Assembly: GCA_947466515.1 (NCBI GenBank) | Contig: CANIEM010000001.1 | Coordinates: forward strand, 62,001-126,000 | Length of the DNA stretch: 64,000 bases | Reading direction: 5' to 3' | DNA from: Verrucomicrobia subdivision 6 bacterium | Lineage (GTDB): Bacteria > Verrucomicrobiota > Verrucomicrobiia > Methylacidiphilales > Verrucolacustridaceae | Part shown: in pieces, positions 1 to 64,000 of the stretch | Numbering within the stretch: the stretch's first letter is position 1 | Layout: every line of letters begins with the position of its first letter | The notes under the pieces: generated by a model | Told to the model about the DNA's origin: nothing | Database searches by the model: none | The model's input: the letters and a program-made list of their open reading frames with translations, nothing else | Made by a program: the position numbers and the translations under genes

Positions 1-10
1 TCTGAGGAGT

Positions 11-1954
11 TTAGGATTGGAGGAAAGTAGCGAAGGCTTTGAGTGGGAAGGCTCGTTTGTAATGGTCGTAGCGGATGAGGGTGGTCCGATAAAAAAGCCC
101 AGGAATCGGTTGAGGCGGAAAATCTCCATCGGCTTGTTGGGTTTTGAGAAGAAAATCCAGTCCTCTGATCACGGCAGGATCATCCTTCGGTCCTGTGGCG
201 AGAAGGGCGATAACCGCCAACGCGGTGGGCTCAACCAAACCCACCTCACTCGGAATCGGTCGACGTTGCAGGCAAGAGTCTGGATGCTCGCCCCATCCAC
301 CGTCGGCGAGCTGTTGGGAGAGAAGAAAATTACGCCCTCGAACTATTCGAGGGTCGTGAATGGGAAGGCCAGCTGCCAGGAGGCCTGGAAGGGCGAACGA
401 GGTTCCATAATTAAAGCAGATGCCCCAGACCGCTTCCCAAGAGCCGTCCTGTTTTTGGGTGTTGGTTAAATAACGGATGCCGTGCTGAATGGCTCGATCG
501 ACCGCGGTGGATTCCATTTCGGGAAACTTTTTTTGCACCAAGGCCAACGCCGCAAGAACCGATCCGGTGCACTCGGCGTACGAGTGATCGACCATGATGT
601 CGGCGAAGACGTGGGAGGCGTTAAAGATTTCAATCCAAGAAGGGCCGATGACTCGGTCGCAACTGCCCCAACCTCCGTCCCGGTTCTGGTAGCTGAGGAT
701 AAAATGGAGTCCGTCGGTAATGATCTTTGCAGAGATGGGCTGAGGAAGAAAAGGAGTGGCCTCGACTAGGGCGAGGATACTTTCGGCGGTGCAATCGGCA
801 ATGGACCAACCATTGCGACGTTCGCTGAAAGGCCAACCTCCTTTGCGGGGAAGGCGATGGTAGCGGCGGGGGGAAGGTAGTTCATCGATCACCTGATTTT
901 CGACAAGATAACGGCAACCGTTTTCGATTCCCTTACGGGGTGCTAAGTTTGAACCTAGAAGGTTCATCCCCTGTAGGGTGAAAGCGGTGTCCCAGACTTT
1001 GGAGGAGGTGAACCCCTGACACGCGGTGTATGCGGGAAATTGCCAAAGGTATCGAGGCAGTTCGCGCCAACTGCGATCGAGGAGTGCGGTCTTACCTTCG
1101 ACGAAATGGGCTAAGGTGTTGTAGCAGGCATTAACGGGGGCTTGGCGGGTAAAATCAGACTGCTCGTCCTCGTAGACGATGTGTTCGTATGTGAGGCGGA
1201 TGGCTTTTTTGCGCAGAAAGGAGGGGATCCATTTTTCTAGGATACGAACAGCAGGCATGATGAGGCGGACGACGAGGGTTTCTGGGACGATATGGTCGGT
1301 AGGGGCGAGATCGGCGCGATGCTGGGGCCAGTCGATCGTCTCGAATCCTTGCGGATAAAGTTCGGTGCGGAGTTGGAGGAGAATGGGATCGAGAGGAGCT
1401 TGCCAACGGCGTCCGTAGAAATAGGCCATAGGAAGATAAACAATTCGGACATAGCCAGAGATATTCGCGGGATGGATCGGAATCCATTTTGGCAAAAGAT
1501 AGAGTTCGGGCGGGACTGGGGTGACTCCCTCCCATGAGTAGAGGTTGAGGATGGAGAGAATAAATTTTCCCCAAGCAGCGGCTTTGATGGGAGTTCCAGA
1601 GGTGTGGATCCAGGTGCGGAGTCGGGCGAGTTCATGGCGTTCTGGTTTTTCTCCGAGCAGACGAAGGGCGACGTAGGAGATGGCACTGGTAAAGACGGCC
1701 CCGCGGACCGATTCCTCGTGAAGACCGATGGAGCCGTCGGAGATTTGGGGCTGGAGAAGACCTGCGACAAATCTTGGCCGATCTTTTTTTGAAATGGGTC
1801 GTTGGGTGAGGTAGGCGGTAATGACGTAGAGCGGGAGAAGAAAGTTGGGTCCGGTGTAGGGAACGCACCAACTCCCGTCGGCGATTTGGGTGCGCTCGAG
1901 AAAACCGAGAAGGCGACGGGTGGCTTGGGTTACGGAATCGTGGCGAGTGGTCAT
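11..1954 (-). CDS. Oxidosqualene cyclase-type triterpene cyclase
   Basis: This 647-residue protein belongs to the squalene/oxidosqualene cyclase superfamily, which folds squalene or its epoxide into polycyclic triterpenes at the membrane. The acid motif is D387-C-T-A-E, the oxidosqualene cyclase (sterol) form, not the DxDD form of squalene-hopene cyclases. Other oxidosqualene-type blocks are FYGRR, WDTAF, GGWPFSERRNGW, DIMVDHSYAECT with C462, and GICFNYGT. Both cysteines that support the catalytic Asp in known family members are present. QW-type repeats (QxxDGSW, QxxDGGWG) recur. At 647 aa it is shorter than the usual ~730. The substrate inference rests on motifs alone. It overlaps the PIG-L gene by 4 bp and ends near the window edge, so partners further left cannot be seen. 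Confidence 0.88.
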   Translation of the reverse strand: MTTRHDSVTQATRRLLGFLERTQIADGSWCVPYTGPNFLLPLYVITAYLTQRPISKKDRPRFVAGLLQPQISDGSIGLHEESVRGAVFTSAISYVALRLLGEKPERHELARLRTWIHTSGTPIKAAAWGKFILSILNLYSWEGVTPVPPELYLLPKWIPIHPANISGYVRIVYLPMAYFYGRRWQAPLDPILLQLRTELYPQGFETIDWPQHRADLAPTDHIVPETLVVRLIMPAVRILEKWIPSFLRKKAIRLTYEHIVYEDEQSDFTRQAPVNACYNTLAHFVEGKTALLDRSWRELPRYLWQFPAYTACQGFTSSKVWDTAFTLQGMNLLGSNLAPRKGIENGCRYLVENQVIDELPSPRRYHRLPRKGGWPFSERRNGWSIADCTAESILALVEATPFLPQPISAKIITDGLHFILSYQNRDGGWGSCDRVIGPSWIEIFNASHVFADIMVDHSYAECTGSVLAALALVQKKFPEMESTAVDRAIQHGIRYLTNTQKQDGSWEAVWGICFNYGTSFALPGLLAAGLPIHDPRIVRGRNFLLSQQLADGGWGEHPDSCLQRRPIPSEVGLVEPTALAVIALLATGPKDDPAVIRGLDFLLKTQQADGDFPPQPIPGLFYRTTLIRYDHYKRAFPLKAFATFLQS

Positions 1955-2805
1955 TTCTTAGCGCCTAATTTTGCCAGACGAGCGATTGTTTCTGTGCGAA
2001 AGAGATCGAGAAGGGAGGAGAGGAACTCGGTAGGAGAGAGTTTGCTCTGAACGAGGGGGCGAAGATCGAGGGCGAGAACTACCTCCGGTGCGGAGTCGGG
2101 TTGTGTGGGGTTGCCGAAAGTGGCTTGGGCGTGGCGTCGACCTAGTGCGGCACGGTCGTACCGTTTTCCACCTTCGACCTGAGATTTAAAACAGCGGAGG
2201 AGGGATGGTCCTAAGGTTTCGGGAGCATGGCAGGCGAGGCGGATAATATGGGCGTGGGGAACCCAATCGAGATCGCCCCATACTTCGCAACCGTAGATCT
2301 CTTTGGGTTGAGCGGAGGAGGGAAGTTTTTGTAGTGCTTCCAAGCAGGCGAGGAGAACTCCGATATGAGTCTCGTGACGATCGGCAGGGTTGTGGAGGTA
2401 AAGGACTTGGGGACGAGCAGTTTCAAGGATTTTGACGAGATCTGCAACGACGGCGGACCGGTCGGTTTGGCGGACGGCGGTGCTGGGATGGCCGAGTTGA
2501 AGGACGGAGGCGTAGTCTCCGAGGTCGGCGGCGTGATGTTGTTCTTTCTGGCGGAGAGAGATGAGTTCTGAATCGTTGGTTTTGGCGAAGGGACCAGTTC
2601 GAGGGGCGCCTGCGCCATCGGTGACGACGACCCCGGAGAACCAGTTGGTGGGGTGTTGGAAGCAGGTGGCGATCCCAGGGAAAGCGAGGATTTCGAGATC
2701 GTCGGCGTGGGCACCGATCCCGAGGTGGGTGGTGGTGGCGAGGTTAGCGAGTGGATCTTGGCCACGAGGGGCGTAGAAGTCGGCGGAGGGTTGGGAGAAT
2801 TTCAT
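1951..2805 (-). CDS. PIG-L family (LmbE-like) deacetylase
   Basis: This 284-residue protein has the PIG-L zinc-binding signature AHADDLE (residues 32-38; the family consensus is AHPDDE) and a second metal/catalytic block, HNPADRHETHIGV. The family removes N-acetyl groups from GlcNAc-containing lipids, mycothiol precursors or sugar conjugates. No signal peptide is evident, so it is likely cytoplasmic. It sits in the middle of a three-gene operon, overlapping both the GtrA-like gene upstream and the triterpene cyclase downstream by 4 bp. A role in deacetylating a glycosylated lipid is therefore plausible but unproven. The true substrate cannot be read from sequence. Confidence 0.85.
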   Translation of the reverse strand: MKFSQPSADFYAPRGQDPLANLATTTHLGIGAHADDLEILAFPGIATCFQHPTNWFSGVVVTDGAGAPRTGPFAKTNDSELISLRQKEQHHAADLGDYASVLQLGHPSTAVRQTDRSAVVADLVKILETARPQVLYLHNPADRHETHIGVLLACLEALQKLPSSAQPKEIYGCEVWGDLDWVPHAHIIRLACHAPETLGPSLLRCFKSQVEGGKRYDRAALGRRHAQATFGNPTQPDSAPEVVLALDLRPLVQSKLSPTEFLSSLLDLFRTETIARLAKLGAKK

Positions 2806-3296
2806 CGGCGGGAGGCTCCTGTTTTCTGGCGAAAGACCCAGAGGGAAGCGAAGAGATAATTGAGGAGAGCTCCGGTAGCGACGGCAACGGCATTGAGGGC
2901 GGCGGTTTCAATTGGGCGATTGGTTTCTAAAAGGAAAAGAAGAAAATTAAGAAGGAGAAGTTGGAAAATAAAGGCAAGGGCGGCGGTGAGGTAGTATTGG
3001 CGGAGGAGTTTCCACGAAGGGGGCCAAACCTGGAAGGTCCAAGCGGCATTGAGGAGATAGTTGATCCCGCAACAAATAATCCAAGAGAAGAGGGCAGCGC
3101 CAGTGGCGGCGCGGTGACCTCCAGGGTCGAGTGAAAACAATGAATGTCCAAAGGAGAGGAGAAGCCAAACGATGAGAGTATTGAGTAGGGTACCCACCCC
3201 GCCAACAAGGCCGAAGCGGACGATACGGATAATCTCCTTTTGGGGAAGACTTGCAGGAAGTCGGGTTTGGTGAGGACGGAGCGGATGAGGAATCAT
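2802..3296 (-). CDS. GtrA-like membrane protein
   Basis: This 164-residue protein shows the GtrA pattern: four hydrophobic segments (about residues 25-50, 65-88, 100-122 and 130-152), an opening FGLVGGVGTLLN block and a terminal NYLFASLWVF block. Family members are thought to help move polyprenyl-linked sugars across the inner membrane for cell-surface glycosylation. It is the first gene of the minus-strand trio and overlaps the PIG-L gene by 4 bp. Its presence hints that the operon product is glycosylated or is exported on a lipid carrier. That link is an inference from context. Confidence 0.8.
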   Translation of the reverse strand: MIPHPLRPHQTRLPASLPQKEIIRIVRFGLVGGVGTLLNTLIVWLLLSFGHSLFSLDPGGHRAATGAALFSWIICCGINYLLNAAWTFQVWPPSWKLLRQYYLTAALAFIFQLLLLNFLLFLLETNRPIETAALNAVAVATGALLNYLFASLWVFRQKTGASRR

Positions 3297-3373
3297 GAGG
3301 TTCTGAGGATGGCTAAAAATGAGCGGATCGGCAATTGGCTTGAACGGATGGGGAGAGGATCAGTCTAAACTCT

Positions 3374-3778
3374 ATGGCTGGAAGTTCTTGCCACGGAGGT
3401 GCAGAGAGCGAATTTAAAGGCGCGGTGAGTGACCTCAATTCAACGGAAACGTTGATTATCCGCGGGGAGCTGACGGAGCCTCCTACGTGGTTTCCGGCGT
3501 ATCGTGAGTTGACGATGAAATTAAAGGGGACGGTGGTGGCGGTGATCTTGATTGAATCGGAGCGCAATTTGAGGGATCTATATTGGAAGTGGACAGGAAG
3601 AAACGGCGGACGGGATTACGTGAGCGATCTGATCTTTACGGACGAGTACGAGCCTGGGATCAAGCTGGACGCGAAGCACGATCGATTGCATCCCACGGTG
3701 ACGGTGGAGCGGATTGTGCCGGAAAATCTATCCGAGGTGGCGGGCCGAGTGAGTGCTTTGGCGGCCTGGGCTTTTTAA
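3374..3778 (+). CDS. Hypothetical protein, 134 aa
   Basis: I do not recognise this protein. It is 134 residues with ordinary composition, no signal peptide and no clear membrane helix. A central VVAVILIESE strand and a C-terminal VERIVPENLSEVAGRVSALAAW helix look like a small alpha/beta fold. It runs divergently from the GtrA-like operon across a 77-bp gap that must contain promoters for both. The stop codon falls just before the MORN-type gene, and the two may be co-transcribed. Confidence 0.5.
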   Translation: MAGSSCHGGAESEFKGAVSDLNSTETLIIRGELTEPPTWFPAYRELTMKLKGTVVAVILIESERNLRDLYWKWTGRNGGRDYVSDLIFTDEYEPGIKLDAKHDRLHPTVTVERIVPENLSEVAGRVSALAAWAF

Positions 3779-3795
3779 CACCGAAAGTCTTTTGG

Positions 3796-4440
3796 GTGGG
3801 GATTGGGTTAATTGGTTTTGTGGCATTGGGGTTGAGTCGGTCTGGCGAGGTGGTCCCGGTTTCGGAGCTAAAGGCGAAAGGGGATCTTTTTTATCGGAAG
3901 GGTGAGTCGGAGCCATTCACGGGGATGGCCGAAGCGGAGAATAAGAAAAGGAAAACGGAAGCGGAATTTTGGCAGGGGCGGATGCATGGGCGATACCGAA
4001 GTTGGTTTAGCAATGGGCAACTGGAGAGTGAGTCGTACTTTGAGCAAGGAGTGAGGGAAGGAATTGACCGGCGGTGGAATCCGCAGGGGCAGATCCTGCA
4101 GGAGACGCGTTTTCAGAAGGGATTGATGGATGGGGCAAGGACGGAGTGGTACGCGAATGGTAAGGTGGAACGGAAGACGAATTGGCAAAAAGGGAAACGG
4201 CAGGGAGAGATTGAAACATGGTTTGAGGACGGTACGAAGAAGGGGGCAGGAAATTTCAAGGATGGGGAGAGGGATGGGACTTTTGTAGTGTGGTGGGAGA
4301 ATGGCAAAAAGAGGCAAGAGACGAATTATAAGATGGGGGTTTCTGAGGGGTGGAGTCAGGAGTGGGGACGGGACGGGAAAGAAACGAAGAAAGCTTTTTT
4401 TGTGAAGGGGAAAGCGACGGAGGGACCTGCAAAGGGGTAG
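3796..4440 (+). CDS. MORN-variant repeat protein with N-terminal anchor
   Basis: The reading frame is open from 3583, but its 5' part overlaps the preceding gene and looks non-coding, so the start is set at GTG 3796. That start is uncertain and has no clear Shine-Dalgarno. The N-terminus is a hydrophobic signal or anchor segment ([14 protein letters not shown]). The rest is a row of about seven 22-24-residue repeats of the type G..-W..NG.....F..G...G, for example [19 protein letters not shown] and [20 protein letters not shown]. These are the MORN-variant repeats also annotated as YwqK-like antitoxin repeats. The protein is probably periplasmic or outer-membrane exposed; its function is unknown. 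Confidence 0.7.
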
Positions 4441-4484
4441 TCTTGAAACTGGGTTGATGTGGGTTTAGGGTTTCTCTTCCAGTA

Positions 4485-4558
4485 GCACCCGTAGCTCAAC
4501 TGGATAGAGTGTCGGCCTCCGAAGCCGAAGGTTGACGGTTCGACCCCGTCCGGGTGCA
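4485..4558 (+). tRNA. tRNA-Arg (anticodon CCG)
   Basis: The cloverleaf is 74 nt. The acceptor arms are GCACCCG (4485-4491) and CGGGTGC (4551-4557), with discriminator A at 4558. The D-arm starts GTAGCTCAACTGGATAGAG, the anticodon loop CTCCGAA reads CCG, and the T-arm contains GGTTCGACCCC. It decodes CGG arginine codons. No CCA is encoded. Confidence 0.95.
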
Positions 4559-4588
4559 GGTTTCTTTAGAGGGGGAGGGTGAAAAAAG

Positions 4589-4660
4589 CTCCGGAGGCTG
4601 GGATCGAACCAGCGACCAATGCATTAACAGTGCATCGCTCTACCGCTGAGCTACTCCGGA
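4589..4660 (-). tRNA. tRNA-Asn (anticodon GTT)
   Basis: The reverse strand gives a 72-nt cloverleaf. The acceptor arms are TCCGGAG and CTCCGGA with discriminator G, the D-arm is AGCTCAGCGGTAGAGC, the anticodon loop TGTTAAT reads GTT, and the T-arm contains GGTTCGATCCC. It faces the tRNA-Arg gene, with the two 3' ends converging about 30 bp apart. Confidence 0.95.
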
Positions 4661-4722
4661 AAGCAGTGGGGTAACCTACCGAAAAACTTGCGAGGACTCA
4701 ACTCCCACGGAAGGGTGAAATC

Positions 4723-6303
4723 CTAGATCGGCTGAGGCAAGAGAAAGTAGGAGAGGCTATCGGTGAGGGCGAGGGCGCTGGCTTCGAGGATATTGGAAGA
4801 GACGCCAACGGTGCCCCATTGACGGACACCATCGCTGGATTCGACGAGGACTCGGATGCGGGCGGCGGTGCCGCCGCGGGAACTGACGATGCGTACCTTG
4901 TAATCGATCAGCTTAATTTTACGGAGGGTGGGGAAGGAGGGGAGGAGGGCTTTACGCAAGGCGGCATCGAGGGCGTTGACCGGACCGTCTCCTTGGGCGG
5001 AAGTTTTGCATAGTTTTTTGCCCACGCGGACGGTGATGGTGGCGCGGCTAGTTTCCCGAGCGGTGGGGCGTGCGCGGACTACCTCGACTTTATAGGATTC
5101 GATCTGGAAGGGGGCAGGGATTTTTTGGAGGGAGCGGCGAACAAGGAGTTCGAAGGAAGCGTCGGCGGCTTCGAATTCGTAACCATCTTTCTCAAGTTTT
5201 TTTATTTTGGCGAGGATGGCGCGGGTGGTAGGGGATTTTTCTTCAACGGAGATGCCGAGTTCGCGGGCTTTCATCATGACGTTGGCTCCGCCCGAGAGTT
5301 CGCCGACGAGGATACGTTGGCTGTTGCCGACGGAGGCGGGTTCGATGTGTTCGAAGCTGGCGGAAAGTTTATTGACCGCGTTGACGTGCATGCCGCCTTT
5401 GTGGGCGAAGGCGGTACGACCGACGAAGGGGGCGCGTGGATCGTGGTGGAGGTTGGCGAGTTCGTCGACAAAGCAGGAAAGTTCGGAGAGTTGGCGGAGA
5501 TTGCCGTCGGGCAGGATTTTTTTTCCGAGTTTGAGTTCAAGAAGAGGAAGAAGGGTGGTGAGATTACAGTTTCCGGTGCGTTCTCCGTAGCCATTCATTG
5601 TGCCTTGGACTTGAAGGGCACCTTCTTGGACAGCGGCGACGGCATTGGCGACACCTAGGCCGCAATCGTTGTGGGTGTGGATGCCGATGTTGGTTTTGGG
5701 AAAGCGGGCTCGGACAGAGCGTACGGTGGTGGCGATTTCGGAGGGGAGGCGACCGCCATTGGTATCGCAGAGGACGAGATAGTGGGCTCCTGCTTCTGCG
5801 GCGGCTTCAAGGGTGCGGAGGGCGTAGTCGGAATCGGCGGTGTAGCCATCGAAGAAGTGTTCGGCGTCATAGATGACTTCGCGTCCCTCTTTTTTGAGGA
5901 GGGCGACGGTGTCGGCGATCATGCGAAGGTTTTCGACGGGGGTGGTGCGAAGGATTTTTTCGACGTGAAGGAGCCAACTTTTTCCGAAGATGGTGACGAC
6001 GGGGGTTTCTGCTTGGAGGAGGAGTCGGATTTGGGAATCGGCGGCGGCGTCGATGTTGGGTCGGCGGGTGGAGCCGAAGGCGGCGAGTTTGGAGGAGCCC
6101 CAGTGGAGTTTTCCGGCTTGGGCAAAGAAGTCTCGATCCTTGTCGTTGGAGCCTGGCCAACCGCCTTCGACGTAGTGGAAGCCGTAGGAGGCGAGGCGTT
6201 CGGCGAGGCGAAGTTTATCGGGGAGGGAGAAGTGGACGCCTTCGCCTTGGGCACCATCGCGCAGGGTGGTGTCGTAAAGCGTGAAAGTGGAAGCGGTGCT
6301 CAT
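4723..6303 (-). CDS. cimA: (R)-citramalate synthase
   Basis: This protein of about 526 residues condenses acetyl-CoA and pyruvate to citramalate, giving isoleucine without threonine deaminase. The HMGL-like TIM barrel opens with LYDTTLRDGAQGEGVHFSL and includes the metal-binding block GIHTHNDCGLGVAN and the HKGGMHVNAV flap. The C-terminal third is a LeuA-type dimerisation/allosteric domain that in this family binds isoleucine. The frame is open upstream to 6507, but conserved sequence begins at the ATG at 6303, and the extra 68 residues have a low-complexity hydrophobic composition typical of AT-rich intergenic DNA. A paralogous 2-isopropylmalate synthase is less likely given the length and the EGGWPGSN motif. 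Confidence 0.92.
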   Translation of the reverse strand: MSTASTFTLYDTTLRDGAQGEGVHFSLPDKLRLAERLASYGFHYVEGGWPGSNDKDRDFFAQAGKLHWGSSKLAAFGSTRRPNIDAAADSQIRLLLQAETPVVTIFGKSWLLHVEKILRTTPVENLRMIADTVALLKKEGREVIYDAEHFFDGYTADSDYALRTLEAAAEAGAHYLVLCDTNGGRLPSEIATTVRSVRARFPKTNIGIHTHNDCGLGVANAVAAVQEGALQVQGTMNGYGERTGNCNLTTLLPLLELKLGKKILPDGNLRQLSELSCFVDELANLHHDPRAPFVGRTAFAHKGGMHVNAVNKLSASFEHIEPASVGNSQRILVGELSGGANVMMKARELGISVEEKSPTTRAILAKIKKLEKDGYEFEAADASFELLVRRSLQKIPAPFQIESYKVEVVRARPTARETSRATITVRVGKKLCKTSAQGDGPVNALDAALRKALLPSFPTLRKIKLIDYKVRIVSSRGGTAARIRVLVESSDGVRQWGTVGVSSNILEASALALTDSLSYFLLPQPI

Positions 6304-6604
6304 GAGTAGGAAGGATAACTGGGAAAACCATTTGAGAAAGAAGGAAGGCGCGGGGTATGTTCTCAGGTTAAGGAAGCCCCTCACGAAAAAAAACAAAGTG
6401 AACGAATTTTTAACTATTAAAAAAGAACATAAAACACTTACAGGCAATATCTTGCATATATGTAAATATTCATGGGAATGGCAGAAGAGTGGGATACTCT
6501 TTGACACAATAACGTAACATTTGAAGAGAAGTAATAGGTAGCGAAAATAGAAAGATGGACTAGGTTTACCCTATAGACCGTGCAACGGGTAAATTAATTT
6601 TAAT
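6304..6604. promoter_or_regulatory. AT-rich divergent intergenic region with inverted repeat
   Basis: This 301-bp AT-rich gap separates cimA from the giant protease gene and must carry both promoters. A perfect 7-bp inverted repeat, TTTACCC (6565-6571) and GGGTAAA (6587-6593), lies 12-40 bp before the protease start. It could be an operator or a 5'-UTR hairpin. A TTGACA hexamer occurs at 6501-6506, but I see no convincing -10 at the right spacing. The longer string AACGGGTAAA recurs, inverted, upstream of the sulfatase at 54431. Confidence 0.4.
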
Positions 6605-9600
6605 ATGCTTATGCGTAACTATTTAAAAGCTATATTTGGGATAATTTTAGTGGGCGCACTTGTGCTGGTTGGGTATTTCTCTTTTGAAAAGTTGGAGCGT
6701 AAAAAAAGTGCGAAAGTTGTAGGAACGGAAAATGTGGAAGGAGGCGGAAAGGTTGATGAATCGGTTGCCGTAACGACCGACAAGGGAATAGGGGTGGGGG
6801 TTGCGGGGAATCGGAAAAGTGAGGTAGCGAATTTTCCTGGAAAGGGTTCGGTGGGTGAAGAAAAGAGGGTGAACACCTCTCTGCGATTGAGGTTGGCTCC
6901 GAATACGAAGTTGGTTTCTTCCTCGCAGGTTGGACAAAAAAATAGTTCAACTTATCCAGGACAAGTGGAAGAATTCAAAAACCAACCCATTGTGGATCTT
7001 TTGCAGAACTATGATTTGAGCGATCCAGCAACGCGGGCGGCGGTGGCGAGCGAGATGTTATGGAGAGAGAATGCGCGATACGCCAAAGTGCTGGCAAGGG
7101 CGGAAGAGTTGGGGATACCCGTGAGAATTGAGGGACCTGGGCACAAGGTGTCCCGAATTTATGATATTCGCGGAGATCAACCGCTTTACCGCAATACTTT
7201 GAATGCGAACGCCTCAATTTCCACTGGGGCGAACTCATTAAATATCGCACCCTATGGATTGAATGGGACCGGAATGACGGTCGGACTCTGGGACGAAGCC
7301 CGGGCGAGAACGAATCACCAAGAGTTAGCAGGTAAAGTGACTATTATGGACGGAACATCAAGCAACAGCGATCACTCCACACACTGTGCAGGAACGATTG
7401 CGGCGCTTGGAGTGGATCCGAAGGCAAAGGGGATGGGCACAGCGACAAGGATTAATTCCTATGATTGGAACAGTGATTACGCTGAGTTGACCGCGGTGGC
7501 GGCAGTCACGGCAAGCGATGCGGCCAAACTTTCGATTTCAAGTCACTCCTACGGGTATGGGGCAACGAATGTGGATATGGGGCGCTATGAGACAGAGGCC
7601 AGCACAACGGATGCACTGGTGTATGGGACTCCGTATCACGCGATTTTCTGGGCGGCCGGAAATGAGCAAACAGACCTACCTTCGCTCGGTGGATATCAAT
7701 CCATCACCTTCAACGGACTAGCGAAGAACATTATTACAATCGCGGCGGGGGATGACGCGGTGACTGCGGGAGTGCGGAACCCTGCGGTTGGAACATTGGC
7801 TTATTTCTCAAGTATGGGTCCCTGCGATGACGGCCGAATCAAGCCAGATGTGACGGCCAATGGGGTGAATTTGTACTCCTGCATTGGCACGGGCAATACA
7901 GCCTATGACGGAACCTACAGTGGGACGAGTATGGCTACGCCCAATGCCTCAGGCTCAACGGCTTTGTTGGTTCAACTTTATAAAGCTAATTTCTCAGGAC
8001 AGATTCCTAGTGCAAGTATGCTCAAGGGTCTGCTCATCCATACCGCGGATGATATGGGGCGGGTGGGACCCGACTACCAATATGGCTGGGGTTATCTTAA
8101 TGTGAAAGCGGCGGCAGATTTAATTTTAGCTCATAAGGCCAGCCTGGCGGCACCGAAGATGATCGAGGGGACGATCACCACTGCCAATAAAATTCAAACT
8201 CACCCCTTTGTTTGGGATGGTGTTAGTCCGATCCGCGCTACCTTGGTTTGGACCGATCCTGCGGGAACCGCCCAAACGGCAGTCCATACTCGCACGGCGA
8301 ATCTTGTTCACGATCTGGACCTAAAAATCACGGCACCCGATGGGACGACTACCTACCTTCCGTACGTCATGCCGTTTGTCGGCACTTGGACAACTGCCTC
8401 AATGACAAGCTTGGCAACCAGAGGGGTGAATCATGTGGACAATGTGGAGCGAGTAGATCTGGATACGCCCACCGTTTCTGGCACGGCCTACACGGCGACG
8501 ATTTCGCTCACGGGAAATCTGAAGTCAGGGGTGACCAGTCAAAACTACTCGTTGATTTTGACAGGAGGAGCGAACCTCGCTGCGAATCCTCCCCCGAGCG
8601 TGACTTTAACCGCACCAACAGATGGGGCGGTTATTCTGCCGAATGTACCGATCACTTTGACCGCCACGGCGGCTGATCAAACCTCGTCGGGCGCCACGGG
8701 AACGGTAACGAAGGTGGAGTTTTTTGATGGAGCCACCAAGCTCGGGGAGGATCTGAGTACGCCTTATTCACTCCCTTGGACCCCAACAGTCAGCGGAGTT
8801 CATGTCCTCACAGCGAAAGCGACCGACAGTGAGAATGCTTCTTCTTCGTCGGCTTCCGTTGGAGTGACCGTGATGATTGGCGATGGAACGCCAGTGGTTA
8901 CATCGTTTACCCCAACGAGTGGGACGGGGGGTGGACTGGTCGTGCTGACAGGCTCGAACTTGGCAGGCAGCACCTCGGTAAAATTTAACGGGTTATCCTC
9001 ATCTTTTACGGTTGATTCGGCAACCCAGATTACAGCGACTGTTCCTAGCTTGGCCACTACGGGAAAGATCTCGGTGACGAACGGGTTTGGTAGCTCAGAG
9101 AGTTTAACCAACTTCACGATTGTTCCTATTCTGCTAAATGAGAATTTTTCGGCCATCACGAGTGGAGACAATACGACAACTTCAGGATCGAGCGCAGCTT
9201 GGGCGGGAGACACGCTTTTTCCCACAGTGGTGAATACGTATCAGGCAGGCGGGGCAGTGAGGTTGGGGAAGACCAGTGCGGCAGGTTCAATCACCAGCAA
9301 AACTTTGGATCTGAGTGTGAATGGAGGAGTCTTTGATGTGAGTTTCGATGTTAAAGGGTGGAATTCTTCGGGAAATATTGTGGTGACGGTGAGTGGATTG
9401 ACCCCGCAAACAATCTCTTATACCAGCTTATTGACCGAAAGCTTCGAAGCGAAGACCTTGCATTTCAATGGGGGGACGGCAAACAAGACGATTACATTTG
9501 CCACTGACAGCACCACGAAGCGTGCATTTTTAGATAATATTATTGTTTTCTATACCCCAGCAGTCGAAGTTGCACCTGTGATCAGCAGTCCCCTGGCACA

Positions 9601-12600
9601 GTCGGGGACGGTGGGTAGTGCATTTAATTATCAGATCACGGCTTCCAGCAGTCCGATATCGTATGGAGCAACAGGATTACCTGGGGGACTTGGCATCAAC
9701 ACATCGACGGGGGCAATCACAGGAACGCCGACAGTGGCGGGGACATCCAACGTGACCATATCTGCGACGAACAGTGCGGGAACAGGATCGGCCACGCTGG
9801 TGATTACTGTAAGTAATCCTCCTCCACCAGTGATCAGTAGTTCCCTGACGTCAACGGGGACGGTGGGTAGTGCGTTTAGTTATTCAATCACGGCCTCCGG
9901 GAATCCGACTTCATATGGAGCAACAGGGTTGCCTGGGGGACTTGGCATCAACACATCGACGGGGGCAATCACAGGAACTCCGACATCAGCGGGAACTTCG
10001 AATGTGACGATTTCCGCAACGAATGGTTCGGGAACAGGATCGGCCACTTTGGTGATTACGGTGAACTCCTCAGCCTCAGCTCCTGTGATCAGCAGTTCCC
10101 TGACAGCGACAGGCACCGTAGGGACGGCGTTTAGCTATCAGATTGCAGCATCCGGTAGTCCAACCTTGTTTGGGGCAACGGGTTTGCCTGCGGGGCTGAG
10201 TCTCAACACGGGCACCGGCGCCATCTCAGGAACTCCGACGGCGGCAGGAACGTCCAATGTGCTGATTTCCGCAACGAATGGTTCGGGAACGGGAACGGCT
10301 ACACTGGTGATTACGGTAAGTCCGAGTGGGGGTGGGACTAGCGGACTGATTGCCGGATGGGATTTTCAGACCACCACAACCGGAGGAACGATTATAACTG
10401 CATCTCCGAATTCCCCGCTGTCTTACATCGCAAATTTTGGAGCGGGCACAATTTATCTGGATGGTTCTAACGGTTCATCAAGCTGGACATCTTTAGTGAC
10501 CAATCCAGAAGTTACGAGTTTCACGGGAACAGCGGTTAATGCAGGAACTGGGTTCTCCACTACAACAACGTCTCCAGCTTGTCTGGCTCTGGCCAACAGC
10601 TCTGCGAATGGAAAGACAGTTGTTTTTAGGTTCAGCATGTCGGGCCGCAAGGATTTGGTTGTTTCCTATGCAACGCAGAGATCTGGAACAGGGTTTACTA
10701 CGCATCTTTGGGAAACAAGCCCAGATGGATCTAACTGGACAGCAGCAGAAACCAAGACAATCACGGCAACTTCTTTCGCTGCAACAACCCTCACAACAAT
10801 CACCAGACTTGATAATGCCTCAACTGCTTATCTTCGTCTGACGGTAACTGGGGCGACAAATGCAACAGGAAATAATCGTCTAGATAATATTCAGCTTAAT
10901 GCGACAGCAGCAGCGACGACACCCACAGTCAGCGTAAGCGGAACGTTGGCGGCGGTGAACACCACGTACGGAACTGCGTCATCTGCGCCGACCAGCTTCA
11001 CGGTCTCCGGCTCAAATCTGAATGAAGGGATTCTGATTAATCCGCCCTCGGGTTATGAAATTTCCCAGACGGAAGGTGGTGTTTCTGGATATGCTGCAAC
11101 GCAAACAGTGGGGGCGGCAGGGACGGTGGCGACGAAGACGATTTATGTGAGGTTGAGGGCTACAACCGCTGTCGGCAGCTATTCTGGAAACGTGACTTGC
11201 AATAGTGCGGGATCGGCTGGAGCCACCGTAGCAACTGTGGCAAGTTCCGTGGGTAAGAAGCAGCTCACGATCAGCGGTCTAGTCGGAGTAGACAAATTTT
11301 ACAATGGAACCATCGCGGCCCAGCTCCTAGGAACGCCAACTTATGTGGGGTTAGTCAACGGAGACGATTTAAGTGTGACAGGTGTCCCTAATGCTTCTTT
11401 TTCGGACAAAAATGTGGGCGTAGGCAAGACGGTGACGATCTTAGGATTCACCGATCCGAATGGAAACTACTCGGTCACGGCCCCAACAGTAACGGCAACC
11501 ATTAGCCCCAAGGAGGTTGCGATCATAGGGTTGAGCGGCGTGAGTAGGGCATACAATGGGAATCAGGTCGCACAGTTGTTAGGGACTCCGAGTTATCAAG
11601 GTTTAGAGAATGGTGAGACTTTTGCGGTTAGCGGCACCCCTATAGCGACGTTTGCGGATAAAAATGTTGGAGCCAGCAAAACGGTGGCTGTGACGGGATA
11701 CACGGCACCGAACGAAAACTATACACTGATTGCGCCTGCCGTGATGGCAGATATTACCCGCAAATCGGTTTCGATTGCGGGGTTGAGTGGGGTGAATAGG
11801 GAATATGATGGGACAGATGGCGCGATGGTGTCAGGAGTGCCCGCGTTAATAGGAATCGAATCGGGAGATTTGGAAAACGTTGGAATCGGCGGATTGCGAC
11901 TAACCTCTTTTGTGAGTCCGAATGCGGAACTGGATGTAGAGATTGTGGTCACAGGCTACGAACTGACAGGAATTGCATCAGTAAATTACGATTTGATGGC
12001 AGTGAGTGGAATAGCCGGAAATATAGTTCCCAGGAGTGCCACCATTACGGCGAATGATCAGAGCAAGGTATATGGAACTGTGCTGGGTTTAGGGGCGGGG
12101 CAGAGCGAATTTACGGTGGTGGGTCTAATCGGAAGTGAAAGAGTGAGAACCGTGACACTGACGGCGACTGGCGGGACGGAAACGCACGATGCGGTTGGCA
12201 CTTATGTTATTCGTGCCTCTGAACCGACAAGATTAGCGCTGGATAGTTTTCGCCCGGAAAATTATGTCTTCACATTTGTGGACGGAACGTTGACGGTGAC
12301 CGATGCACCCACGACGGTCACTTTATCGGAGTGGGTGACGCAGAACGGGCTGAGTGGGGCTGATGCCGCACCGGATGCCGATCCGGATCATGATGGTGTC
12401 TCCAATTTGATGGCTTACTACATGGCTTTGGATCCCAAGGGTGGGCAAGGGATGGTTGGCTATGGATTAAAACCTGTCACCGACGGTTCGCTTTCTCTGA
12501 CCTATCGCAGGTCGAAGGGGGTGACAGGGGTGTCGGCCACCGTGCAGGCAAGTGGTGATCTCTCATCCAGCTGGAATACACCTAGCGTTCAGGAAAGCGT

Positions 12601-12697
12601 GGTGGACAAGGGGACTTATGAGGAGGTGACGGTGACGGTTACGACTCCTACGGGTTCGACGAAAATGTTTATGCGGTTAAAGCTGACCCAGCCTTAA
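6605..12697 (+). CDS. Giant secreted subtilisin-like (S8) protease with Ig-like stalk
   Basis: This 2030-residue protein begins with an uncleaved-looking hydrophobic anchor (residues 8-27). An S8 peptidase domain (about 212-502) carries catalytic Asp230 (GLWDEA), His257 (HSTHCAG) and Ser442 (GTSMATP), with AAGNE as the oxyanion Asn. A Kp43-like beta-sandwich follows (516-657), then a Big-type Ig domain (659-758), an IPT/TIG domain (762-838), a jelly-roll-like segment (842-985), three putative-Ig (He_PIG) repeats (989-1239), a further lectin-like segment (1247-1435), three YDG-type repeats and an MBG-type repeat (1552-1898). Near 1926 the Ca-binding-like DADPDHDGVSN precedes a C-terminal domain common in secreted verrucomicrobial proteins. 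It is likely cell-surface; the substrate is unknown. Confidence 0.88.
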   Translation: MLMRNYLKAIFGIILVGALVLVGYFSFEKLERKKSAKVVGTENVEGGGKVDESVAVTTDKGIGVGVAGNRKSEVANFPGKGSVGEEKRVNTSLRLRLAPNTKLVSSSQVGQKNSSTYPGQVEEFKNQPIVDLLQNYDLSDPATRAAVASEMLWRENARYAKVLARAEELGIPVRIEGPGHKVSRIYDIRGDQPLYRNTLNANASISTGANSLNIAPYGLNGTGMTVGLWDEARARTNHQELAGKVTIMDGTSSNSDHSTHCAGTIAALGVDPKAKGMGTATRINSYDWNSDYAELTAVAAVTASDAAKLSISSHSYGYGATNVDMGRYETEASTTDALVYGTPYHAIFWAAGNEQTDLPSLGGYQSITFNGLAKNIITIAAGDDAVTAGVRNPAVGTLAYFSSMGPCDDGRIKPDVTANGVNLYSCIGTGNTAYDGTYSGTSMATPNASGSTALLVQLYKANFSGQIPSASMLKGLLIHTADDMGRVGPDYQYGWGYLNVKAAADLILAHKASLAAPKMIEGTITTANKIQTHPFVWDGVSPIRATLVWTDPAGTAQTAVHTRTANLVHDLDLKITAPDGTTTYLPYVMPFVGTWTTASMTSLATRGVNHVDNVERVDLDTPTVSGTAYTATISLTGNLKSGVTSQNYSLILTGGANLAANPPPSVTLTAPTDGAVILPNVPITLTATAADQTSSGATGTVTKVEFFDGATKLGEDLSTPYSLPWTPTVSGVHVLTAKATDSENASSSSASVGVTVMIGDGTPVVTSFTPTSGTGGGLVVLTGSNLAGSTSVKFNGLSSSFTVDSATQITATVPSLATTGKISVTNGFGSSESLTNFTIVPILLNENFSAITSGDNTTTSGSSAAWAGDTLFPTVVNTYQAGGAVRLGKTSAAGSITSKTLDLSVNGGVFDVSFDVKGWNSSGNIVVTVSGLTPQTISYTSLLTESFEAKTLHFNGGTANKTITFATDSTTKRAFLDNIIVFYTPAVEVAPVISSPLAQSGTVGSAFNYQITASSSPISYGATGLPGGLGINTSTGAITGTPTVAGTSNVTISATNSAGTGSATLVITVSNPPPPVISSSLTSTGTVGSAFSYSITASGNPTSYGATGLPGGLGINTSTGAITGTPTSAGTSNVTISATNGSGTGSATLVITVNSSASAPVISSSLTATGTVGTAFSYQIAASGSPTLFGATGLPAGLSLNTGTGAISGTPTAAGTSNVLISATNGSGTGTATLVITVSPSGGGTSGLIAGWDFQTTTTGGTIITASPNSPLSYIANFGAGTIYLDGSNGSSSWTSLVTNPEVTSFTGTAVNAGTGFSTTTTSPACLALANSSANGKTVVFRFSMSGRKDLVVSYATQRSGTGFTTHLWETSPDGSNWTAAETKTITATSFAATTLTTITRLDNASTAYLRLTVTGATNATGNNRLDNIQLNATAAATTPTVSVSGTLAAVNTTYGTASSAPTSFTVSGSNLNEGILINPPSGYEISQTEGGVSGYAATQTVGAAGTVATKTIYVRLRATTAVGSYSGNVTCNSAGSAGATVATVASSVGKKQLTISGLVGVDKFYNGTIAAQLLGTPTYVGLVNGDDLSVTGVPNASFSDKNVGVGKTVTILGFTDPNGNYSVTAPTVTATISPKEVAIIGLSGVSRAYNGNQVAQLLGTPSYQGLENGETFAVSGTPIATFADKNVGASKTVAVTGYTAPNENYTLIAPAVMADITRKSVSIAGLSGVNREYDGTDGAMVSGVPALIGIESGDLENVGIGGLRLTSFVSPNAELDVEIVVTGYELTGIASVNYDLMAVSGIAGNIVPRSATITANDQSKVYGTVLGLGAGQSEFTVVGLIGSERVRTVTLTATGGTETHDAVGTYVIRASEPTRLALDSFRPENYVFTFVDGTLTVTDAPTTVTLSEWVTQNGLSGADAAPDADPDHDGVSNLMAYYMALDPKGGQGMVGYGLKPVTDGSLSLTYRRSKGVTGVSATVQASGDLSSSWNTPSVQESVVDKGTYEEVTVTVTTPTGSTKMFMRLKLTQP
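9594..10322 (+). repeat. Three tandem near-identical Ig-domain DNA repeats
   Basis: Within the protease gene, three units of about 252-255 bp repeat in tandem; equivalent positions are 9665, 9917 and 10172. Units one and two are nearly identical at the DNA level across the block encoding GLPGGLGINTSTGAITGTPT. The third is more diverged (GLPAGLSLNTGTGAISGTPT). The near-identity points to recent duplication or gene conversion, so copy number may vary between strains. Confidence 0.85.
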
Positions 12698-12738
12698 GAG
12701 TTCTGGTCGATAGTTGCAGGGCTGGATGGATAGATAAT

Positions 12739-13761
12739 TTATCGAGGGCGGGTGGGGCAGGTGGTGCCTTCGTGCCATTTACTTTCGAGGGTGATGGTTT
12801 TGGGGGTGGTGGGCACGCCACGTCGGTTTTGATTAATTTCTTCAACGAGGAGATCGACTGCGGCGGCACCGATTTCTTCTGGTTGCTGGTTGGGCCCGCT
12901 GATTTCTCCTTTTTCGGGAGTCCAGTTTAAGTGAATGAAGGAGATGTCCTCGGGCACGCGCCAGCCGTTGGTGCGAAGCCAAGTGAGAACTGGGCCATGG
13001 TTAGCGATGACGGCGTCAGGCTTTTCTTTTCTGATCCAAGCGACAAAAGTAGTTTCATCAAGTTGATCCACGATCAGGGGGGTGATTTTGGTTTCTTGGG
13101 GATGGATGGATTGCCAACCGAGGTAGCCTGCTAGCCATCTTGCTCCGACTTTTTCGTTGACGAATTTGGGCATGGCTAGGCCGATTCGTCGGTGGCCTCG
13201 GGCGAGACACTCGTCCAAGGCGAGAAAGACGGTGTGGAACTGGCTATTGGTGACCCGATGGGCAGGAACTTCGTGGAAGGTGTGGCCAAAGGCGACGGTG
13301 GAAAACGATTTCCAGCGTAGGCCTAGTTTGGTGCCGTACTCGGGCAGGGGGGAGAGAAGGAGTCCGAGAACGCCACGGTTGCTCATAAACTTCGAGAGTT
13401 CGGGTCCATAATTTTCTTTTTCGCCCATCCAGTACACATCCATGCCGTAGCCTAGGGAGAGGGCTCGGGCTTTGGCTCCGACGTGGTAGCGTAAGAAGGA
13501 TGGATTTTCACGCCACCCTCGCCGTTCAGGGAACGCGGTGATAAAAGCTAAATTACAAATAAACTTACTTTTACGGTTTGAGCGAATGCTGGCCATTAAA
13601 GCGCTGACCATCGGGTTGGGAACGTAACCGACCTCGGTAGAAACTTCGGCGATGCGGGCGCGCATGCCGGCGGAGATGCGTAGGCTACCGCGGAGTGCGA
13701 GGGAGACGGTGACTTTAGAAACACCGCAACGCTTGGCGATAGTTTCAAGCGTAGGAGTCAC
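12739..13761 (-). CDS. LacI-family transcriptional regulator
   Basis: The protein has 340 residues. The N-terminal LacI helix-turn-helix and hinge are clear (LETIAKRCGVSKVTVSLALRG, then ISAGMRARIAEVSTEVGYVPNP). A periplasmic-binding-protein-like effector domain follows, with IGLAMP and IANHGPVLTWL segments. The start is GTG at 13761. Such regulators usually sense sugars. The gene converges on the giant protease gene and is not next to a sugar operon, so its target cannot be assigned; the polysaccharide locus at 46-60 kb is one candidate by content only. Confidence 0.9.
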   Translation of the reverse strand: MTPTLETIAKRCGVSKVTVSLALRGSLRISAGMRARIAEVSTEVGYVPNPMVSALMASIRSNRKSKFICNLAFITAFPERRGWRENPSFLRYHVGAKARALSLGYGMDVYWMGEKENYGPELSKFMSNRGVLGLLLSPLPEYGTKLGLRWKSFSTVAFGHTFHEVPAHRVTNSQFHTVFLALDECLARGHRRIGLAMPKFVNEKVGARWLAGYLGWQSIHPQETKITPLIVDQLDETTFVAWIRKEKPDAVIANHGPVLTWLRTNGWRVPEDISFIHLNWTPEKGEISGPNQQPEEIGAAAVDLLVEEINQNRRGVPTTPKTITLESKWHEGTTCPTRPR

Positions 13762-13869
13762 GATTGAATGGGAACACGAATTGAGCTCTTCTGCAAGTTT
13801 ACTCGTAAAACAGAGATTGGTCTTGAGGAGGGTTTTGTTGGGTGGTGGTGGACCCTACTTCGCTCCGGG

Positions 13870-13886
13870 CCCCGACGAGGTCGGGG
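13870..13886. repeat. CCCCGAC/GTCGGGG hairpin
   Basis: A perfect 7-bp inverted repeat, CCCCGAC (13870-13876) and GTCGGGG (13880-13886), has a 3-nt loop. The same two arms recur with a longer loop at 17942-17971, so this is a dispersed intergenic element, not a unique terminator. There is no T-tract. Confidence 0.55.
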
Positions 13887-14010
13887 GCGGGGCTTCGAGG
13901 GGCGAGCGCGGGGCGGGGGGAGGGGTCCAGCGTTCGCGGGACGCGCTTTCGCGCGGATTTGGGATGTTGGATTTTTAATGTTTTCCCGCGGTTGCGGGAC
14001 GCGGATTGCT

Positions 14011-14040
14011 CACGCTAAGTCCGCAAAGGTCGCAAAGGAA
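14011..14040. repeat. 9-nt periodic intergenic repeat
   Basis: Three consecutive 9-nt units, CGCTAAGTC, CGCAAAGGT and CGCAAAGGA, form a short direct repeat. In one frame it would read HAKSAKVAKE. From memory, degenerate repeats of this style are scattered in intergenic DNA of many environmental bacteria; I could not check this. It is non-coding here. Confidence 0.4.
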
Positions 14041-14105
14041 TTCATGATGTGAGAATGTAAGAAAGTGCGAAGGAGTGAAGGTCGTTTTGGAGCTGGAAGC
14101 TTAGG

Positions 14106-14133
14106 TAGGGGCGGCATCTCCGAGGCCGCCTAG
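14106..14133 (+). repeat. Hairpin repeat family, copy 1 (diverged)
   Basis: This copy begins TAGGG and has a GGCGGC/GCCGCC stem around an ATCTCC-containing loop. It matches the other copies at its TAGGG end and TCTC centre but ends in GCCTAG rather than GCCGAT. Confidence 0.5.
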
Positions 14134-14168
14134 CTGGGCGATTTAGTCTTGAGCGATTGAGTGATTCG

Positions 14169-14195
14169 ATCGGCTGACCGAGACGGTTAGCCCTA
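14169..14195 (-). repeat. Hairpin repeat family, copy 2
   Basis: Read on the minus strand this 27-nt element starts TAGGGC, has TCT(C) in the loop and ends GCCGAT. The arms are GGCTAACCG and CGGTCAGCC, which pair with one wobble. It is the same length as copy 3, with different arm sequence. Confidence 0.65.
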
Positions 14196-14215
14196 CCGAG
14201 CGTTGTATTTTGTGG

Positions 14216-14242
14216 TAGGGCCGATGGTCTCCATTGGCCGAT
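14216..14242 (+). repeat. Hairpin repeat family, copy 3
   Basis: This 27-nt plus-strand element starts TAGGGC, has TCT in the loop and ends GCCGAT. The arms are GGCCGATGG and CCATTGGCC, which pair with one wobble. Compared with copy 2 the ends are identical and the arms differ on both sides in a matched way. Confidence 0.65.
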
Positions 14243-14268
14243 AGAAAGCCTGTGTCTTCATATATTTA

Positions 14269-14296
14269 ATCGGCGGATCAGGGATGATCCGCCCTG
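14269..14296 (-). repeat. Hairpin repeat family, copy 4
   Basis: Read on the minus strand this 28-nt element starts CAGGGC, has loop TCCC and ends GCCGAT. The arms, GGCGGATCA and TGATCCGCC, are a perfect 9-bp stem. It has the same flanks as copies 2 and 3 with a third arm sequence. Confidence 0.65.
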
Positions 14297-14427
14297 CCGA
14301 GGGATGGTGCCGCGCGTGCGGCCCCGACGCGTTACTTCGAAGGGCTACCGCGGGGCGGTCGAGTGGCGAGGAGCGGATATATAGATTAGAACTGGACGAG
14401 GAGTGGGTGGGGGAGGAATAGTTTCGC

Positions 14428-14739
14428 ATGGCGAAATTGGCAAAGGCGGTGGGGGAAGGATCTTTTGAGGAAAATCTCCGGCAGTTGGAGTCTTTAGTGG
14501 AGCAGATGGAGTCGCCTGAGTTGCCGCTTGAGACGATTGTGGAAAAATACGAGCGTGGAATGAAACTCGTTGAGGCCTGCGGCGAAAAACTGAAAGCGGC
14601 GGAGAAGCGCATCACCCTGTTAACCAAGAGGAAAGACGCATCGATACAGGAAAGTGAACTAGGAGAAATTGGGGAGGAGCCGCACAAAAGTGCGCATGGA
14701 AAGAAGGCTGGTAGGGAAGCTCCCGATCTGCTCATCTAG
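14428..14739 (+). CDS. xseB: Exodeoxyribonuclease VII small subunit
   Basis: This 103-residue protein carries the XseB helical-hairpin signature SFEENLRQLESLVEQMES, then PLETIVEKYERGMKLVEACGEKL. XseB binds along the XseA catalytic subunit, and the complex degrades single-stranded DNA in the cytoplasm. The C-terminal 35 residues are charged and probably disordered. It lies 10 bp before dxs, a common bacterial pairing, whereas xseA is 30 kb away in this window. Confidence 0.9.
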   Translation: MAKLAKAVGEGSFEENLRQLESLVEQMESPELPLETIVEKYERGMKLVEACGEKLKAAEKRITLLTKRKDASIQESELGEIGEEPHKSAHGKKAGREAPDLLI

Positions 14740-14749
14740 CCAGCTTCCC

Positions 14750-16657
14750 ATGGCGACCCCTCTTCTCGATAAGATCAAAGGCCCGGCTGATGTTAAGAAA
14801 CTTCCATTAGAAGATCTGCCTCGGTTGGCGGCGGAGATTCGGGAGGAGTTGATCACGGTGTTGAGTAAGACGGGGGGACATTTAGGGCCTAATCTTGGGG
14901 TGGTGGAGTTAACCATTGCCATGCATCGGGTTTTTGAAACTCCGACAGATCATTTTATTTTCGACGTCAGCCATCAGGCTTACGTGCACAAGCTGCTCAC
15001 GGGTCGGCGAGATCGGTTTCACACCATTCGGCAGGCCGGTGGGTTAAACGGGTTCATGTTGCGGACAGAGAGTGAGCATGACTGTTTCGGAGCAGGCCAT
15101 GCGGGGACGGCTCTTTCGGCGGCCTTGGGGATGGCCTCAGCGCGCGATATGCGTGGAGGCAAAGAGCATGTGGTATGTTTGGCGGGGGATGCGGCCTTCA
15201 CATGCGGGATTACTTTTGAAGCTTTGAACAATGCGGCCCACCACACCAAACGGCTGATCACGATTCTCAATGATAACAAGTGGTCGATCGACAAGAATGT
15301 AGGGGCAATTGCGGGGTACTTGAATCGGATTACTACTGATCCTCGGTTCGTGCATCTGCACGAGAGAGCGGCTCACTTTATTGAAAAGCTGGGTGGGGCC
15401 AAGGCTCTGAAGGTGGCTCGGCGGGCGGAGGAGCATGTGAAGGGGATGATTTTTCCGAGCGTGATTTTTGAAGAGCTCGGGGTGACCTATTATGGTCCAG
15501 TGGATGGACATGATATTGGCAGTTTGATCAAGATGTTTGAGTTCCTGAAAATTCAGAATTTTCCTGTGATCCTTCATGTGGTGACGCAGAAGGGCAAAGG
15601 CTATGAACCGGCTATGGCCAAGCAGAAGAAGTTTCACGGACTGGGACCGTATGATGCGGAGACGGGCGAAACCAAAGCGTTGGGGCAACCGACCTACAGT
15701 GAGGTTTTTGCGGATCATCTTTCCAAGATGGCCGATCACGATCCGCGGATTGTGGCGATCACGGGGGCAATGCCCAACGGGACAGGGTTGGACCGGTTTC
15801 AGCCGAAACATTTGGATCGATACTTCGATGTGGGTATCGCGGAAGAGCATGCGGTGCTCTTTGCCGCAGGGATGGCAACTAAAGGGTTTAAACCTTTTTG
15901 TGCGATTTATTCGACCTTTCTTCAGCGGGCGTACGATCAGATCATCCACGACGTCTGTTTGCAAAATCTGCCAGTGGTGTTTTGTATGGATCGAGGGGGT
16001 CTTTCGGGTGATGACGGTCCGACCCATCACGGTCTCTTTGATATTTCGTACCTGCGAGGGGTGCCGAATTTAGTTCACATGTCCCCCAAGGATGAAGATG
16101 AGTTCGTTGATATGCTTTATACAGCCAGTTTGCATGCGGGCCCTGTGGCGATCCGGTATCCTCGGGGAACGGGTCCAAATGTGGCGATCAAGAAGAGCCC
16201 AGTAGCCTTAGCGATCGGTAAAGCGGAGGTGGTTCGGCACGGGCAAAAGGTGGTGATCTGGTCCTATGGCCAGATGCTACCGATGGCTCTGCAGTTGGCG
16301 GATGAGCTGAAGAAAGAGGAGGGAATCGATGCGGCGGTGATCAACGCACGCTTCGCTAAACCTATCGATACCGCCTTACTGGAACTTTTTGCGCAGAGTG
16401 CCGATGTGGTGGTCACTTTCGAAGATCACGTAATCAAGGGCGGATTCGGCAGTGGAATTTTGGAAGAACTTTCGAACAAGGGAATGACGACTCCGGTGGT
16501 GCGGATCGGTTGGCCTGATGAGTTTATCGATCACGGGAAGCCGGATGATCTGCGGATGCGATATGGATTGAGCGTGAAGGCGGCGAAAGAAAAGCTTCAG
16601 CCCCATCTTGCACGGATGAAGGGTTCTGCCCGTAGGGTGCAACCCGTAGCTGCCTGA
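14750..16657 (+). CDS. dxs: 1-deoxy-D-xylulose-5-phosphate synthase
   Basis: This 635-residue ThDP enzyme condenses pyruvate and glyceraldehyde-3-phosphate, the entry step of the MEP isoprenoid pathway that supplies squalene-type precursors. It shows SKTGGHLGPNLGVVELTIA, the ThDP/Mg block GDAAFTCGITFEALN to LNDNKWSID (GDG is replaced by GDA), the catalytic-domain EEHAVLFAAGMA, and HHGLFD. The frame is open back to 14669, but conserved sequence begins at the ATG at 14750, right after the xseB stop. The length fits the family (about 620-640 aa). Confidence 0.94.
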   Translation: MATPLLDKIKGPADVKKLPLEDLPRLAAEIREELITVLSKTGGHLGPNLGVVELTIAMHRVFETPTDHFIFDVSHQAYVHKLLTGRRDRFHTIRQAGGLNGFMLRTESEHDCFGAGHAGTALSAALGMASARDMRGGKEHVVCLAGDAAFTCGITFEALNNAAHHTKRLITILNDNKWSIDKNVGAIAGYLNRITTDPRFVHLHERAAHFIEKLGGAKALKVARRAEEHVKGMIFPSVIFEELGVTYYGPVDGHDIGSLIKMFEFLKIQNFPVILHVVTQKGKGYEPAMAKQKKFHGLGPYDAETGETKALGQPTYSEVFADHLSKMADHDPRIVAITGAMPNGTGLDRFQPKHLDRYFDVGIAEEHAVLFAAGMATKGFKPFCAIYSTFLQRAYDQIIHDVCLQNLPVVFCMDRGGLSGDDGPTHHGLFDISYLRGVPNLVHMSPKDEDEFVDMLYTASLHAGPVAIRYPRGTGPNVAIKKSPVALAIGKAEVVRHGQKVVIWSYGQMLPMALQLADELKKEEGIDAAVINARFAKPIDTALLELFAQSADVVVTFEDHVIKGGFGSGILEELSNKGMTTPVVRIGWPDEFIDHGKPDDLRMRYGLSVKAAKEKLQPHLARMKGSARRVQPVAA

Positions 16658-16692
16658 TCCCCGTGCGGATCTCGGCTCTACTTCTTTTTTAA

Positions 16693-17913
16693 ATGAAAAT
16701 TGTATTAGCTTATTCGGGAGGACTGGATACTTCCGTCTTGGTGGCTTGGCTGAAGGAAACGTATCAGGCGGAGATTATCGCCTTTTGCGCTAACCTTGGT
16801 CAGGCAGAGGAGTTAAAGGGGTTGAGCGCGAAGGCTAAGAGATCGGGAGCGAGCAAGATTTACATCGATGACTTGCAAGAGGAGTTTGCTCGAGATTTTA
16901 TTTTTCCGATGATGCGGGCGGGGGCGATTTACGAGGGACAGTATTTACTGGGAACATCGATTGCTCGGCCTCTTATTGCCAAGCGCATGGCGGAGATTGC
17001 GCGGAAAGAGAAGGCGCAGGCCATAGCGCACGGGGCGACAGGCAAGGGAAATGATCAGGTGCGGTTTGAATTGACGGCAGCGGCCTTGGCTCCTGGGTTG
17101 GAGGTGATTGCGCCTTGGCGGGATGAGCGTTTTCGGAAGAGATTCCCTGGGCGGGCGGCGATGATTCGATATTGTGAACAGAGAAAGATTCCGGTGCAGG
17201 CGACGGCGAAAAAACCGTACTCGATGGATCGCAATCTTCTGCATATTTCCTATGAGGCGGGAATTTTAGAGGATCCGTGGTTGGACGCTTTTGCTCCTGC
17301 GAATAAAAAGATGTTTACGCTTTCGGTAGCACCTGAGGATGCGCCGAATCGGCCTGAGTATGTGACGCTCGAGTTCCAGAAAGGGGACTGTGTGGCGGTG
17401 AATGGGAGGAAGCTTTCGCCGTTGGGGGTAATGCAGAAGCTGAATCAGCTGGGGGGGAGGCATGGGGTTGGGCGGGTGGATGTGGTGGAGAATCGGTTTG
17501 TGGGAATGAAAAGCCGAGGTGTCTACGAGACGCCTGGAGGAACGATTATGCATTTTGCACATCGGCAGATCGAGAGTTTGACGATGGATCGGGAAGTGAT
17601 GCATTTACGGGATAGCCTGATTCCGAAGTACAGCGAGCTGGTTTATTATGGTTTTTGGTTTGCGCCTGAGCGGCTGGCTTTGCAGGTCTTGGTGGAGGAG
17701 AGCCAGAAGAATGTATCGGGGACTGTGCGGGTGAAGTTATACAAGGGCGGTGTTTATGTGGCGGGAAGGAAATCACGGTTGAGTTTGTATCATCCACAGA
17801 TTGCTACGATGGAGGCGGATCCGACACGGGCGTACAATCAGGATGATGCGACGGGTTTTATTCGTTTGAATGGGCTGAGGTTAAAAGTGGCGGCCCAAAC
17901 GAAGAAAAGGTAA
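16693..17913 (+). CDS. argG: Argininosuccinate synthase
   Basis: This 406-residue enzyme ligates citrulline and aspartate using ATP in arginine biosynthesis. The N-type ATP pyrophosphatase loop is [10 protein letters not shown] (residues 5-14). Further signatures are [26 protein letters not shown] and [20 protein letters not shown]. The length is typical. It follows dxs by 35 bp and may be co-transcribed with it, although the two pathways are unrelated. Confidence 0.95.
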
Positions 17914-17936
17914 GCGTAGCGATTATTTCCCGCACT

Positions 17937-17981
17937 TGCGGCCCCGACGCCGGCTCCGACGCTGGTCGGGGCAGGTCGGGG
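17937..17981. repeat. Intergenic CCCCGAC/GTCGGGG repeat after argG
   Basis: Between the convergent argG and MGDG-synthase-like genes lies an inverted repeat, CCCCGAC (17942-17948) and GTCGGGG (17965-17971), with a second GTCGGGG at 17975-17981. The 14-mer TGCGGCCCCGACGC (17937-17950) is identical to 14317-14330. It could act as a bidirectional terminator or be a mobile intergenic repeat. There is no T-run. Confidence 0.5.
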
Positions 17982-17997
17982 TAGAGACGCAGAGCGG

Positions 17998-19101
17998 TTA
18001 CTCTTGGTTGAGTGAGAGGCAGAGGTCGGCGAGCCGGAGGGACGCGTCGGGTTTAGAGGCAGCGGCGAGGCGGGATTTCCACTCTTTCCAGCCTTTACCG
18101 TTGTTGGCGAGTGCTTCTTGGATGACGCGAACGGCAGTGGGGCCGTCTGGGGTGAGTTGGGCAACTCCGATTTCCTTGAGGAGGGCAAAGTTTCCCTCTT
18201 CTTGGCCAGGGACGACTTGGGTGACGAGGAAAGGCGTGCGGGAGGAGATGGTTTCTTGAGTTAAGGCGCCACCTGCTTTGCCGATGACGAAGTGTTGTCG
18301 TGCGAGGATGCTCGGCATTTCCTTAGTCCAGCCAAGGAGTTGGACGTTTTTGCGGGAGGAACCGAGAAAAGCGGTGATGCGGGCGGCTACCTTAGGGTCG
18401 CGACCTGTACCGATGGTAATTTCCCAGTTGGGTTGATCCGTGAGGGCGGCGGCTAGCTGGGGTCCACCGTGCAGGCCAGAGCTGAGGAGGTAAAGGATGC
18501 GGGGTGATTCCCCAGGGAGTTCGTCGCCTGAGTGGGCCTCAGGCAGGGCAAAGCGTGGATCGACGGGAAATCCGACGGGGCGAATCTTCTCCATGGGGAT
18601 GCCGAGGGCGTGGAGAGATTGGGCAGTGGGTTGGTTGGGAACGATCCAGAGATCGGCTTGGGCGGAGGACCAGAGGCGGTGGACGGAGATGGAGTCGGTA
18701 ACGACGGTAATAAGTTGGAAAGAGGTGCGCAGGTCTTTGGGGAGACGGGCGATCAGGTGGGCGTAGACGGGGAAGGTGAGAACGATAACGCGGGGACGGA
18801 GGGTTTCGATGATTTGGCGGAGGCGAAGGTAAGCGGGTTGATTGACGAAGAGCGTATTTTCAATGAGGGGCAGGTGGTGGCAAGCGACATAGAAAAGATT
18901 CCAGAAATGAGGGTAGCGATTGATGAGTGTGAGGTAGAGGCGACGGAAAAAATCGTTAAGTTTGGGGCGAGACTCGGCAAAGGGATCGGCGACATGGGCG
19001 GTGCCTCCGCGAAGGCGGATGGCGGCAGCGAGTCCTTGGGCGGCGGCGTTATGACCATCGCCAAAAGCGGCGGTGAGAATGAGGACAGGGGGAGGATTCA
19101 C
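17998..19101 (-). CDS. MGDG-synthase/GT28-like glycosyltransferase
   Basis: This 367-residue GT-B protein resembles monogalactosyldiacylglycerol synthase and UgtP. The N-terminus has LILTAAFGDGHNAAAQGLAAA and a nearby NPxxYLRL-type helix. The C-terminal donor site has VIGKAGGALTQETISSRTPFLV and PGQEEGNF. Such enzymes transfer a sugar from UDP to diacylglycerol at the inner membrane. The start is GTG, overlapping the stop of the upstream 127-aa gene (GTGA), so the two are translationally coupled. The sugar and acceptor cannot be told from sequence. Confidence 0.82.
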   Translation of the reverse strand: MNPPPVLILTAAFGDGHNAAAQGLAAAIRLRGGTAHVADPFAESRPKLNDFFRRLYLTLINRYPHFWNLFYVACHHLPLIENTLFVNQPAYLRLRQIIETLRPRVIVLTFPVYAHLIARLPKDLRTSFQLITVVTDSISVHRLWSSAQADLWIVPNQPTAQSLHALGIPMEKIRPVGFPVDPRFALPEAHSGDELPGESPRILYLLSSGLHGGPQLAAALTDQPNWEITIGTGRDPKVAARITAFLGSSRKNVQLLGWTKEMPSILARQHFVIGKAGGALTQETISSRTPFLVTQVVPGQEEGNFALLKEIGVAQLTPDGPTAVRVIQEALANNGKGWKEWKSRLAAASKPDASLRLADLCLSLNQE

Positions 19102-19481
19102 ATCAGGCCATCTCGTTCTAGTTCGTCGAGGCGACGATCATCTGATTGGTCAACGATTTCGGTAATGCCAGTGAGTTCGAGAAGGATGTCGAGGCAGAGA
19201 GCAATTTTCTCGGCAGGGAGGCCAGTGGTCTCGATGACGCGCCGACCTCGAGTGAGGTAGGCCCAAGTAAAGTCTCCGCCGAGGAGAATACGGAACTGAA
19301 GATGATCGGAAGGGAGGAGATCTTGGGGGGAGACAAGTGTGACGGTGCTATTACCTGCTTGGGCGCCAGGGATGACCTGTTCGACCCGTTCAAAGCGATC
19401 AAGCCAAGATTGGAGGATAAGGCGGATAGAGGCATCGGTGTGGGGCTCAGAAAATATGGCGACGTACCCGCGAGAGATCAT
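19098..19481 (-). CDS. Hypothetical protein, 127 aa
   Basis: I do not recognise this protein. It is 127 residues, acidic to neutral, without signal peptide or membrane segment. The C-terminus is charged (DQSDDRRLDELERDGLM) and may be helical. It is the upstream partner of the MGDG-synthase-like gene, which it overlaps by 4 bp, and lies 52 bp downstream of dnaB on the same strand. Strict coupling suggests a role linked to the glycosyltransferase. Confidence 0.65.
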   Translation of the reverse strand: MISRGYVAIFSEPHTDASIRLILQSWLDRFERVEQVIPGAQAGNSTVTLVSPQDLLPSDHLQFRILLGGDFTWAYLTRGRRVIETTGLPAEKIALCLDILLELTGITEIVDQSDDRRLDELERDGLM

Positions 19482-19533
19482 GAGCGGAGGTTATCGAAAG
19501 AGGGTGGAAGTTAAAAGAGGAAGTGGGAGAGAA

Positions 19534-21012
19534 TTATCGGGCTTCGCGTGGAAGGGAGTCGAACCGAGTGAATCGGGGTTGGAAAAGGAGACGGATGCGA
19601 TCGCAGGGGCCATTGCGCTGTTTGGCAATATTGAGTTTGCAGGGGATGCCCCGAACGTTGGCAGCGATTGGGCGGGGTTCGCCGTCTTCGCTTGGGGGAT
19701 TATTTTCAGATTCGTCGGCGGCCGATTCGCGACTGAGGAGCATGACGACGTCGGCGTCTTGTTCGATGGAACCTGATTCCCGAAGATGGTGAAGGGCGGG
19801 CTCAGCGTTGGATTCCTCGGGTTTACGGTTGAGCTGGGCGAGGACGATGACGGGAATATTGAGTTCCATGGCGAGTGCTTTGAGGCCGCGAGAGATTTCA
19901 GAAACTTCGACTTGGCGGTTATCTTTGGCGCGACTGGTGCCAGAGGTGAGAAGCTGGAGGTAATCGATGATAAGGATTTCGATATTGTACTGTTTTTTGA
20001 GGCGGCGGGCGCGCGCACGGAGTTGGCCGATGGTGAGAAGGCTGGATTCGTCGAGGAAGAGGGGAAGCTCACAGATTTCGGCGGCGACGCCCCGCAAGGC
20101 GGTGATTTGGCTTTCGTTGAGTTCGCCACGTCGAATCTGTTCGGAATCGAGGCTGGCGTGGGAGGAAAGGAGTCGAAACATGAGTTGCTGAGCGGACATT
20201 TCAAGTGTGAAGAAGGCGACAGGATAGCCAGGTCGGGTGAATGTCTCTTTCTCAAAATTCCAGCGGTCGCGGAGGATATGGCGAGCCATACTGAGGGCGA
20301 GGGCGGTTTTGCCTACGCCCGGGCGGGCGGCGATAACGATCATTTCGCCACCTTTGAAGCCGGTGGTGAGTTGATCGAGTTCATCGAAGCCTGAAGGAAT
20401 TCCGCTGTAGTGGCCTTTGCCTTTAATGAGTTTCTCGATGAGTTCGATGGCCTTGGGCGTAACTTCGGCGGCGCGGAGGACTCCTTGGGTTTCGCGGCGA
20501 CCGCGGATTTCGAGAATATCGCGTTCGGCCTCGTCGAGGATGGTTTGGACTTCGTGGGGGCGTTCATGGGCCCCAACGACGATTTGGGCGCAAGCTTGTT
20601 GGAGTTCGCGAAGGAGGCTTTTATCACGTACTTGGGTGAGGTGGGTGCTGGCGGTGAAGACGCTGATGACGCCTGCGGCGAGATCGCTAATGAGGGAGGC
20701 TCCGCCAGCGGAGTCGGCAAGTTTACGATCGTTCAGCCAAGCAAGTAGAGTGGATGGATCGATGGCTTGGCTGGATTCGTGCATTTGGATAATGCCACGG
20801 AACAGAACCTGGTGGGCGGGGTGGAAAAAATCTTCTTCGCGGAGACCTTGTTCTCGGGCGATATCGATGACGTGTTCGGGGTCGGCGAGCATGGCGCCGA
20901 GGAGGGACCGTTCAGCTTCGAGATTATGGTGGACGGGAAGTCCGTCGATGGTGATCGGGGCGGGCGGTTCGCGACGTCCCCAAGGACGAGTGGGTTGGGC
21001 TTCGGCAATCAC
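19534..21012 (-). CDS. dnaB: Replicative DNA helicase DnaB
   Basis: This 492-residue protein is the hexameric 5'-3' helicase of the replication fork. The N-terminal primase-interacting domain starts near NLEAERSLLGAMLADP. The RecA-like motor has Walker A ARPGVGKTALAL, FFTLEMSAQQL, Walker B ILIIDYLQLL, and a SEISRGLKALAMELNIPVIVLAQLNR block. The C-terminus ends in FQPRFTRFDSLPREAR. Start is GTG at 21012. No intein is present at the common insertion sites. The gene runs divergently from maf. Confidence 0.95.
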   Translation of the reverse strand: MIAEAQPTRPWGRREPPAPITIDGLPVHHNLEAERSLLGAMLADPEHVIDIAREQGLREEDFFHPAHQVLFRGIIQMHESSQAIDPSTLLAWLNDRKLADSAGGASLISDLAAGVISVFTASTHLTQVRDKSLLRELQQACAQIVVGAHERPHEVQTILDEAERDILEIRGRRETQGVLRAAEVTPKAIELIEKLIKGKGHYSGIPSGFDELDQLTTGFKGGEMIVIAARPGVGKTALALSMARHILRDRWNFEKETFTRPGYPVAFFTLEMSAQQLMFRLLSSHASLDSEQIRRGELNESQITALRGVAAEICELPLFLDESSLLTIGQLRARARRLKKQYNIEILIIDYLQLLTSGTSRAKDNRQVEVSEISRGLKALAMELNIPVIVLAQLNRKPEESNAEPALHHLRESGSIEQDADVVMLLSRESAADESENNPPSEDGEPRPIAANVRGIPCKLNIAKQRNGPCDRIRLLFQPRFTRFDSLPREAR

Positions 21013-21159
21013 AGGGCGCTATAATTCCTTTGTGGCGTTGGAACGGCAAGGGTAGGGCAAAAGTTGTTAAAGAATATGTTGGGGAAAAGACGGATAAGAG
21101 TGAATAAGTTTAGGATTCTGAGCGTGCGTTGGGAAGCGTGAGAGGCAGGGTAAAAACTG

Positions 21160-21738
21160 ATGCGAATTCTTTTGGCTTCGACTTCTCCTCGCAGGGCGGA
21201 TCTTTTGCGTGAATCTGGAGTTAATTTTCAGGTGGTTAAGCCCGAGGTGGAGGAGTGGGTGGCGGCGGATTTCCCTGAAATGGCACCAGGAGATTTAGCG
21301 CGAGGTAATGCGATGCTGAAGGCGAAAGAGGTGGCGGGGCGGTATCCGAAGAAGCCGGTACTGGCGGCGGACACTTTGGTAGCTTGTGAGAGTCGCGTTT
21401 TAGGAAAACCTGCGGATGAGAAGGGAGCGAAGGAGATGTTGGGCTGGTTAAGCGGACGAACTCACGAGGTGATTACGGCGGTGATTTTTATTTTACCGCA
21501 GGGGAAGAAGTTGCGTGAGGCGGTGGTACGGACTCGGGTTAAGTTTCGAGAATTAAGTGAGGAATCGATTTCGGGCTATTTACGGGAGGTGGAGGTGATG
21601 GATAAGGCGGGGGCTTATGCGTTACAGGATGGGGGGGATCAGTTGGTGGAGTGGGTGGAGGGATCGCGGAGTAATGTGATCGGTTTACCGATGGAGATTG
21701 TTCTGCCGTGGTGTGAAGAGTGGGGCGAGGAGGTTTAG
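21160..21738 (+). CDS. maf: Maf-like nucleoside triphosphate pyrophosphatase
   Basis: This 192-residue Maf/YhdE family protein hydrolyses non-canonical or modified NTPs to NMP and PPi and has been tied to septum inhibition. Signatures are LLASTSPRRADLLRESG, LAADTLVACESRVLGKP, LSGRTHEVITAV and DKAGAYALQDGG. Full length. Its last 4 bp overlap the end of the convergent thioredoxin-fold gene. Confidence 0.92.
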   Translation: MRILLASTSPRRADLLRESGVNFQVVKPEVEEWVAADFPEMAPGDLARGNAMLKAKEVAGRYPKKPVLAADTLVACESRVLGKPADEKGAKEMLGWLSGRTHEVITAVIFILPQGKKLREAVVRTRVKFRELSEESISGYLREVEVMDKAGAYALQDGGDQLVEWVEGSRSNVIGLPMEIVLPWCEEWGEEV

Positions 21739-22244
21739 AGGTTCTTTTCGATGGCCGTGCGGACGTCGTTCGGTTTAAGGGGGCTACGGAAGCGGGCGAG
21801 AATTTTACCCTGAGTGTCGAGTAGAACGGTGTAGGGGATGGTTTCCATGGGTTCGATGAGGTCAAGGGTTTTGGGGCCTGGAAGAACGAGTGGGTACCGG
21901 ATGCCATGCCGTTCGGCAAAAATGAGGAGGCTGGCGGCTGGGGCATCGTCTAGGCAAACCCCGATAAGAATAAGGCCTTGGGAGGAGTATTTTTCGTCTA
22001 GGGAGGCTAGTTCGGGAAGTTCTTTGGCGGTGGCAGGGCTCCAGGCGGCCCAGAGGTTGAGGAGGATAAGTTTGCCGCGGAGTGCGGAGGGGTCGAAGGG
22101 TTGGCCGCTGGCTAAATCGGAAAAGGTCATTTCGGGAGGGAGTTGCATGGGGGTCAGGGATGGGGTGCAGGAGGTGAAGAGAAGGGAGGTCAGGCTAATG
22201 AGGGCAAGAAGGTGTCGAGGAATAGAAGGAGAAAGAAAAAGCAC
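21735..22244 (-). CDS. TlpA-like thioredoxin-fold lipoprotein lacking CxxC
   Basis: This 169-residue protein has a lipoprotein signal (LISLTSLLFTSC, Cys about residue 26) and a TlpA/ResA-type domain: PFDPSALRGKLILLNLWAAWSPATAKELPEL, then a thioredoxin fold with a cis-Pro block IPYTVLLDTQG. The usual WCxxC is WAAWSPAT, so both redox cysteines are missing and disulfide exchange is not expected. A binding or peroxiredoxin-like scaffold role is possible. Start is GTG. Confidence 0.78.
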   Translation of the reverse strand: MLFLSPSIPRHLLALISLTSLLFTSCTPSLTPMQLPPEMTFSDLASGQPFDPSALRGKLILLNLWAAWSPATAKELPELASLDEKYSSQGLILIGVCLDDAPAASLLIFAERHGIRYPLVLPGPKTLDLIEPMETIPYTVLLDTQGKILARFRSPLKPNDVRTAIEKNL

Positions 22245-22378
22245 TGGAAACCCTAGGGTGGGAATGGGAGAAGGCTCAACGTCGATCTTTAGGTGGCGCG
22301 GGGAAGTGGCAGCCAGGGGGCAGGGGCAGGAAAAGCAAGGGGCTTGCCTCCGCGATAGAAATCCGCAATTTAAAGATT

Positions 22379-23314
22379 ATGAGTATAAGTCTTTTTCAGC
22401 CAGGGCAGATGATTTTCCGGGAAGGGGACACGACGCAGGAGGCCTACAGGATTCTGAAGGGGCGGGTGGAGATTAGTATCGCGGGAGAGGGGAAGGCGGT
22501 CATTTTGGCGCAGTTGGGGGAGGGAGATATTTTCGGGGAAATGGCGATGGTGGACGAGAGACCGAGATCGGCCTCGGCTCAATGTTTAGAGGTGACGGAG
22601 TGCGAGGTATTGACGGCAGAAAACTTTAATGAAGCGGTGCTACAGCGGCCCGAAATTCTGATTCCCTATTTGGCATCCTTCTTTGAGCGGTTGCGGACGG
22701 CGAATGACCGGTTGCGGATGGAGATGAGACTACGAGCGCGGGCGGAGCAGCAGGTGCCAGTGGCAGGGACGCCTGCAGTGTTGGCTCCGACGATGCGGGT
22801 GGTGGCACCAGCGACCACGGCGATTGCGCCTCCCTCCTTGGAGTTGACGCGGGTGCCAGTGGCGGTGGCGGCGCCGGTAGCGGGGAGTAGCCCGGTGGCA
22901 GTTGCGCCAGTAGCTCCACCTCCTGCGGGGGGGTACCAGTCGGTAGTTTTAACGGCGGCGACGGATCACGCGAGGGCGCGGTTGCCAGAAGGAACGGTGG
23001 TGATTCAGAAATTCCCTTATCGAATTGGGCGGAAGCACGACACGCCTGGGAAAGGGGCAACGGTATTTGCATCGAACGATTTACCGATAGCGGACGATAA
23101 GCCGTATCAGATTTCTCGAAATCACTGTTCGATTGAGCGTGAGGGAGACAATTTCTTTGTACGGGACCGAGGAAGCTCGGTGGGGACGGTGGTGAACGAT
23201 GTCCCGATTGGGCTAGCGGAGGATACTTTAACCAAGGATTTGCGAGGTGGGGAAAACGAAGTTTTGCTGGGGGCCGATGACAGTCCCTTTAAATTTAAAA
23301 TTACCCTGAGCTAA
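22379..23314 (+). CDS. cNMP-binding domain and FHA domain fusion protein
   Basis: The protein has 311 residues. Residues 1-115 form a CRP-type cyclic-nucleotide-binding domain (PGQMIFREGD, GDIFGEMAMVDERPRSASA). A Pro/Ala/Val-rich linker spans about 125-195, and an FHA phospho-threonine-recognition domain follows (215-305; YRIGRKHD, ISRNHCSIER, VRDRGSSVGTVVND). There is no DNA-binding domain, so it is not a CRP transcription factor. It probably links a small-molecule signal to a Ser/Thr-kinase target. No kinase gene lies in the window. Confidence 0.85.
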   Translation: MSISLFQPGQMIFREGDTTQEAYRILKGRVEISIAGEGKAVILAQLGEGDIFGEMAMVDERPRSASAQCLEVTECEVLTAENFNEAVLQRPEILIPYLASFFERLRTANDRLRMEMRLRARAEQQVPVAGTPAVLAPTMRVVAPATTAIAPPSLELTRVPVAVAAPVAGSSPVAVAPVAPPPAGGYQSVVLTAATDHARARLPEGTVVIQKFPYRIGRKHDTPGKGATVFASNDLPIADDKPYQISRNHCSIEREGDNFFVRDRGSSVGTVVNDVPIGLAEDTLTKDLRGGENEVLLGADDSPFKFKITLS

Positions 23315-23370
23315 GGAGTATTGAGAGGGGGGTTGGCAAGGGGCTCTAGGCAGGGTAGAAAGACATCCTG

Positions 23371-23517
23371 ATGGAAACAGAAGATATCTCGTTCGTCTTG
23401 CGTTGCCTCTTGGCGATGGGCGCAGCGATGGCGATTGTCGGGGCGATTTTTACGTATGATTTGCTTTTGGAGTTGCCGTGGTTCGCAACCCTTTTACTTC
23501 GTTTGGGTTTGGGTTGA
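23371..23517 (+). CDS. Possible small membrane protein, 48 aa
   Basis: A 49-codon frame would encode METEDISFVLRCLLAMG then a hydrophobic run to a C-terminal LLLRLGLG. It could be a single- or double-pass small membrane protein. It ends 1 bp before the convergent pssA stop, which fits real gene packing. There is no family match that I recognise, and the Shine-Dalgarno is weak. Not certain to be a gene. Confidence 0.35.
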   Translation: METEDISFVLRCLLAMGAAMAIVGAIFTYDLLLELPWFATLLLRLGLG

Positions 23518-24357
23518 TTAGTGGGTGCGGGCGGTGGGGGGGTCGACTTCTTCAATTTCGTTGCGCAGGCGACGGCTTAGCTTGGGTCGGATAAATCCAT
23601 AGAGAAGATAGCCACAAAAGAGAAGGGCGAGGGAGTACTGGTAGGTTTGAACGACGAGAGCGAGGGCGGCGACGATGAGGAGAAGGCGTGGCAGGGGGCG
23701 TTGGGTGCGCCAATCGATGGTTTTAAAGCTGGGGTAGCTGACTTTGCTAAACATCATGAAGCTGAGGAAAAGGAGAAGGCCTGCGAGAAGGTATTTGAAG
23801 TTACCGATGACGCGATCGGATTCGTAGTATTTCAAAAGGAGAAGAGTGACAGAAGCGACGAGACCAGCGGCGGCGGGGATGGGGAATCCGCTGAAATCTT
23901 TGGAACGATTAGGTAGTTGGGGGGTGAGGGCGAGGACGTTGAAGCGAGCGAGACGCATGGCACCGCAAACGAGGTAGACGAAGCCAATCATCCATCCAAG
24001 GCGAGCGGGGAGTTCCGCGAGGACGATTTTGAAAACGAGGAGGGCGGGGGCGATGCCGAAAGAGATGACGTCGGCGAGGGAATCGAACTCGCGCCCGAAG
24101 GCGCTTTCGTGGCCTCCGAGGCGAGCGAGGCGACCGTCGAGAATATCAAAGATGAAGGCTCCGAGAATCCAGAGGAGACTAGTTTCGTAGGGTTGGATCC
24201 AGTCGGTTTCGGCGGAGGCTTGAAGGAGGCTGCCTTGAATAATTTGAAGGACGGCCATGAAACCGCAGAAGAGATTTCCTGCGGTCATGATACTGGGGAG
24301 TAGGTAGGCCACTCCGCGGCGGGCGGGGAGGGGTAGTTTGGTTTTTAGGCGGGCCAT
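23518..24357 (-). CDS. pssA: CDP-diacylglycerol-serine O-phosphatidyltransferase
   Basis: This 279-residue integral membrane enzyme makes phosphatidylserine. The CDP-alcohol phosphotransferase motif DGRLARLGGHESAFGREFD with SLAD is intact, including the four catalytic Asp positions. About eight hydrophobic segments follow. The open frame extends to 24582, but that 75-residue N-terminal extension is Arg/Pro-rich and overlaps psd in another frame, so ATG 24357 is chosen, 13 bp inside the psd end. It forms an operon with psd. Confidence 0.92.
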   Translation of the reverse strand: MARLKTKLPLPARRGVAYLLPSIMTAGNLFCGFMAVLQIIQGSLLQASAETDWIQPYETSLLWILGAFIFDILDGRLARLGGHESAFGREFDSLADVISFGIAPALLVFKIVLAELPARLGWMIGFVYLVCGAMRLARFNVLALTPQLPNRSKDFSGFPIPAAAGLVASVTLLLLKYYESDRVIGNFKYLLAGLLLFLSFMMFSKVSYPSFKTIDWRTQRPLPRLLLIVAALALVVQTYQYSLALLFCGYLLYGFIRPKLSRRLRNEIEEVDPPTARTH

Positions 24358-24971
24358 TGGGCGAGGATAGTTTCTCCGCCGACCACGCGTTGGCCGGGTT
24401 GGACGTGGATGGAGCAGTTGGCGGGAACGTAAAGGTCGGTACGGGAGCCGAAGCGAATCATACCGAAGCGTTCGCCTGTTTGGACCGATTCTCCCGATTT
24501 TTTCCAGCCGACGATGCGACGGGCGATCAGGCCAGCGATTTGGCGGACGAGGACGGGTCCGCGGGTAGTGCGGAGGAGCCAAGTTTGGTTCTCGTTACGG
24601 ATATCGACCTCGAGATGGCGTGCATCGAGGAATTCGCCAGCGGAGTAGTGGGTTTTTTCGATGGTGGCAGTGAATGGAGCGCGGTTGACGTGGACATCGA
24701 GGACGGAGAGGAAGATGCCGACGCGGCGGAACTGGCCGAGGCCGAAGCAAGGGTCCTCGGCTTGGTCGACACAGATTACTTTACCATCGGCTGGGCTGAC
24801 GAGGGCAAGGGGGTTGGCAGGGGGGGTACGTTCGGGATCGCGGAAGAAAAGCAGGAGGCCGATGAGGAGGAGGGCTCCGAAAGTTGCGGGGATCCACCAA
24901 GCGAGCCAGATGCTGAGGCCACAAAAGGCAGCGGCGATAATGAGGAAGGGTCTTGCTTCACGGAGGGCCAT
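24345..24971 (-). CDS. psd: Phosphatidylserine decarboxylase
   Basis: This 208-residue short-form (archaetidylserine-type) decarboxylase makes phosphatidylethanolamine. Two N-terminal hydrophobic segments (about 8-42) anchor it to the membrane. SPADGKVI, VDVHVNRAP-like SVLDVHVNRAPF, and RFGSRTDLYVP are present; the GS of RFGS is the self-cleavage site that gives the pyruvoyl group. It lies directly upstream of pssA and its first codon is 26 bp from the divergent cofG start. Confidence 0.93.
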   Translation of the reverse strand: MALREARPFLIIAAAFCGLSIWLAWWIPATFGALLLIGLLLFFRDPERTPPANPLALVSPADGKVICVDQAEDPCFGLGQFRRVGIFLSVLDVHVNRAPFTATIEKTHYSAGEFLDARHLEVDIRNENQTWLLRTTRGPVLVRQIAGLIARRIVGWKKSGESVQTGERFGMIRFGSRTDLYVPANCSIHVQPGQRVVGGETILAQWPA

Positions 24972-24997
24972 AGTTGAAAATTAGATGGTAATCTCTT

Positions 24998-26008
24998 GTG
25001 TTGAAAGCCGTTTACGCAGAACCCGCCTTAGAAAACTCAGATCTCCGATCGGGGAAAGCGGTGACGTATTCGCGTTCGATTACTTTAGTTTTGACCCACG
25101 ACTGTCCTTGGCACTGTGGTTATTGTGGATTTCGCACCGATGGGGAAGGTTTGGTGAGTGAGGAGAAGGTCGCGCGAGTGATAGAGGAGGGACGGGTGGG
25201 TGGGGCGCGGGAGGTTTTAATGATTTCTGGGGAGCGACCTGGGGCGATGGCGCATATTCAGGAGGAGTTGGGGAGGCGAGGGTACGGAGATTTTTGGGAG
25301 TTTGCGGCGGCGGTGGCAGATCGGTGTGGGGAGGCGGGTCTGTTTCCTCATGGGAACTTTGGCAGGATGAGGGAGGAGGAACTGAGAGATTTGCGGCCTC
25401 ACTTTGTTTCGATGGGGATGATGCTGGAAAGTGTGGAGGACGAGATTCGGTTGGCGCCAGAAAAGAAGGTGGCAGGGCGAATTGCGGGGATCGAGGCGGC
25501 GGGACGGGCGAAGGTGCCTTTTACCAGTGGGATTCTGGTGGGCTGGGGGGAAAGTCAGGATTCGCGATTGCGGTCTTTGAGGGTGTTAGCGGAGTTGCAG
25601 GAGCAGTATGGGCATCTGCAAGAGATTTTGATTCAGCGATACGTGCCGAACGAGGGGTCGCGTTGGCCTTCGGGGGTGGCTCCGACTTTAGAAGAATACA
25701 TCGAGATGATGAGTTGCTGGAGAGATTGGGCGCCGGAGGTGGCGATACAGATTCCGCCTAATTTAGAGCCAAGGTGGTTAGAGATGGTGGAGGAGTTGGA
25801 TGATCTAGGTGGAATTTCCTGGGCGAAAGACGAGGTAAATCCAACCCGTCCGTGGGCAGAACTGGAAAGGTATCGCGAGGGGTGTGCGAGGGTGGGGCGA
25901 GAGTTAGTCGAGCGGTTACCGGTGTATGAGTCTCATGCGACCGCAGAGTGGTTGGATCCAGTTTGGCAAAAGAGAGTCGGACATTTTATTTTAGGAGAGG
26001 AGCGATGA
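24998..26008 (+). CDS. cofG: FO synthase subunit 1 (7,8-didemethyl-8-hydroxy-5-deazariboflavin synthase)
   Basis: This 336-residue radical SAM protein matches CofG. The cluster motif is C36-PWH-C40-GY-C43. Later blocks agree with the family: MISGERPGA, FTSGILVGWGES, QEILIQRYVPNEG, IQIPPNLEP, and GGISWAKDEVNPTRPWAEL. With CofH it joins a tyrosine-derived fragment to 5-amino-6-ribitylaminouracil to give FO, the chromophore of F420. Start is GTG 24998 (TTG 25001 is possible). It overlaps cofH by 4 bp (ATGA). CofC, CofD and CofE genes are not in this window. Confidence 0.88.
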   Translation: MLKAVYAEPALENSDLRSGKAVTYSRSITLVLTHDCPWHCGYCGFRTDGEGLVSEEKVARVIEEGRVGGAREVLMISGERPGAMAHIQEELGRRGYGDFWEFAAAVADRCGEAGLFPHGNFGRMREEELRDLRPHFVSMGMMLESVEDEIRLAPEKKVAGRIAGIEAAGRAKVPFTSGILVGWGESQDSRLRSLRVLAELQEQYGHLQEILIQRYVPNEGSRWPSGVAPTLEEYIEMMSCWRDWAPEVAIQIPPNLEPRWLEMVEELDDLGGISWAKDEVNPTRPWAELERYREGCARVGRELVERLPVYESHATAEWLDPVWQKRVGHFILGEER

Positions 26009-27099
26009 AGAATCCGTGGATGATGAAGGGACCTGAGTTGAGGGAGGAGGCGTTGATGCAGACGCGGAAGCAGCATGGGCGGGTGGTGACGTATGTGGTA
26101 AATCGCAACGCGAACTTTTCTCGGGTTTGCTCGGTGGGATGTTCTTTCTGTGGGTTTGGGAAAAGGCCGGGGACGCTGGGGGCGACTTCAGATACGATTG
26201 ACGAAGTGGTAGGGAGGGTGGGGCAGACTCCGTGGGTAACCGAAATTTGTTTGCAGGGTGGAATTGATCCTGGGTTAACTCCTGAATATTATTTTGATTT
26301 GGTGCGGGCATTGCGGGAGGCCTTTCCGAAAATGCATCTACACGCCTTTTCTCCGATGGAGATTGATTCCCTTTGTGAGAAGGCGGGATGTGAGCCTGAG
26401 GAGATGGTGGCCAAGTTAAGGGGAGCGGGGGTGGGGAGTATTCCAGGAACGGCGGCGGAGATCTTGGTGGACGAGGTTCGGCGCAAAATCTCCCGCAATA
26501 AGTTGCCAGTAGCGCGCTGGGTACAGATTGTGCGGGCGGCTCACCGGGCTGGTTTACGGTCGAGTGCGACGGTGATGTTTGGGCATGTGGAGAGTTGGGA
26601 AGACATTCGGGCGCACTTCACGGTGTTGCGTTTGTTGCAGGAGGAAACGGGGGGATTCACCGAGTTGGTCCCGCTGGCTTTTGTTCCCTACCAGAACCGA
26701 CTGGGGGCGATTTTAGCTCGGAGAGTGGGCGGAATACGGGTTTTGGAGGAGAAAATCCGGAGGCGGGCTCGGCGGCTTTATCCGTTGGCGCGTATGGTCT
26801 TAGGGGATGTAATCCCCAATTTACAAACGAGTTGGGTTAAGCTTGGAGTGGAGGGAGCGCTGGAGTCTTTGAGTTGGGGTTGCAATGATTTCGGCGGGAC
26901 GCTTTACGAGGAATCGATCACAAAGGCGAGTGGGGGGAAGCATGGGGAGAGGTTGGAACCTGAGGTGATTGAGGCTGCGATTCGAGGGGCAGGATATGAG
27001 TCACGGCAAAGATCGACCCTTTATGGTAGAGCTGAAAATCGCATTTCCCTCGTAGAAAAGAGTTGTCAGCCGACTACGGGTGGGCATCTTGCCCTCTGA
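26005..27099 (+). CDS. cofH: FO synthase subunit 2 (5-amino-6-(D-ribitylamino)uracil-tyrosine transferase)
   Basis: This 364-residue radical SAM protein has the cluster motif C42-SVG-C46-SF-C49 and CofH blocks: TEICLQGGIDP, LHAFSPMEI, GAGVGSIPGTAAEIL, SSATVMFGHVESWEDIRAHF, and GCNDFGGTLYEESITKASGG. The frame is open from 25948, but the conserved start is ATG 26005, which overlaps the cofG stop and is preceded by AGGAGAGG. MqnC/MqnE of the futalosine route are related, but the adjacent CofG and these motifs favour CofH. Confidence 0.88.
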   Translation: MKNPWMMKGPELREEALMQTRKQHGRVVTYVVNRNANFSRVCSVGCSFCGFGKRPGTLGATSDTIDEVVGRVGQTPWVTEICLQGGIDPGLTPEYYFDLVRALREAFPKMHLHAFSPMEIDSLCEKAGCEPEEMVAKLRGAGVGSIPGTAAEILVDEVRRKISRNKLPVARWVQIVRAAHRAGLRSSATVMFGHVESWEDIRAHFTVLRLLQEETGGFTELVPLAFVPYQNRLGAILARRVGGIRVLEEKIRRRARRLYPLARMVLGDVIPNLQTSWVKLGVEGALESLSWGCNDFGGTLYEESITKASGGKHGERLEPEVIEAAIRGAGYESRQRSTLYGRAENRISLVEKSCQPTTGGHLAL

Positions 27100-27137
27100 A
27101 TCGTTAACGAAACCCAAACCAAGGAGAATCAAGTACT

Positions 27138-27395
27138 ATGGCAAAGAAACCGAATGCAGCGTTTATGAAACCCGTCCAACCGGACGCCATCCTGGCCGCG
27201 ATCATTGGAAGCAAGCCGCTTCCCCGCACCGAGATGACCAAGAAATTGTGGGCCTACATCAAGAAGAACGGGCTCCAAGACAAAAAGAATCGCCGCAACA
27301 TTAATGCGGATCATTTGTTCAAGCCCCTTTTTGGTGGCAAGAGCATGGCGAACATGTTTGAGCTAACGAAGTACGCCAGCAAACACGTTAAGTAA
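27138..27395 (+). CDS. SWIB/MDM2-domain protein
   Basis: This 85-residue stand-alone SWIB domain covers PDAILAAIIGSKPLPRTEMTKKLWAYIKKNGLQD through INADHLFKPLFG to MFELTKYASKHVK. SWIB folds occur in eukaryotic chromatin remodellers and, among bacteria, typically in Chlamydiae and Verrucomicrobiota. Its bacterial role is unknown, probably nucleoid or transcription related. It has a good ribosome site (AAGGAG) and is followed by a strong terminator. A basic AT-hook protein is encoded next door. Confidence 0.92.
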   Translation: MAKKPNAAFMKPVQPDAILAAIIGSKPLPRTEMTKKLWAYIKKNGLQDKKNRRNINADHLFKPLFGGKSMANMFELTKYASKHVK

Positions 27396-27440
27396 TTTTT
27401 TGCCCTTGGGATTTTTCCTGAGGGTAGGAAAGAACAATTT

Positions 27441-27480
27441 ACCCCGTCGTGGAAAAAATCCGCGACGGGGTATTTTTTTT
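27441..27480 (+). terminator. Rho-independent terminator after SWIB gene
   Basis: The hairpin arms are ACCCCGTCG (27441-27449) and CGACGGGGT (27463-27471), a perfect 9-bp stem with a 13-nt A-rich loop, followed by eight or more T residues (27473-27480). It separates the SWIB transcript from the AT-hook gene. Confidence 0.9.
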
Positions 27481-27519
27481 GCTAGTCGATCGTCAGATGA
27501 GTTGTTAGTGTTTTCAGCT

Positions 27520-27933
27520 ATGGACATTACAAAACTCACCGCAAAAGAATTCGGCCGTATTGTTAAGTTGCTCCGCCGAAAAGAAAGTCTGGAAAAGAAA
27601 CTAGGTCAACTGGAGCGTTCCGTGGCCAAGGTGGTTGGGGCAGGAGCCTCGGCGGTGGCCCGAGGAGCAAATCGAATTGCTCGGGGTCGGCCCGCGAAAA
27701 GGGGTCGAAAGGCGGGTCGTTCGACAGTCAGAAAATTCAGCCGTCGCGGAGGCTTGCGTAAGGTGATCTTGGCGCAACTAAGCCGAGCGGGAAAAACAGG
27801 GCTAAAGATTAAGGATTTGGCAGGAAAAATGAATATTCAGCGTCAGCGGTTGGATACTTGGTTTTACCAGAATCTGAAGAAGATTCGCGGACTGCGTAAG
27901 GTTGGACCGGGTCACTACCATCTTAAAGGGTAG
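27520..27933 (+). CDS. Basic DNA-binding protein: AT-hook and winged-helix-like domain
   Basis: This 137-residue, strongly basic protein has three parts: an N-terminal helical, charged segment (LTAKEFGRIVKLLRRKESLEKKLGQLE), an AT-hook-like core ARGRPAKRGRK (about residues 64-74) and a C-terminal winged-helix-like domain (LRKVILAQLSRAGKTGLKIKDLAGKM to RGLRKVGPGHYHL). The frame is open to 27400, but that extension crosses the terminator, so ATG 27520 is used. It is probably a nucleoid protein binding AT-rich minor groove. I know no named family for the whole protein. Confidence 0.72.
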   Translation: MDITKLTAKEFGRIVKLLRRKESLEKKLGQLERSVAKVVGAGASAVARGANRIARGRPAKRGRKAGRSTVRKFSRRGGLRKVILAQLSRAGKTGLKIKDLAGKMNIQRQRLDTWFYQNLKKIRGLRKVGPGHYHLKG

Positions 27934-27937
27934 AGTT

Positions 27938-28024
27938 CGGACGAGGTAGGATTCGAACCTACGAACGCCTTACGACGTTTGCGGTTTTCAAGACCGCCGC
28001 ATTCGACCGCTCTGCCACTCGTCC
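27938..28024 (-). tRNA. tRNA-Ser (anticodon TGA)
   Basis: The minus strand gives an 87-nt cloverleaf with a long class II variable arm. The acceptor arms are GGACGAG and CTCGTCC with discriminator G, the anticodon loop CTTGAAA reads TGA, and the T-arm contains GGTTCGAATCC. It decodes TCA. Confidence 0.94.
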
Positions 28025-28050
28025 TATATAAATGAGAGTAGACGAAATTT

Positions 28051-28830
28051 GTGTTTAAGGCGAGTCCACCCCTTGGGTGCCCAAGATTATTGGTGGTGGG
28101 GGCAGGGTATTTGGGTCGAGAAATTGGGAGGATGGCGCAAGTAGGGGGATGGGAGGTTTGGCCTGTCGTAAGAACGGATGAGTCAGCAGATAACTTGCGG
28201 GTAAAATTTCCGAACGTGGTGGTGGCTGATGCTGTTGGTGAAGAATTTTGGATGGGACTTTTGGGCGCTTGGGATGGATTGATTTTCGCCTTGGCGCCAT
28301 CGCGAAAGGTGGGCGGGAGCGAGTTTGAGGCAATTCATCGCGAAGGGGCGGTGCGAGCGGCGACATGGGGTCAGGCGAGAGGGTTGCCGATGGTTTATCT
28401 TTCATCAACCTCGGTTTATGCGGAGGCGGGGGGTGGTTGGGTGGATGAATCCTCGGCAGTGGCGGAAGATGATTCTCGGGCGATGGCGATGGTCACGGCG
28501 GAGAGGGCCACTTTGCGGGCGGGTGGATCGGTGGTGCGGTGTGCAGGAATTTATGGGCCTGGAAGGGAGATTCGACCCAACGCGGGCGGGCCGGAGCGTT
28601 GGTTAAATGTGATTGAGGTAGAGGATGCGGCGCGAGCGGTAGGGGCGGTCTTGCGAAATGGCGGTAAAATTTTCAATGTTTGTGAGGATGAGGCGTTGGC
28701 GAGGGGAGAGGTAGGGGGGGTGTGGAAGGAAGGTTCGGTTCGATCGCGACGAAGCAAACGGGTACGGAACCAAAAGTTAAAAGAGATAGGATGGAATCCG
28801 ATGTTCGCAGCGTGGAGAAGCGAAAACTAA
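28051..28830 (+). CDS. NAD(P)-dependent epimerase/dehydratase-like protein
   Basis: This 259-residue Rossmann protein has the nucleotide-binding motif VVGAGYLGREIGRM and the extended-SDR block VYLSSTSVYAEAGGGWVDESS. The usual catalytic YxxxK is not obvious after the active-site strand: AMVTAERA stands where Tyr and Lys are expected. That fits the atypical YeeZ-like branch. Start is GTG 28051. It converges on the SDR gene, overlapping it by 4 bp. Substrate unknown. Confidence 0.72.
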   Translation: MFKASPPLGCPRLLVVGAGYLGREIGRMAQVGGWEVWPVVRTDESADNLRVKFPNVVVADAVGEEFWMGLLGAWDGLIFALAPSRKVGGSEFEAIHREGAVRAATWGQARGLPMVYLSSTSVYAEAGGGWVDESSAVAEDDSRAMAMVTAERATLRAGGSVVRCAGIYGPGREIRPNAGGPERWLNVIEVEDAARAVGAVLRNGGKIFNVCEDEALARGEVGGVWKEGSVRSRRSKRVRNQKLKEIGWNPMFAAWRSEN

Positions 28831-29558
28831 AGGTTCCACCCTCCGGAGAGGATGAGATTGGTGCCAGTCACTTGGGCGGCTTCAGGAGAAAGAAGATAGC
28901 GCAAGGCGGCGGCGACTTCGGTGAAGCGAACGGCCCGACCTGAGGGAAGAGTGTGGAGGGGAGGAAGGTCGATGCTGTTTTCCAAGTAACCTGGGGAGAT
29001 AAGATTGACGGTGATATTGCGGCGAATGAGTTGAGCGGCGAAAGAGCGGGTTAAAAGAGTGACACCAGTTTTTCCGACGTGATAGCCAGGGGCGAGGCGT
29101 CGAGCCGAGAGGCGGTCGGCGGCGGCATCGCCAAGATTGATGATACGGCCACCTTTTTTTGGAAAGAGAGGTAGAGCGGCGCGGGTGAGTAGAAAAATTG
29201 CGGTTGCGGTGCTGTGGAGGCCAGCGAACCAGTCTGCGGGTAGAGTGCGGAGGAGTGGGGTGGGGCGATAGGTTCCAGCGTTGTTAAGGAGAAGATCTAG
29301 GCGTCCGAATCTTCTTTGGACACGTTGGATGAGGCGATCGACTTGGGCGGGGATGGAGAGGTCGGCGCGGACGACTTCGGCGGGGGTGCCATGCTGGCGA
29401 AGTTGGCGGGCCAAGCGGAGAGTGGCGGAAGCGCCGCTTCGATGGTGGAGGACGATGGCGTAGCCCATTTGGGCGAGGGTTCGGGCGAGAAAGGCGCCGA
29501 GACCGCCTGCGGAGCCGGTGATGAGGGCGACGGGTTGAGAGGGAAGAGTTTTTTTCAT
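28827..29558 (-). CDS. Short-chain dehydrogenase/reductase (possible pteridine reductase)
   Basis: This 243-residue classical SDR has the cofactor motif TGSAGGLGAFLA, the NNAG motif (LLLNNAGTYRP) and the catalytic YHVGK. The HHRS after strand 2 suggests NADPH use. It overlaps the folP-like gene upstream by 4 bp (ATGA), which suggests a pterin or folate role such as FolM dihydromonapterin reductase. That assignment is by context only. Confidence 0.78.
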   Translation of the reverse strand: MKKTLPSQPVALITGSAGGLGAFLARTLAQMGYAIVLHHRSGASATLRLARQLRQHGTPAEVVRADLSIPAQVDRLIQRVQRRFGRLDLLLNNAGTYRPTPLLRTLPADWFAGLHSTATAIFLLTRAALPLFPKKGGRIINLGDAAADRLSARRLAPGYHVGKTGVTLLTRSFAAQLIRRNITVNLISPGYLENSIDLPPLHTLPSGRAVRFTEVAAALRYLLSPEAAQVTGTNLILSGGWNL

Positions 29559-30445
29559 GAAAGAATTCCGAGGGTACGGGCGACGGCACGGACTTTAGGT
29601 ATTTCGTGTGTACGCAAGAGGTCGGTTTTACCTAGGAGGGCAAGAACAGCAAAGAGGGATTCGGCGGAGCGGACTTCGTCCTGAAAGAACTCGAAAGCGT
29701 GGGGTAGGGCGTGGCAGACGGGCCAACCGAGAGTACGGAGGCGAAAGCTGTGAAGAAAAGTTTCAGCTTGGTATCGGATGCGGGCGGCACTGTCTTGGAG
29801 GTTGCGGTAGTAGAAGCCTAATCCTGGATCGATCCAGATGGCGTGGATGCCAGCGGCGGTGGCACGATCGATTTCGCGCCGGAAGTAGTCGAGAAGGGCG
29901 GTGGCATGATCGGGGGAGTGGATGAAGTTGGAAACATCACGGGGGTTGGAGCCTTGGACGTAGCAAAGAACGATGCCAGCGCGGTGATCGGCTACGAGGC
30001 GATAGAGTTCGGTGGGGGGGGTGGTGCCTGTGAGGTTGAGGACGGCGGCACCTGCTTCGAGGCAAGAGCGAGCGACCTCGAGGTGGTAAGTTTCAATGGA
30101 AAGGAGGATGCCTTCTTGGGCGAGGGGTTTGAGAATGGGGAGGAGGGTACGGATTTGTTGGGCGGGATCGACGCGGTTGGCGTGGGCAAGGGTGGATTCG
30201 GTGCCGAGGTCGATGAGGTGGGCACCTTCGGTGCGGAGGCGGCGGGCGCGGTTGAGGGCGTCCTCGGTGGTGGAGACGACACTTTCACGGTACCAGGAAT
30301 CGGGGCTGAGGTTGATGACGCCCATAAGGTGGGGGCGTTGGGACGCGGAAAAGGAGTGGCCGTGGATTTCGAACTCAGCGACCTGGGCAGTGAGGGCAGA
30401 GGAGTGTTCTTGGGCGAGGCGGGAGAGGGATTCGAGGGAGAGCAT
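29555..30445 (-). CDS. Divergent dihydropteroate synthase-like protein
   Basis: This 296-residue TIM barrel clearly descends from DHPS: LMGVINLSPDSW, IDLGTEST, WIDPGLGF and RTHEIPKVRAVA. But several catalytic positions of the family differ. The R of ESTRPGA is L (ESTLAHA), the D of the DTS/DTY motif is E (SIETYH), the ND pair is NL, and the SRKS lysine region is CHALPHAFEF. A pterin-binding function other than canonical sulfa-target DHPS is possible. It overlaps the SDR gene. No folK or other folP is visible here. Confidence 0.75.
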   Translation of the reverse strand: MLSLESLSRLAQEHSSALTAQVAEFEIHGHSFSASQRPHLMGVINLSPDSWYRESVVSTTEDALNRARRLRTEGAHLIDLGTESTLAHANRVDPAQQIRTLLPILKPLAQEGILLSIETYHLEVARSCLEAGAAVLNLTGTTPPTELYRLVADHRAGIVLCYVQGSNPRDVSNFIHSPDHATALLDYFRREIDRATAAGIHAIWIDPGLGFYYRNLQDSAARIRYQAETFLHSFRLRTLGWPVCHALPHAFEFFQDEVRSAESLFAVLALLGKTDLLRTHEIPKVRAVARTLGILS

Positions 30446-30529
30446 GAGGTAGTCGAGCGTAGAGAAAAAAAGGGCGAGGGGCGAGAGTGGGGATGGACGG
30501 GAGGGGGGTGAGGAATCCAGAGTGTCGGG

Positions 30530-30985
30530 ATGGCGAACCGGTTACTGACCCAGTCCGAGTTGATGGCGTGGGAGAATAAAGCGAGGCGCTGGTTTGTTTT
30601 GGGGTTGGTGGGGGTGGTGACGGGGGTGTTTGGGGTGGGGTTGATAACTTTGCACATGAGTTACGCGATGCTGAAAAAAACCGAGGTGATGCAGGAGGCG
30701 GTGCAGCGGGTGATGCGGGATGCGCGGGTGGGCGAGGTTCTGGGGAAGCCGTTGCAGTTGGGTTGGGCGGTGACGGGTCAGATTGAGGACATGCCTGAGC
30801 AGGGAACGGCGCAGTTTGATTTTTCGGTGTTGGGCTCGAAGGGGAGGGCGAAGGTGACTTTGCGGGCAGATAAAAGTCCGACGGGTCAGTGGCGATATTT
30901 ACTTTTGGAAGTGAAGCCGATGGGGGGTGCAGTGATTTCTTGTGCGGACGGGGCGTCCGGCAAGAAGGGGTCAGGCGAGGATTAG
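30530..30985 (+). CDS. Coa1/Tim21-like small membrane protein
   Basis: The protein has 151 residues with one N-terminal transmembrane segment (about 21-43). The soluble part VMRDARVGEVLGKPLQLGWAVTGQIEDMP to GRAKVTLRADKSPTGQWRYLLLEV matches the pattern of the cytochrome-oxidase assembly Coa1 family. It is likely anchored in the inner membrane with the domain outside. No cytochrome oxidase gene is nearby, so its partner is unknown. It converges on the glucosaminidase gene with a 4-bp overlap. Confidence 0.6.
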   Translation: MANRLLTQSELMAWENKARRWFVLGLVGVVTGVFGVGLITLHMSYAMLKKTEVMQEAVQRVMRDARVGEVLGKPLQLGWAVTGQIEDMPEQGTAQFDFSVLGSKGRAKVTLRADKSPTGQWRYLLLEVKPMGGAVISCADGASGKKGSGED

Positions 30986-31863
30986 TGGGCGCCGGTGGCG
31001 GTGGAAGTTTCGTTTGCGGGAAGAGATTTGGCGACGGCTTCTTTATTATTGTCGACGATAGTTTCGAGGGCGAGGTCGAGCCGATCGAGGCCGTGTTTCT
31101 GGATGATGTTGTTAATATTAGTTAAGTAGTCGGTATCGGGGCAGTAGCCTGAAGCGAGGATGCCTGAGACGAACTTTACTCCTGATTTCTCACCAACGTA
31201 TTTCTGGTAGCGCTCGTTGCTGAGGAGGAACTGGGAGTAGCCTTGGAAGCCAGCGGCTAGGGTGGGGTAGGCACGGAAATCTGCGGTGGTATCTACGCCG
31301 CTATCGCGGGTGGGCATATTGAGGGCGCGGGGGCCTGTCCAGCTATCGAAAGCTTTCATGCCGAAGTAATTGTTATAGTCCTTGGCGAGGGAGCTATTTC
31401 CATAGCCAGATTCGAAGATGGCCATGGCGATGACAGCGGAGGCGGGTATCCGAGTAGTGGTCTGGATGAGCATGGCTTCGGGAATAGCGCTTTCGAGGAA
31501 GCGACGTTGGCGACCGTTGGCGGAGTCGAGGATTTTGGAGATGCGGGTGGCGAGGCCAAGAATATCGGTTGTATCGGAGCTTTGGGAGGCGATGAGGCGG
31601 GCAATGCGGAGGTCCCGCTCTTCGAGTTCGCGGTTCTGGGCGAGGCGGTTTTGGAGGGAGTTCCATTTCTCTTCAAGATAACTTTTGGAAAGGGCGGCGG
31701 AGAATCGGGTGACGCCGATGAGGGAGACGACGGCGATACCGAAGAGGAGCAGCCAGGCGAAATTGGAGACGACGAGGGTGCCGACTAAACCGAGACGAAA
31801 TTTCGGCTTTTTGGTAAATCTTTTGCTGGCGATGGCTGAGGTGAGGTCAACGATTTGAGGCAT
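30982..31863 (-). CDS. GH73-type glucosaminidase (peptidoglycan hydrolase)
   Basis: This 293-residue protein has an N-terminal transmembrane anchor (about 25-50), a helical spacer (60-115) and a glucosaminidase domain with the signature VIAMAIFESGYGNSSLAKDYNNYFGMKA; E is the general acid. The FRAYPTLAAGFQGYSQFL block is typical of FlgJ/LytG-type enzymes, which cleave the glycan backbone. It is a periplasmic cell-wall hydrolase of unknown timing. An AT-rich stretch upstream probably holds its own promoter. Confidence 0.87.
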   Translation of the reverse strand: MPQIVDLTSAIASKRFTKKPKFRLGLVGTLVVSNFAWLLLFGIAVVSLIGVTRFSAALSKSYLEEKWNSLQNRLAQNRELEERDLRIARLIASQSSDTTDILGLATRISKILDSANGRQRRFLESAIPEAMLIQTTTRIPASAVIAMAIFESGYGNSSLAKDYNNYFGMKAFDSWTGPRALNMPTRDSGVDTTADFRAYPTLAAGFQGYSQFLLSNERYQKYVGEKSGVKFVSGILASGYCPDTDYLTNINNIIQKHGLDRLDLALETIVDNNKEAVAKSLPANETSTATGAH

Positions 31864-31933
31864 TTACCTTAGTGTAGATGGGGATGGGGAGGCGTCAACC
31901 CACGGTAAGTTGAGGGCGGAATATATTTTAAAA

Positions 31934-31939
31934 ATTATA
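31934..31939 (-). promoter_or_regulatory. Candidate -10 box for the glucosaminidase gene
   Basis: An exact TATAAT occurs on the minus strand, about 70 bp before the glucosaminidase ATG, in the only AT-rich stretch between terC and that gene. The -35 is not well matched, so this is tentative. Confidence 0.35.
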
Positions 31940-31989
31940 CAATAGATTGGAATGCAGTTACTTGCGAATTATAAAAAGGAGTAAATAGA

Positions 31990-32922
31990 TTAGGATTGGT
32001 GTGGTTTGGCGGGGGGATAGTAGATGGAAGCGAGGATGGAGACGGCGAGGACAAGAAGGACGAATCCGAGAGTCCATGGGATGGGCAGGTGGATGTAGCC
32101 TGAAATGAGCATTTTGACGCCGATAAAGGAGAGGATGACGGCGAGGCCGATATTTAGGTAGGCGAAGAGCTTGATGAGCCCTGCTATGGCGAAATAGAGG
32201 GCGCGAAGGCCGAGAACGGCGAAGGCGTTGGAGGTGAGAACGATGAAAGGATCGCGGGTAATGGCAAGAATGGCGGGGATGGAATCGATGGCGAAAACTA
32301 GGTCGGTGGTGCCGAGGGCGAGGAGGACAAGAAAGAGGGGGGTACCAGCCCAACGTTTGCCTTGGCGGACAAAGAAGTGGCCGTCGTGGAAATGGGGGGT
32401 GATGGGAATGAATTTGCGGGCGATACGAACGAGAGGATTTTGGTCGGGTTGAACTTTAGCGTCGCCGCCTTTGAGAAGTTTGATCCCCGTGTAAACGAGG
32501 AGGGCGCCGAAGACGTAGATGAGCCAGTGGAAGCGATTGATGAGGGCGATGCCGGTAAAGATGAAGAGGGCGCGAAGAAAGAGAGCTCCGATGATGCCCC
32601 AGAAGAGGGCGGGGAACTGGGCTTTTTCGGGAACGGCGAAATAGGTGAGGAGAACAGCGAAGACAAAAACGTTATCCACACTGAGGGAAAGTTCGACAAT
32701 GTAGCCGGTAAAGAATTCCATGGCGGGTTGGGTACCGAGGGTGAGGGCAATGACCACACCAAAGGCCAAGGCGAGGGCGACCCAGCCGGCGGTGGCTTGG
32801 AGAGAGCGGCGAAGATCGATGGGGCGGGGGTCGCGATGGAAAAGGATCAGGTCGGTCGCGAGGAGGGCGAGGACGAGTGGTCCGAAAAGAATCCAGCCGA
32901 GATGAAGATGAGGGAATTCCAC
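31990..32922 (-). CDS. TerC/Alx-family membrane protein
   Basis: This 310-residue protein has about nine transmembrane segments. The TerC hallmarks are ELSLSVDNVFVFAVLL (Asp in a membrane helix) and the second LGTTDLVFAIDSIPAIL. Members export metal ions, notably Mn2+, or support tellurite resistance and metalation of secreted enzymes. I see no yybP-ykoY riboswitch in the 92 bp upstream. Start is GTG. It runs divergently from fabI. Confidence 0.9.
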   Translation of the reverse strand: MEFPHLHLGWILFGPLVLALLATDLILFHRDPRPIDLRRSLQATAGWVALALAFGVVIALTLGTQPAMEFFTGYIVELSLSVDNVFVFAVLLTYFAVPEKAQFPALFWGIIGALFLRALFIFTGIALINRFHWLIYVFGALLVYTGIKLLKGGDAKVQPDQNPLVRIARKFIPITPHFHDGHFFVRQGKRWAGTPLFLVLLALGTTDLVFAIDSIPAILAITRDPFIVLTSNAFAVLGLRALYFAIAGLIKLFAYLNIGLAVILSFIGVKMLISGYIHLPIPWTLGFVLLVLAVSILASIYYPPAKPHQS

Positions 32923-33014
32923 GGAGTGACTTGGTAGCAGGAAGATTCGGATCGGCCAAGAGGAAGTGAGTCGGGGCGTGACAGGAGGGGCAGTGGGAGG
33001 GCACTTTGTAGGCT

Positions 33015-33791
33015 ATGAGTAACCAATCGTTAAAAGGGAAGGTGGGGCTAGTTTTTGGGGTAGCGAACAAGCGAAGCATTGCTTGGGGTATCGCCAAGGC
33101 GTGGTCGGATGCGGGGGCAAAGTTAATTTTTAATTACCAAGGGGATCGGTTAAAGGAGAATGTGGAAGAGTTGGCGGCGACATTTGGGTCGGAGACCCCG
33201 GTGGCCCCTTGTGATGTGAGTCGGGATGAAGATATCGCGAAGTTTTTTGATTTTGTAAAAGGAAAGGCTCCGAAGGTGGATCTGCTGTTGCATAGCGTGG
33301 CGTTTGCTCCGAAAGAGGCCTTAGAGGGAAACTTTGTCGATACGACACGAGAAGCGTTTCGCGTGGCGCACGACATTAGCGCCTACTCGTTGGTGGCAGT
33401 AAGCCGGGCGGCGGCTCCACTGATGACCGAGGGGGGGAGTATTGTAACGATGAGTTATTACGGGGCGGTGAAAGTGGTGCCGCATTATAATGTGATGGGG
33501 GTGGCAAAGGCGGCGCTGGAGGCGAGTGTGCGATATCTGGCTTATGACTTAGGGCCAAAAAAAATCAGGGTGAATGCGATCAGCGCGGGGCCTGTGAACA
33601 CCTTGGCTGCACGTGGGATTAGTGGATTTGGGGCGATGTTGGCCCACTACGAGGCGCACGCTCCTTTAAAGCGGAATATCACCTTGGAGGAGTTGGGTGC
33701 GATGGGAGTATTTCTGGCGGCAGACGGATCGGCGGGGATTACGGGGCAGACGTTGTATGCCGATTCCGGCTACAGCGTGATGGGGATGTGA
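33015..33791 (+). CDS. fabI: Enoyl-[acyl-carrier-protein] reductase (NADH)
   Basis: This 258-residue atypical SDR carries out the last reduction of fatty acid elongation. FabI marks are GVANKRSIAWGIAKA, the active-site YNVMGVAKAALE (Y-x6-K) with MSYYGAVK before it, and the ISAGPVNTLAA substrate loop. Typical length. Its stop overlaps the GTG start of the downstream HAD gene (GTGA). Confidence 0.95.
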   Translation: MSNQSLKGKVGLVFGVANKRSIAWGIAKAWSDAGAKLIFNYQGDRLKENVEELAATFGSETPVAPCDVSRDEDIAKFFDFVKGKAPKVDLLLHSVAFAPKEALEGNFVDTTREAFRVAHDISAYSLVAVSRAAAPLMTEGGSIVTMSYYGAVKVVPHYNVMGVAKAALEASVRYLAYDLGPKKIRVNAISAGPVNTLAARGISGFGAMLAHYEAHAPLKRNITLEELGAMGVFLAADGSAGITGQTLYADSGYSVMGM

Positions 33792-34486
33792 AGGCCGGCG
33801 AAAAGATCGCCCGGAAACTTCTGCTCTGGGACATCGACGGGACTATTCTCCATACAGGAAAAGCGGGGGAGACGGCCTTGGGTCGAGCAATGGAAAAACT
33901 GTATGGAATCAATCGAGGACTGCTGGGATTGGAGATCGCAGGCCGGACGGACAAGTGGATTGTGGAGCAGCTTCTGGGTAGGGATGAAAAGCCGAACGGT
34001 CCTGAGGAGGTGGCACAGTTTCTGGATGTGTATGTGGAACTGTTGGCGGATGAGTTGCCCCGGAGGAACGGGGGATTGCATCCGGGGGTTTTGGGGATTC
34101 TGGAAGAGGCCCATCAGCGACCAGAGCTGGTGCAAGCTTTGCTGACGGGAAACATTGAAAAAGGGGCGAGGTTGAAGTTGACGCGGTATGGGGTGAATCA
34201 TTTTTTCGACTTTGGGGCTTTTGCAGATGATTCCTCGATTCGCAATGAGTTGGGTCCGCACGCAAAGCGGAGGGCAGAGGAGAAGCACGGGGAAGAGTTT
34301 CCTCCCGAAAGAATCTTTGTCATCGGGGACACGCCCCATGATGTGGCTTGTGCAAGGGCGATCGGGGCAAAGGCGATTGCGGTGGCAACAGGTTCCTTTA
34401 CGAAGCGACAGTTGAAAGATTGCGGAGCGGATGCGGTCTTTACCGATTTGGCTCATCCGAAGGCTTTTTTCGATTTACTGATCTGA
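33788..34486 (+). CDS. HAD-family hydrolase (phosphoglycolate phosphatase-like)
   Basis: This 232-residue HAD phosphatase has motif I LLWDIDGTIL, a helical cap (about 25-95), motif II ALLTGN, and motif IV FVIGDTPHDVACARAIGAKAIAV. All catalytic Asp residues are present. It hydrolyses a small phosphoester, possibly 2-phosphoglycolate. The start is GTG overlapping the fabI stop, so it is coupled to fabI, although no functional link is known. Confidence 0.88.
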   Translation: MKAGEKIARKLLLWDIDGTILHTGKAGETALGRAMEKLYGINRGLLGLEIAGRTDKWIVEQLLGRDEKPNGPEEVAQFLDVYVELLADELPRRNGGLHPGVLGILEEAHQRPELVQALLTGNIEKGARLKLTRYGVNHFFDFGAFADDSSIRNELGPHAKRRAEEKHGEEFPPERIFVIGDTPHDVACARAIGAKAIAVATGSFTKRQLKDCGADAVFTDLAHPKAFFDLLI

Positions 34487-34546
34487 CGGTTGCGGAGGTG
34501 GACTCGTCCTGACTTGCGATTCTTCTGTGGTTTGCCATGAAAGGAG

Positions 34547-35200
34547 ATGGCTCATGGTCTTCTGGCTTTTTGTTTTCGGCTCGGGGTAGTACTGGGCTCG
34601 ACATCTTTATTAGTTCATGGAGCGGCAACTGCAGAACAGCACCAGAAGTTAGTTGAAACCTGTCGCTGGCTTTCGAAGCAGGATTTGTCTTACGCCCAGT
34701 CATGGCAACCCCCAGGGCACCCGTATATCATCACGATGGATTGTTCGAATACGGTGCGTTTTATTGTGTGGAAAGTATTTGGGTTTGATATTCCGAGAAC
34801 AGCTTCGGACCAGTACCTTTATTTTAAAAAGAAGGGGAAGATTAGGTCAGTGCCGATGGAGTCGGATGGGAAAGTGGATTCGGAGAAACTGATGGCGGAG
34901 ATGAGGAGTGGTGACCTGCTTTATTGGGAATGGACTTATAACGTCCCTCGGGATCCGCCGATCAGTCATGTGATGATTTATTTAGGTCGAAAGAAGGGTG
35001 GGGAGGCGATGGTGGCGGGTTCCTCGCAAAGAATGGATGGGGAGCGAGGAGGTGGGGTGGATGTGTACGCATTCGATCCGAATGCGCCCTGTGGAAACGC
35101 AAAGAACTTTTTTAACTTCGTGACCCATCGCGGTCGGTTGGTGGCGTATGCTCGACCGACGGCGCAGGTGGGGTGGGCTGAACGAGGCGGGCTAGAATAG
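34547..35200 (+). CDS. Secreted NlpC/P60-family cell-wall peptidase
   Basis: The protein has 217 residues with a signal peptide ending near HGAATA. The NlpC/P60 fold shows the catalytic Cys66 in ITMDCSNTVRF, the GDLLYW strand and the catalytic His in ISHVMIYLG. Such enzymes cut peptide stems of peptidoglycan in the periplasm. The last 9 bp overlap the convergent MBL-fold gene. Confidence 0.85.
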   Translation: MAHGLLAFCFRLGVVLGSTSLLVHGAATAEQHQKLVETCRWLSKQDLSYAQSWQPPGHPYIITMDCSNTVRFIVWKVFGFDIPRTASDQYLYFKKKGKIRSVPMESDGKVDSEKLMAEMRSGDLLYWEWTYNVPRDPPISHVMIYLGRKKGGEAMVAGSSQRMDGERGGGVDVYAFDPNAPCGNAKNFFNFVTHRGRLVAYARPTAQVGWAERGGLE

Positions 35201-36178
35201 AGTTGGCATGCCTTCGATAAGAAAACGGACATCGGAAAGTCGGCCTGCCCGGATGGCCGCTTCCATGAGGCGTTGAGGGGGTTCGTGAAGGGGTTCGTAG
35301 CTGAGGCGGTAGGTGCCAAAGTGCATTGGAACAAGGAATTTTGAGCGAAGATCGCCAAAGGCGCGGAGGGCTTGTTCGGGGGTCATGTGATTCTCGCCAA
35401 ATTTCGGGCCGTGGTAGGCTCCGATGGGTAAGAGGGCGACATCTGGGTGAAACTTTTTCCCAATCTCACGAAACCCTGGAAAATAACCTGAATCGCCTGC
35501 GTGGTAGACGGTTCGTCCTCCCATATCGATGACATACCCCCCGTAGCCGCGGTGGTGATCGGTGACCTTGCGTGCCCCCCAGTGTTTGGCGGGAACAAAG
35601 GTGATGGCGGCTCCTGGAAAGCGAAGTCGTTCCCACCAGTTGATTTCGTAGACTTTTTCAAAACCTAAACCGTGAACAAGGTCGCCGACTCCAGCGGGCA
35701 CGACAATGGGTTGATTGGCGGCAATTCGGCGGAGGCTGCGTCGGTTGAGATGATCAAAATGGGCGTGGGTGATGAGAACAAGGTCGATGGAGGGAAGGTG
35801 GTGGTGGGCGAGTCCAGCGTGGCGGAGGCGTCGAACGACAAGAAGCCAGTTGGCCCAGTTCGGATCGACAAGAATGTTGCCATGGGGTCCTTGAATCAGG
35901 AAGGAAGCGTGGCCGATCCAGGTGATGCAGATCTTGCCTGCTTTAAGTTTAGGAAAGATGGGGGGAAGATGCTGGCGAGTGCCCCGCTTGCGCGAAAAAA
36001 GAGCAGGGAGGATGACATCGGTAATGAAGCGGTGCGGGGCCCGTTTCTTGTGAGCTGAAGCCCGAGGACTCAAGACAAACAGAATGGTGGCAAATGAGGT
36101 GGGAGGCAACCTTGAGAGCAAGATTGGCTGAAAATATGAATCTGGGCATAGTGGTATGGTGATGAGCGTTCCGAGCAA
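35192..36178 (-). CDS. MBL-fold metallohydrolase (UlaG/NAPE-PLD-like)
   Basis: This protein of up to 328 residues is a metallo-beta-lactamase-fold hydrolase: WIGHASFLIQGPHGNILVDP, THAHFDHLN, DSGYFPGFREIG and the final MHFGTYRL. The arrangement resembles L-ascorbate-6-P lactonase/NAPE-PLD proteins. The ATG at 36178 overlaps the divergent cyclo-ligase gene by 23 bp. A TTG at 36073 is an alternative start, leaving about 293 residues, so the first 35 residues are doubtful. Substrate unknown. Confidence 0.85.
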   Translation of the reverse strand: MLGTLITIPLCPDSYFQPILLSRLPPTSFATILFVLSPRASAHKKRAPHRFITDVILPALFSRKRGTRQHLPPIFPKLKAGKICITWIGHASFLIQGPHGNILVDPNWANWLLVVRRLRHAGLAHHHLPSIDLVLITHAHFDHLNRRSLRRIAANQPIVVPAGVGDLVHGLGFEKVYEINWWERLRFPGAAITFVPAKHWGARKVTDHHRGYGGYVIDMGGRTVYHAGDSGYFPGFREIGKKFHPDVALLPIGAYHGPKFGENHMTPEQALRAFGDLRSKFLVPMHFGTYRLSYEPLHEPPQRLMEAAIRAGRLSDVRFLIEGMPTLF

Positions 36179-36731
36179 AGCTAGCTTGCGCGAAGAGATT
36201 CGTGGGCGACTCCTGCAGATGAGTGAAGGAGCGAAAGCGGAAGCTTCCCAGCAGATTGAGAAGCACCTTTTGGCAAGGGTGGAGTGGCAGGTGGCGGGGG
36301 TAGTAGCTCTTTTCTTGTCGTTAACCGATGAACCGCAAACAAGGGGTATTCTGAGGGCAGCTTGGACGGCGGGTAAGAGGGTGGCCTTGCCAAAGATTGA
36401 TATCCGAGAGGGATTGACCTGGTGGCAAATGTCTTCGGCTCACCTTCCAGAATCATCGAGTTTGTGGGAACCTTCTCCGGAAAAATCTGAGCGAATCGCG
36501 GTGACAGAGATCGATGGGTTTCTGGTGCCAGGGCGGGCTTTCACTGGTGCGGGGGCGCGTTTGGGGCGGGGTGGAGGGCATTATGATCGGGCCTTGGGCC
36601 AACGTAAACGGGGCTCTTGGGTCGCAGGATTATTTTTCGCGACTCAAGAACTGGAGCATCTCCCCCAAGAGCCACATGACATAAAACTCCCAGCGGTGGT
36701 GACCGAAAACGGGTGGAGAGATGTACGATGA
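36156..36731 (+). CDS. 5-formyltetrahydrofolate cyclo-ligase
   Basis: This 191-residue protein converts 5-formyl-THF to 5,10-methenyl-THF using ATP. It has KASLREEIRGRL, the LSLTDEPQTRGIL block, and VPGRAFTGAGARLGRGGGHYDRAL, the substrate/ATP signature (usual form GYGGGFYDR). ATG 36162 is an alternative start. It overlaps tatC by 4 bp (ATGA). Confidence 0.9.
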   Translation: MVMSVPSKASLREEIRGRLLQMSEGAKAEASQQIEKHLLARVEWQVAGVVALFLSLTDEPQTRGILRAAWTAGKRVALPKIDIREGLTWWQMSSAHLPESSSLWEPSPEKSERIAVTEIDGFLVPGRAFTGAGARLGRGGGHYDRALGQRKRGSWVAGLFFATQELEHLPQEPHDIKLPAVVTENGWRDVR

Positions 36732-37507
36732 GGGATAAGGAGAAACCATTCCTTGAACACATTGAGGATCTGCGTGGGGTGATTTTGAAGTGCGCCGGAG
36801 CGATTGGGGTGGGTTCGATTCTGGGAGTTCTTGGAATTGGGCGGGTGATGGAAATCTTGCGTTGGCCTCTGGCGCAAGCACAGGTGGGATCGCCTAAGGC
36901 GATGCCGGCGACCCTCCTAGCTTTGCAGGTAACTGATCCGATGACGGTGACGTTGCAAATTGGCATTGGTGCAGGAATTCTACTAACCCTGCCACTGGTT
37001 CTTTTGTTTATCGGACAGTATCTTTTGCCTGCGCTAGAAAGCAAAGAGAGGGGTCTGGTGCTGCCTGCGTTTACGGTGGGTGCCTTTCTCTTTTTGGCGG
37101 GAGTTTCTTTTTGTTATTTCCTGGTCTTACCGGGAGCTCTGCGTTTTTTTCAGGAATTTAATCGCTGGTTGGGGTTGGAGACGAGTTGGACGATGGCGAG
37201 TTATACCGACTTCGTCTTGCAAATGCTGGTTGGATTCGGGGTCTCTTTTGAGCTTCCTCTGGTGATGGTGATTCTGGCTCGGTTGGGTATTCTGCAGAAA
37301 GCGGTGGTGGCGGCGCACCGACGTCATGCGATTGTCGGACTGGTGGTGGTCTCCGCCTGTGTGACTCCAACTTCGGATCCATTTAACTTGGCTTTAATGT
37401 TTGTGCCCCTTTACGGACTTTTTGAGTTGGGTCTGGCGGGAATGGGATGGGCGGAACGACATTCGAAGGATGGTAGAAGTTCTCCAAAGGACCACACCGC
37501 TTTGTGA
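36728..37507 (+). CDS. tatC: Sec-independent protein translocase TatC
   Basis: This 259-residue membrane protein is the signal-recognition core of the Tat pathway, which exports folded proteins. It has the N-terminal FLEHIEDLRG signature (residues 8-17), six hydrophobic segments and the SFELPLVMVILARLGIL block near the end. ATG 36728 is chosen, 15 bp after an upstream in-frame start, because it overlaps the cyclo-ligase stop. tatA/B are not in the window. Confidence 0.94.
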   Translation: MRDKEKPFLEHIEDLRGVILKCAGAIGVGSILGVLGIGRVMEILRWPLAQAQVGSPKAMPATLLALQVTDPMTVTLQIGIGAGILLTLPLVLLFIGQYLLPALESKERGLVLPAFTVGAFLFLAGVSFCYFLVLPGALRFFQEFNRWLGLETSWTMASYTDFVLQMLVGFGVSFELPLVMVILARLGILQKAVVAAHRRHAIVGLVVVSACVTPTSDPFNLALMFVPLYGLFELGLAGMGWAERHSKDGRSSPKDHTAL

Positions 37508-37562
37508 AAAAGTTCTTTCTTGGGATTGTGAAATATCAGCAGACCGATAAATTCATTGCATA

Positions 37563-37820
37563 GTGGACTGGAATAATCGCTCGGACAGAATTCATCGTTT
37601 GAAAGAGAAGGAGAACTTTCGTGCTGTGGTCATGCCCTTGGCCTACACAGGCGGAGGGATTGCGCTGCTAGCACTGTTTTGGGAGGGGGTGAGTATGATG
37701 GACGGGAGTAAATGCACTGACGCGGTCTGGGTACCAGCGGTATTCTTTTTGGTGTTGCCGATTTTCCTTAGTGGGTACCGCTGGTTGAGAGGACACTTTA
37801 GTAAGCGGTTGATGGCTTGA
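37563..37820 (+). CDS. Hypothetical small membrane protein, 85 aa
   Basis: I do not recognise this protein. It has 85 residues with two hydrophobic segments (about 24-42 and 55-70) and basic ends. Start is GTG. It lies between tatC and miaB on the same strand. Composition and spacing support a real gene; function unknown. Confidence 0.55.
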   Translation: MDWNNRSDRIHRLKEKENFRAVVMPLAYTGGGIALLALFWEGVSMMDGSKCTDAVWVPAVFFLVLPIFLSGYRWLRGHFSKRLMA

Positions 37821-37942
37821 TTTCAGGGTGGCGGATCTGAGCTGGAACAGTTGATAAAGCGGCGAGTCCTTGTTTGGGCGATGAAAAGAAGGTTAGATTC
37901 GGAGATTTCCGCCCGCATTGAAATGGGGCAGGATACTTCTTG

Positions 37943-39295
37943 ATGCCTACGGTCTTTTTAAAAACATATGGTTGTCAGATGAATGAGCGGGACACCGAAC
38001 AGGTGGCCCGACAGCTGTTCGATCGTGGATATACTCGAGCCGCTTCAGAAAAAGAGGCAGACGTGATTTTGCTGAATACTTGTAGCGTGCGAGAACTGGC
38101 GGAGCAGAAGGCCTTACGGAAGATGAGTAATCTGCGGGTTTTGCGGAAGGCGAAGCCAGAGGTTGTCTTGGGTTTTCTTGGTTGCATGGCACAGCGCCGC
38201 GGAGATTCCTTGGAAAAGGATATGGCGGGCCTGGATTTGGTGGTGGGCACGCAAAAGTTTCATCGGGTGGCAGATCTTGTCGATCAGGCGCGGGAGGCAC
38301 GATTGGGCGGACGGCCAAAATTCTTTGCGGAGGTGGGCGAAGAGGAGGGTTCCGAGAAGACAATTCGCGATCACACTTTAGCGCCGAAGCAGGTGACTGC
38401 TTTTGTCTCGGTGATGCAGGGCTGTGATATGCACTGTTCATTTTGTATTGTGCCGACGACACGAGGGAAAGAGAGGTCTCGCCCGATTGCGGAGATTCTC
38501 ACAGAAGTGCGGAGTTTAGTGGAGCAAGGGGTAAGGGAAGTTACCTTGCTGGGGCAAATCGTGAATATGTATGGGCGAAGAGAAATTCCGATGGTGGAAG
38601 GTAAGAGCGCCTTTGTGCAACTATTGGAGGAGATGGACAGGGTGGAGGGTTTGGAGCGGATTCGTTTTACATCGCCTCATCCACGAGGGATGAAAGCTGA
38701 TTTGGTGGGATGTTATGGAAGATTAACGAAGCTATGTGAGCATTTGCATTTGCCTGTGCAATCGGGTTCGGACCGCATCTTGAAGCGAATGGGAAGAGGG
38801 TACACCGCGGCGCAGTATCGCAAAACGATTGAGGAGGTGCGCAGGGTTTGTCCTGGAGTGGGTCTGACGACTGACATTATTGTGGGGTATCCTGGGGAGA
38901 CGGAGGAGGATTTCATGGCCACGCGGGATCTAATGGAGGAGGTCGGGTTTGATAACGGATTTATTTTTCGGTATTCCCCGCGGGAAGGGACACGGGCGAT
39001 GAGTGAGGCGGGGGAGGAAGTTCCTGAGGCGACCAAGGAGAAATGGAATACGGACTTACTGGAGGTTTTGGATCGGCAAGCGGCGGCGAGCGCAAAGATT
39101 CGTGTGGGCTCGTTGCAACAAATTCTGGTGGAGGGACCAAGCAAAACAAACGCCAGTCGCCTGATGGGGCGGACTCGGCAGAACCGCTTAGTGGTTTTCG
39201 AGGGTGGTCCGCGGCATGTGGGTCAACTGCTGACAGTGCGAATTACTGAATCGACAGGGTTTACGGACTACGCGGATCCGTCCATCCTCGGCTAA
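37943..39295 (+). CDS. miaB: tRNA-2-methylthio-N6-dimethylallyladenosine synthase
   Basis: This 450-residue radical SAM methylthiotransferase modifies A37 of tRNAs reading UNN codons. The UPF0004 domain has YGCQMN, LLNTCSVRE and FLGCMAQR (three cluster cysteines). The radical SAM motif is CDMHCSFCIVPTTRGKERSR. A C-terminal TRAM domain binds tRNA. ATG 37943 is preferred to the TTG three bases earlier. Confidence 0.95.
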   Translation: MPTVFLKTYGCQMNERDTEQVARQLFDRGYTRAASEKEADVILLNTCSVRELAEQKALRKMSNLRVLRKAKPEVVLGFLGCMAQRRGDSLEKDMAGLDLVVGTQKFHRVADLVDQAREARLGGRPKFFAEVGEEEGSEKTIRDHTLAPKQVTAFVSVMQGCDMHCSFCIVPTTRGKERSRPIAEILTEVRSLVEQGVREVTLLGQIVNMYGRREIPMVEGKSAFVQLLEEMDRVEGLERIRFTSPHPRGMKADLVGCYGRLTKLCEHLHLPVQSGSDRILKRMGRGYTAAQYRKTIEEVRRVCPGVGLTTDIIVGYPGETEEDFMATRDLMEEVGFDNGFIFRYSPREGTRAMSEAGEEVPEATKEKWNTDLLEVLDRQAAASAKIRVGSLQQILVEGPSKTNASRLMGRTRQNRLVVFEGGPRHVGQLLTVRITESTGFTDYADPSILG

Positions 39296-39305
39296 GGATT
39301 TCCTG

Positions 39306-39857
39306 ATGATCTATTCTTTTTCCCTTTCTCAAGTTGCGGTCTGGTTGGGGTTTGGCCTCATCTGTACCCATGCCTGGGGTTTGTTCGATTTGGCGAAAAC
39401 GACCGAGTGGGCAAAGAGGTTTCCGCGGAATGATCTCGCGGGTGGAGTTTTACTTGGGCTGGCAACGGCGTGGGCGGCTTGGTTGGCGGGTACGATTAAT
39501 TTAATGGAGTACACTCGATTTCGTCCTTTATTTATTCTGGGGGTGATTGGGCTAGGGGTATCAAGCTGGTTGTATGTCAGGGAGTTTATTGCGGTGCGTT
39601 CCTTAGGAGTGCTTTGTCTTCTTGGGGCAAATGTTCTGCTAGATGCGGCTTTTTTGAGGGATGATGCGGCCCGTCTGGTAGTGGTGGCATATGCCTACCT
39701 GATTATAGTGGAAGGAATGGTGATGGTGGGGGCGCCTTACTGTTTGCGTGATGGGATCGCTTGGGGATTGGCTACGCCGAGGCGAAGTCGGTTGTTTCTT
39801 TCGGCAGGAATGATTTTTGGAATCGTCCTGATGGTTTTGGGAATATGGGTCTACTGA
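39306..39857 (+). CDS. Hypothetical polytopic membrane protein, 183 aa
   Basis: I do not recognise this protein. It has 183 residues with about six hydrophobic segments (at 8-25, 45-62, 72-90, 97-112, 120-140 and 160-180) and few charges, so it is a polytopic inner-membrane protein. It lies 10 bp after miaB and 25 bp before a glycosyltransferase gene, probably in the same transcript. Confidence 0.7.
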   Translation: MIYSFSLSQVAVWLGFGLICTHAWGLFDLAKTTEWAKRFPRNDLAGGVLLGLATAWAAWLAGTINLMEYTRFRPLFILGVIGLGVSSWLYVREFIAVRSLGVLCLLGANVLLDAAFLRDDAARLVVVAYAYLIIVEGMVMVGAPYCLRDGIAWGLATPRRSRLFLSAGMIFGIVLMVLGIWVY

Positions 39858-39882
39858 AAAAGGGGGCGGGGGCAGAGCGGAG

Positions 39883-40803
39883 ATGAGAATCCTCGTCTTG
39901 CGAGGCGGGGCTTTAGGTGATTTTCTGCTGACTTTGCCCGCGGTGGCGGGACTTCGCGAAAAGTGGCCCGAGGCGGAGATTGAAATGGTGGTGGCGCGTC
40001 GGTTTGGCGAGTTGGTTCTTGGACCCAACGCGGTGAATGCGGTCCGACCGATCGACGAACCTGGACTAGCCAGTTTTTATGCTTCAGGAGGCACGCTGGA
40101 CAGGCGGTGGGCGGATTATTTTACCGAATTTGATTTAACGATTTCCTATCTTTTTGATCCAGACGGAGTTTTTGCGACGAACTGGCAAAGGGCAGGAGGG
40201 ACAGGGCAGTATATTTCGCATGATCCGAGAAATCCGGCGGAGGTGGCTTGGAGGCACTTGTCGAAGCCTTTGGCGGAGTGCGGATGTGCACCGGGGGATG
40301 CGCGAAGGCTGTATGGGACAAGTTTAGTTACCGCAGGCAGGAAAAAAGAGCGAGGCGAAGAACTTCGACTGGTGATTCATCCTGGGAGTGGCGGGAAGAA
40401 AAAGTGTTGGCCTCTGGAGGAGTGGTTGCGGGAGTTGGATGGCTTTGATTATCCGTTGCCTTGGGGGGTGACCTGGTTGGCGGGTGAGGCGGAGGAGGAT
40501 CTCTCTCTTAGGTTACGGGAAAAGTGGCAGAGAGGGCCTCATAGAATCATGCAGAACCGTCCGTTGTCGGAAGTTTTCCGGGTTGTGCAGTCGGCCGAGC
40601 TTTATTTGGGTCATGACAGTGGGATCAGTCATTTGGCGGCATGGAGTGGGGTGAAGTGCGGCCTACTGTTTGGCCCGACTGATGCAAAGATCTGGGCACC
40701 TGCTGGGGACTGGGTGCAAAGCTGGAGTCGGAGTGGGGAGTGGCCGAAGGAGGGGGAGTGGCGGGATTGGTTTCGAGGGATTCTTGTCGGCGAAGGTGGA
40801 TGA
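39883..40803 (+). CDS. Glycosyltransferase family 9 (heptosyltransferase-like)
   Basis: This 306-residue GT-B protein is of the ADP-heptose:LPS heptosyltransferase family. The N-terminus MRILVLRGGALGDFLLTLPAV, the LVIHPGSGGKKKCWPLEEW donor site and LGHDSGISHLAAWSG are diagnostic. It would act on the cytoplasmic face in lipopolysaccharide core assembly, consistent with lpxK elsewhere in the window. The exact sugar is unknown. Confidence 0.87.
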   Translation: MRILVLRGGALGDFLLTLPAVAGLREKWPEAEIEMVVARRFGELVLGPNAVNAVRPIDEPGLASFYASGGTLDRRWADYFTEFDLTISYLFDPDGVFATNWQRAGGTGQYISHDPRNPAEVAWRHLSKPLAECGCAPGDARRLYGTSLVTAGRKKERGEELRLVIHPGSGGKKKCWPLEEWLRELDGFDYPLPWGVTWLAGEAEEDLSLRLREKWQRGPHRIMQNRPLSEVFRVVQSAELYLGHDSGISHLAAWSGVKCGLLFGPTDAKIWAPAGDWVQSWSRSGEWPKEGEWRDWFRGILVGEGG

Positions 40804-40824
40804 GGATAAGTTGGCGAGCTTCTT

Positions 40825-41844
40825 ATGATCATTGTACTTCGGCCTAAGACGGAGGAATCCCTCATCACACAAGTAGAGGCGGAGGTGAAGAAGCTTGGCT
40901 ATGAGCCGAGGTTGATACGGGGCGAGATCCAGACGGTGATTGCGGCGATTGGGGATGAGCGTGGGCATCCTTCCTTGGAGTCTTTGGGGACTTGGCCACA
41001 GGTAGAATCGGTTTTGCCAGTGCAAAGGCGATACAAGCTGGTGGCGCAAGAGGGACGAAGGAGTGCGAGCGTGGTCGTAGCCAATGGGGTAGGGATCGGT
41101 GGAAAGGAGCCGTTTCGTCTGATGGCGGGACCGTGCTCTGTAGAATCGGAAGAGCAGATTCTGGCGGTGGCTCGGGCGGCGAAGAGGGCGGGAGCAACTT
41201 TTCTGCGTGGAGGAGCTTACAAACCGAGGACCTCACCGTACGAGTTTCAGGGTTTAGGCGAAAAAGGGTTGGAACTGTTGGCTTTGGCAAAAAAGGAGAC
41301 GGGGTTGGGTATCGTGACGGAGCTGCTTTCGGAGAAACACGTGGAAAAAGTGGCGGCAGTGGCAGATCTTTTGCAAATAGGCGCGCGTAACGCACAAAAC
41401 TTTTCCCTGTTGCAAGCGGCGGCGGGTTCGGGGAAGGCGATCATGCTGAAGCGCGGATTGGCGATGAAGGTGGAGGAGTGGTTGATGGCGGCGGAGTACG
41501 TGATGAGTGCAGGCAATGGGCAGGTGATTCTGTGTGAGCGTGGAATTCGGACGTTTGAGACGGGGATGCGGAACACGTTGGATTTGGGGGCGGTGGCGCT
41601 GGCGAAGAGGGAGAGTCACTTGCCCGTGGTGGTAGATCCGAGTCAGGGAGCGGGCCGAGTTGATCTTGTGATTGCCTTAAGTCGGGCGGCGGTGGCGGTA
41701 GGGGCGGATGGGTTGCTGGTGGAGGTGCATCCGCTACCCGCGGAGGCGAAGAGTGATGGTCAGCAGCAGTTGGATTTAGCGGGGCTGAATCTTTTGGTAG
41801 AAGAAATTGCGCCGCACGTGAAGGCGATGGGAAGGGCCGGATGA
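40825..41844 (+). CDS. aroF: 3-deoxy-7-phosphoheptulonate synthase (type I-beta)
   Basis: This 339-residue enzyme condenses PEP and erythrose-4-phosphate to start the shikimate pathway. Residues 1-70 form the ferredoxin-like regulatory domain of the I-beta subtype. The barrel has MAGPCSVESEEQI, FLRGGAYKPRTSPYEFQG, QIGARNAQNF, CERGIRTFE, and VDPSQGAGR. It overlaps the NtrC-type regulator gene by 4 bp (ATGA). Confidence 0.94.
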   Translation: MIIVLRPKTEESLITQVEAEVKKLGYEPRLIRGEIQTVIAAIGDERGHPSLESLGTWPQVESVLPVQRRYKLVAQEGRRSASVVVANGVGIGGKEPFRLMAGPCSVESEEQILAVARAAKRAGATFLRGGAYKPRTSPYEFQGLGEKGLELLALAKKETGLGIVTELLSEKHVEKVAAVADLLQIGARNAQNFSLLQAAAGSGKAIMLKRGLAMKVEEWLMAAEYVMSAGNGQVILCERGIRTFETGMRNTLDLGAVALAKRESHLPVVVDPSQGAGRVDLVIALSRAAVAVGADGLLVEVHPLPAEAKSDGQQQLDLAGLNLLVEEIAPHVKAMGRAG

Positions 41845-43256
41845 AGGAGAAAAAGAGTAGATCGGGGGCACAGAAAGTTCTGGTGATTGATGACGAAGCG
41901 GATGTGGCGTACTCCTTTCAACGGGTGTTGGCAGAGGAACCGGTGGAGGTGGTGGGGGTGACGAGTGGGGTGGAGGGATTGAAGCAGTTACGGAAGCAGA
42001 AGGTGGATATTGTGCTGTTGGATGTGCGAATTGGGGAAGAGGATGGACTGGAGATATTTCGGCAACTGAGAAAAGAGCATCCGAGGCAGCTGGTCATTGT
42101 GATGACGGCACATGGGACGGCGCAGACGGCGATTGAAGCGATGAAGTTGGGTGCATTTGATTATATTTTAAAGCCGTTTGACGTGCCGGAGCTTTTGGCG
42201 ACCTTGCGACGAGGATTACAGACAGCGGCCTCGATGCAGGAGTTAGTGGCTGGAGAAGGAAAAAAGGCGACAGCTGAGATTGGGGCAGCTCCGGGGTTGA
42301 TTGGGACTTCTCCCGCTATGCAAAAAATCTACAAATTAGTGGGGCAAGTGGCGCGATCGGATGCGGCGGTGCTTCTGTTGGGGGAGAGCGGAACGGGAAA
42401 GGAGTTGGTCGCGAGGGCGATTTACGCGAATAGCTTGCGGGCGGCCCGACCCTATGTGGCGATCAACTGTGCGGCGATTCCTGATACCTTGCTGGAGAGT
42501 GAGTTGTTCGGGCATGAGCGGGGAGCCTTTACGGGGGCGTTGACTCAGAGGATTGGAAAATTTGAGAGGGCGGATGGCGGAACGATCTTTTTGGATGAGA
42601 TTGGGGATATGCCCCTGGGGTTGCAGGCGAAGTTGTTGCGAGTTTTGCAGAATGGGGAATTCCAGCGGTTGGGTGGGGATCAGACCTTACGGACGCAGGT
42701 AAGGGTGATTGCGGCCACGAATAAGGATTTATCTGCGATGGTAAGAGAGAAGAGTTTTCGTGAGGATCTGTATTATCGGATCAACGTGGTGCAAATTCAG
42801 TTACCACCTTTACGGGAGCGATCGGCGGATGTCTTACCTTTAGCGGAACATTTTCTGTTACGGAGTTCCAAGGAGAGAGTTCTGATATTTTCGGCGGCGA
42901 CGAGGAAAGTGATGCAAGCCTATGGTTGGCCCGGGAATGTGCGAGAGTTGGAGAATGCGGTGACCCGTGCGGTGGTCTGCGCGTCTTCGGAAGCGATTGA
43001 GCCAGGAGATCTGCCGCCCGAGGTAGCGGGTCAGATTGTGCCCTCGGCGTTAAGTAGGGGTGGTGATTGGTGGGAACAGATTCGTGGGGAGGCGGGTGTA
43101 GCCGGGGATCTGCTGGCGGCAGGAGAAAAGATGTTGGTGGAGCGGGCGTTGGGGGAGGCGGATGGTAATGTGAAGCGGGCGGCGGAGATATTAGGGGTAA
43201 CTCGTGCGGCATTGCGGACGCGGGTGACCCGGTATGCGTTATCCGCGAATGACTAG
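41841..43256 (+). CDS. Sigma-54-dependent response regulator (NtrC family)
   Basis: The protein has 471 residues. A receiver domain (10-125; phospho-acceptor in VLLDVRI, TAHG, KPF) precedes a sigma-54 AAA+ domain (about 155-390; Walker A GESGTGKE, GAFTGA loop, DEIGDMPL) and a Fis-type HTH (ANVKRAAEILGVTRAALRT-like, about 435-465). It activates sigma-54 promoters when phosphorylated. No histidine kinase is adjacent, and its gene is coupled to the DAHP synthase gene, so its signal is unknown. Confidence 0.93.
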   Translation: MKEKKSRSGAQKVLVIDDEADVAYSFQRVLAEEPVEVVGVTSGVEGLKQLRKQKVDIVLLDVRIGEEDGLEIFRQLRKEHPRQLVIVMTAHGTAQTAIEAMKLGAFDYILKPFDVPELLATLRRGLQTAASMQELVAGEGKKATAEIGAAPGLIGTSPAMQKIYKLVGQVARSDAAVLLLGESGTGKELVARAIYANSLRAARPYVAINCAAIPDTLLESELFGHERGAFTGALTQRIGKFERADGGTIFLDEIGDMPLGLQAKLLRVLQNGEFQRLGGDQTLRTQVRVIAATNKDLSAMVREKSFREDLYYRINVVQIQLPPLRERSADVLPLAEHFLLRSSKERVLIFSAATRKVMQAYGWPGNVRELENAVTRAVVCASSEAIEPGDLPPEVAGQIVPSALSRGGDWWEQIRGEAGVAGDLLAAGEKMLVERALGEADGNVKRAAEILGVTRAALRTRVTRYALSAND

Positions 43257-43257
43257 G

Positions 43258-44130
43258 TTAGGAAACTAACTTCGCTAAAGCTTTTGGAAGCGGGCAGGTA
43301 AAGAGAAGTTCTTGTTTGCTCAGAGGATGGGGGAAGCGAAGGAAGCAGGAGTGGAGGCCGAGGCGTTTTGCGGGATCGGTTTTCGCTCCGTATTTTTCAT
43401 CACCAACAATTGGGCAACCGATGGCAGAGAGTTGAACGCGGAGTTGATGGCGGCGTCCAGTTTCGAGAGTGAGTTCGACGAGAGAGCGGTGGCGGTTTTT
43501 CTTGAGAAGCCGGTAGTGGGTGATGGCGTGGCGGGTGAGAGATGAGGCGGGGCGGATAAAGACCTTAAAGGGATTGGATTCGTCGAGATCGGATTCGAAG
43601 GTACCAGCTTCTTGAGGGAGATGGCCCTCGACGACAGCTTCGTACTTTTTTTCAAAGGTATCCCAGTTTTTTTGAAGGATCTCTTTGGCGTCAGGGGTTT
43701 TAGCGAAAACCATTAGGCCGGAGGTTTGGCGGTCGAGTCGATGAACGATCCAGACGCGTTCTTTGGACCGGGTGTGAGATTGACGGAGATAATCGGTGAG
43801 TTGGAAGTAGGCGGTCTTTTCTGGCTCGGCCTCGCTAGCGATGCTCAGGAGGTTGGTGGGCTTCTCGATGACGAGGAGAGAGGCGTCCTCGCAGAATATC
43901 TTAATACCAGAAGGAAGGGTAGTTTTTGGAATGGCAAAGCGATCGGAGCGAATGGAGACGGTATCCCCGATGGCGAGAGGATGATTGAACTGGGAGACGG
44001 GTCGGCCGTTGACGGTCACGGCTTGGAATTTGAGCCAGGTACGGATCTGCTTCTTTTTCTCATTGGGCCAAGCGGAGAACATCTGTTCGAGAAGAGGTCC
44101 TGGTTGAGAGATAATGAAAGGATTCGGCAT
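43258..44130 (-). CDS. RluA-family pseudouridine synthase
   Basis: The protein has 290 residues. An S4-like RNA-binding domain (about 20-70; IRTWLKFQAVTVNGRPVSQF) is followed by the RluA catalytic domain with the active Asp in VHRLDRQTSGLMVFAK and TLETGRRHQLRVQLSAIGCPIVGDEKYG. It modifies uridines in rRNA or tRNA; the target is not predictable from sequence alone. It converges on the NtrC-type gene, 1 bp away. Confidence 0.92.
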   Translation of the reverse strand: MPNPFIISQPGPLLEQMFSAWPNEKKKQIRTWLKFQAVTVNGRPVSQFNHPLAIGDTVSIRSDRFAIPKTTLPSGIKIFCEDASLLVIEKPTNLLSIASEAEPEKTAYFQLTDYLRQSHTRSKERVWIVHRLDRQTSGLMVFAKTPDAKEILQKNWDTFEKKYEAVVEGHLPQEAGTFESDLDESNPFKVFIRPASSLTRHAITHYRLLKKNRHRSLVELTLETGRRHQLRVQLSAIGCPIVGDEKYGAKTDPAKRLGLHSCFLRFPHPLSKQELLFTCPLPKALAKLVS

Positions 44131-44210
44131 GGGTCAAGCTTGGAGCAAAAAGGGTGCGATGGGAATGTTTGGAGATTGGTCGAAAAGGGGGAAAGGGGTA
44201 GGGTTTGGGG

Positions 44211-44990
44211 ATGAGAATTCTTTTTCTGGGTGATGTGGTGGCCGAGTACGGCCGTGAGGCGGTGCGGGATGGAATGCCGCGATTGATTGAGGAATTTGCC
44301 CCGGATTTTATCGTGGTGAACGGGGAGAATGTGGCAGGGGGAAACGGAATTACGCCGAAGCTGGCTTACGATATTTTTCGGGCAAAGGTGGATGTGATTA
44401 CTTTGGGGGATCACTGCTGGGATCAGAGGGAGATTATGGGTTTCTTTGCGGAGGAACCGCGGTTGATTCGGCCTTTTAACTTTCCCGCGACCTGCCCAGG
44501 GAAAGGCTCGATTGTGGTGACGGGAAATGGAAAGAAGTTGGCAGTAGTGAATGCGATGGGGCGGACGTTTATGAAGGCGAACGTGGACAACCCTTTTCTA
44601 ATGATGGATCCGATTTTGGAGGAGCTACGGAAAGAGACAAAGGTGATCCTGGTGGATTTTCATGCGGAGACGACTTCGGAGAAAATTGCCTTTGGGCACG
44701 CCTTTGACGGGAAGGTCTCGGCGGTGGTGGGCACGCATACCCATGTGCAGACAGCGGATGAGAAGGTGTTGGCGGGGGGGACGGCTTACATTACGGATGT
44801 GGGGTTTTGTGGAGCACACGATTCGGTGATTGGGCGGGAGAAGGGTTTTATCATCGATCGGTTTCGGACCTTGATGCCAGTGAAGATGCATTTGGCGACG
44901 GCGGGAGTGCAGTTGGACGGGGTGGTGATTGATGTGGATGAGGAGACGGGGAAGGCAACCGCAATTCAGAGGATCCAACGACCGAAGTGA
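44211..44990 (+). CDS. YmdB-family metallophosphoesterase
   Basis: This 259-residue protein is of the YmdB family, cyclic-nucleotide phosphodiesterases. The metal-binding blocks are ILFLGDVVAEYGREAV, VVNGENVAGGNGITP, LGDHCWDQ, VDFHAETTSEK, VGTHTHVQTAD and YITDVGFCG. ATG 44211 is used instead of an upstream TTG at 44205. Its stop overlaps the GTG of xseA. Confidence 0.9.
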   Translation: MRILFLGDVVAEYGREAVRDGMPRLIEEFAPDFIVVNGENVAGGNGITPKLAYDIFRAKVDVITLGDHCWDQREIMGFFAEEPRLIRPFNFPATCPGKGSIVVTGNGKKLAVVNAMGRTFMKANVDNPFLMMDPILEELRKETKVILVDFHAETTSEKIAFGHAFDGKVSAVVGTHTHVQTADEKVLAGGTAYITDVGFCGAHDSVIGREKGFIIDRFRTLMPVKMHLATAGVQLDGVVIDVDEETGKATAIQRIQRPK

Positions 44991-46246
44991 ATCGGATAGA
45001 GCCGCTGACGGTATCTGCGTTGACGGCGCAGATTAAGGAGATCTTGGAGGATCAGGTGGGTGAGGTGTCGGTGACAGGGGAGATTTCGAATTTACGGCAG
45101 CAATCTTCGGGCCACTACTATTTCACTCTGAAGGACGAGGGGTCCCAAATTCCTTGTGCTCTGTTTAAGGGGTCGGCAGGGCGGTTGGCGGTGGCTCCGA
45201 AGGATGGGGCGAAGGTGGTGGTGGAGGGGGAGGTATCAGTTTATGCGCCGCGGGGAGCGTATCAGTTGATTGTGAGAAGTTTGGAGCCTGTGGGGAAGGG
45301 AGATCTGCATCAGCGGTTTGAGGAGTTGAAGAGAAAGTTGCAGGGGGAGGGATTGTTTGCGGAGTCGCGCAAGAGACCGATTCCTGAATATGTGGAGAAG
45401 GTGGGAATTATCACGAGTCCGACGGGGGCGGCGGTGCGGGATGCAATTCACGTTTTGCAAAGGAGGTGCCCGCGAATTGGGATAACGATCTTTGGGGTAA
45501 AGGTGCAGGGTGAGGGAGCGGCTGAGGAGGTGGCGGAGGCGATTGGGGAGATGGGGAGGAGGAAATTTGATGTGCTGCTGGTGGTGCGTGGGGGAGGAAG
45601 TTTGGAAGATTTGTGGGCGTTCAATGAGGAGGTGGTAGCGCGGGCGGTGGTTGCGAGTCCGATTCCGGTGATCAGTGGGGTGGGGCATGAGACCGATTTC
45701 ACGATCTGTGATTTTGCGGCGGATGTGAGGGCGCCGACTCCTTCAGCGGCGGCGGAGATGGTGAGTCGGCCGGACGAGGATTGGGTTGAGGAGTTGCGCG
45801 CGTGGAGGGATCGGTTGGGGGAGGCGGCGGTGGAATTTCTGGAGGAGAAAAGGAGGAGGTTGGGAGATTTGGCGGGGAGCTATGTTTTTAGAGAACCGCG
45901 AAAGATGGTAGAGATGAGTGGGCAGAGGGTGGATGAGTTGGCGGTGCAGTTAACGCGCGGTTTAGAAAGCGGATGGCGATATCGAAAGCAGTATGCGGAG
46001 GGTTTGTTGGGGCGATGGGGAGCGCTGAAGCCTGAACGGAGGTTAAGGGAGTTATCGTTGAGGGTGCAGGCGGCAGCGGACCGATTGCGAGCGATGGGAC
46101 CTGAGGAAACGCTGAAGAGGGGGTATGCGCTGGTGCAGACGGCTGAGGGGAAATTGGTTCGAAATGTTGAGCCCGCACGGAGGCTTGGGGACTTGGTTGT
46201 GAGGTTTTCAGATGGAAAGTTAGATGTTAAAGTGAAGGGCAAATGA
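44987..46246 (+). CDS. xseA: Exodeoxyribonuclease VII large subunit
   Basis: This 419-residue protein has an OB-fold (VTGEISNLRQQSSGHYYFTL, residues 30-49), the catalytic domain (GIITSPTGAAVRDAIHVLQRRCP, VVRGGGSLEDLWAFNEE, PVISGVGHETDFTICDFAADVRAPTPSAAAE) and a long coiled C-terminal arm that binds XseB. Start is GTG overlapping the ymdB-like stop. The partner gene xseB is at 14428. Confidence 0.94.
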   Translation: MNRIEPLTVSALTAQIKEILEDQVGEVSVTGEISNLRQQSSGHYYFTLKDEGSQIPCALFKGSAGRLAVAPKDGAKVVVEGEVSVYAPRGAYQLIVRSLEPVGKGDLHQRFEELKRKLQGEGLFAESRKRPIPEYVEKVGIITSPTGAAVRDAIHVLQRRCPRIGITIFGVKVQGEGAAEEVAEAIGEMGRRKFDVLLVVRGGGSLEDLWAFNEEVVARAVVASPIPVISGVGHETDFTICDFAADVRAPTPSAAAEMVSRPDEDWVEELRAWRDRLGEAAVEFLEEKRRRLGDLAGSYVFREPRKMVEMSGQRVDELAVQLTRGLESGWRYRKQYAEGLLGRWGALKPERRLRELSLRVQAAADRLRAMGPEETLKRGYALVQTAEGKLVRNVEPARRLGDLVVRFSDGKLDVKVKGK

Positions 46247-46301
46247 GTGGTGAGATTATGAAGGACGACGGATGAGAGGTTATGGTGTCGATTTTAGGAT
46301 T

Positions 46302-47282
46302 ATGAAAAAAGTGTCCCTACTTAACCCTTGTTTAGTCGTTGGGCTGGTCTTGGGATTGTGGATACCGACCATGGCTCAGAGTCAATCCGAGGTCGGCCCG
46401 ACAAAGGTCAATGAGACAAACGAAGTTACTCCTTTGACTTTGCCTGGTGCGGAAACCTTTATTTTCAAAAAGGTAGGGGAGACCGAAATTCGACTTCATG
46501 TGGTGAAACCGAAAGATTGGAAAGTATCCGACAGGAGGCCGTGTTTGGTGTCTTTCTTTGGTGGAGGTTGGAGTAGTGGCACTCCCGCCAAGAGCATCAC
46601 CTATGCGAAGTGGGCAGCAGAGTATGGTTTGGTGGGGGTGGCTCCAGATTATCGAACAAAGAAACGGTTTGAGGCTAAGCCGGAGGATTGTGTGGCGGAT
46701 GGGCGGGCGGCGGTGCGTTGGATTCAGGAGCATGCGATGGCGTTGGGGATCGATCCAGCGAAGATTGTGGTGCAGGGATCGTCGGCTGGGGGGCATGTAG
46801 CGGCGTGGACAGCGATTCCGGATCCTGTGACGCGCGAGACAAGCTCCGATCCCGTGCCGAATCCTGTTCCGATGGGACTGATTCTTCTCTGGCCAGTGAC
46901 AGATACGGGAACAAACGGGTATGGGGGGCCAAAACGTTTCGGAAATGATGAGGCACGGGCGAACAATCTTTCCGTGACGGGTCGAATGCCTGCCAAGATG
47001 CCGCCCGCTCTGGTGTTTCACGGCACGGCAGACAAGACGGTGAAGTTTGAAAACTCGCAGGCTTTTACGGATAAAATGAAAGCCAATGGGAATTCGTGTG
47101 AGTTGGTTGTGTTTCCCGATGCCCCGCACTCCCCGCAGTCGAGCAAGGAGGGGGAGAAGGGGAAGATCGTAAAAGCCAAGATCGAGGAGGAGAGCCTAAA
47201 GTTTTTGGAAAAGCTTGGATTGGTAAGTCCAGAGCAGGCATCGGCAGGTGCAAAGGCAACGGACAAGGAAGAAGGGGAGTAG
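46302..47282 (+). CDS. Secreted alpha/beta-hydrolase (polysaccharide esterase-like)
   Basis: The protein has 326 residues with a signal peptide ending about PTMAQS. The esterase fold shows an oxyanion block FFGGGW, the nucleophile Ser in VVQGSSAGGHVA, and the late Asp and His in VFHGTADKTV and DAPHSP. It resembles BD-FAE/acetylxylan-type esterases that remove acyl groups from polysaccharides. ATG 46302 is preferred over an upstream in-frame start because it begins the signal peptide. It is the first gene of the plus-strand glycan-degrading operon. Confidence 0.85.
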   Translation: MKKVSLLNPCLVVGLVLGLWIPTMAQSQSEVGPTKVNETNEVTPLTLPGAETFIFKKVGETEIRLHVVKPKDWKVSDRRPCLVSFFGGGWSSGTPAKSITYAKWAAEYGLVGVAPDYRTKKRFEAKPEDCVADGRAAVRWIQEHAMALGIDPAKIVVQGSSAGGHVAAWTAIPDPVTRETSSDPVPNPVPMGLILLWPVTDTGTNGYGGPKRFGNDEARANNLSVTGRMPAKMPPALVFHGTADKTVKFENSQAFTDKMKANGNSCELVVFPDAPHSPQSSKEGEKGKIVKAKIEEESLKFLEKLGLVSPEQASAGAKATDKEEGE

Positions 47283-47284
47283 TT

Positions 47285-48502
47285 TTGTTCAGATTCGTTT
47301 GCTTTGTCGGTTTGTGGGGGCTCTGTCTGAACCTTCAGGCGGAAGAAAAACTTCTATTGATGCAGGAGGCTCGGTTGGGGCAGTTAAAATCGGCTTATGA
47401 GGGGAAGGAGGATCCCAGCCTTCCGCACGAAGCGAAGACGATTACGAAGAAGATCGTGAAAGAGGCGGACAAACGGGTAGGAAAGCCGGTGATCACCATC
47501 ACGGAGAACGAAAACCTGCAGGCGAGTAAGGATCCACACGACTACTTCAGCATTGGAAGGTATTTCTGGCCGGATCCAAGCAAGTCGGATGGGTTGCCTT
47601 GGATCAATCGGGATGGGGAGACCAATCCGGATGCGGTGAAAGCATCGGATGAGAAGAAGTTGGGGGAGATGATCCATACGGTGGAGTATCTCGCACTGGC
47701 CCATCACCTAACGGGGGATGAGAAGTACGGAGCCGAGGCGGCTCGATTTTTGCGGGGCTTCTTTCTGGATGCGGAGACCAAGATGAATCCGCATCTGGAT
47801 TACGGTCAGAGTGTTCCCGGGAAGGCAACAGGACGGGGATGGGGACTGATCGATACGAGGGGATTTATGATTCTGCCCGATGTACTGAAGTTGCTGAAAA
47901 AGTGCCCTGCGTGGACAGCGAAAGACCGAGAGGGAATGAAGGCTTGGTGGACGGCTTATGGGAATTGGATGCAGACGAGTAAGATCGGGTTACAGGAAAA
48001 AAAGGCACCCAATAATCATGGTGCAGCCTACGACGTGCAACTGAGTGCAGTCCTGGTGATGGCGGAGAAAGAGGACGAGGCGAAGAAAGTCTTGGGAGAG
48101 TCATTGCCTGCCCGATTGGACGCTCATATCACCCCGGAAGGGAAACAGCCGAGGGAGTTGGCAAGGACGAAAAGCTGGTCGTACAGCTGCTTTAATCTGA
48201 AGAATATTTGCAAGGGGGCGGTGATGGCCCAGTCGATGGGGATTGATCTATGGAATCACGAAGGGACGGATGGTCGGGGGAGTTTGAGGAAGGCGATGCT
48301 TTATCTTGTTCCTTTTTTGAAAAGGCCCGAGGGCTGGCCGGAGAAGCAGATTACGAAGTTTGATTCGAAGGAGGCTCGTGTTTGGTTGAATGACGGGGCA
48401 GTGGTTTATGACGACACAGGGATCCGAAGTGCCCAGCAAGAGTTCGCTCCGATGGAGAAAGCCGATGTGACGGATTGGGTTTCGACTCCGGTTCAGAAAT
48501 GA
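47285..48502 (+). CDS. Secreted alginate-lyase-like polysaccharide lyase (PL38/PL5 type)
   Basis: The protein has 405 residues with a signal peptide (ends LNLQAEE). The alpha-toroid alginate-lyase superfamily pattern appears: YFWPDPSKSDGLPWINRDG, LAHHLTGDEKYG, KKAPNNHGAAYDVQ and the RELARTKSWSYSCFNL block. This suggests eliminative cleavage of a uronic-acid-containing polysaccharide. Start is TTG, 2 bp after the esterase stop. Exact family (PL5 or PL38) and substrate are uncertain. Confidence 0.8.
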   Translation: MFRFVCFVGLWGLCLNLQAEEKLLLMQEARLGQLKSAYEGKEDPSLPHEAKTITKKIVKEADKRVGKPVITITENENLQASKDPHDYFSIGRYFWPDPSKSDGLPWINRDGETNPDAVKASDEKKLGEMIHTVEYLALAHHLTGDEKYGAEAARFLRGFFLDAETKMNPHLDYGQSVPGKATGRGWGLIDTRGFMILPDVLKLLKKCPAWTAKDREGMKAWWTAYGNWMQTSKIGLQEKKAPNNHGAAYDVQLSAVLVMAEKEDEAKKVLGESLPARLDAHITPEGKQPRELARTKSWSYSCFNLKNICKGAVMAQSMGIDLWNHEGTDGRGSLRKAMLYLVPFLKRPEGWPEKQITKFDSKEARVWLNDGAVVYDDTGIRSAQQEFAPMEKADVTDWVSTPVQK

Positions 48503-48542
48503 AGTGTCGCGGACGTCTTTTTTTCGATACTCTTTCCTTTAT

Positions 48543-50603
48543 ATGAAACCTTTTCTCTCCTGCCTCACTTGGGTGCTTTGTCTTGGCATGGCTTCTATTG
48601 GGTGGGGTGAATCGAAAGAGTCGGCCCATTGGAAAAGTTTTCAGTCGGCGACGGATCGTTCCTTGGCTGAGATCCTGACCGACTACTCCTATGCTGGATA
48701 TGAGCATGGGGAGAAGGCTATTCCTGATGTGGAGGGGCCTGTCTTCAAGGTGACCGATTATGGGGCAATTGCGGACGACTTGATTTCGGACGAGGATGCG
48801 ATTCGGAAAGCAATTGCGGCGGCGGAAGGGGCGGGAGGCGGTGTGGTCTTATTTCCTGCAGGTAAATTTCTTGTCTTTGCGGATCGCTTTAAGGCCGCGT
48901 CGATCCGGATCGGAAAATCAGGGATAGTGATCCGCGGTGCGGGTTTGGGAAAAGGGGGGACGGTGATTCGGGCGATTCACTCGGGTTATCGAGTGGGACC
49001 TTACCCCGTACCGAAAGGGACAAAGGATGGTGAAGGTCGGGATGACTGGTCGAAGATTCCTTATATTTTCTTGTTTGAGGGAGCGGAGGGCGGAAAGAAG
49101 GAGGCAGGGAAGTCGGTTACGGGCGCGGTGAAGCGTGGAAGTTTTGCCATACCTGTGAAATCGACGGAGGGTTTTAAGGTGGGGGATTGGGTGGTGCTAA
49201 AGGCGGGCACACCGAAGTTGGATGCGGAGTTGATGTGTGGATTGCAGCCCGATCCGAGTTGGACCCGAATCATCAAAGATGGCGCTAGCATTAGTGAACT
49301 GCACCAAGTGAAGGAGGTTCAGGGGGAGAGTCTAATTCTGAAAGAGCCGGTGTTGGTGAACTTAGGTGCGGATTTTGAGGCGAAGGTTTCACCGGTGGCG
49401 TTGATTGAGCAGGTGGGGGTGGAGGACATGGCGTTGCAGGGGGGATGGAGGGGAGCATTTGTGCATCATCGTTCGGCTCTGGACGACGAGGGGTGGGATG
49501 GAGTTCTTTTTCATGGGGTGGCGAATGGTTGGGTGCGCAGATGCGCGTTTCTGAATGTGAACACTGGTGTGTATCTGAGGGATTCGGTGCTCTGCTCCAT
49601 CCTGGACAACCGATTTGCCGGAAATAAGGGTCATTATGACGTAGCGATTCGATCTAACTGCACCTTCAACTTGACGGGGTTGACGGAGGAGACGTCGTCG
49701 CCCCAGCACGGGGCATCGACGGGAAACCGGTCGGCCGGAACGGTGGTTTGGCGTTGGCTGATGAGCAAAGCCTCCACGGTTGATTCACACGGGAACGGAC
49801 CTTATGCGACGCTGATTGATCGGGTGGATGGCGGGACGATGACCCGCAGTGGCGGACCCGCACCCTCTTTTCCCAATCATCTGCGCTGGATGGTGTTCTG
49901 GAACTTTTCCTACGACAGTGAAGATGAACAGCCGATTAATCTTTGGAACTATGTGAAAGGGAAAGAGGCGAAATTTGTGAAGCCGCTCTTTGTGGGGCTG
50001 CACGGAAAACCTGTGACTTTGATGGCGGAAGCATTGGAGGGGAACGAGTGTCAGGGGGAGAAGGTAACTCCGGAGTCGTTGTACGAGGCTCAATTGGGGT
50101 TGCGATTAGGGAATGTGCCGGATTGGGTGAGATCGGTGCGGAAGGATTGGGAGAAGGTGAAGGCTCTGGAGTTGCCGCCTTACGTGGCAGCGGATATTGA
50201 GAAGCACGATTTGTATGAGGAGGAGTTTTCCTTGGCAGATCTGTTGAAAGATTGGCAGGAGCAGATGGGGAAGCAGGAGCTGGGGTGGGGGGTGCCGATC
50301 GAACTTCCAGCTTCTGTTCCTGAGGTGAAATGGAAGAGGGACTATGTTCTGTTGCGGACGGTTTTGCAGGCGATGGCGACCTATGCGAATCCGATCGGAA
50401 CAAAGGAGGAGACCGTTCCACAGATGAAGCCAAATGTGGAGGTAAAGTCGGGAGAAGTAGTCATTCAGATGCCGATGCAGTCGGATGCAAAGGCACAGAA
50501 GAAGAATCAAGACGCATTGCGGGTGGCCAAGGAGTTAGCTCCGGCCTGTAAAGGGGTGTTGGTGTCGGACCGGACGAGTTTGAAGTTAACCCTGAAACGT
50601 TAA
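48543..50603 (+). CDS. Secreted right-handed beta-helix protein (pectate-lyase-3/DUF4955-like)
   Basis: The protein has 686 residues with a signal peptide (MKPFLSCLTWVLCLGMASIGWG). It opens with the Pec_lyase-3 motif VTDYGAIADDLISDEDAIRKAIAAAE and GGGVVLFPAGKF, followed by beta-helix repeats (VEDMALQGGWRGAFVHH, CSILDNRFAG) and a C-terminal globular region like DUF4955. It is probably a glycan-binding or cleaving enzyme with an unassigned activity. ATG 48543 replaces an upstream in-frame start. It is the last gene of the esterase operon. Confidence 0.78.
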   Translation: MKPFLSCLTWVLCLGMASIGWGESKESAHWKSFQSATDRSLAEILTDYSYAGYEHGEKAIPDVEGPVFKVTDYGAIADDLISDEDAIRKAIAAAEGAGGGVVLFPAGKFLVFADRFKAASIRIGKSGIVIRGAGLGKGGTVIRAIHSGYRVGPYPVPKGTKDGEGRDDWSKIPYIFLFEGAEGGKKEAGKSVTGAVKRGSFAIPVKSTEGFKVGDWVVLKAGTPKLDAELMCGLQPDPSWTRIIKDGASISELHQVKEVQGESLILKEPVLVNLGADFEAKVSPVALIEQVGVEDMALQGGWRGAFVHHRSALDDEGWDGVLFHGVANGWVRRCAFLNVNTGVYLRDSVLCSILDNRFAGNKGHYDVAIRSNCTFNLTGLTEETSSPQHGASTGNRSAGTVVWRWLMSKASTVDSHGNGPYATLIDRVDGGTMTRSGGPAPSFPNHLRWMVFWNFSYDSEDEQPINLWNYVKGKEAKFVKPLFVGLHGKPVTLMAEALEGNECQGEKVTPESLYEAQLGLRLGNVPDWVRSVRKDWEKVKALELPPYVAADIEKHDLYEEEFSLADLLKDWQEQMGKQELGWGVPIELPASVPEVKWKRDYVLLRTVLQAMATYANPIGTKEETVPQMKPNVEVKSGEVVIQMPMQSDAKAQKKNQDALRVAKELAPACKGVLVSDRTSLKLTLKR

Positions 50604-52495
50604 ACCTTCGGGAGGGAGTGGTGGCGAAGGGTCCACGTCTGGGAAGATTTGTTTTTCAGAGTCCAGTGGCCTGCTTTGGATTCTGAGAGTTCCCAACTGT
50701 CCAATGGGGAGGTGATGGGAGCGACGGCGTGGAGGGCAACCAGGCATCCGTTTCCTGTGTTGAGTTTAGTTTGGAGATAAGGGGTGAGGCTGTTGGGGCC
50801 GTAGATTTGGGTACGGGGTTGTTTAGGTGCGGTGACGTGGCGGGAGTTGGCGTTTTCGAATCCGTTGATAGAACGGAGAACAGCGTGGTGGGTCGCATTT
50901 TTCCAGGAGATGGTTGGGAAGGACGAGGATTCCTTGAGATCAGACGATTTCTTGGATGCGAGGCTTTGGCCTCCGAGGAGAAGACGGGAGGATTTTTTGC
51001 ACTGGTAGAGATGAAGGTGAAACTGCCAAGGTCCGTTCCACCACAGATGGGTTTCGATTTCGACGGAGTCTCCGAGATGGTAGGAGCAGGCCAGGTGATC
51101 TTTTTCGACGGCAAGGGAGCGGGTCTGCTGTCGTCCGTGCAGGGAACCATCCTCCATCTGGGCTGTGAGGGAGGAGTCGATCGGGTAAAGACCTTCGGGA
51201 AGCTGGACATCGAAGCCGACGCCGGTGCGGTAGAAGAGTTTGCCCCATTTATAGGGGCCGAAGACGGTATTGGAGGTGGAGATGGCAGTGCCTGCGTTGA
51301 GGAGTTCGATTTCGCCTTCGATCGAGCGAACGACCAGTTCGGCGGTGGGGATTGGGTGGGAAAAGTCGGAGTTTTCGGAAGGAAGCGGTTGTTCCGAGTC
51401 CTGCCAGAATGGGGATGAGGGGGGGAGAAGAAGTGGGGCGAGACCTTTGGCGGCCCAGTAGGGGGAGCCACCGCAGGAGTATCGTTCGGTGAGGGGGAGA
51501 AATTCATCGATCCAACCGAGGCTAAGGAGGCCTTGCGATTGAAAGATGGGTTGGCTCCAGAAAAAGTGGAGATTTTTTGAAGAAATTCGTCGGGCCAGGC
51601 CTGGGGGTACGGAGGAGGCGCCGCACATTTCGGCCAGAGCGAAGGGGGCGACAGCGTTGAAGCGGTAGGTGAGGGATCGGCCGAAGGGAACATTTTCACC
51701 GGAGGTGGCAAAGAAGTGGGCGTAGTCGGGAAGAAACTCGCGGGTGAAGTTCTGCCAGCGTTTGGTGCGGGTGGAATCGTTTTGGCCGAAGAGCCGTCCC
51801 CACCAGAGGCCGTAGTAGTGGAAAGCGTAGGCGTTGTAGTAGTCGACCGTTTGGTTGGATCCGTCGCGAAACCATCCTTTGCCGATGGCCATGGTTTCGA
51901 GCGTATCGAACCATTGGTTGATCTGAGGGGAGTCGGTTTTTTGACCAAAGCCTTCTTTATCCAGGAAGGAAAGGGTGAGGACGCCGAAGAAGAGGTGATT
52001 GTTGGGGTGGAGTTTAGTGCCGCGAACGGAGGCGAACCATCGGGCGACCTGCTCTTTTTCTTTTTGGGACAAGGGATCCCATAGAAATTCTCGGGCGATT
52101 TCTAGGGCTAAGACGAGGGCGGCCATTTCGACGGTGTGTTGGTGATGGTCTTGGGTGGGACCCCAGTATTCTGGTGAGGAGGGGTTGGTCCCGAGAAGGA
52201 GGGCTTGGCGGACCCAATCGGCAATCGTTTTACGCGAGAGGGATTCGGGTGCTGCGGCGGGGAAGGTGGTGGGGGTGGCTTGAAGCCAGTGGGCGGCCCA
52301 GAGGCAGGGGCGGGAGAAGGATTCGAGGCGATCAGCTTGAGGACTGTGGCTACTTGGTTTTCCGAGGATGGGCAGGTCGGCCTTGCCCGGTTTCATTAGT
52401 TTGGCCAAGGGGCGGAGTCCCTCTTCGGCCACGCGGAGCCAGTCGAAATATCCCCAGGATGGATCTGGGGAAGTTTCGGTTTTTTTTACCACCAC
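50600..52495 (-). CDS. DUF2264-family protein
   Basis: The protein has about 630 residues. Signatures match DUF2264: VDYYNAYAFHYYGLWWG, VPFGRSLTYRFNAVAPFAL and SLGWIDEF. An alpha-toroid N-terminal half is followed by a beta-sandwich. No signal peptide. The frame is open to 52564, but GTG 52495 (or 52492), preceded by AAAGGAGAA, is the likely start. Members occur in polysaccharide loci; the activity is unproven. Its end overlaps the convergent beta-helix gene by 4 bp. Confidence 0.8.
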   Translation of the reverse strand: MVVKKTETSPDPSWGYFDWLRVAEEGLRPLAKLMKPGKADLPILGKPSSHSPQADRLESFSRPCLWAAHWLQATPTTFPAAAPESLSRKTIADWVRQALLLGTNPSSPEYWGPTQDHHQHTVEMAALVLALEIAREFLWDPLSQKEKEQVARWFASVRGTKLHPNNHLFFGVLTLSFLDKEGFGQKTDSPQINQWFDTLETMAIGKGWFRDGSNQTVDYYNAYAFHYYGLWWGRLFGQNDSTRTKRWQNFTREFLPDYAHFFATSGENVPFGRSLTYRFNAVAPFALAEMCGASSVPPGLARRISSKNLHFFWSQPIFQSQGLLSLGWIDEFLPLTERYSCGGSPYWAAKGLAPLLLPPSSPFWQDSEQPLPSENSDFSHPIPTAELVVRSIEGEIELLNAGTAISTSNTVFGPYKWGKLFYRTGVGFDVQLPEGLYPIDSSLTAQMEDGSLHGRQQTRSLAVEKDHLACSYHLGDSVEIETHLWWNGPWQFHLHLYQCKKSSRLLLGGQSLASKKSSDLKESSSFPTISWKNATHHAVLRSINGFENANSRHVTAPKQPRTQIYGPNSLTPYLQTKLNTGNGCLVALHAVAPITSPLDSWELSESKAGHWTLKNKSSQTWTLRHHSLPKV

Positions 52496-53319
52496 TTCTC
52501 CTTTTGGCAGGCGGTGAGGGCGTCCTGAATCGGAGTGAGATAGGGATGCCACATTTTTTCCCATTCGAGCGATACGGCTCCGTCAAAGTTGTCCTTACGG
52601 AGGAGGTCGAGAACTTGGCGGGCGGGCATTTCGCCGGTTCCGGGCAGGACATAGGTGTAGGGGTGGCGGGCGGAGGGTTGGAGGATGCTGTCCTTGATGT
52701 GGACGTGGCGGGTGTGGGGCTTGAGATGTTTCCAACTATCGGCGGGTGTTTCTCCAGCGAGGCGCCAGGTGTGGTGGGAGTCCCAGATGATCGGATGGGT
52801 GCGGCCGAGGAGTTCGAAAAGCTTGAGGAGGGGAGGTGAGGCGGAGAAGGCGTCGTGGGTTTCGATGAGGATTTCGACCTGCCAGCTGTTTTTCTTTTTT
52901 TGTTCCTGCCACCAGTTCAGGACTTCCACGGCTTGGCGGTAGTTTTCGTCTGTGAGGGGGGTGCCCCAGGTGCCGCCTCCGAAGATGCGAAGGTAGGGAG
53001 TGCCGATCTGCTCGGCGAGTTGGGCAAAGGAGAGAAGAGTGGTGCGCCCGGCTTCGGTGTCGCCGACGAGTTTAAAGGAGGTGCCGAGGACGCGGGCGGG
53101 ATGGCTGGCAAGGGAAGTGCGGATAGCGGGGAGGCCACCGGGTTGTTCGGGGAGATAGGTGGGGAGATCGATCCGGTTTTCGAGAGAGCGGAGTTCGAGG
53201 CAGTCGATGGAGAAATGGTCGGCGAGGGCTAGGACTTGGGGAAGATTGAGCTCCGTGCATCCCATTGTAGAAAAGCAGCTGAGAAAGGGGCGAGGGTTAC
53301 GTGGCGCGGTCATAGACAT
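52486..53319 (-). CDS. Sugar phosphate isomerase/epimerase (TIM barrel)
   Basis: This 277-residue AP-endonuclease-2-type TIM barrel matches the xylose-isomerase-like family: ELRSLENRIDLP, ILIETHDAFSA, PIIWDSHHTW, HVHIKDSIL and GAVSLEWEKMWHP supply the metal-binding Glu/Asp/His. It probably isomerises a sugar or inositol derivative inside the cell. It overlaps the dehydrogenase gene by 23 bp and DUF2264 by 10 bp. Confidence 0.83.
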   Translation of the reverse strand: MSMTAPRNPRPFLSCFSTMGCTELNLPQVLALADHFSIDCLELRSLENRIDLPTYLPEQPGGLPAIRTSLASHPARVLGTSFKLVGDTEAGRTTLLSFAQLAEQIGTPYLRIFGGGTWGTPLTDENYRQAVEVLNWWQEQKKKNSWQVEILIETHDAFSASPPLLKLFELLGRTHPIIWDSHHTWRLAGETPADSWKHLKPHTRHVHIKDSILQPSARHPYTYVLPGTGEMPARQVLDLLRKDNFDGAVSLEWEKMWHPYLTPIQDALTACQKEKWW

Positions 53320-54319
53320 CGAGGGTAATCAAAGATTGAAGAGGTTTGCCCTGAAGGAAGCTCTGGAGATTCTCGATGGCGAAAGAGGCGGTATCTTGAC
53401 GGCGGTCCTTGGTGGGGCCGGCGATATGGGGAAGGAGGGCGATGTTGGAGAGACCGCGGAGGGGGGAGTCTTTGGGAAGGGGTTCGGTTTCGTAAACATC
53501 GAGGCCGATTTGGAGGTCGGACACGCGTTCACGGGCAACACGGATCAGGGCGGCTTCGTCGACGACGGCGCCACGACCGATGTTGATGAAAGTGCCGCCG
53601 GGGCGGATCGAGCGAAGGAGTTTTTCGGTCACGATATGGTGATTTTTTTCGGTGTAGGGGGCGAGTTCGACAATGATGTCGTGTTGGGTGAAAAGGTTTT
53701 CGAGGGAGGTTGAGCGGGTGACGCCATATTTCTGAAAGACGGCATCTGGGACGCTGGGGGAGAAGGCGGAGATGGAGACACCGAAAGGACGGAGGAGGGG
53801 GATTAGTTCTTGGGCGATAGCGCCGAAACCGTGGAGGCCGATGCTTCGACAGAAGAGGCTTTGGGTAACGGTTTTCATGCCGTCTTTCCAGGCTCCGTCT
53901 CGGTGCATGGCGACGTTCCAGTGAGCGGAACGGCGCATGGCGGAGAGAATGAGGAGGAGACCGCATTCGGAGATGGTGCGGCTGACCGAGTTGCCCCAGT
54001 TGGTCACTTGTAGACCTTTTTCGATGAGAGTGCGGGGGACTAATTTGCGGACGCTACCTGCGAGATAGGCGACGTAGCGGAGTTGGCCTGGACCTCCGAC
54101 GGGAAGATGGGAGGGAAGAGGGGGGCAACCCCAAGCGCAGAGAAGGGCTTCAGCTTTTGAATCGACGATCTGTTTCGGCCAACTGGCGGGATCGGCTAGG
54201 GGAAGAGGAAGCAGTGCTTGGCGCAGGGAAAGGGAATCGAGATTTGCCTGTACTGAGCTAGGTAAAAAATCATCCCGCTCGGCTTGAGTGAGGGCAGTAA
54301 GGACAACTGGAGCAGACAT
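53297..54319 (-). CDS. D-2-hydroxyacid dehydrogenase family protein
   Basis: The protein has 340 residues. The substrate lobe surrounds a Rossmann NAD domain with SIGLHGFGAIAQELIPLLRPFG, INIGRGAVVDEAAL and DVYETEP. The catalytic Arg (ELAPYTEKN to FINIGRG region) and His (LLPHIAG) fit. Starts are GTG 54322 or ATG 54319; the ATG is used. It is the first gene of the minus-strand operon and would oxidise or reduce a 2-hydroxyacid or sugar acid from glycan breakdown. Confidence 0.85.
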   Translation of the reverse strand: MSAPVVLTALTQAERDDFLPSSVQANLDSLSLRQALLPLPLADPASWPKQIVDSKAEALLCAWGCPPLPSHLPVGGPGQLRYVAYLAGSVRKLVPRTLIEKGLQVTNWGNSVSRTISECGLLLILSAMRRSAHWNVAMHRDGAWKDGMKTVTQSLFCRSIGLHGFGAIAQELIPLLRPFGVSISAFSPSVPDAVFQKYGVTRSTSLENLFTQHDIIVELAPYTEKNHHIVTEKLLRSIRPGGTFINIGRGAVVDEAALIRVARERVSDLQIGLDVYETEPLPKDSPLRGLSNIALLPHIAGPTKDRRQDTASFAIENLQSFLQGKPLQSLITLDVYDRAT

Positions 54320-54322
54320 CAC

Positions 54323-54483
54323 GAGAACCTATGGGAAAAAGTGAGGTGAATCACGCAAAAGTAATATTGCGAATCGAAGTTCATTTATATCTTAGAGTGG
54401 GGAGGGGATAGAGAAATTAATAAAAAATGTTTTACCCGTTATCCAAGTGTATCTTTTTCGTATAAAATAAGGTACGCTTGTAC
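54323..54483. promoter_or_regulatory. Divergent promoter region of the glycan locus
   Basis: This AT-rich 161-bp gap holds promoters for both the minus-strand dehydrogenase operon and the plus-strand sulfatase operon. TATAAA at 54461-54466 is a candidate -10 for the latter, and no good -35 is seen. The decamer TTTACCCGTT (54431-54440) matches, inverted, 6584-6593 upstream of the giant protease. AAGTGTA (54445-54451) and TACGCTT (54473-54479) form an imperfect inverted repeat that may be an operator. Confidence 0.4.
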
Positions 54484-56016
54484 ATGAAAAAATTCCTATT
54501 AACTCTCTGTTTTGGATTGCTACTTTGTCATTTGGGAGTTCAAGGGGCGACGCAGCGTCCGAATGTTCTTTTTATTGCAGTGGATGATCTGAAACCTGTC
54601 CTGGGCTGTTACGGAGATAAGCTGGCGAAGACCCCGAACATGGACAAGTTAGCGGCGCGCGGGATGTTGTTTGAAAAGGCGTATGTGAATCAGGCGGTGT
54701 GTGCGCCTTCGCGCAACTCTTTGATGCTGGGCATCCGACCTCAAACGATGGGGCTTTATGATTTGAAGACCTATTTCCGCGATATTCCGCCTTATTCCAA
54801 CGCCGTCACCATGGGTCAGACCTTCATGAAAAATGGGTATGTAGCCCAATCGCTAGGAAAAATTTACCATGCGAGTTTGAACGACAAGGCTTCTTGGTCG
54901 ATTCCGAGTTGGGAAGCTAAGGGCGAGACCTATGCCATCGAGGAAAACCGCTCTCCTATGGGAGAAAAAAAAGGAACTACGACTGAGGCCGGGGAAGTTG
55001 AAGACAATTACTATGCTGATGGAAAAATTGCGGATGAAGCCGTGGTGCGCCTGAAGCAGTTCAAGGCAAAGCCTGAGCAACCGTTTCTCATGATGGTGGG
55101 CTTTCACAAGCCTCATCTGCCCTTTGTGGCTCCCAAAAAATATTGGGATCAGTTTAAGCCCGAGCAATTTTCTTTGCCAGAGTTTCGGACGGCTCCTGAG
55201 GGTTCGCCCGCCTATGCTCTCGGAGAGTCGGGAGAGATCATGCAGTATCAGAAGTTGCCGGTGGATAAATTACCGTTCCCAGATGATTTCGCCCGCCACT
55301 TGATTCACGGATATTATGCGGCGACGAGCTATACCGATGCGCAGATTGGAAAAGTGATCGCGGCACTGGACGAGCTGGGTATGGCAGAGAATACGATCAT
55401 TGTTCTTTGGGGGGATCACGGTTGGCATCTGGGAGATCACGGGAAATGGTGCAAACACACCAACTACGAGGAGGCGACTCGGATTCCGATTTTGATCAGC
55501 GGTCCTGAGATTAAACCGGGTCAACGCACCTCTGCCCTGATCGAAACGGTTGATCTCTATCCCACTCTGTTGGAGTTGACTGGGCAGTCTACTCCGGAGA
55601 CCGGAATTCCAGGAATGGGTTTGGATGGGAAAAGCGTGGTACCGATTTTGAAGGATCCGAAAGCGAAGGTGAACGACTATGTGTTTCATGCGTATCCGCG
55701 AGCAGAAAAAACGGATGATACGAAGAGGAAACTGATCGGAAGGGCAGTGAGGAATGATCGATATCGTCTGGTCGAGTGGAAAGAGCCTAACGATCCGGCA
55801 GAGAAAGCGGCCATCGAGCTGTACGACTATCAGACCGATCCGCTGGAGAAAAAGAATCTGGCCAAAGAGAATCCTGATTTAGTCGCCCAGCTTCGAGCTG
55901 TTTTGGCTAAACTCCCCGAGGCCAAACCCCAAATGGGTGGTGAAGGCGCCCCCGAATCAGGGTACGAAAAGAAGGCTAAGAAAAAGAAGAAGGATAAGGC
56001 AGGGGACGGCGAGTAA
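54484..56016 (+). CDS. Secreted sulfatase, iduronate-2-sulfatase-like
   Basis: The protein has 510 residues with a signal peptide (ends GVQGATQ). The S1 sulfatase active site is VCAPSRNSLMLG with Cys for formylglycine conversion. Metal ligands appear in VLFIAVDDLKP and LWGDHGWHLGDHGKW. The VGFHKPHLPF block and length fit the iduronate-2-sulfatase-like subfamily (S1_7). The C-terminus is a Lys-rich tail (KKAKKKKKDKAGDGE). ATG 54484 is preferred over TTG 54478. It removes sulfate from a glycan in the periplasm or at the surface. Confidence 0.9.
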   Translation: MKKFLLTLCFGLLLCHLGVQGATQRPNVLFIAVDDLKPVLGCYGDKLAKTPNMDKLAARGMLFEKAYVNQAVCAPSRNSLMLGIRPQTMGLYDLKTYFRDIPPYSNAVTMGQTFMKNGYVAQSLGKIYHASLNDKASWSIPSWEAKGETYAIEENRSPMGEKKGTTTEAGEVEDNYYADGKIADEAVVRLKQFKAKPEQPFLMMVGFHKPHLPFVAPKKYWDQFKPEQFSLPEFRTAPEGSPAYALGESGEIMQYQKLPVDKLPFPDDFARHLIHGYYAATSYTDAQIGKVIAALDELGMAENTIIVLWGDHGWHLGDHGKWCKHTNYEEATRIPILISGPEIKPGQRTSALIETVDLYPTLLELTGQSTPETGIPGMGLDGKSVVPILKDPKAKVNDYVFHAYPRAEKTDDTKRKLIGRAVRNDRYRLVEWKEPNDPAEKAAIELYDYQTDPLEKKNLAKENPDLVAQLRAVLAKLPEAKPQMGGEGAPESGYEKKAKKKKKDKAGDGE

Positions 56017-56033
56017 AACAAAGAGGATCATTC

Positions 56034-57392
56034 ATGAAAAAATGTTTATCTGTCTTATTGGTCTTGGGTTTGGGATGCCTTGCACAGGCTGTGGAAACCG
56101 CCACTCCAAAAGCGACAGGGGCGAATAAGCCGAACATCATTTTCATTCTATCGGATGACTTAGGGGCCGATATCCTGAGCTGTTTCGGTTCGGATCAGTA
56201 CAAGACACCCAACCTGGATGCGTTAGCGGCAGGGGGAACGAAGTTTACCCATACTTACGCCGCGCCACTTTGTGGTCCTTCTCGTGCGCTGATTTTGACA
56301 GGACGATATGCGTTTCGCACGGGTGCAGTGAATCAGGACAAGACGGGAGTGTTTACTCCTCAACAAGAGACCATGATGCCGAAAATCCTCAAGGAAGCGG
56401 GCTATGTCTCAGCCTCCTTCGGGAAGTGGGGACAACTGCCCCTCATGCCCTCGGATTTCGGTTTCGATGAATATCTGACCTTTAAGGGGAGCGGCATCTA
56501 TTGGAACACTCAGCCTAAGGGGAAGGATTATACCCTCAACGGGAAACTGGTGGAGCTCAAGGATAAGGAGTACATGCCCGATTTGCTGCAGAAGCAGGTG
56601 GTCGACTTTATCACCCGCAACCAGGACAGACCTTTTTATCTCTACTATTCAATGTCCCATATCCATGCGGACATTCTTCCGACCCCCGATAGTAAAGAGG
56701 GGGCCACTGATAAGGAGCTGTACGCAGATAACATTGTTTACCACGACAAGTTGATCGGGCAGCTGATTGCGGAGTTGGAAAAGCTAAAATTACGGGAGAA
56801 GACGCTGATTGTTTATGTTGGCGACAATGGAACGGCTAAAGGCGGGGCGGCGATTTCCACGGTGGGCGGGAAAAAGATTAATGGATCGAAGGGGTCGATG
56901 CTGGAAGGGGGAAGTTTGGTTCCGATGATCGTGAACTGGCCTGGCACCACTCCAACTGGCCAAGTGTGTCCGGATATGATCGATTTTTCGGATTACGTAC
57001 CCACGTTTGCGGCAGTCGCAGGAGCCAAACTTCCTGAAAATGTGATCATCGACGGTCACAGTTTCCTGCCTCAGATCAAAGGTGAGAAGGGGACGCCCCG
57101 CGAGTGGGCCTATGTGCAGTTGGCTCGGATGTGGTATGTGCGAGACATGAACTGGAAGTTGAATGAAAAAGGTGAGTTGTACGACATGAGTGGCGCTCCG
57201 TTTGAGGAGAAGCTTGTGTCTGCGGACAGAACCGATCCCGTGGCGGTAGCGGAACGGGCCAAACTCCAAGCAGCCCTGGACAAATTAAATCCTGCTGGCG
57301 GGATCCTCGATGACGGTGATGGGACGGGTCGGCACGGCGGGAAAAAAGAAAAAAAGAAGAGTAAGAAAGAGACAGCCGAGCCTGCTGAATAA
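56034..57392 (+). CDS. Secreted sulfatase (S1 family)
   Basis: The protein has 452 residues with a signal peptide (ends CLAQAVE). The S1 signature is LCGPSRALILTGRY with Cys for formylglycine; metal ligands appear in IIFILSDDLGADI and YVGDNGTAKGG. It is shorter than the first sulfatase and lacks its C-terminal subdomain, so the two probably attack different sulfate positions. The C-terminus is Lys-rich (KKEKKKSKKETAEPAE). It lies 17 bp after the first sulfatase gene. A formylglycine-generating enzyme is not in the window. Confidence 0.9.
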   Translation: MKKCLSVLLVLGLGCLAQAVETATPKATGANKPNIIFILSDDLGADILSCFGSDQYKTPNLDALAAGGTKFTHTYAAPLCGPSRALILTGRYAFRTGAVNQDKTGVFTPQQETMMPKILKEAGYVSASFGKWGQLPLMPSDFGFDEYLTFKGSGIYWNTQPKGKDYTLNGKLVELKDKEYMPDLLQKQVVDFITRNQDRPFYLYYSMSHIHADILPTPDSKEGATDKELYADNIVYHDKLIGQLIAELEKLKLREKTLIVYVGDNGTAKGGAAISTVGGKKINGSKGSMLEGGSLVPMIVNWPGTTPTGQVCPDMIDFSDYVPTFAAVAGAKLPENVIIDGHSFLPQIKGEKGTPREWAYVQLARMWYVRDMNWKLNEKGELYDMSGAPFEEKLVSADRTDPVAVAERAKLQAALDKLNPAGGILDDGDGTGRHGGKKEKKKSKKETAEPAE

Positions 57393-57419
57393 ACTGAATT
57401 CTTCGGTTAATTTTCCGAG

Positions 57420-58148
57420 ATGATACGTCCCAAGTTATTTTACGCTCTTTTCCTTCTGGGAGTGTGCCCTTGGGGTGTGCAGGCAGAGGAGGCGCTTTTT
57501 CAGGATGATTTCTCGGGGGATCTTTCCCGTTGGGTGGTGGAGCAGACTCCGAGTGGCAAAACGCAGGTTATCGACGGGGAGTTGGATATTGATGATGCTC
57601 CTGGGTCGGAGGACAAGGGTGGGTGCACAGTTTGGTTTAAGGAGAAGATGTCGGGACCGATCCGAATTTCTTATGATGCCACCATGGTACAAAAGGGGGG
57701 TCCGAACGATAGGATCAGCGATCTGAACTGCTTCTGGATGGCGAGTGATCCTAAAAACCCTGATAACCTTTTTGTCGGATCGAAAGGGCGGAGTGGAGCT
57801 TTTAAGAAGTATGATCCACTAAGGACCTACTACGTGGGCTACGGGGCGAACGAGAATGCGACGACTCGTTTTCGAAGGTATCCGCGTCCGAGGGATGACA
57901 AAGCCTTGAAACCAGAATTCGACTTGAGCGATGGCAAATACATGAATGTTGGTAATAAAACGATAAAGATTGAGTTGGTTGCAGATGGGCAGAAGATTCA
58001 GTTTCTGCGGGATGGGGAGTTGATTTTTACCTTTGAGGATCCAGACCCGCTGCGCGAGGGATGGTTTGGATTTCGGACTACTCGGAGCCATATTCGTTTT
58101 GACAATTTCAAGGTAACCCGAATCCCAGCCCAAGGAGAAAAGAAATGA
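57420..58148 (+). CDS. Secreted DUF6250-like/concanavalin-fold protein
   Basis: The protein has 242 residues with a signal peptide (ends GVQAEE). The fold looks like a jelly-roll lectin or glucanase: ALFQDDFSGDLSRWVVEQTP, TVWFKEKMSGPIRISYDA, RISDLNCFWMASDP, TRFRRYPRPRDD and GWFGFRTTRSHIRFDNFKV. The pattern matches the DUF6250/DUF1961 group seen in polysaccharide loci. It is probably glycan binding or cleaving. It overlaps the PL6 gene by 4 bp. Confidence 0.78.
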   Translation: MIRPKLFYALFLLGVCPWGVQAEEALFQDDFSGDLSRWVVEQTPSGKTQVIDGELDIDDAPGSEDKGGCTVWFKEKMSGPIRISYDATMVQKGGPNDRISDLNCFWMASDPKNPDNLFVGSKGRSGAFKKYDPLRTYYVGYGANENATTRFRRYPRPRDDKALKPEFDLSDGKYMNVGNKTIKIELVADGQKIQFLRDGELIFTFEDPDPLREGWFGFRTTRSHIRFDNFKVTRIPAQGEKK

Positions 58149-59653
58149 ATAAAACCATCCTCGCAATACTTCTGCTTAGTTTTTCAAGCTTATGGGCTAG
58201 GGATATTCCTGTGCCAAATGTTGCGGCCCTATCTGGTGCTTTAGGTTCAGCTGGTCCAGGAGATGTCCTCGTTTTGGCCAAGGGAAGCTGGTTGGATGCG
58301 GTGATCAAAGTGGAACGTGGTGGTTCAGAGCAAAACCCGTTGACGATTCGAGCCGAGAGTCCTGGGGAGACGATTTTGGCGGGGGGATCTCAGCTAGAAA
58401 TCAATGCCCCTTACGTGTTGGTGGACGGCCTTTACTTTTTTAAGGGAGTGATCGAATCGGAAAAATTTTCTGTGATTCATTTCAAATCCCACCATGGGAC
58501 GGTGCGCAACTGCGCCATTGTGGATTACAATCCACCTGAGTTCGAGGATGAGTACTACTGGGCGTATTTTAGCGGGGATAACAATCTTCTGGAAAAATGT
58601 TACTTCAAGGGAAAGAACAACATGCATCCTCTTTTGGGTAATGCGATTGATGGGAGTCGAACGAACACCGTACGGAGCTGTTATTTTAAGAATATTCCCT
58701 ACGAAGATGGTAATGGGCGGGAGATCTTGCGGATGTGGGGCCCTGGTAAATTCGATCCGAAAGATAAGGATGGAGCTTTCTGCGTAGTGGAAGGAAATCT
58801 CTTTGAAGGCGCGGATGGGGAAGGGACGGAAATCATTTCGTTGAAGTCCAACTACAATCAGGTTCTGAGTAATACGATTGTTGCCAGTCGCGGGTGCCTC
58901 AATATCCGGCAGGGCTCTCACAATCTGGTGAAGGGAAATGTTTTGCTGGGTAAGGGTGTGGTAGGGGCGCAGGGGTTGCGGATGTCAGGTTTCGATAACA
59001 CGGTGGAAGGAAATTACGTTTCAGGTTGCGAATGGGGAATTCGGATTCAGACGGGTGAGTATACGGAATCGGCTTTGACCCCGAGCTACCAGGCGAACAT
59101 GAAGGAAAAAAAGAGTAAAAAAGGGGAATCGACTGAGGTTAATGTGGCCAAGTATCCCCCAGTTCAGGACTTGGTGCTGGCGCGCAATGTTTCGCTCAAT
59201 AATACGGGAGCAGATTTAGAGGTTGGCTTTGCCTACAAGCGGCATTGGCCTGAGAATCAGCTGGTCCTTTTGCCCGAGAATTGTCAGATCAAAGATAATC
59301 AATTTATTCGTTCTGCGGGTGGTGAATCGGTTATTGGCTCAGTGGCTGATACACAACCCCCTTTGGATAAGATTAAGCTGAAGCCGAATCATTTTGAGAA
59401 CAATGTACTCATGGGTGGAACTTGTGCTTACTCACTTGCTTCCTCTGGATTTAAAAGTGAGGCGATTCCAGCTGGGTGGTCGGAGGAAAAAGAGCTGGCA
59501 AACTGGAAGCCCTTAACGCCGGATCAAGTCGGGCCTGAATGGGTCATCACCTTGCGTAAGGCTGGCCAATTCGCGGTGGAGGACGATCTGTCGTGCGCCC
59601 GGGCGCCTTCCGACAAGGCGGAGAAAAAGAAGAAAAAGAAGAAAAAAGATTAG
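58145..59653 (+). CDS. Secreted polysaccharide lyase family 6 (chondroitinase B/alginate lyase type)
   Basis: The protein has 502 residues with a signal peptide (ends LWARD). The right-handed beta-helix opens LSGALGSAGPGDVLVLAKGSW and shows the PL6 core TEIISLKSNYNQVLSNTIVASRGCLNIRQGSHNLVKGN, with Lys and Arg as the likely catalytic base and acid and Glu/Asn for Ca2+. PL6 members cleave alginate or dermatan sulfate. The last residues are a poly-Lys tail (EKKKKKKKKD). ATG overlaps the DUF6250-like stop. Confidence 0.88.
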   Translation: MNKTILAILLLSFSSLWARDIPVPNVAALSGALGSAGPGDVLVLAKGSWLDAVIKVERGGSEQNPLTIRAESPGETILAGGSQLEINAPYVLVDGLYFFKGVIESEKFSVIHFKSHHGTVRNCAIVDYNPPEFEDEYYWAYFSGDNNLLEKCYFKGKNNMHPLLGNAIDGSRTNTVRSCYFKNIPYEDGNGREILRMWGPGKFDPKDKDGAFCVVEGNLFEGADGEGTEIISLKSNYNQVLSNTIVASRGCLNIRQGSHNLVKGNVLLGKGVVGAQGLRMSGFDNTVEGNYVSGCEWGIRIQTGEYTESALTPSYQANMKEKKSKKGESTEVNVAKYPPVQDLVLARNVSLNNTGADLEVGFAYKRHWPENQLVLLPENCQIKDNQFIRSAGGESVIGSVADTQPPLDKIKLKPNHFENNVLMGGTCAYSLASSGFKSEAIPAGWSEEKELANWKPLTPDQVGPEWVITLRKAGQFAVEDDLSCARAPSDKAEKKKKKKKKD

Positions 59654-60822
59654 GTTGGACGAATGCCGAGAGCGGCACGGACGGTCTGCTCGAAGGTTGC
59701 GGTTGGGTCGAGCATGGAAATCTCGACTCGAAGGAAGAGGACGGGGATATCGCGTGGAGGGAAGGGCGGAAAGCGGACGGAATCCTTTTCGGTGGTAATA
59801 AGGGCGAGGCCGCGACGAGCTCGGGTGCGGGTAAGGGCATTTTCGATTTCCGAAGCGTAGAAGCGATGATGATCGGCAAAGGATCGTTGATAGACAATCT
59901 CGGCTCCTAGTTTGACAAGGCCGGCAAAGAAGCTTTCAGGTACGGCTATACCCGCGAGGGCTCCGACGCGGAGTCCTTGGAGAAAGGCGAGGGGCTGTTT
60001 TTCTCCTGTCAGGACATTTTCTAGGTGAAGAGGATGATGGCTGCAGGGGTGGATGGGGGCGTGACGATTATGGCGGCGAATGCTTTTTTCGAGCTCCGCA
60101 TGGTCGGTTCCAAGGCATTTGGTTAGGAGGATCAGATCGGCGCGACGTAGAGCATCGGGAGGCTCTCGAAGAACTCCGCGAGGTAAAACATGCTTATTGC
60201 CGAAAGGATTCTGTCGATCGACGAGAAGGAGGTTAAAGCGATCGCCAAGGCGGAGGTACTGGAAGCCGTCATCGAGAAGAAGGGTGTCAGCTCGGTAGTT
60301 TCGGATGGCGTAGCGGGCACTTTTGACTCGGTCGGAATCGACGAGCACGGCGACGCCGGGGAGATTGCGGGCGAGCATGAAGGGCTCGTCTCCTGCTTGG
60401 GCAGAATCGAGGAGGACCGAATTACCGTCCGAAACAACGCGGGGGGGAGAGGGGATCCGACCTGGAAGAAACTTATCGGCTAAACGGGTGAGGAGAGGTT
60501 TGGGGGCGCTTTTGTATCCACGACTGAGGATGGCGACGCGGCGGCCTGCTTCGTGGAGAGAGCGGGCAAGTTTCTCGACGACGGGAGTCTTGCCGGTGCC
60601 ACCTACAGTGAGGTTGCCGACGCTGATGACCATGACGCCGACGGAGTATCGGCGGAAGACGGCATCTTGATAGAAGCGGGCGCGCAGACGCATGATCCCT
60701 GCATAAATAGTTGCGAGGAAGAGAAGGAATGGTTTAAGGAGGGAGGCGCGGCGGCCTGCCGCACGATCGAGGATGACATCGGTGGCAAACTGTTCGAGTG
60801 ATTCGAGAGCCTTGATTGCCAT
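59650..60822 (-). CDS. lpxK: Tetraacyldisaccharide 4'-kinase
   Basis: This 390-residue enzyme phosphorylates lipid A precursor at the 4' position. It has an N-terminal hydrophobic membrane-association segment (about 27-50), Walker A SVGNLTVGGTGKTP, ILSRGYKS, the LLLDDGFQY block and LITTEKDSVR. Its presence shows that this organism makes lipid A. It overlaps the convergent PL6 gene by 4 bp. Confidence 0.94.
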   Translation of the reverse strand: MAIKALESLEQFATDVILDRAAGRRASLLKPFLLFLATIYAGIMRLRARFYQDAVFRRYSVGVMVISVGNLTVGGTGKTPVVEKLARSLHEAGRRVAILSRGYKSAPKPLLTRLADKFLPGRIPSPPRVVSDGNSVLLDSAQAGDEPFMLARNLPGVAVLVDSDRVKSARYAIRNYRADTLLLDDGFQYLRLGDRFNLLLVDRQNPFGNKHVLPRGVLREPPDALRRADLILLTKCLGTDHAELEKSIRRHNRHAPIHPCSHHPLHLENVLTGEKQPLAFLQGLRVGALAGIAVPESFFAGLVKLGAEIVYQRSFADHHRFYASEIENALTRTRARRGLALITTEKDSVRFPPFPPRDIPVLFLRVEISMLDPTATFEQTVRAALGIRPT

Positions 60823-61094
60823 GGAAGTAAGGTGGAGATTTTATGGTCAAAGGTTGAGAAAATTCGTTACCGCGCGGGTTGCCAACCTCAATAATCGACT
60901 CATACTCTTCTCTCTCTTGATCTCTTTATTCCTTAATCAGCTGGCAGTAGTAGGTGAGACAAAATGGCACACACGGAAGATTCTTACGTGACAAAATGCC
61001 TCACACCGCTATTTGTAAATAGAACAATATGTTGTCAATTAACAAATTACATTAATATAAATATGGCATAGATCTTGCAATAAAGTATACTACT
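60823..61094. promoter_or_regulatory. AT-rich region with candidate dnaK promoter
   Basis: This 272-bp gap between the divergent lpxK and dnaK is strongly AT-rich near dnaK. A candidate sigma-70 site is TTGTCA (61032-61037) with TATAAA (61056-61061), spacing 18 bp, about 34 bp before the ATG at 61095. I see no CIRCE element and no clear heat-shock sigma motif. Confidence 0.4.
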
Positions 61095-63062
61095 ATGGCA
61101 AAAATATTAGGAATTGATTTAGGAACGACTAACTCATGTATGTCGGTTATGGAAGCTGGGCAACCAGTGGTTCTAGAAAACTCGGAGGGAGCGCGCACCA
61201 CTCCGTCTATTGTGGCTTTTACGAAGGGTGGGGAGCGGGTGGTGGGGCAGGCGGCTAAGCGGCAAGCGGTGACAAATCCTAAGAATACGATTTTTTCGGT
61301 TAAACGCCTGATTGGTCGTAAATTTGTTGAGGTGCAGGAAGAGACGAAGCGGTTGCCCTACAAAGTGGTGGCAGCGAAAAATGGGGATGCGCATGTCGAA
61401 GTGGAAGTGAAGGGGGAGAAAAAATCTTTTTCGCCCGAGGAAGTTTCCTCCTTTATTTTGGCCAAACTCAAGGCGGATGCGGAATCGAAGTTGGGGGAGA
61501 AGATCACCCAAGCGGTGATCACGGTACCTGCTTATTTCAACGATAGTCAACGTCAGGCGACGAAGGACGCGGGGAAAATTGCTGGGTTGGAAGTTTTGCG
61601 GATCATTAATGAGCCGACCGCAGCCTCTTTGGCCTACGGACTGGATAAGAAGAAGGATGAGAAGATTGCGGTTTATGATTTGGGCGGTGGGACTTTTGAT
61701 ATCTCGGTTTTGGATATTGGGGACGGGCTGTTCGAGGTGAAGGCGACGAATGGGGATACCCATTTGGGTGGAGACGATTGGGACATGGCGGTGATGGACT
61801 GGATTATTGCGGAGTTTAAAGCGGATGCTGGGATCGACTTGCATGGGCAGCCTGATGCCTTGCAGAGAATCCGAGAAGAGGCAGAGAAGGCGAAGATTGC
61901 TCTTTCTTCGGCGCAAGAGTACGAGATCAACCTGCCTTTTGTGACGGCGGATGCTTCTGGGCCGAAGCACATCGCGAAGAAACTGACCCGAGCAAAGCTG
62001 GAGCAGTTGACCGACAAGTTACGGGAACGGACGATTGGACCGGTAAACGCCTGTCTGAAGGATGCGGGCCTGGCATCCAAACAGATTGATGAGCTGGTTT
62101 TGGTGGGAGGAATGACGCGGATGCCCTCGATTATTGAGACTGCGCGCAAGTTGATTGGGAAAGAGCCGCACAAAGGGGTGAATCCCGATGAGGTGGTGGC
62201 AATTGGGGCGGCGATTCAAGGTGGTGTGTTGAAGGGTGATGTCCACGATGTGCTTCTCCTCGACGTAACCCCCTTGACCTTGGCAATTGAAACGGCGGGT
62301 GGAGTGGCGACTCCGATGATTCCAAGGAATACGACAGTGCCGACGAAAAAAACGAATGTGTTTAGCACGTACTCGGACAACCAGCCGGGGGTGGAAATTG
62401 TGATTTTGCAGGGGGAACGACCTCTTTCTCGCGATAACAAGAGGCTGGGCACCTTTCATTTGGACGGGATTCCGCCTGCCCCGCGTGGCGTGCCCCAAGT
62501 TGAGGTGACGTTTGACATCGATACCAACGGAATTCTGCAAGTTTCAGCGAAGGATCTGGGGTCGGGGAAAGAGCAGAAAATTTCGATTACTGGCTCGAGC
62601 GGTCTATCTAAAGAAGAGGTAGAGAAGCTGACGCGCGAAGCGAAGGAGCATGAGGCAGAAGATCTTAAGGCAAAGGAGAAGATTGAATCGCGGAACACAG
62701 CGGAGAACACTGCTTTTGCTGCTGAGAAGATGATGAAGGAGATGGGGGACAAGCTGGACGGGGCGAAGAAAAAGGAGATTGAGGAGGCGGCGGCCGCGGT
62801 GAAAGAAGCGGTGAAGAAGGATGACGAAGCCCGGATTAAGGAGACGGCAGAAAAGCTGAACACGCTGGTGCAAGCGGTGAGTTCTGATCTCTATCGTCAG
62901 GCTTCGGAAAAAGCGGCGGCAGGAAAAGAAGCAACTTCGGAACCGGGAAACTCGGGCGCGGCGGATCGCGGAACCCAACCTGAAAAGGGTGAGGGGGAAG
63001 TGATTGATGCCGAGTTCGAGATGGTTGACAAAAACAAGAAGGGCGGCCCAAAGCCGAGTTAA
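61095..63062 (+). CDS. dnaK: Chaperone DnaK (Hsp70)
   Basis: This 655-residue Hsp70 has the ATPase domain ([42 protein letters not shown]), the [14 protein letters not shown] linker/substrate transition, a substrate-binding domain to about 540 and a Lys-rich helical lid. The C-terminal tail ([16 protein letters not shown]) lacks the eukaryotic-style EEVD and is ordinary for bacteria. groES follows 78 bp downstream; no grpE or dnaJ gene is adjacent. Confidence 0.97.
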
Positions 63063-63067
63063 CCCTG

Positions 63068-63081
63068 GGTCCCTCGGGACC
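63068..63081 (+). other. Short hairpin between dnaK and groES
   Basis: The arms GGTCC (63068-63072) and GGACC (63077-63081) enclose a CTCG tetraloop. There is no T-tract, so it is not a typical terminator; it might protect or attenuate the transcript. Confidence 0.3.
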
Positions 63082-63140
63082 TTGCCCATCCTTCAGACAA
63101 ACCGAAACCTCAAAACCAAAGAAAGGAGTTCACCCAAGCT

Positions 63141-63437
63141 ATGGCTAATGTGAATATCCGTCCTCTCGGCGATCGGGTGCTGGTGCATCCTCTCGAAGAG
63201 CAGGAAGTGAAAAAAGGCGGGATCATCATCCCCGATACCGCTAAAGAAAAACCCCAGGAGGGGAAAGTAGTCCAAGTTGGACCCGGAAAACGGGACGACG
63301 CGGGCAAACTCATCCCGATGGAAGTTAAAAAAGGGGACAAGGTCCTGTTTAGTAAATACGGCGGGACAGAAATTACCCTCGAAGGCGAAAAAATGCTGAT
63401 CATGCGTGAGGATGATATCCTCGGCGTGGTGAGCTGA
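63141..63437 (+). CDS. groES: Co-chaperonin GroES
   Basis: This 98-residue Hsp10 has [18 protein letters not shown], the mobile-loop region [15 protein letters not shown], and [23 protein letters not shown]. It caps the GroEL ring. The start has a good ribosome site (AAAGGAG) at 63121-63127. groEL follows 15 bp downstream. No CIRCE inverted repeat is seen upstream. Confidence 0.97.
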
Positions 63438-63449
63438 AGGAGGAAATGA

Positions 63450-64000
<551 letters not shown>

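Follow-up and report, generated by a model that had tools for sequence, protein, structure and literature searches.

An oxidosqualene cyclase with altered catalytic residues is conserved across the genus Verrucomicrobia subdivision 6 next to a likely squalene epoxidase

Genomes of the genus Verrucomicrobia subdivision 6 carry an oxidosqualene cyclase (OSC) in which the residues equivalent to human His232 and Tyr503 are replaced by Tyr and Cys. The class of the enzyme, its epoxidase partner, its conservation across the genus and its residue changes are read directly from the sequence. For activity and product we rely on prediction, and we judge it fairly probable that the OSC and the epoxidase are a working pair making an unmodified 3-hydroxy triterpenol other than lanosterol or cycloartenol. 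The gene lies in a window of 64,000 nucleotides, the whole stretch of DNA analyzed. On its contig of 147 kb the window starts at base 62001, and window positions equal L003 positions minus 12000.

Results

Assignment of the gene to the OSC class

Positions 11 to 1954 of the window, minus strand, hold the gene as an open reading frame (ORF) of 647 amino acids running from ATG to stop without an internal stop. The first-pass annotation, which gave no strand, had assigned it to the OSC class on the basis of a DCTAE motif, two supporting cysteines and several sequence blocks. Alignment confirmed the catalytic-acid motif at residues 387-391 (782 to 796, minus strand, computed from the residue number; human D455 and C456) and placed C388 and C462 opposite human Cys456 and Cys533. 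The DxDD motif of squalene-hopene cyclases (SHCs) is not present; DCTAE stands there instead. The blocks WDTAF and DIMVDHSYAECT agree with those of OSCs (human WDTAF and DIMIDYTYVECT), but FYGRR bears only a loose likeness to them.

Both Pfam cyclase domains were matched. With the OSC model TIGR03463 the protein reached 546.5 bits, short of the curated cut-off (851), and with the hopene cyclase model TIGR01507 it reached 202 bits; it passed the broader squalene/oxidosqualene cyclase model TIGR01787 (466 over 322.7). Its best sequence match among solved structures was human lanosterol synthase, at 447 bits, with the Alicyclobacillus SHC at 113 bits. Foldseek analysis of an AlphaFold model (mean pLDDT 87.9, alignment of 31 sequences) yielded TMq values of 0.95 to the human OSC and 0.84 to SHC. 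The split between OSCs and SHCs was supported at 100/100 with our sequence on the OSC side, and a quicker tree concurred. It is near certain from these comparisons that the protein is an intact OSC, in agreement with the earlier class assignment. Membership of the SHCs was ruled out by motif, scores, tree and the presence of a separate SHC elsewhere in the genome.

Full-length homology, synteny among the genus loci and a dN/dS of about 0.06 between close genus members indicate that the ORF is not a chance one, and by the last measure the OSC is under purifying selection. A degenerate gene or pseudogene was ruled out by the open frames across the genus and the same dN/dS, and a contaminating contig by the occurrence of the same gene order in independent metagenome-assembled genomes (MAGs).

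Neighboring epoxidase and squalene supply

A 424-residue flavoprotein is encoded just outside the window (L003:10691-11965), convergent with the OSC gene, the stop codons of the two standing 45 bases apart. It scored 75 bits with the squalene epoxidase family PF08491 (cut-off 20), and its best PDB match was human squalene monooxygenase (E 2e-26). When a profile of its family was used, squalene monooxygenase scored 161 bits and the next protein 63, with no geranylgeranyl (GG) reductase among the 60 best matches. In the window's genome, as in all 16 other genus loci containing that flank, the gene adjoins that of the OSC, and its dN/dS between close genus members is 0.04-0.06. The flavoprotein is likely to be the squalene epoxidase partner of the OSC, as a divergent member of its family. 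The first-pass annotation had proposed a search for an epoxidase and for squalene synthesis genes, and both were thus located, the latter as HpnC and an HpnD-HpnE fusion elsewhere in the genome. They lie in a separate hopanoid locus that also encodes a true SHC and a protein resembling HpnG; the fusion is a single ORF of 775 amino acids (L004:4904-7231).

Upstream of the OSC gene are two genus-conserved neighbors, identified by ORF, Pfam and synteny. A PIG-L/LmbE-type deacetylase gene (PF02585; 1951 to 2805, minus strand) overlaps the OSC start by 4 bases with its end, and a gene for a GtrA-type membrane protein (PF04138; 2802 to 3296, minus strand) overlaps that of the deacetylase by 4 bases. 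Those overlaps suggest that the three genes form one transcript. In a scan for promoters and terminators, signals were no more frequent than in shuffled sequences. The deacetylase had no solved-structure match, and a defence-system search returned no match for either protein. The gene order citramalate-type synthase, GtrA, PIG-L, OSC, epoxidase, DUF2017, ClpS and Obg recurs in independent MAGs of the genus.

Active-site residues

The codon for Tyr168 (1451 to 1453, minus strand) corresponds to human His232, and that for Cys432 (659 to 661, minus strand) to human Tyr503; both coordinates were computed from the residue numbers in the alignment. The first position is Tyr in 18/18 OSCs of the genus and His in 101/101 others, and the second is Cys in 18/18 and Tyr in 102/102 others. 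They are among 10 columns in which the genus has a fixed change, absent from 102 other OSCs, and in which the others are at least 95% conserved. Further genus-fixed changes are W230S, C231G, T381F and N697Y (human numbering). All OSCs from the order of L053 were of the His232/Tyr503 type, one fragment lacking the first position. The pair found in lanosterol and cycloartenol synthases is therefore not that of the genus OSCs. Tyr in place of His232 does not preclude the protosteryl route, which certain such enzymes, cucurbitadienol synthase among them, still use.

Compared with human lanosterol synthase (1w6j/1w6k), the genus OSC shares the fold and the acid motif, and D455, C456, C533, Y98, W387, F444, W581 and F696 are kept; it differs by H232Y, Y503C, W230S, T381F, N697Y and V453I. 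Val, Leu, Asn and Asp at human positions 236, 238, 495 and 527 are steroid-like, and Ile at 453 is the state of cycloartenol synthases (PMC4919349). In plants, H257 and Y532 (AtLAS1 numbering) are typical of cycloartenol and lanosterol synthases, with a suggested role in tetracyclic cation formation and final deprotonation, whereas position 257 is mostly Tyr in enzymes of the dammarane type (PMC6423090). By the offset between the two numbering schemes, we took these residues to be human 232 and 503. The dammarane-type plant OSC TwOSC1 (8j5z) also has Tyr at the His232 position, but it has Trp rather than Cys at that of Tyr503 and lies on a separate tree branch. Cys at this position is unlike both the steroidal and the dammarane-type plant classes. 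As D455, C456, C533 and the aromatic residues are kept, activation of the epoxide should work. The start of the reaction thus appears kept and its end changed. This speaks against lanosterol and cycloartenol as the product, although Ile453 and the four other columns named above are still steroid-like.

Sterol-modifying enzymes

Family searches of the 21 genus genomes, all incomplete MAGs (63-96%), gave no match to the ERG4/ERG24 family or to FA_hydroxylase, the fatty acid/sterol hydroxylase family. The ERG4/ERG24 model works, since it matched in two Bacteroidota OSC genomes used as a control. A P450 was found in 1/21 genomes and a Rieske protein in 1/21; bacterial C-4 demethylation uses the Rieske protein SdmA (PMC10202945). 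A multi-step sterol pathway with CYP51, an ERG24-type reductase and C-4 demethylation was not recovered from these MAGs. With the searched families essentially absent, the genus appears to encode no known sterol-modifying route, within the completeness of the MAGs. Gemmata reportedly makes lanosterol and parkeol via a short pathway, so that missing downstream enzymes do not exclude sterols. The sole P450 (L112, in G004) and the sole Rieske protein (L113, in G005) may be contamination or accessory genes.

Distribution and origin

The OSC was present in 21/21 genomes of the genus, labeled Verrucomicrobia subdivision 6 or BACL9 in public records, with isolate names that point to lakes. It was found in 0/41 other genomes of the order, nearly every genome of which has an SHC, and outside the genus in none among 388 genomes drawn from the phylum. 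Two GenBank MAGs named 'Akkermansia muciniphila' MsE-30jul19-86 (L035) and 'Candidatus Paceibacterota' MAG15 (L038) have a genus-type OSC with full synteny and appear to be mislabeled.

The genus OSCs are a single clade (100/100) within the OSCs in the careful tree, on a long stem of 1.43 changes per column, joined to those of Myxococcota at 99/97; a quick tree with more rows concurred on OSC membership and left the Myxococcota link open. These nearest relatives (Group 2-like; e.g. L049, JAUXYJ010000023.1) are 38-42% identical and keep W230, H232, Y503 and N697, where the genus OSCs have Ser, Tyr, Cys and Tyr. The L049 cluster likewise has an epoxidase of the same sub-family, plus a squalene synthase, and the two epoxidases pair at 100/100 in an unrooted tree with long branches. 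The nesting of the genus OSC with those of Myxococcota probably reflects horizontal acquisition, and the simplest reading of the trees is that OSC and epoxidase were acquired jointly from a Myxococcota-like source. A separate, ordinary OSC with His232/Tyr503 in an Akkermansiaceae MAG (UBA2367, L063) grouped with a Bacteroidota sequence, and this placement suggests a second independent acquisition in Verrucomicrobiota. The phylum of L049 also holds a second OSC group (L162-L174, L176-L177), with Tyr230, mostly Ala381 and Phe697, and Val or Met at 98.

Discussion

Proposed route and alternative readings

In the route that we propose, HpnC/D/E would supply squalene and the convergent epoxidase would convert it to 2,3-oxidosqualene. 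Asp387, aided by Cys388 and Cys462, would protonate the epoxide, and the OSC would cyclize the molecule to a 3-hydroxy triterpenol. With Tyr/Cys in place of His232/Tyr503 and with changes in neighboring pocket residues, the enzyme probably steers or quenches the cation in another way. The main product would then probably be another tetracyclic or pentacyclic triterpenol, used without CYP51-, ERG24-, ERG25- or SdmA-type modification beside the hopanoids from the separate SHC. We hold the non-sterol nature of the product with moderate confidence. The 'sterol-type' product of the first-pass annotation is not borne out in that form: the residue pair is replaced genus-wide, and the sterol oxidases and reductases covered by our family searches are essentially absent.

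It may be that the enzyme is a true sterol cyclase nevertheless, whose lanosterol, cycloartenol or parkeol is used unmodified in a minimal pathway of epoxidase and OSC. The OSC fold, acid motif and phylogeny would fit such an enzyme, as would Ile at 453, shared with cycloartenol synthases (PMC4919349), and the sterol residues kept by the nearest relatives in Myxococcota. We consider it rather unlikely, given that 18/18 genus sequences have Tyr/Cys at two positions that do not vary among about 100 other OSCs, and that the clade sits on such a long stem. Direct cyclization of squalene by a relative of the SHCs, with an unrelated flavoprotein next door, is very improbable: Ser-Gly at human positions 230-231 recalls the Ser-Ser or Ser-Ala of SHCs, but DCTAE with both cysteines replaces DxDD, the bit scores (447 vs 113) and the fully supported tree favor OSCs, and the genome has its own SHC in the hopanoid locus.

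The flavoprotein might instead be a reductase of the GG-reductase family, a family with a precedent in Bsr, which acts in myxobacterial C-24 sterol reduction (PMC12004948); oxidosqualene would then come from an enzyme that our searches did not find. Its best NCBIfam match is indeed the GG-reductase superfamily model TIGR02032 (72 bits, under the cut-off of 159), its motif HPLTATGIT, in part common to L049, departs from the canonical HPLTGGGMT, and it lies far from canonical bacterial epoxidases in the epoxidase tree. Against this, its PF08491 score is far over the cut-off, human squalene monooxygenase leads the profile search by about 100 bits with no GG-reductase in the 60 best, and the YxWxFP motif is absent. 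A reductase is thus improbable, and we retain the squalene epoxidase assignment.

Novelty and significance

The first-pass annotation had expected a verrucomicrobial example to widen the known range of bacterial sterol-type cyclases. Since one verrucomicrobial OSC was already listed by Wei et al. 2016 (PMC4919349), who found OSCs to be common in freshwater metagenomes, an OSC in the phylum is not new, and the Akkermansiaceae MAG adds an ordinary one. What is new is a genus-wide OSC clade with altered catalytic residues and without downstream enzymes. A search outside which most subscription literature lay returned nothing on this lineage and sterols. The closest functional precedent, likened by product only, is the eudoraenol (arborane-type) synthase of Eudoraea adriatica, a marine member of Bacteroidota and not of Verrucomicrobia. 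It is said, in work of Banta et al. in 2017, to be a bacterial OSC making a non-sterol pentacyclic triterpenol.

Whether sterane and triterpane biomarkers may be taken as signals of eukaryotes or plants depends on bacterial OSCs. With OSC and epoxidase in every sampled genome and an active site that differs from those of the roughly 100 OSCs compared, this genus of uncultured bacteria from many lakes and the Baltic Sea, where we take BACL9 to come from, is a testable candidate source of unassigned lacustrine triterpenols. We tentatively suggest that in these pelagic freshwater Verrucomicrobia the product is an undescribed or so far source-less 3-hydroxy triterpenol (e.g., an arborane-like pentacycle), that the OSC came from Myxococcota and had its deprotonation pair rewired thereafter, and that the co-located deacetylase and GtrA protein may decorate the product. 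In that case the genus could count among the candidate sources of the triterpenoid biomarkers of lake sediments. The genus OSC is also a natural experiment that bears on which residues make the difference between sterol and non-sterol cyclization.

Elsewhere in the window, on the plus strand at 6605-12697, an ORF of 2030 amino acids has a sequence suggestive of a subtilisin-type protease that is secreted and contains repeated Ig-like domains.
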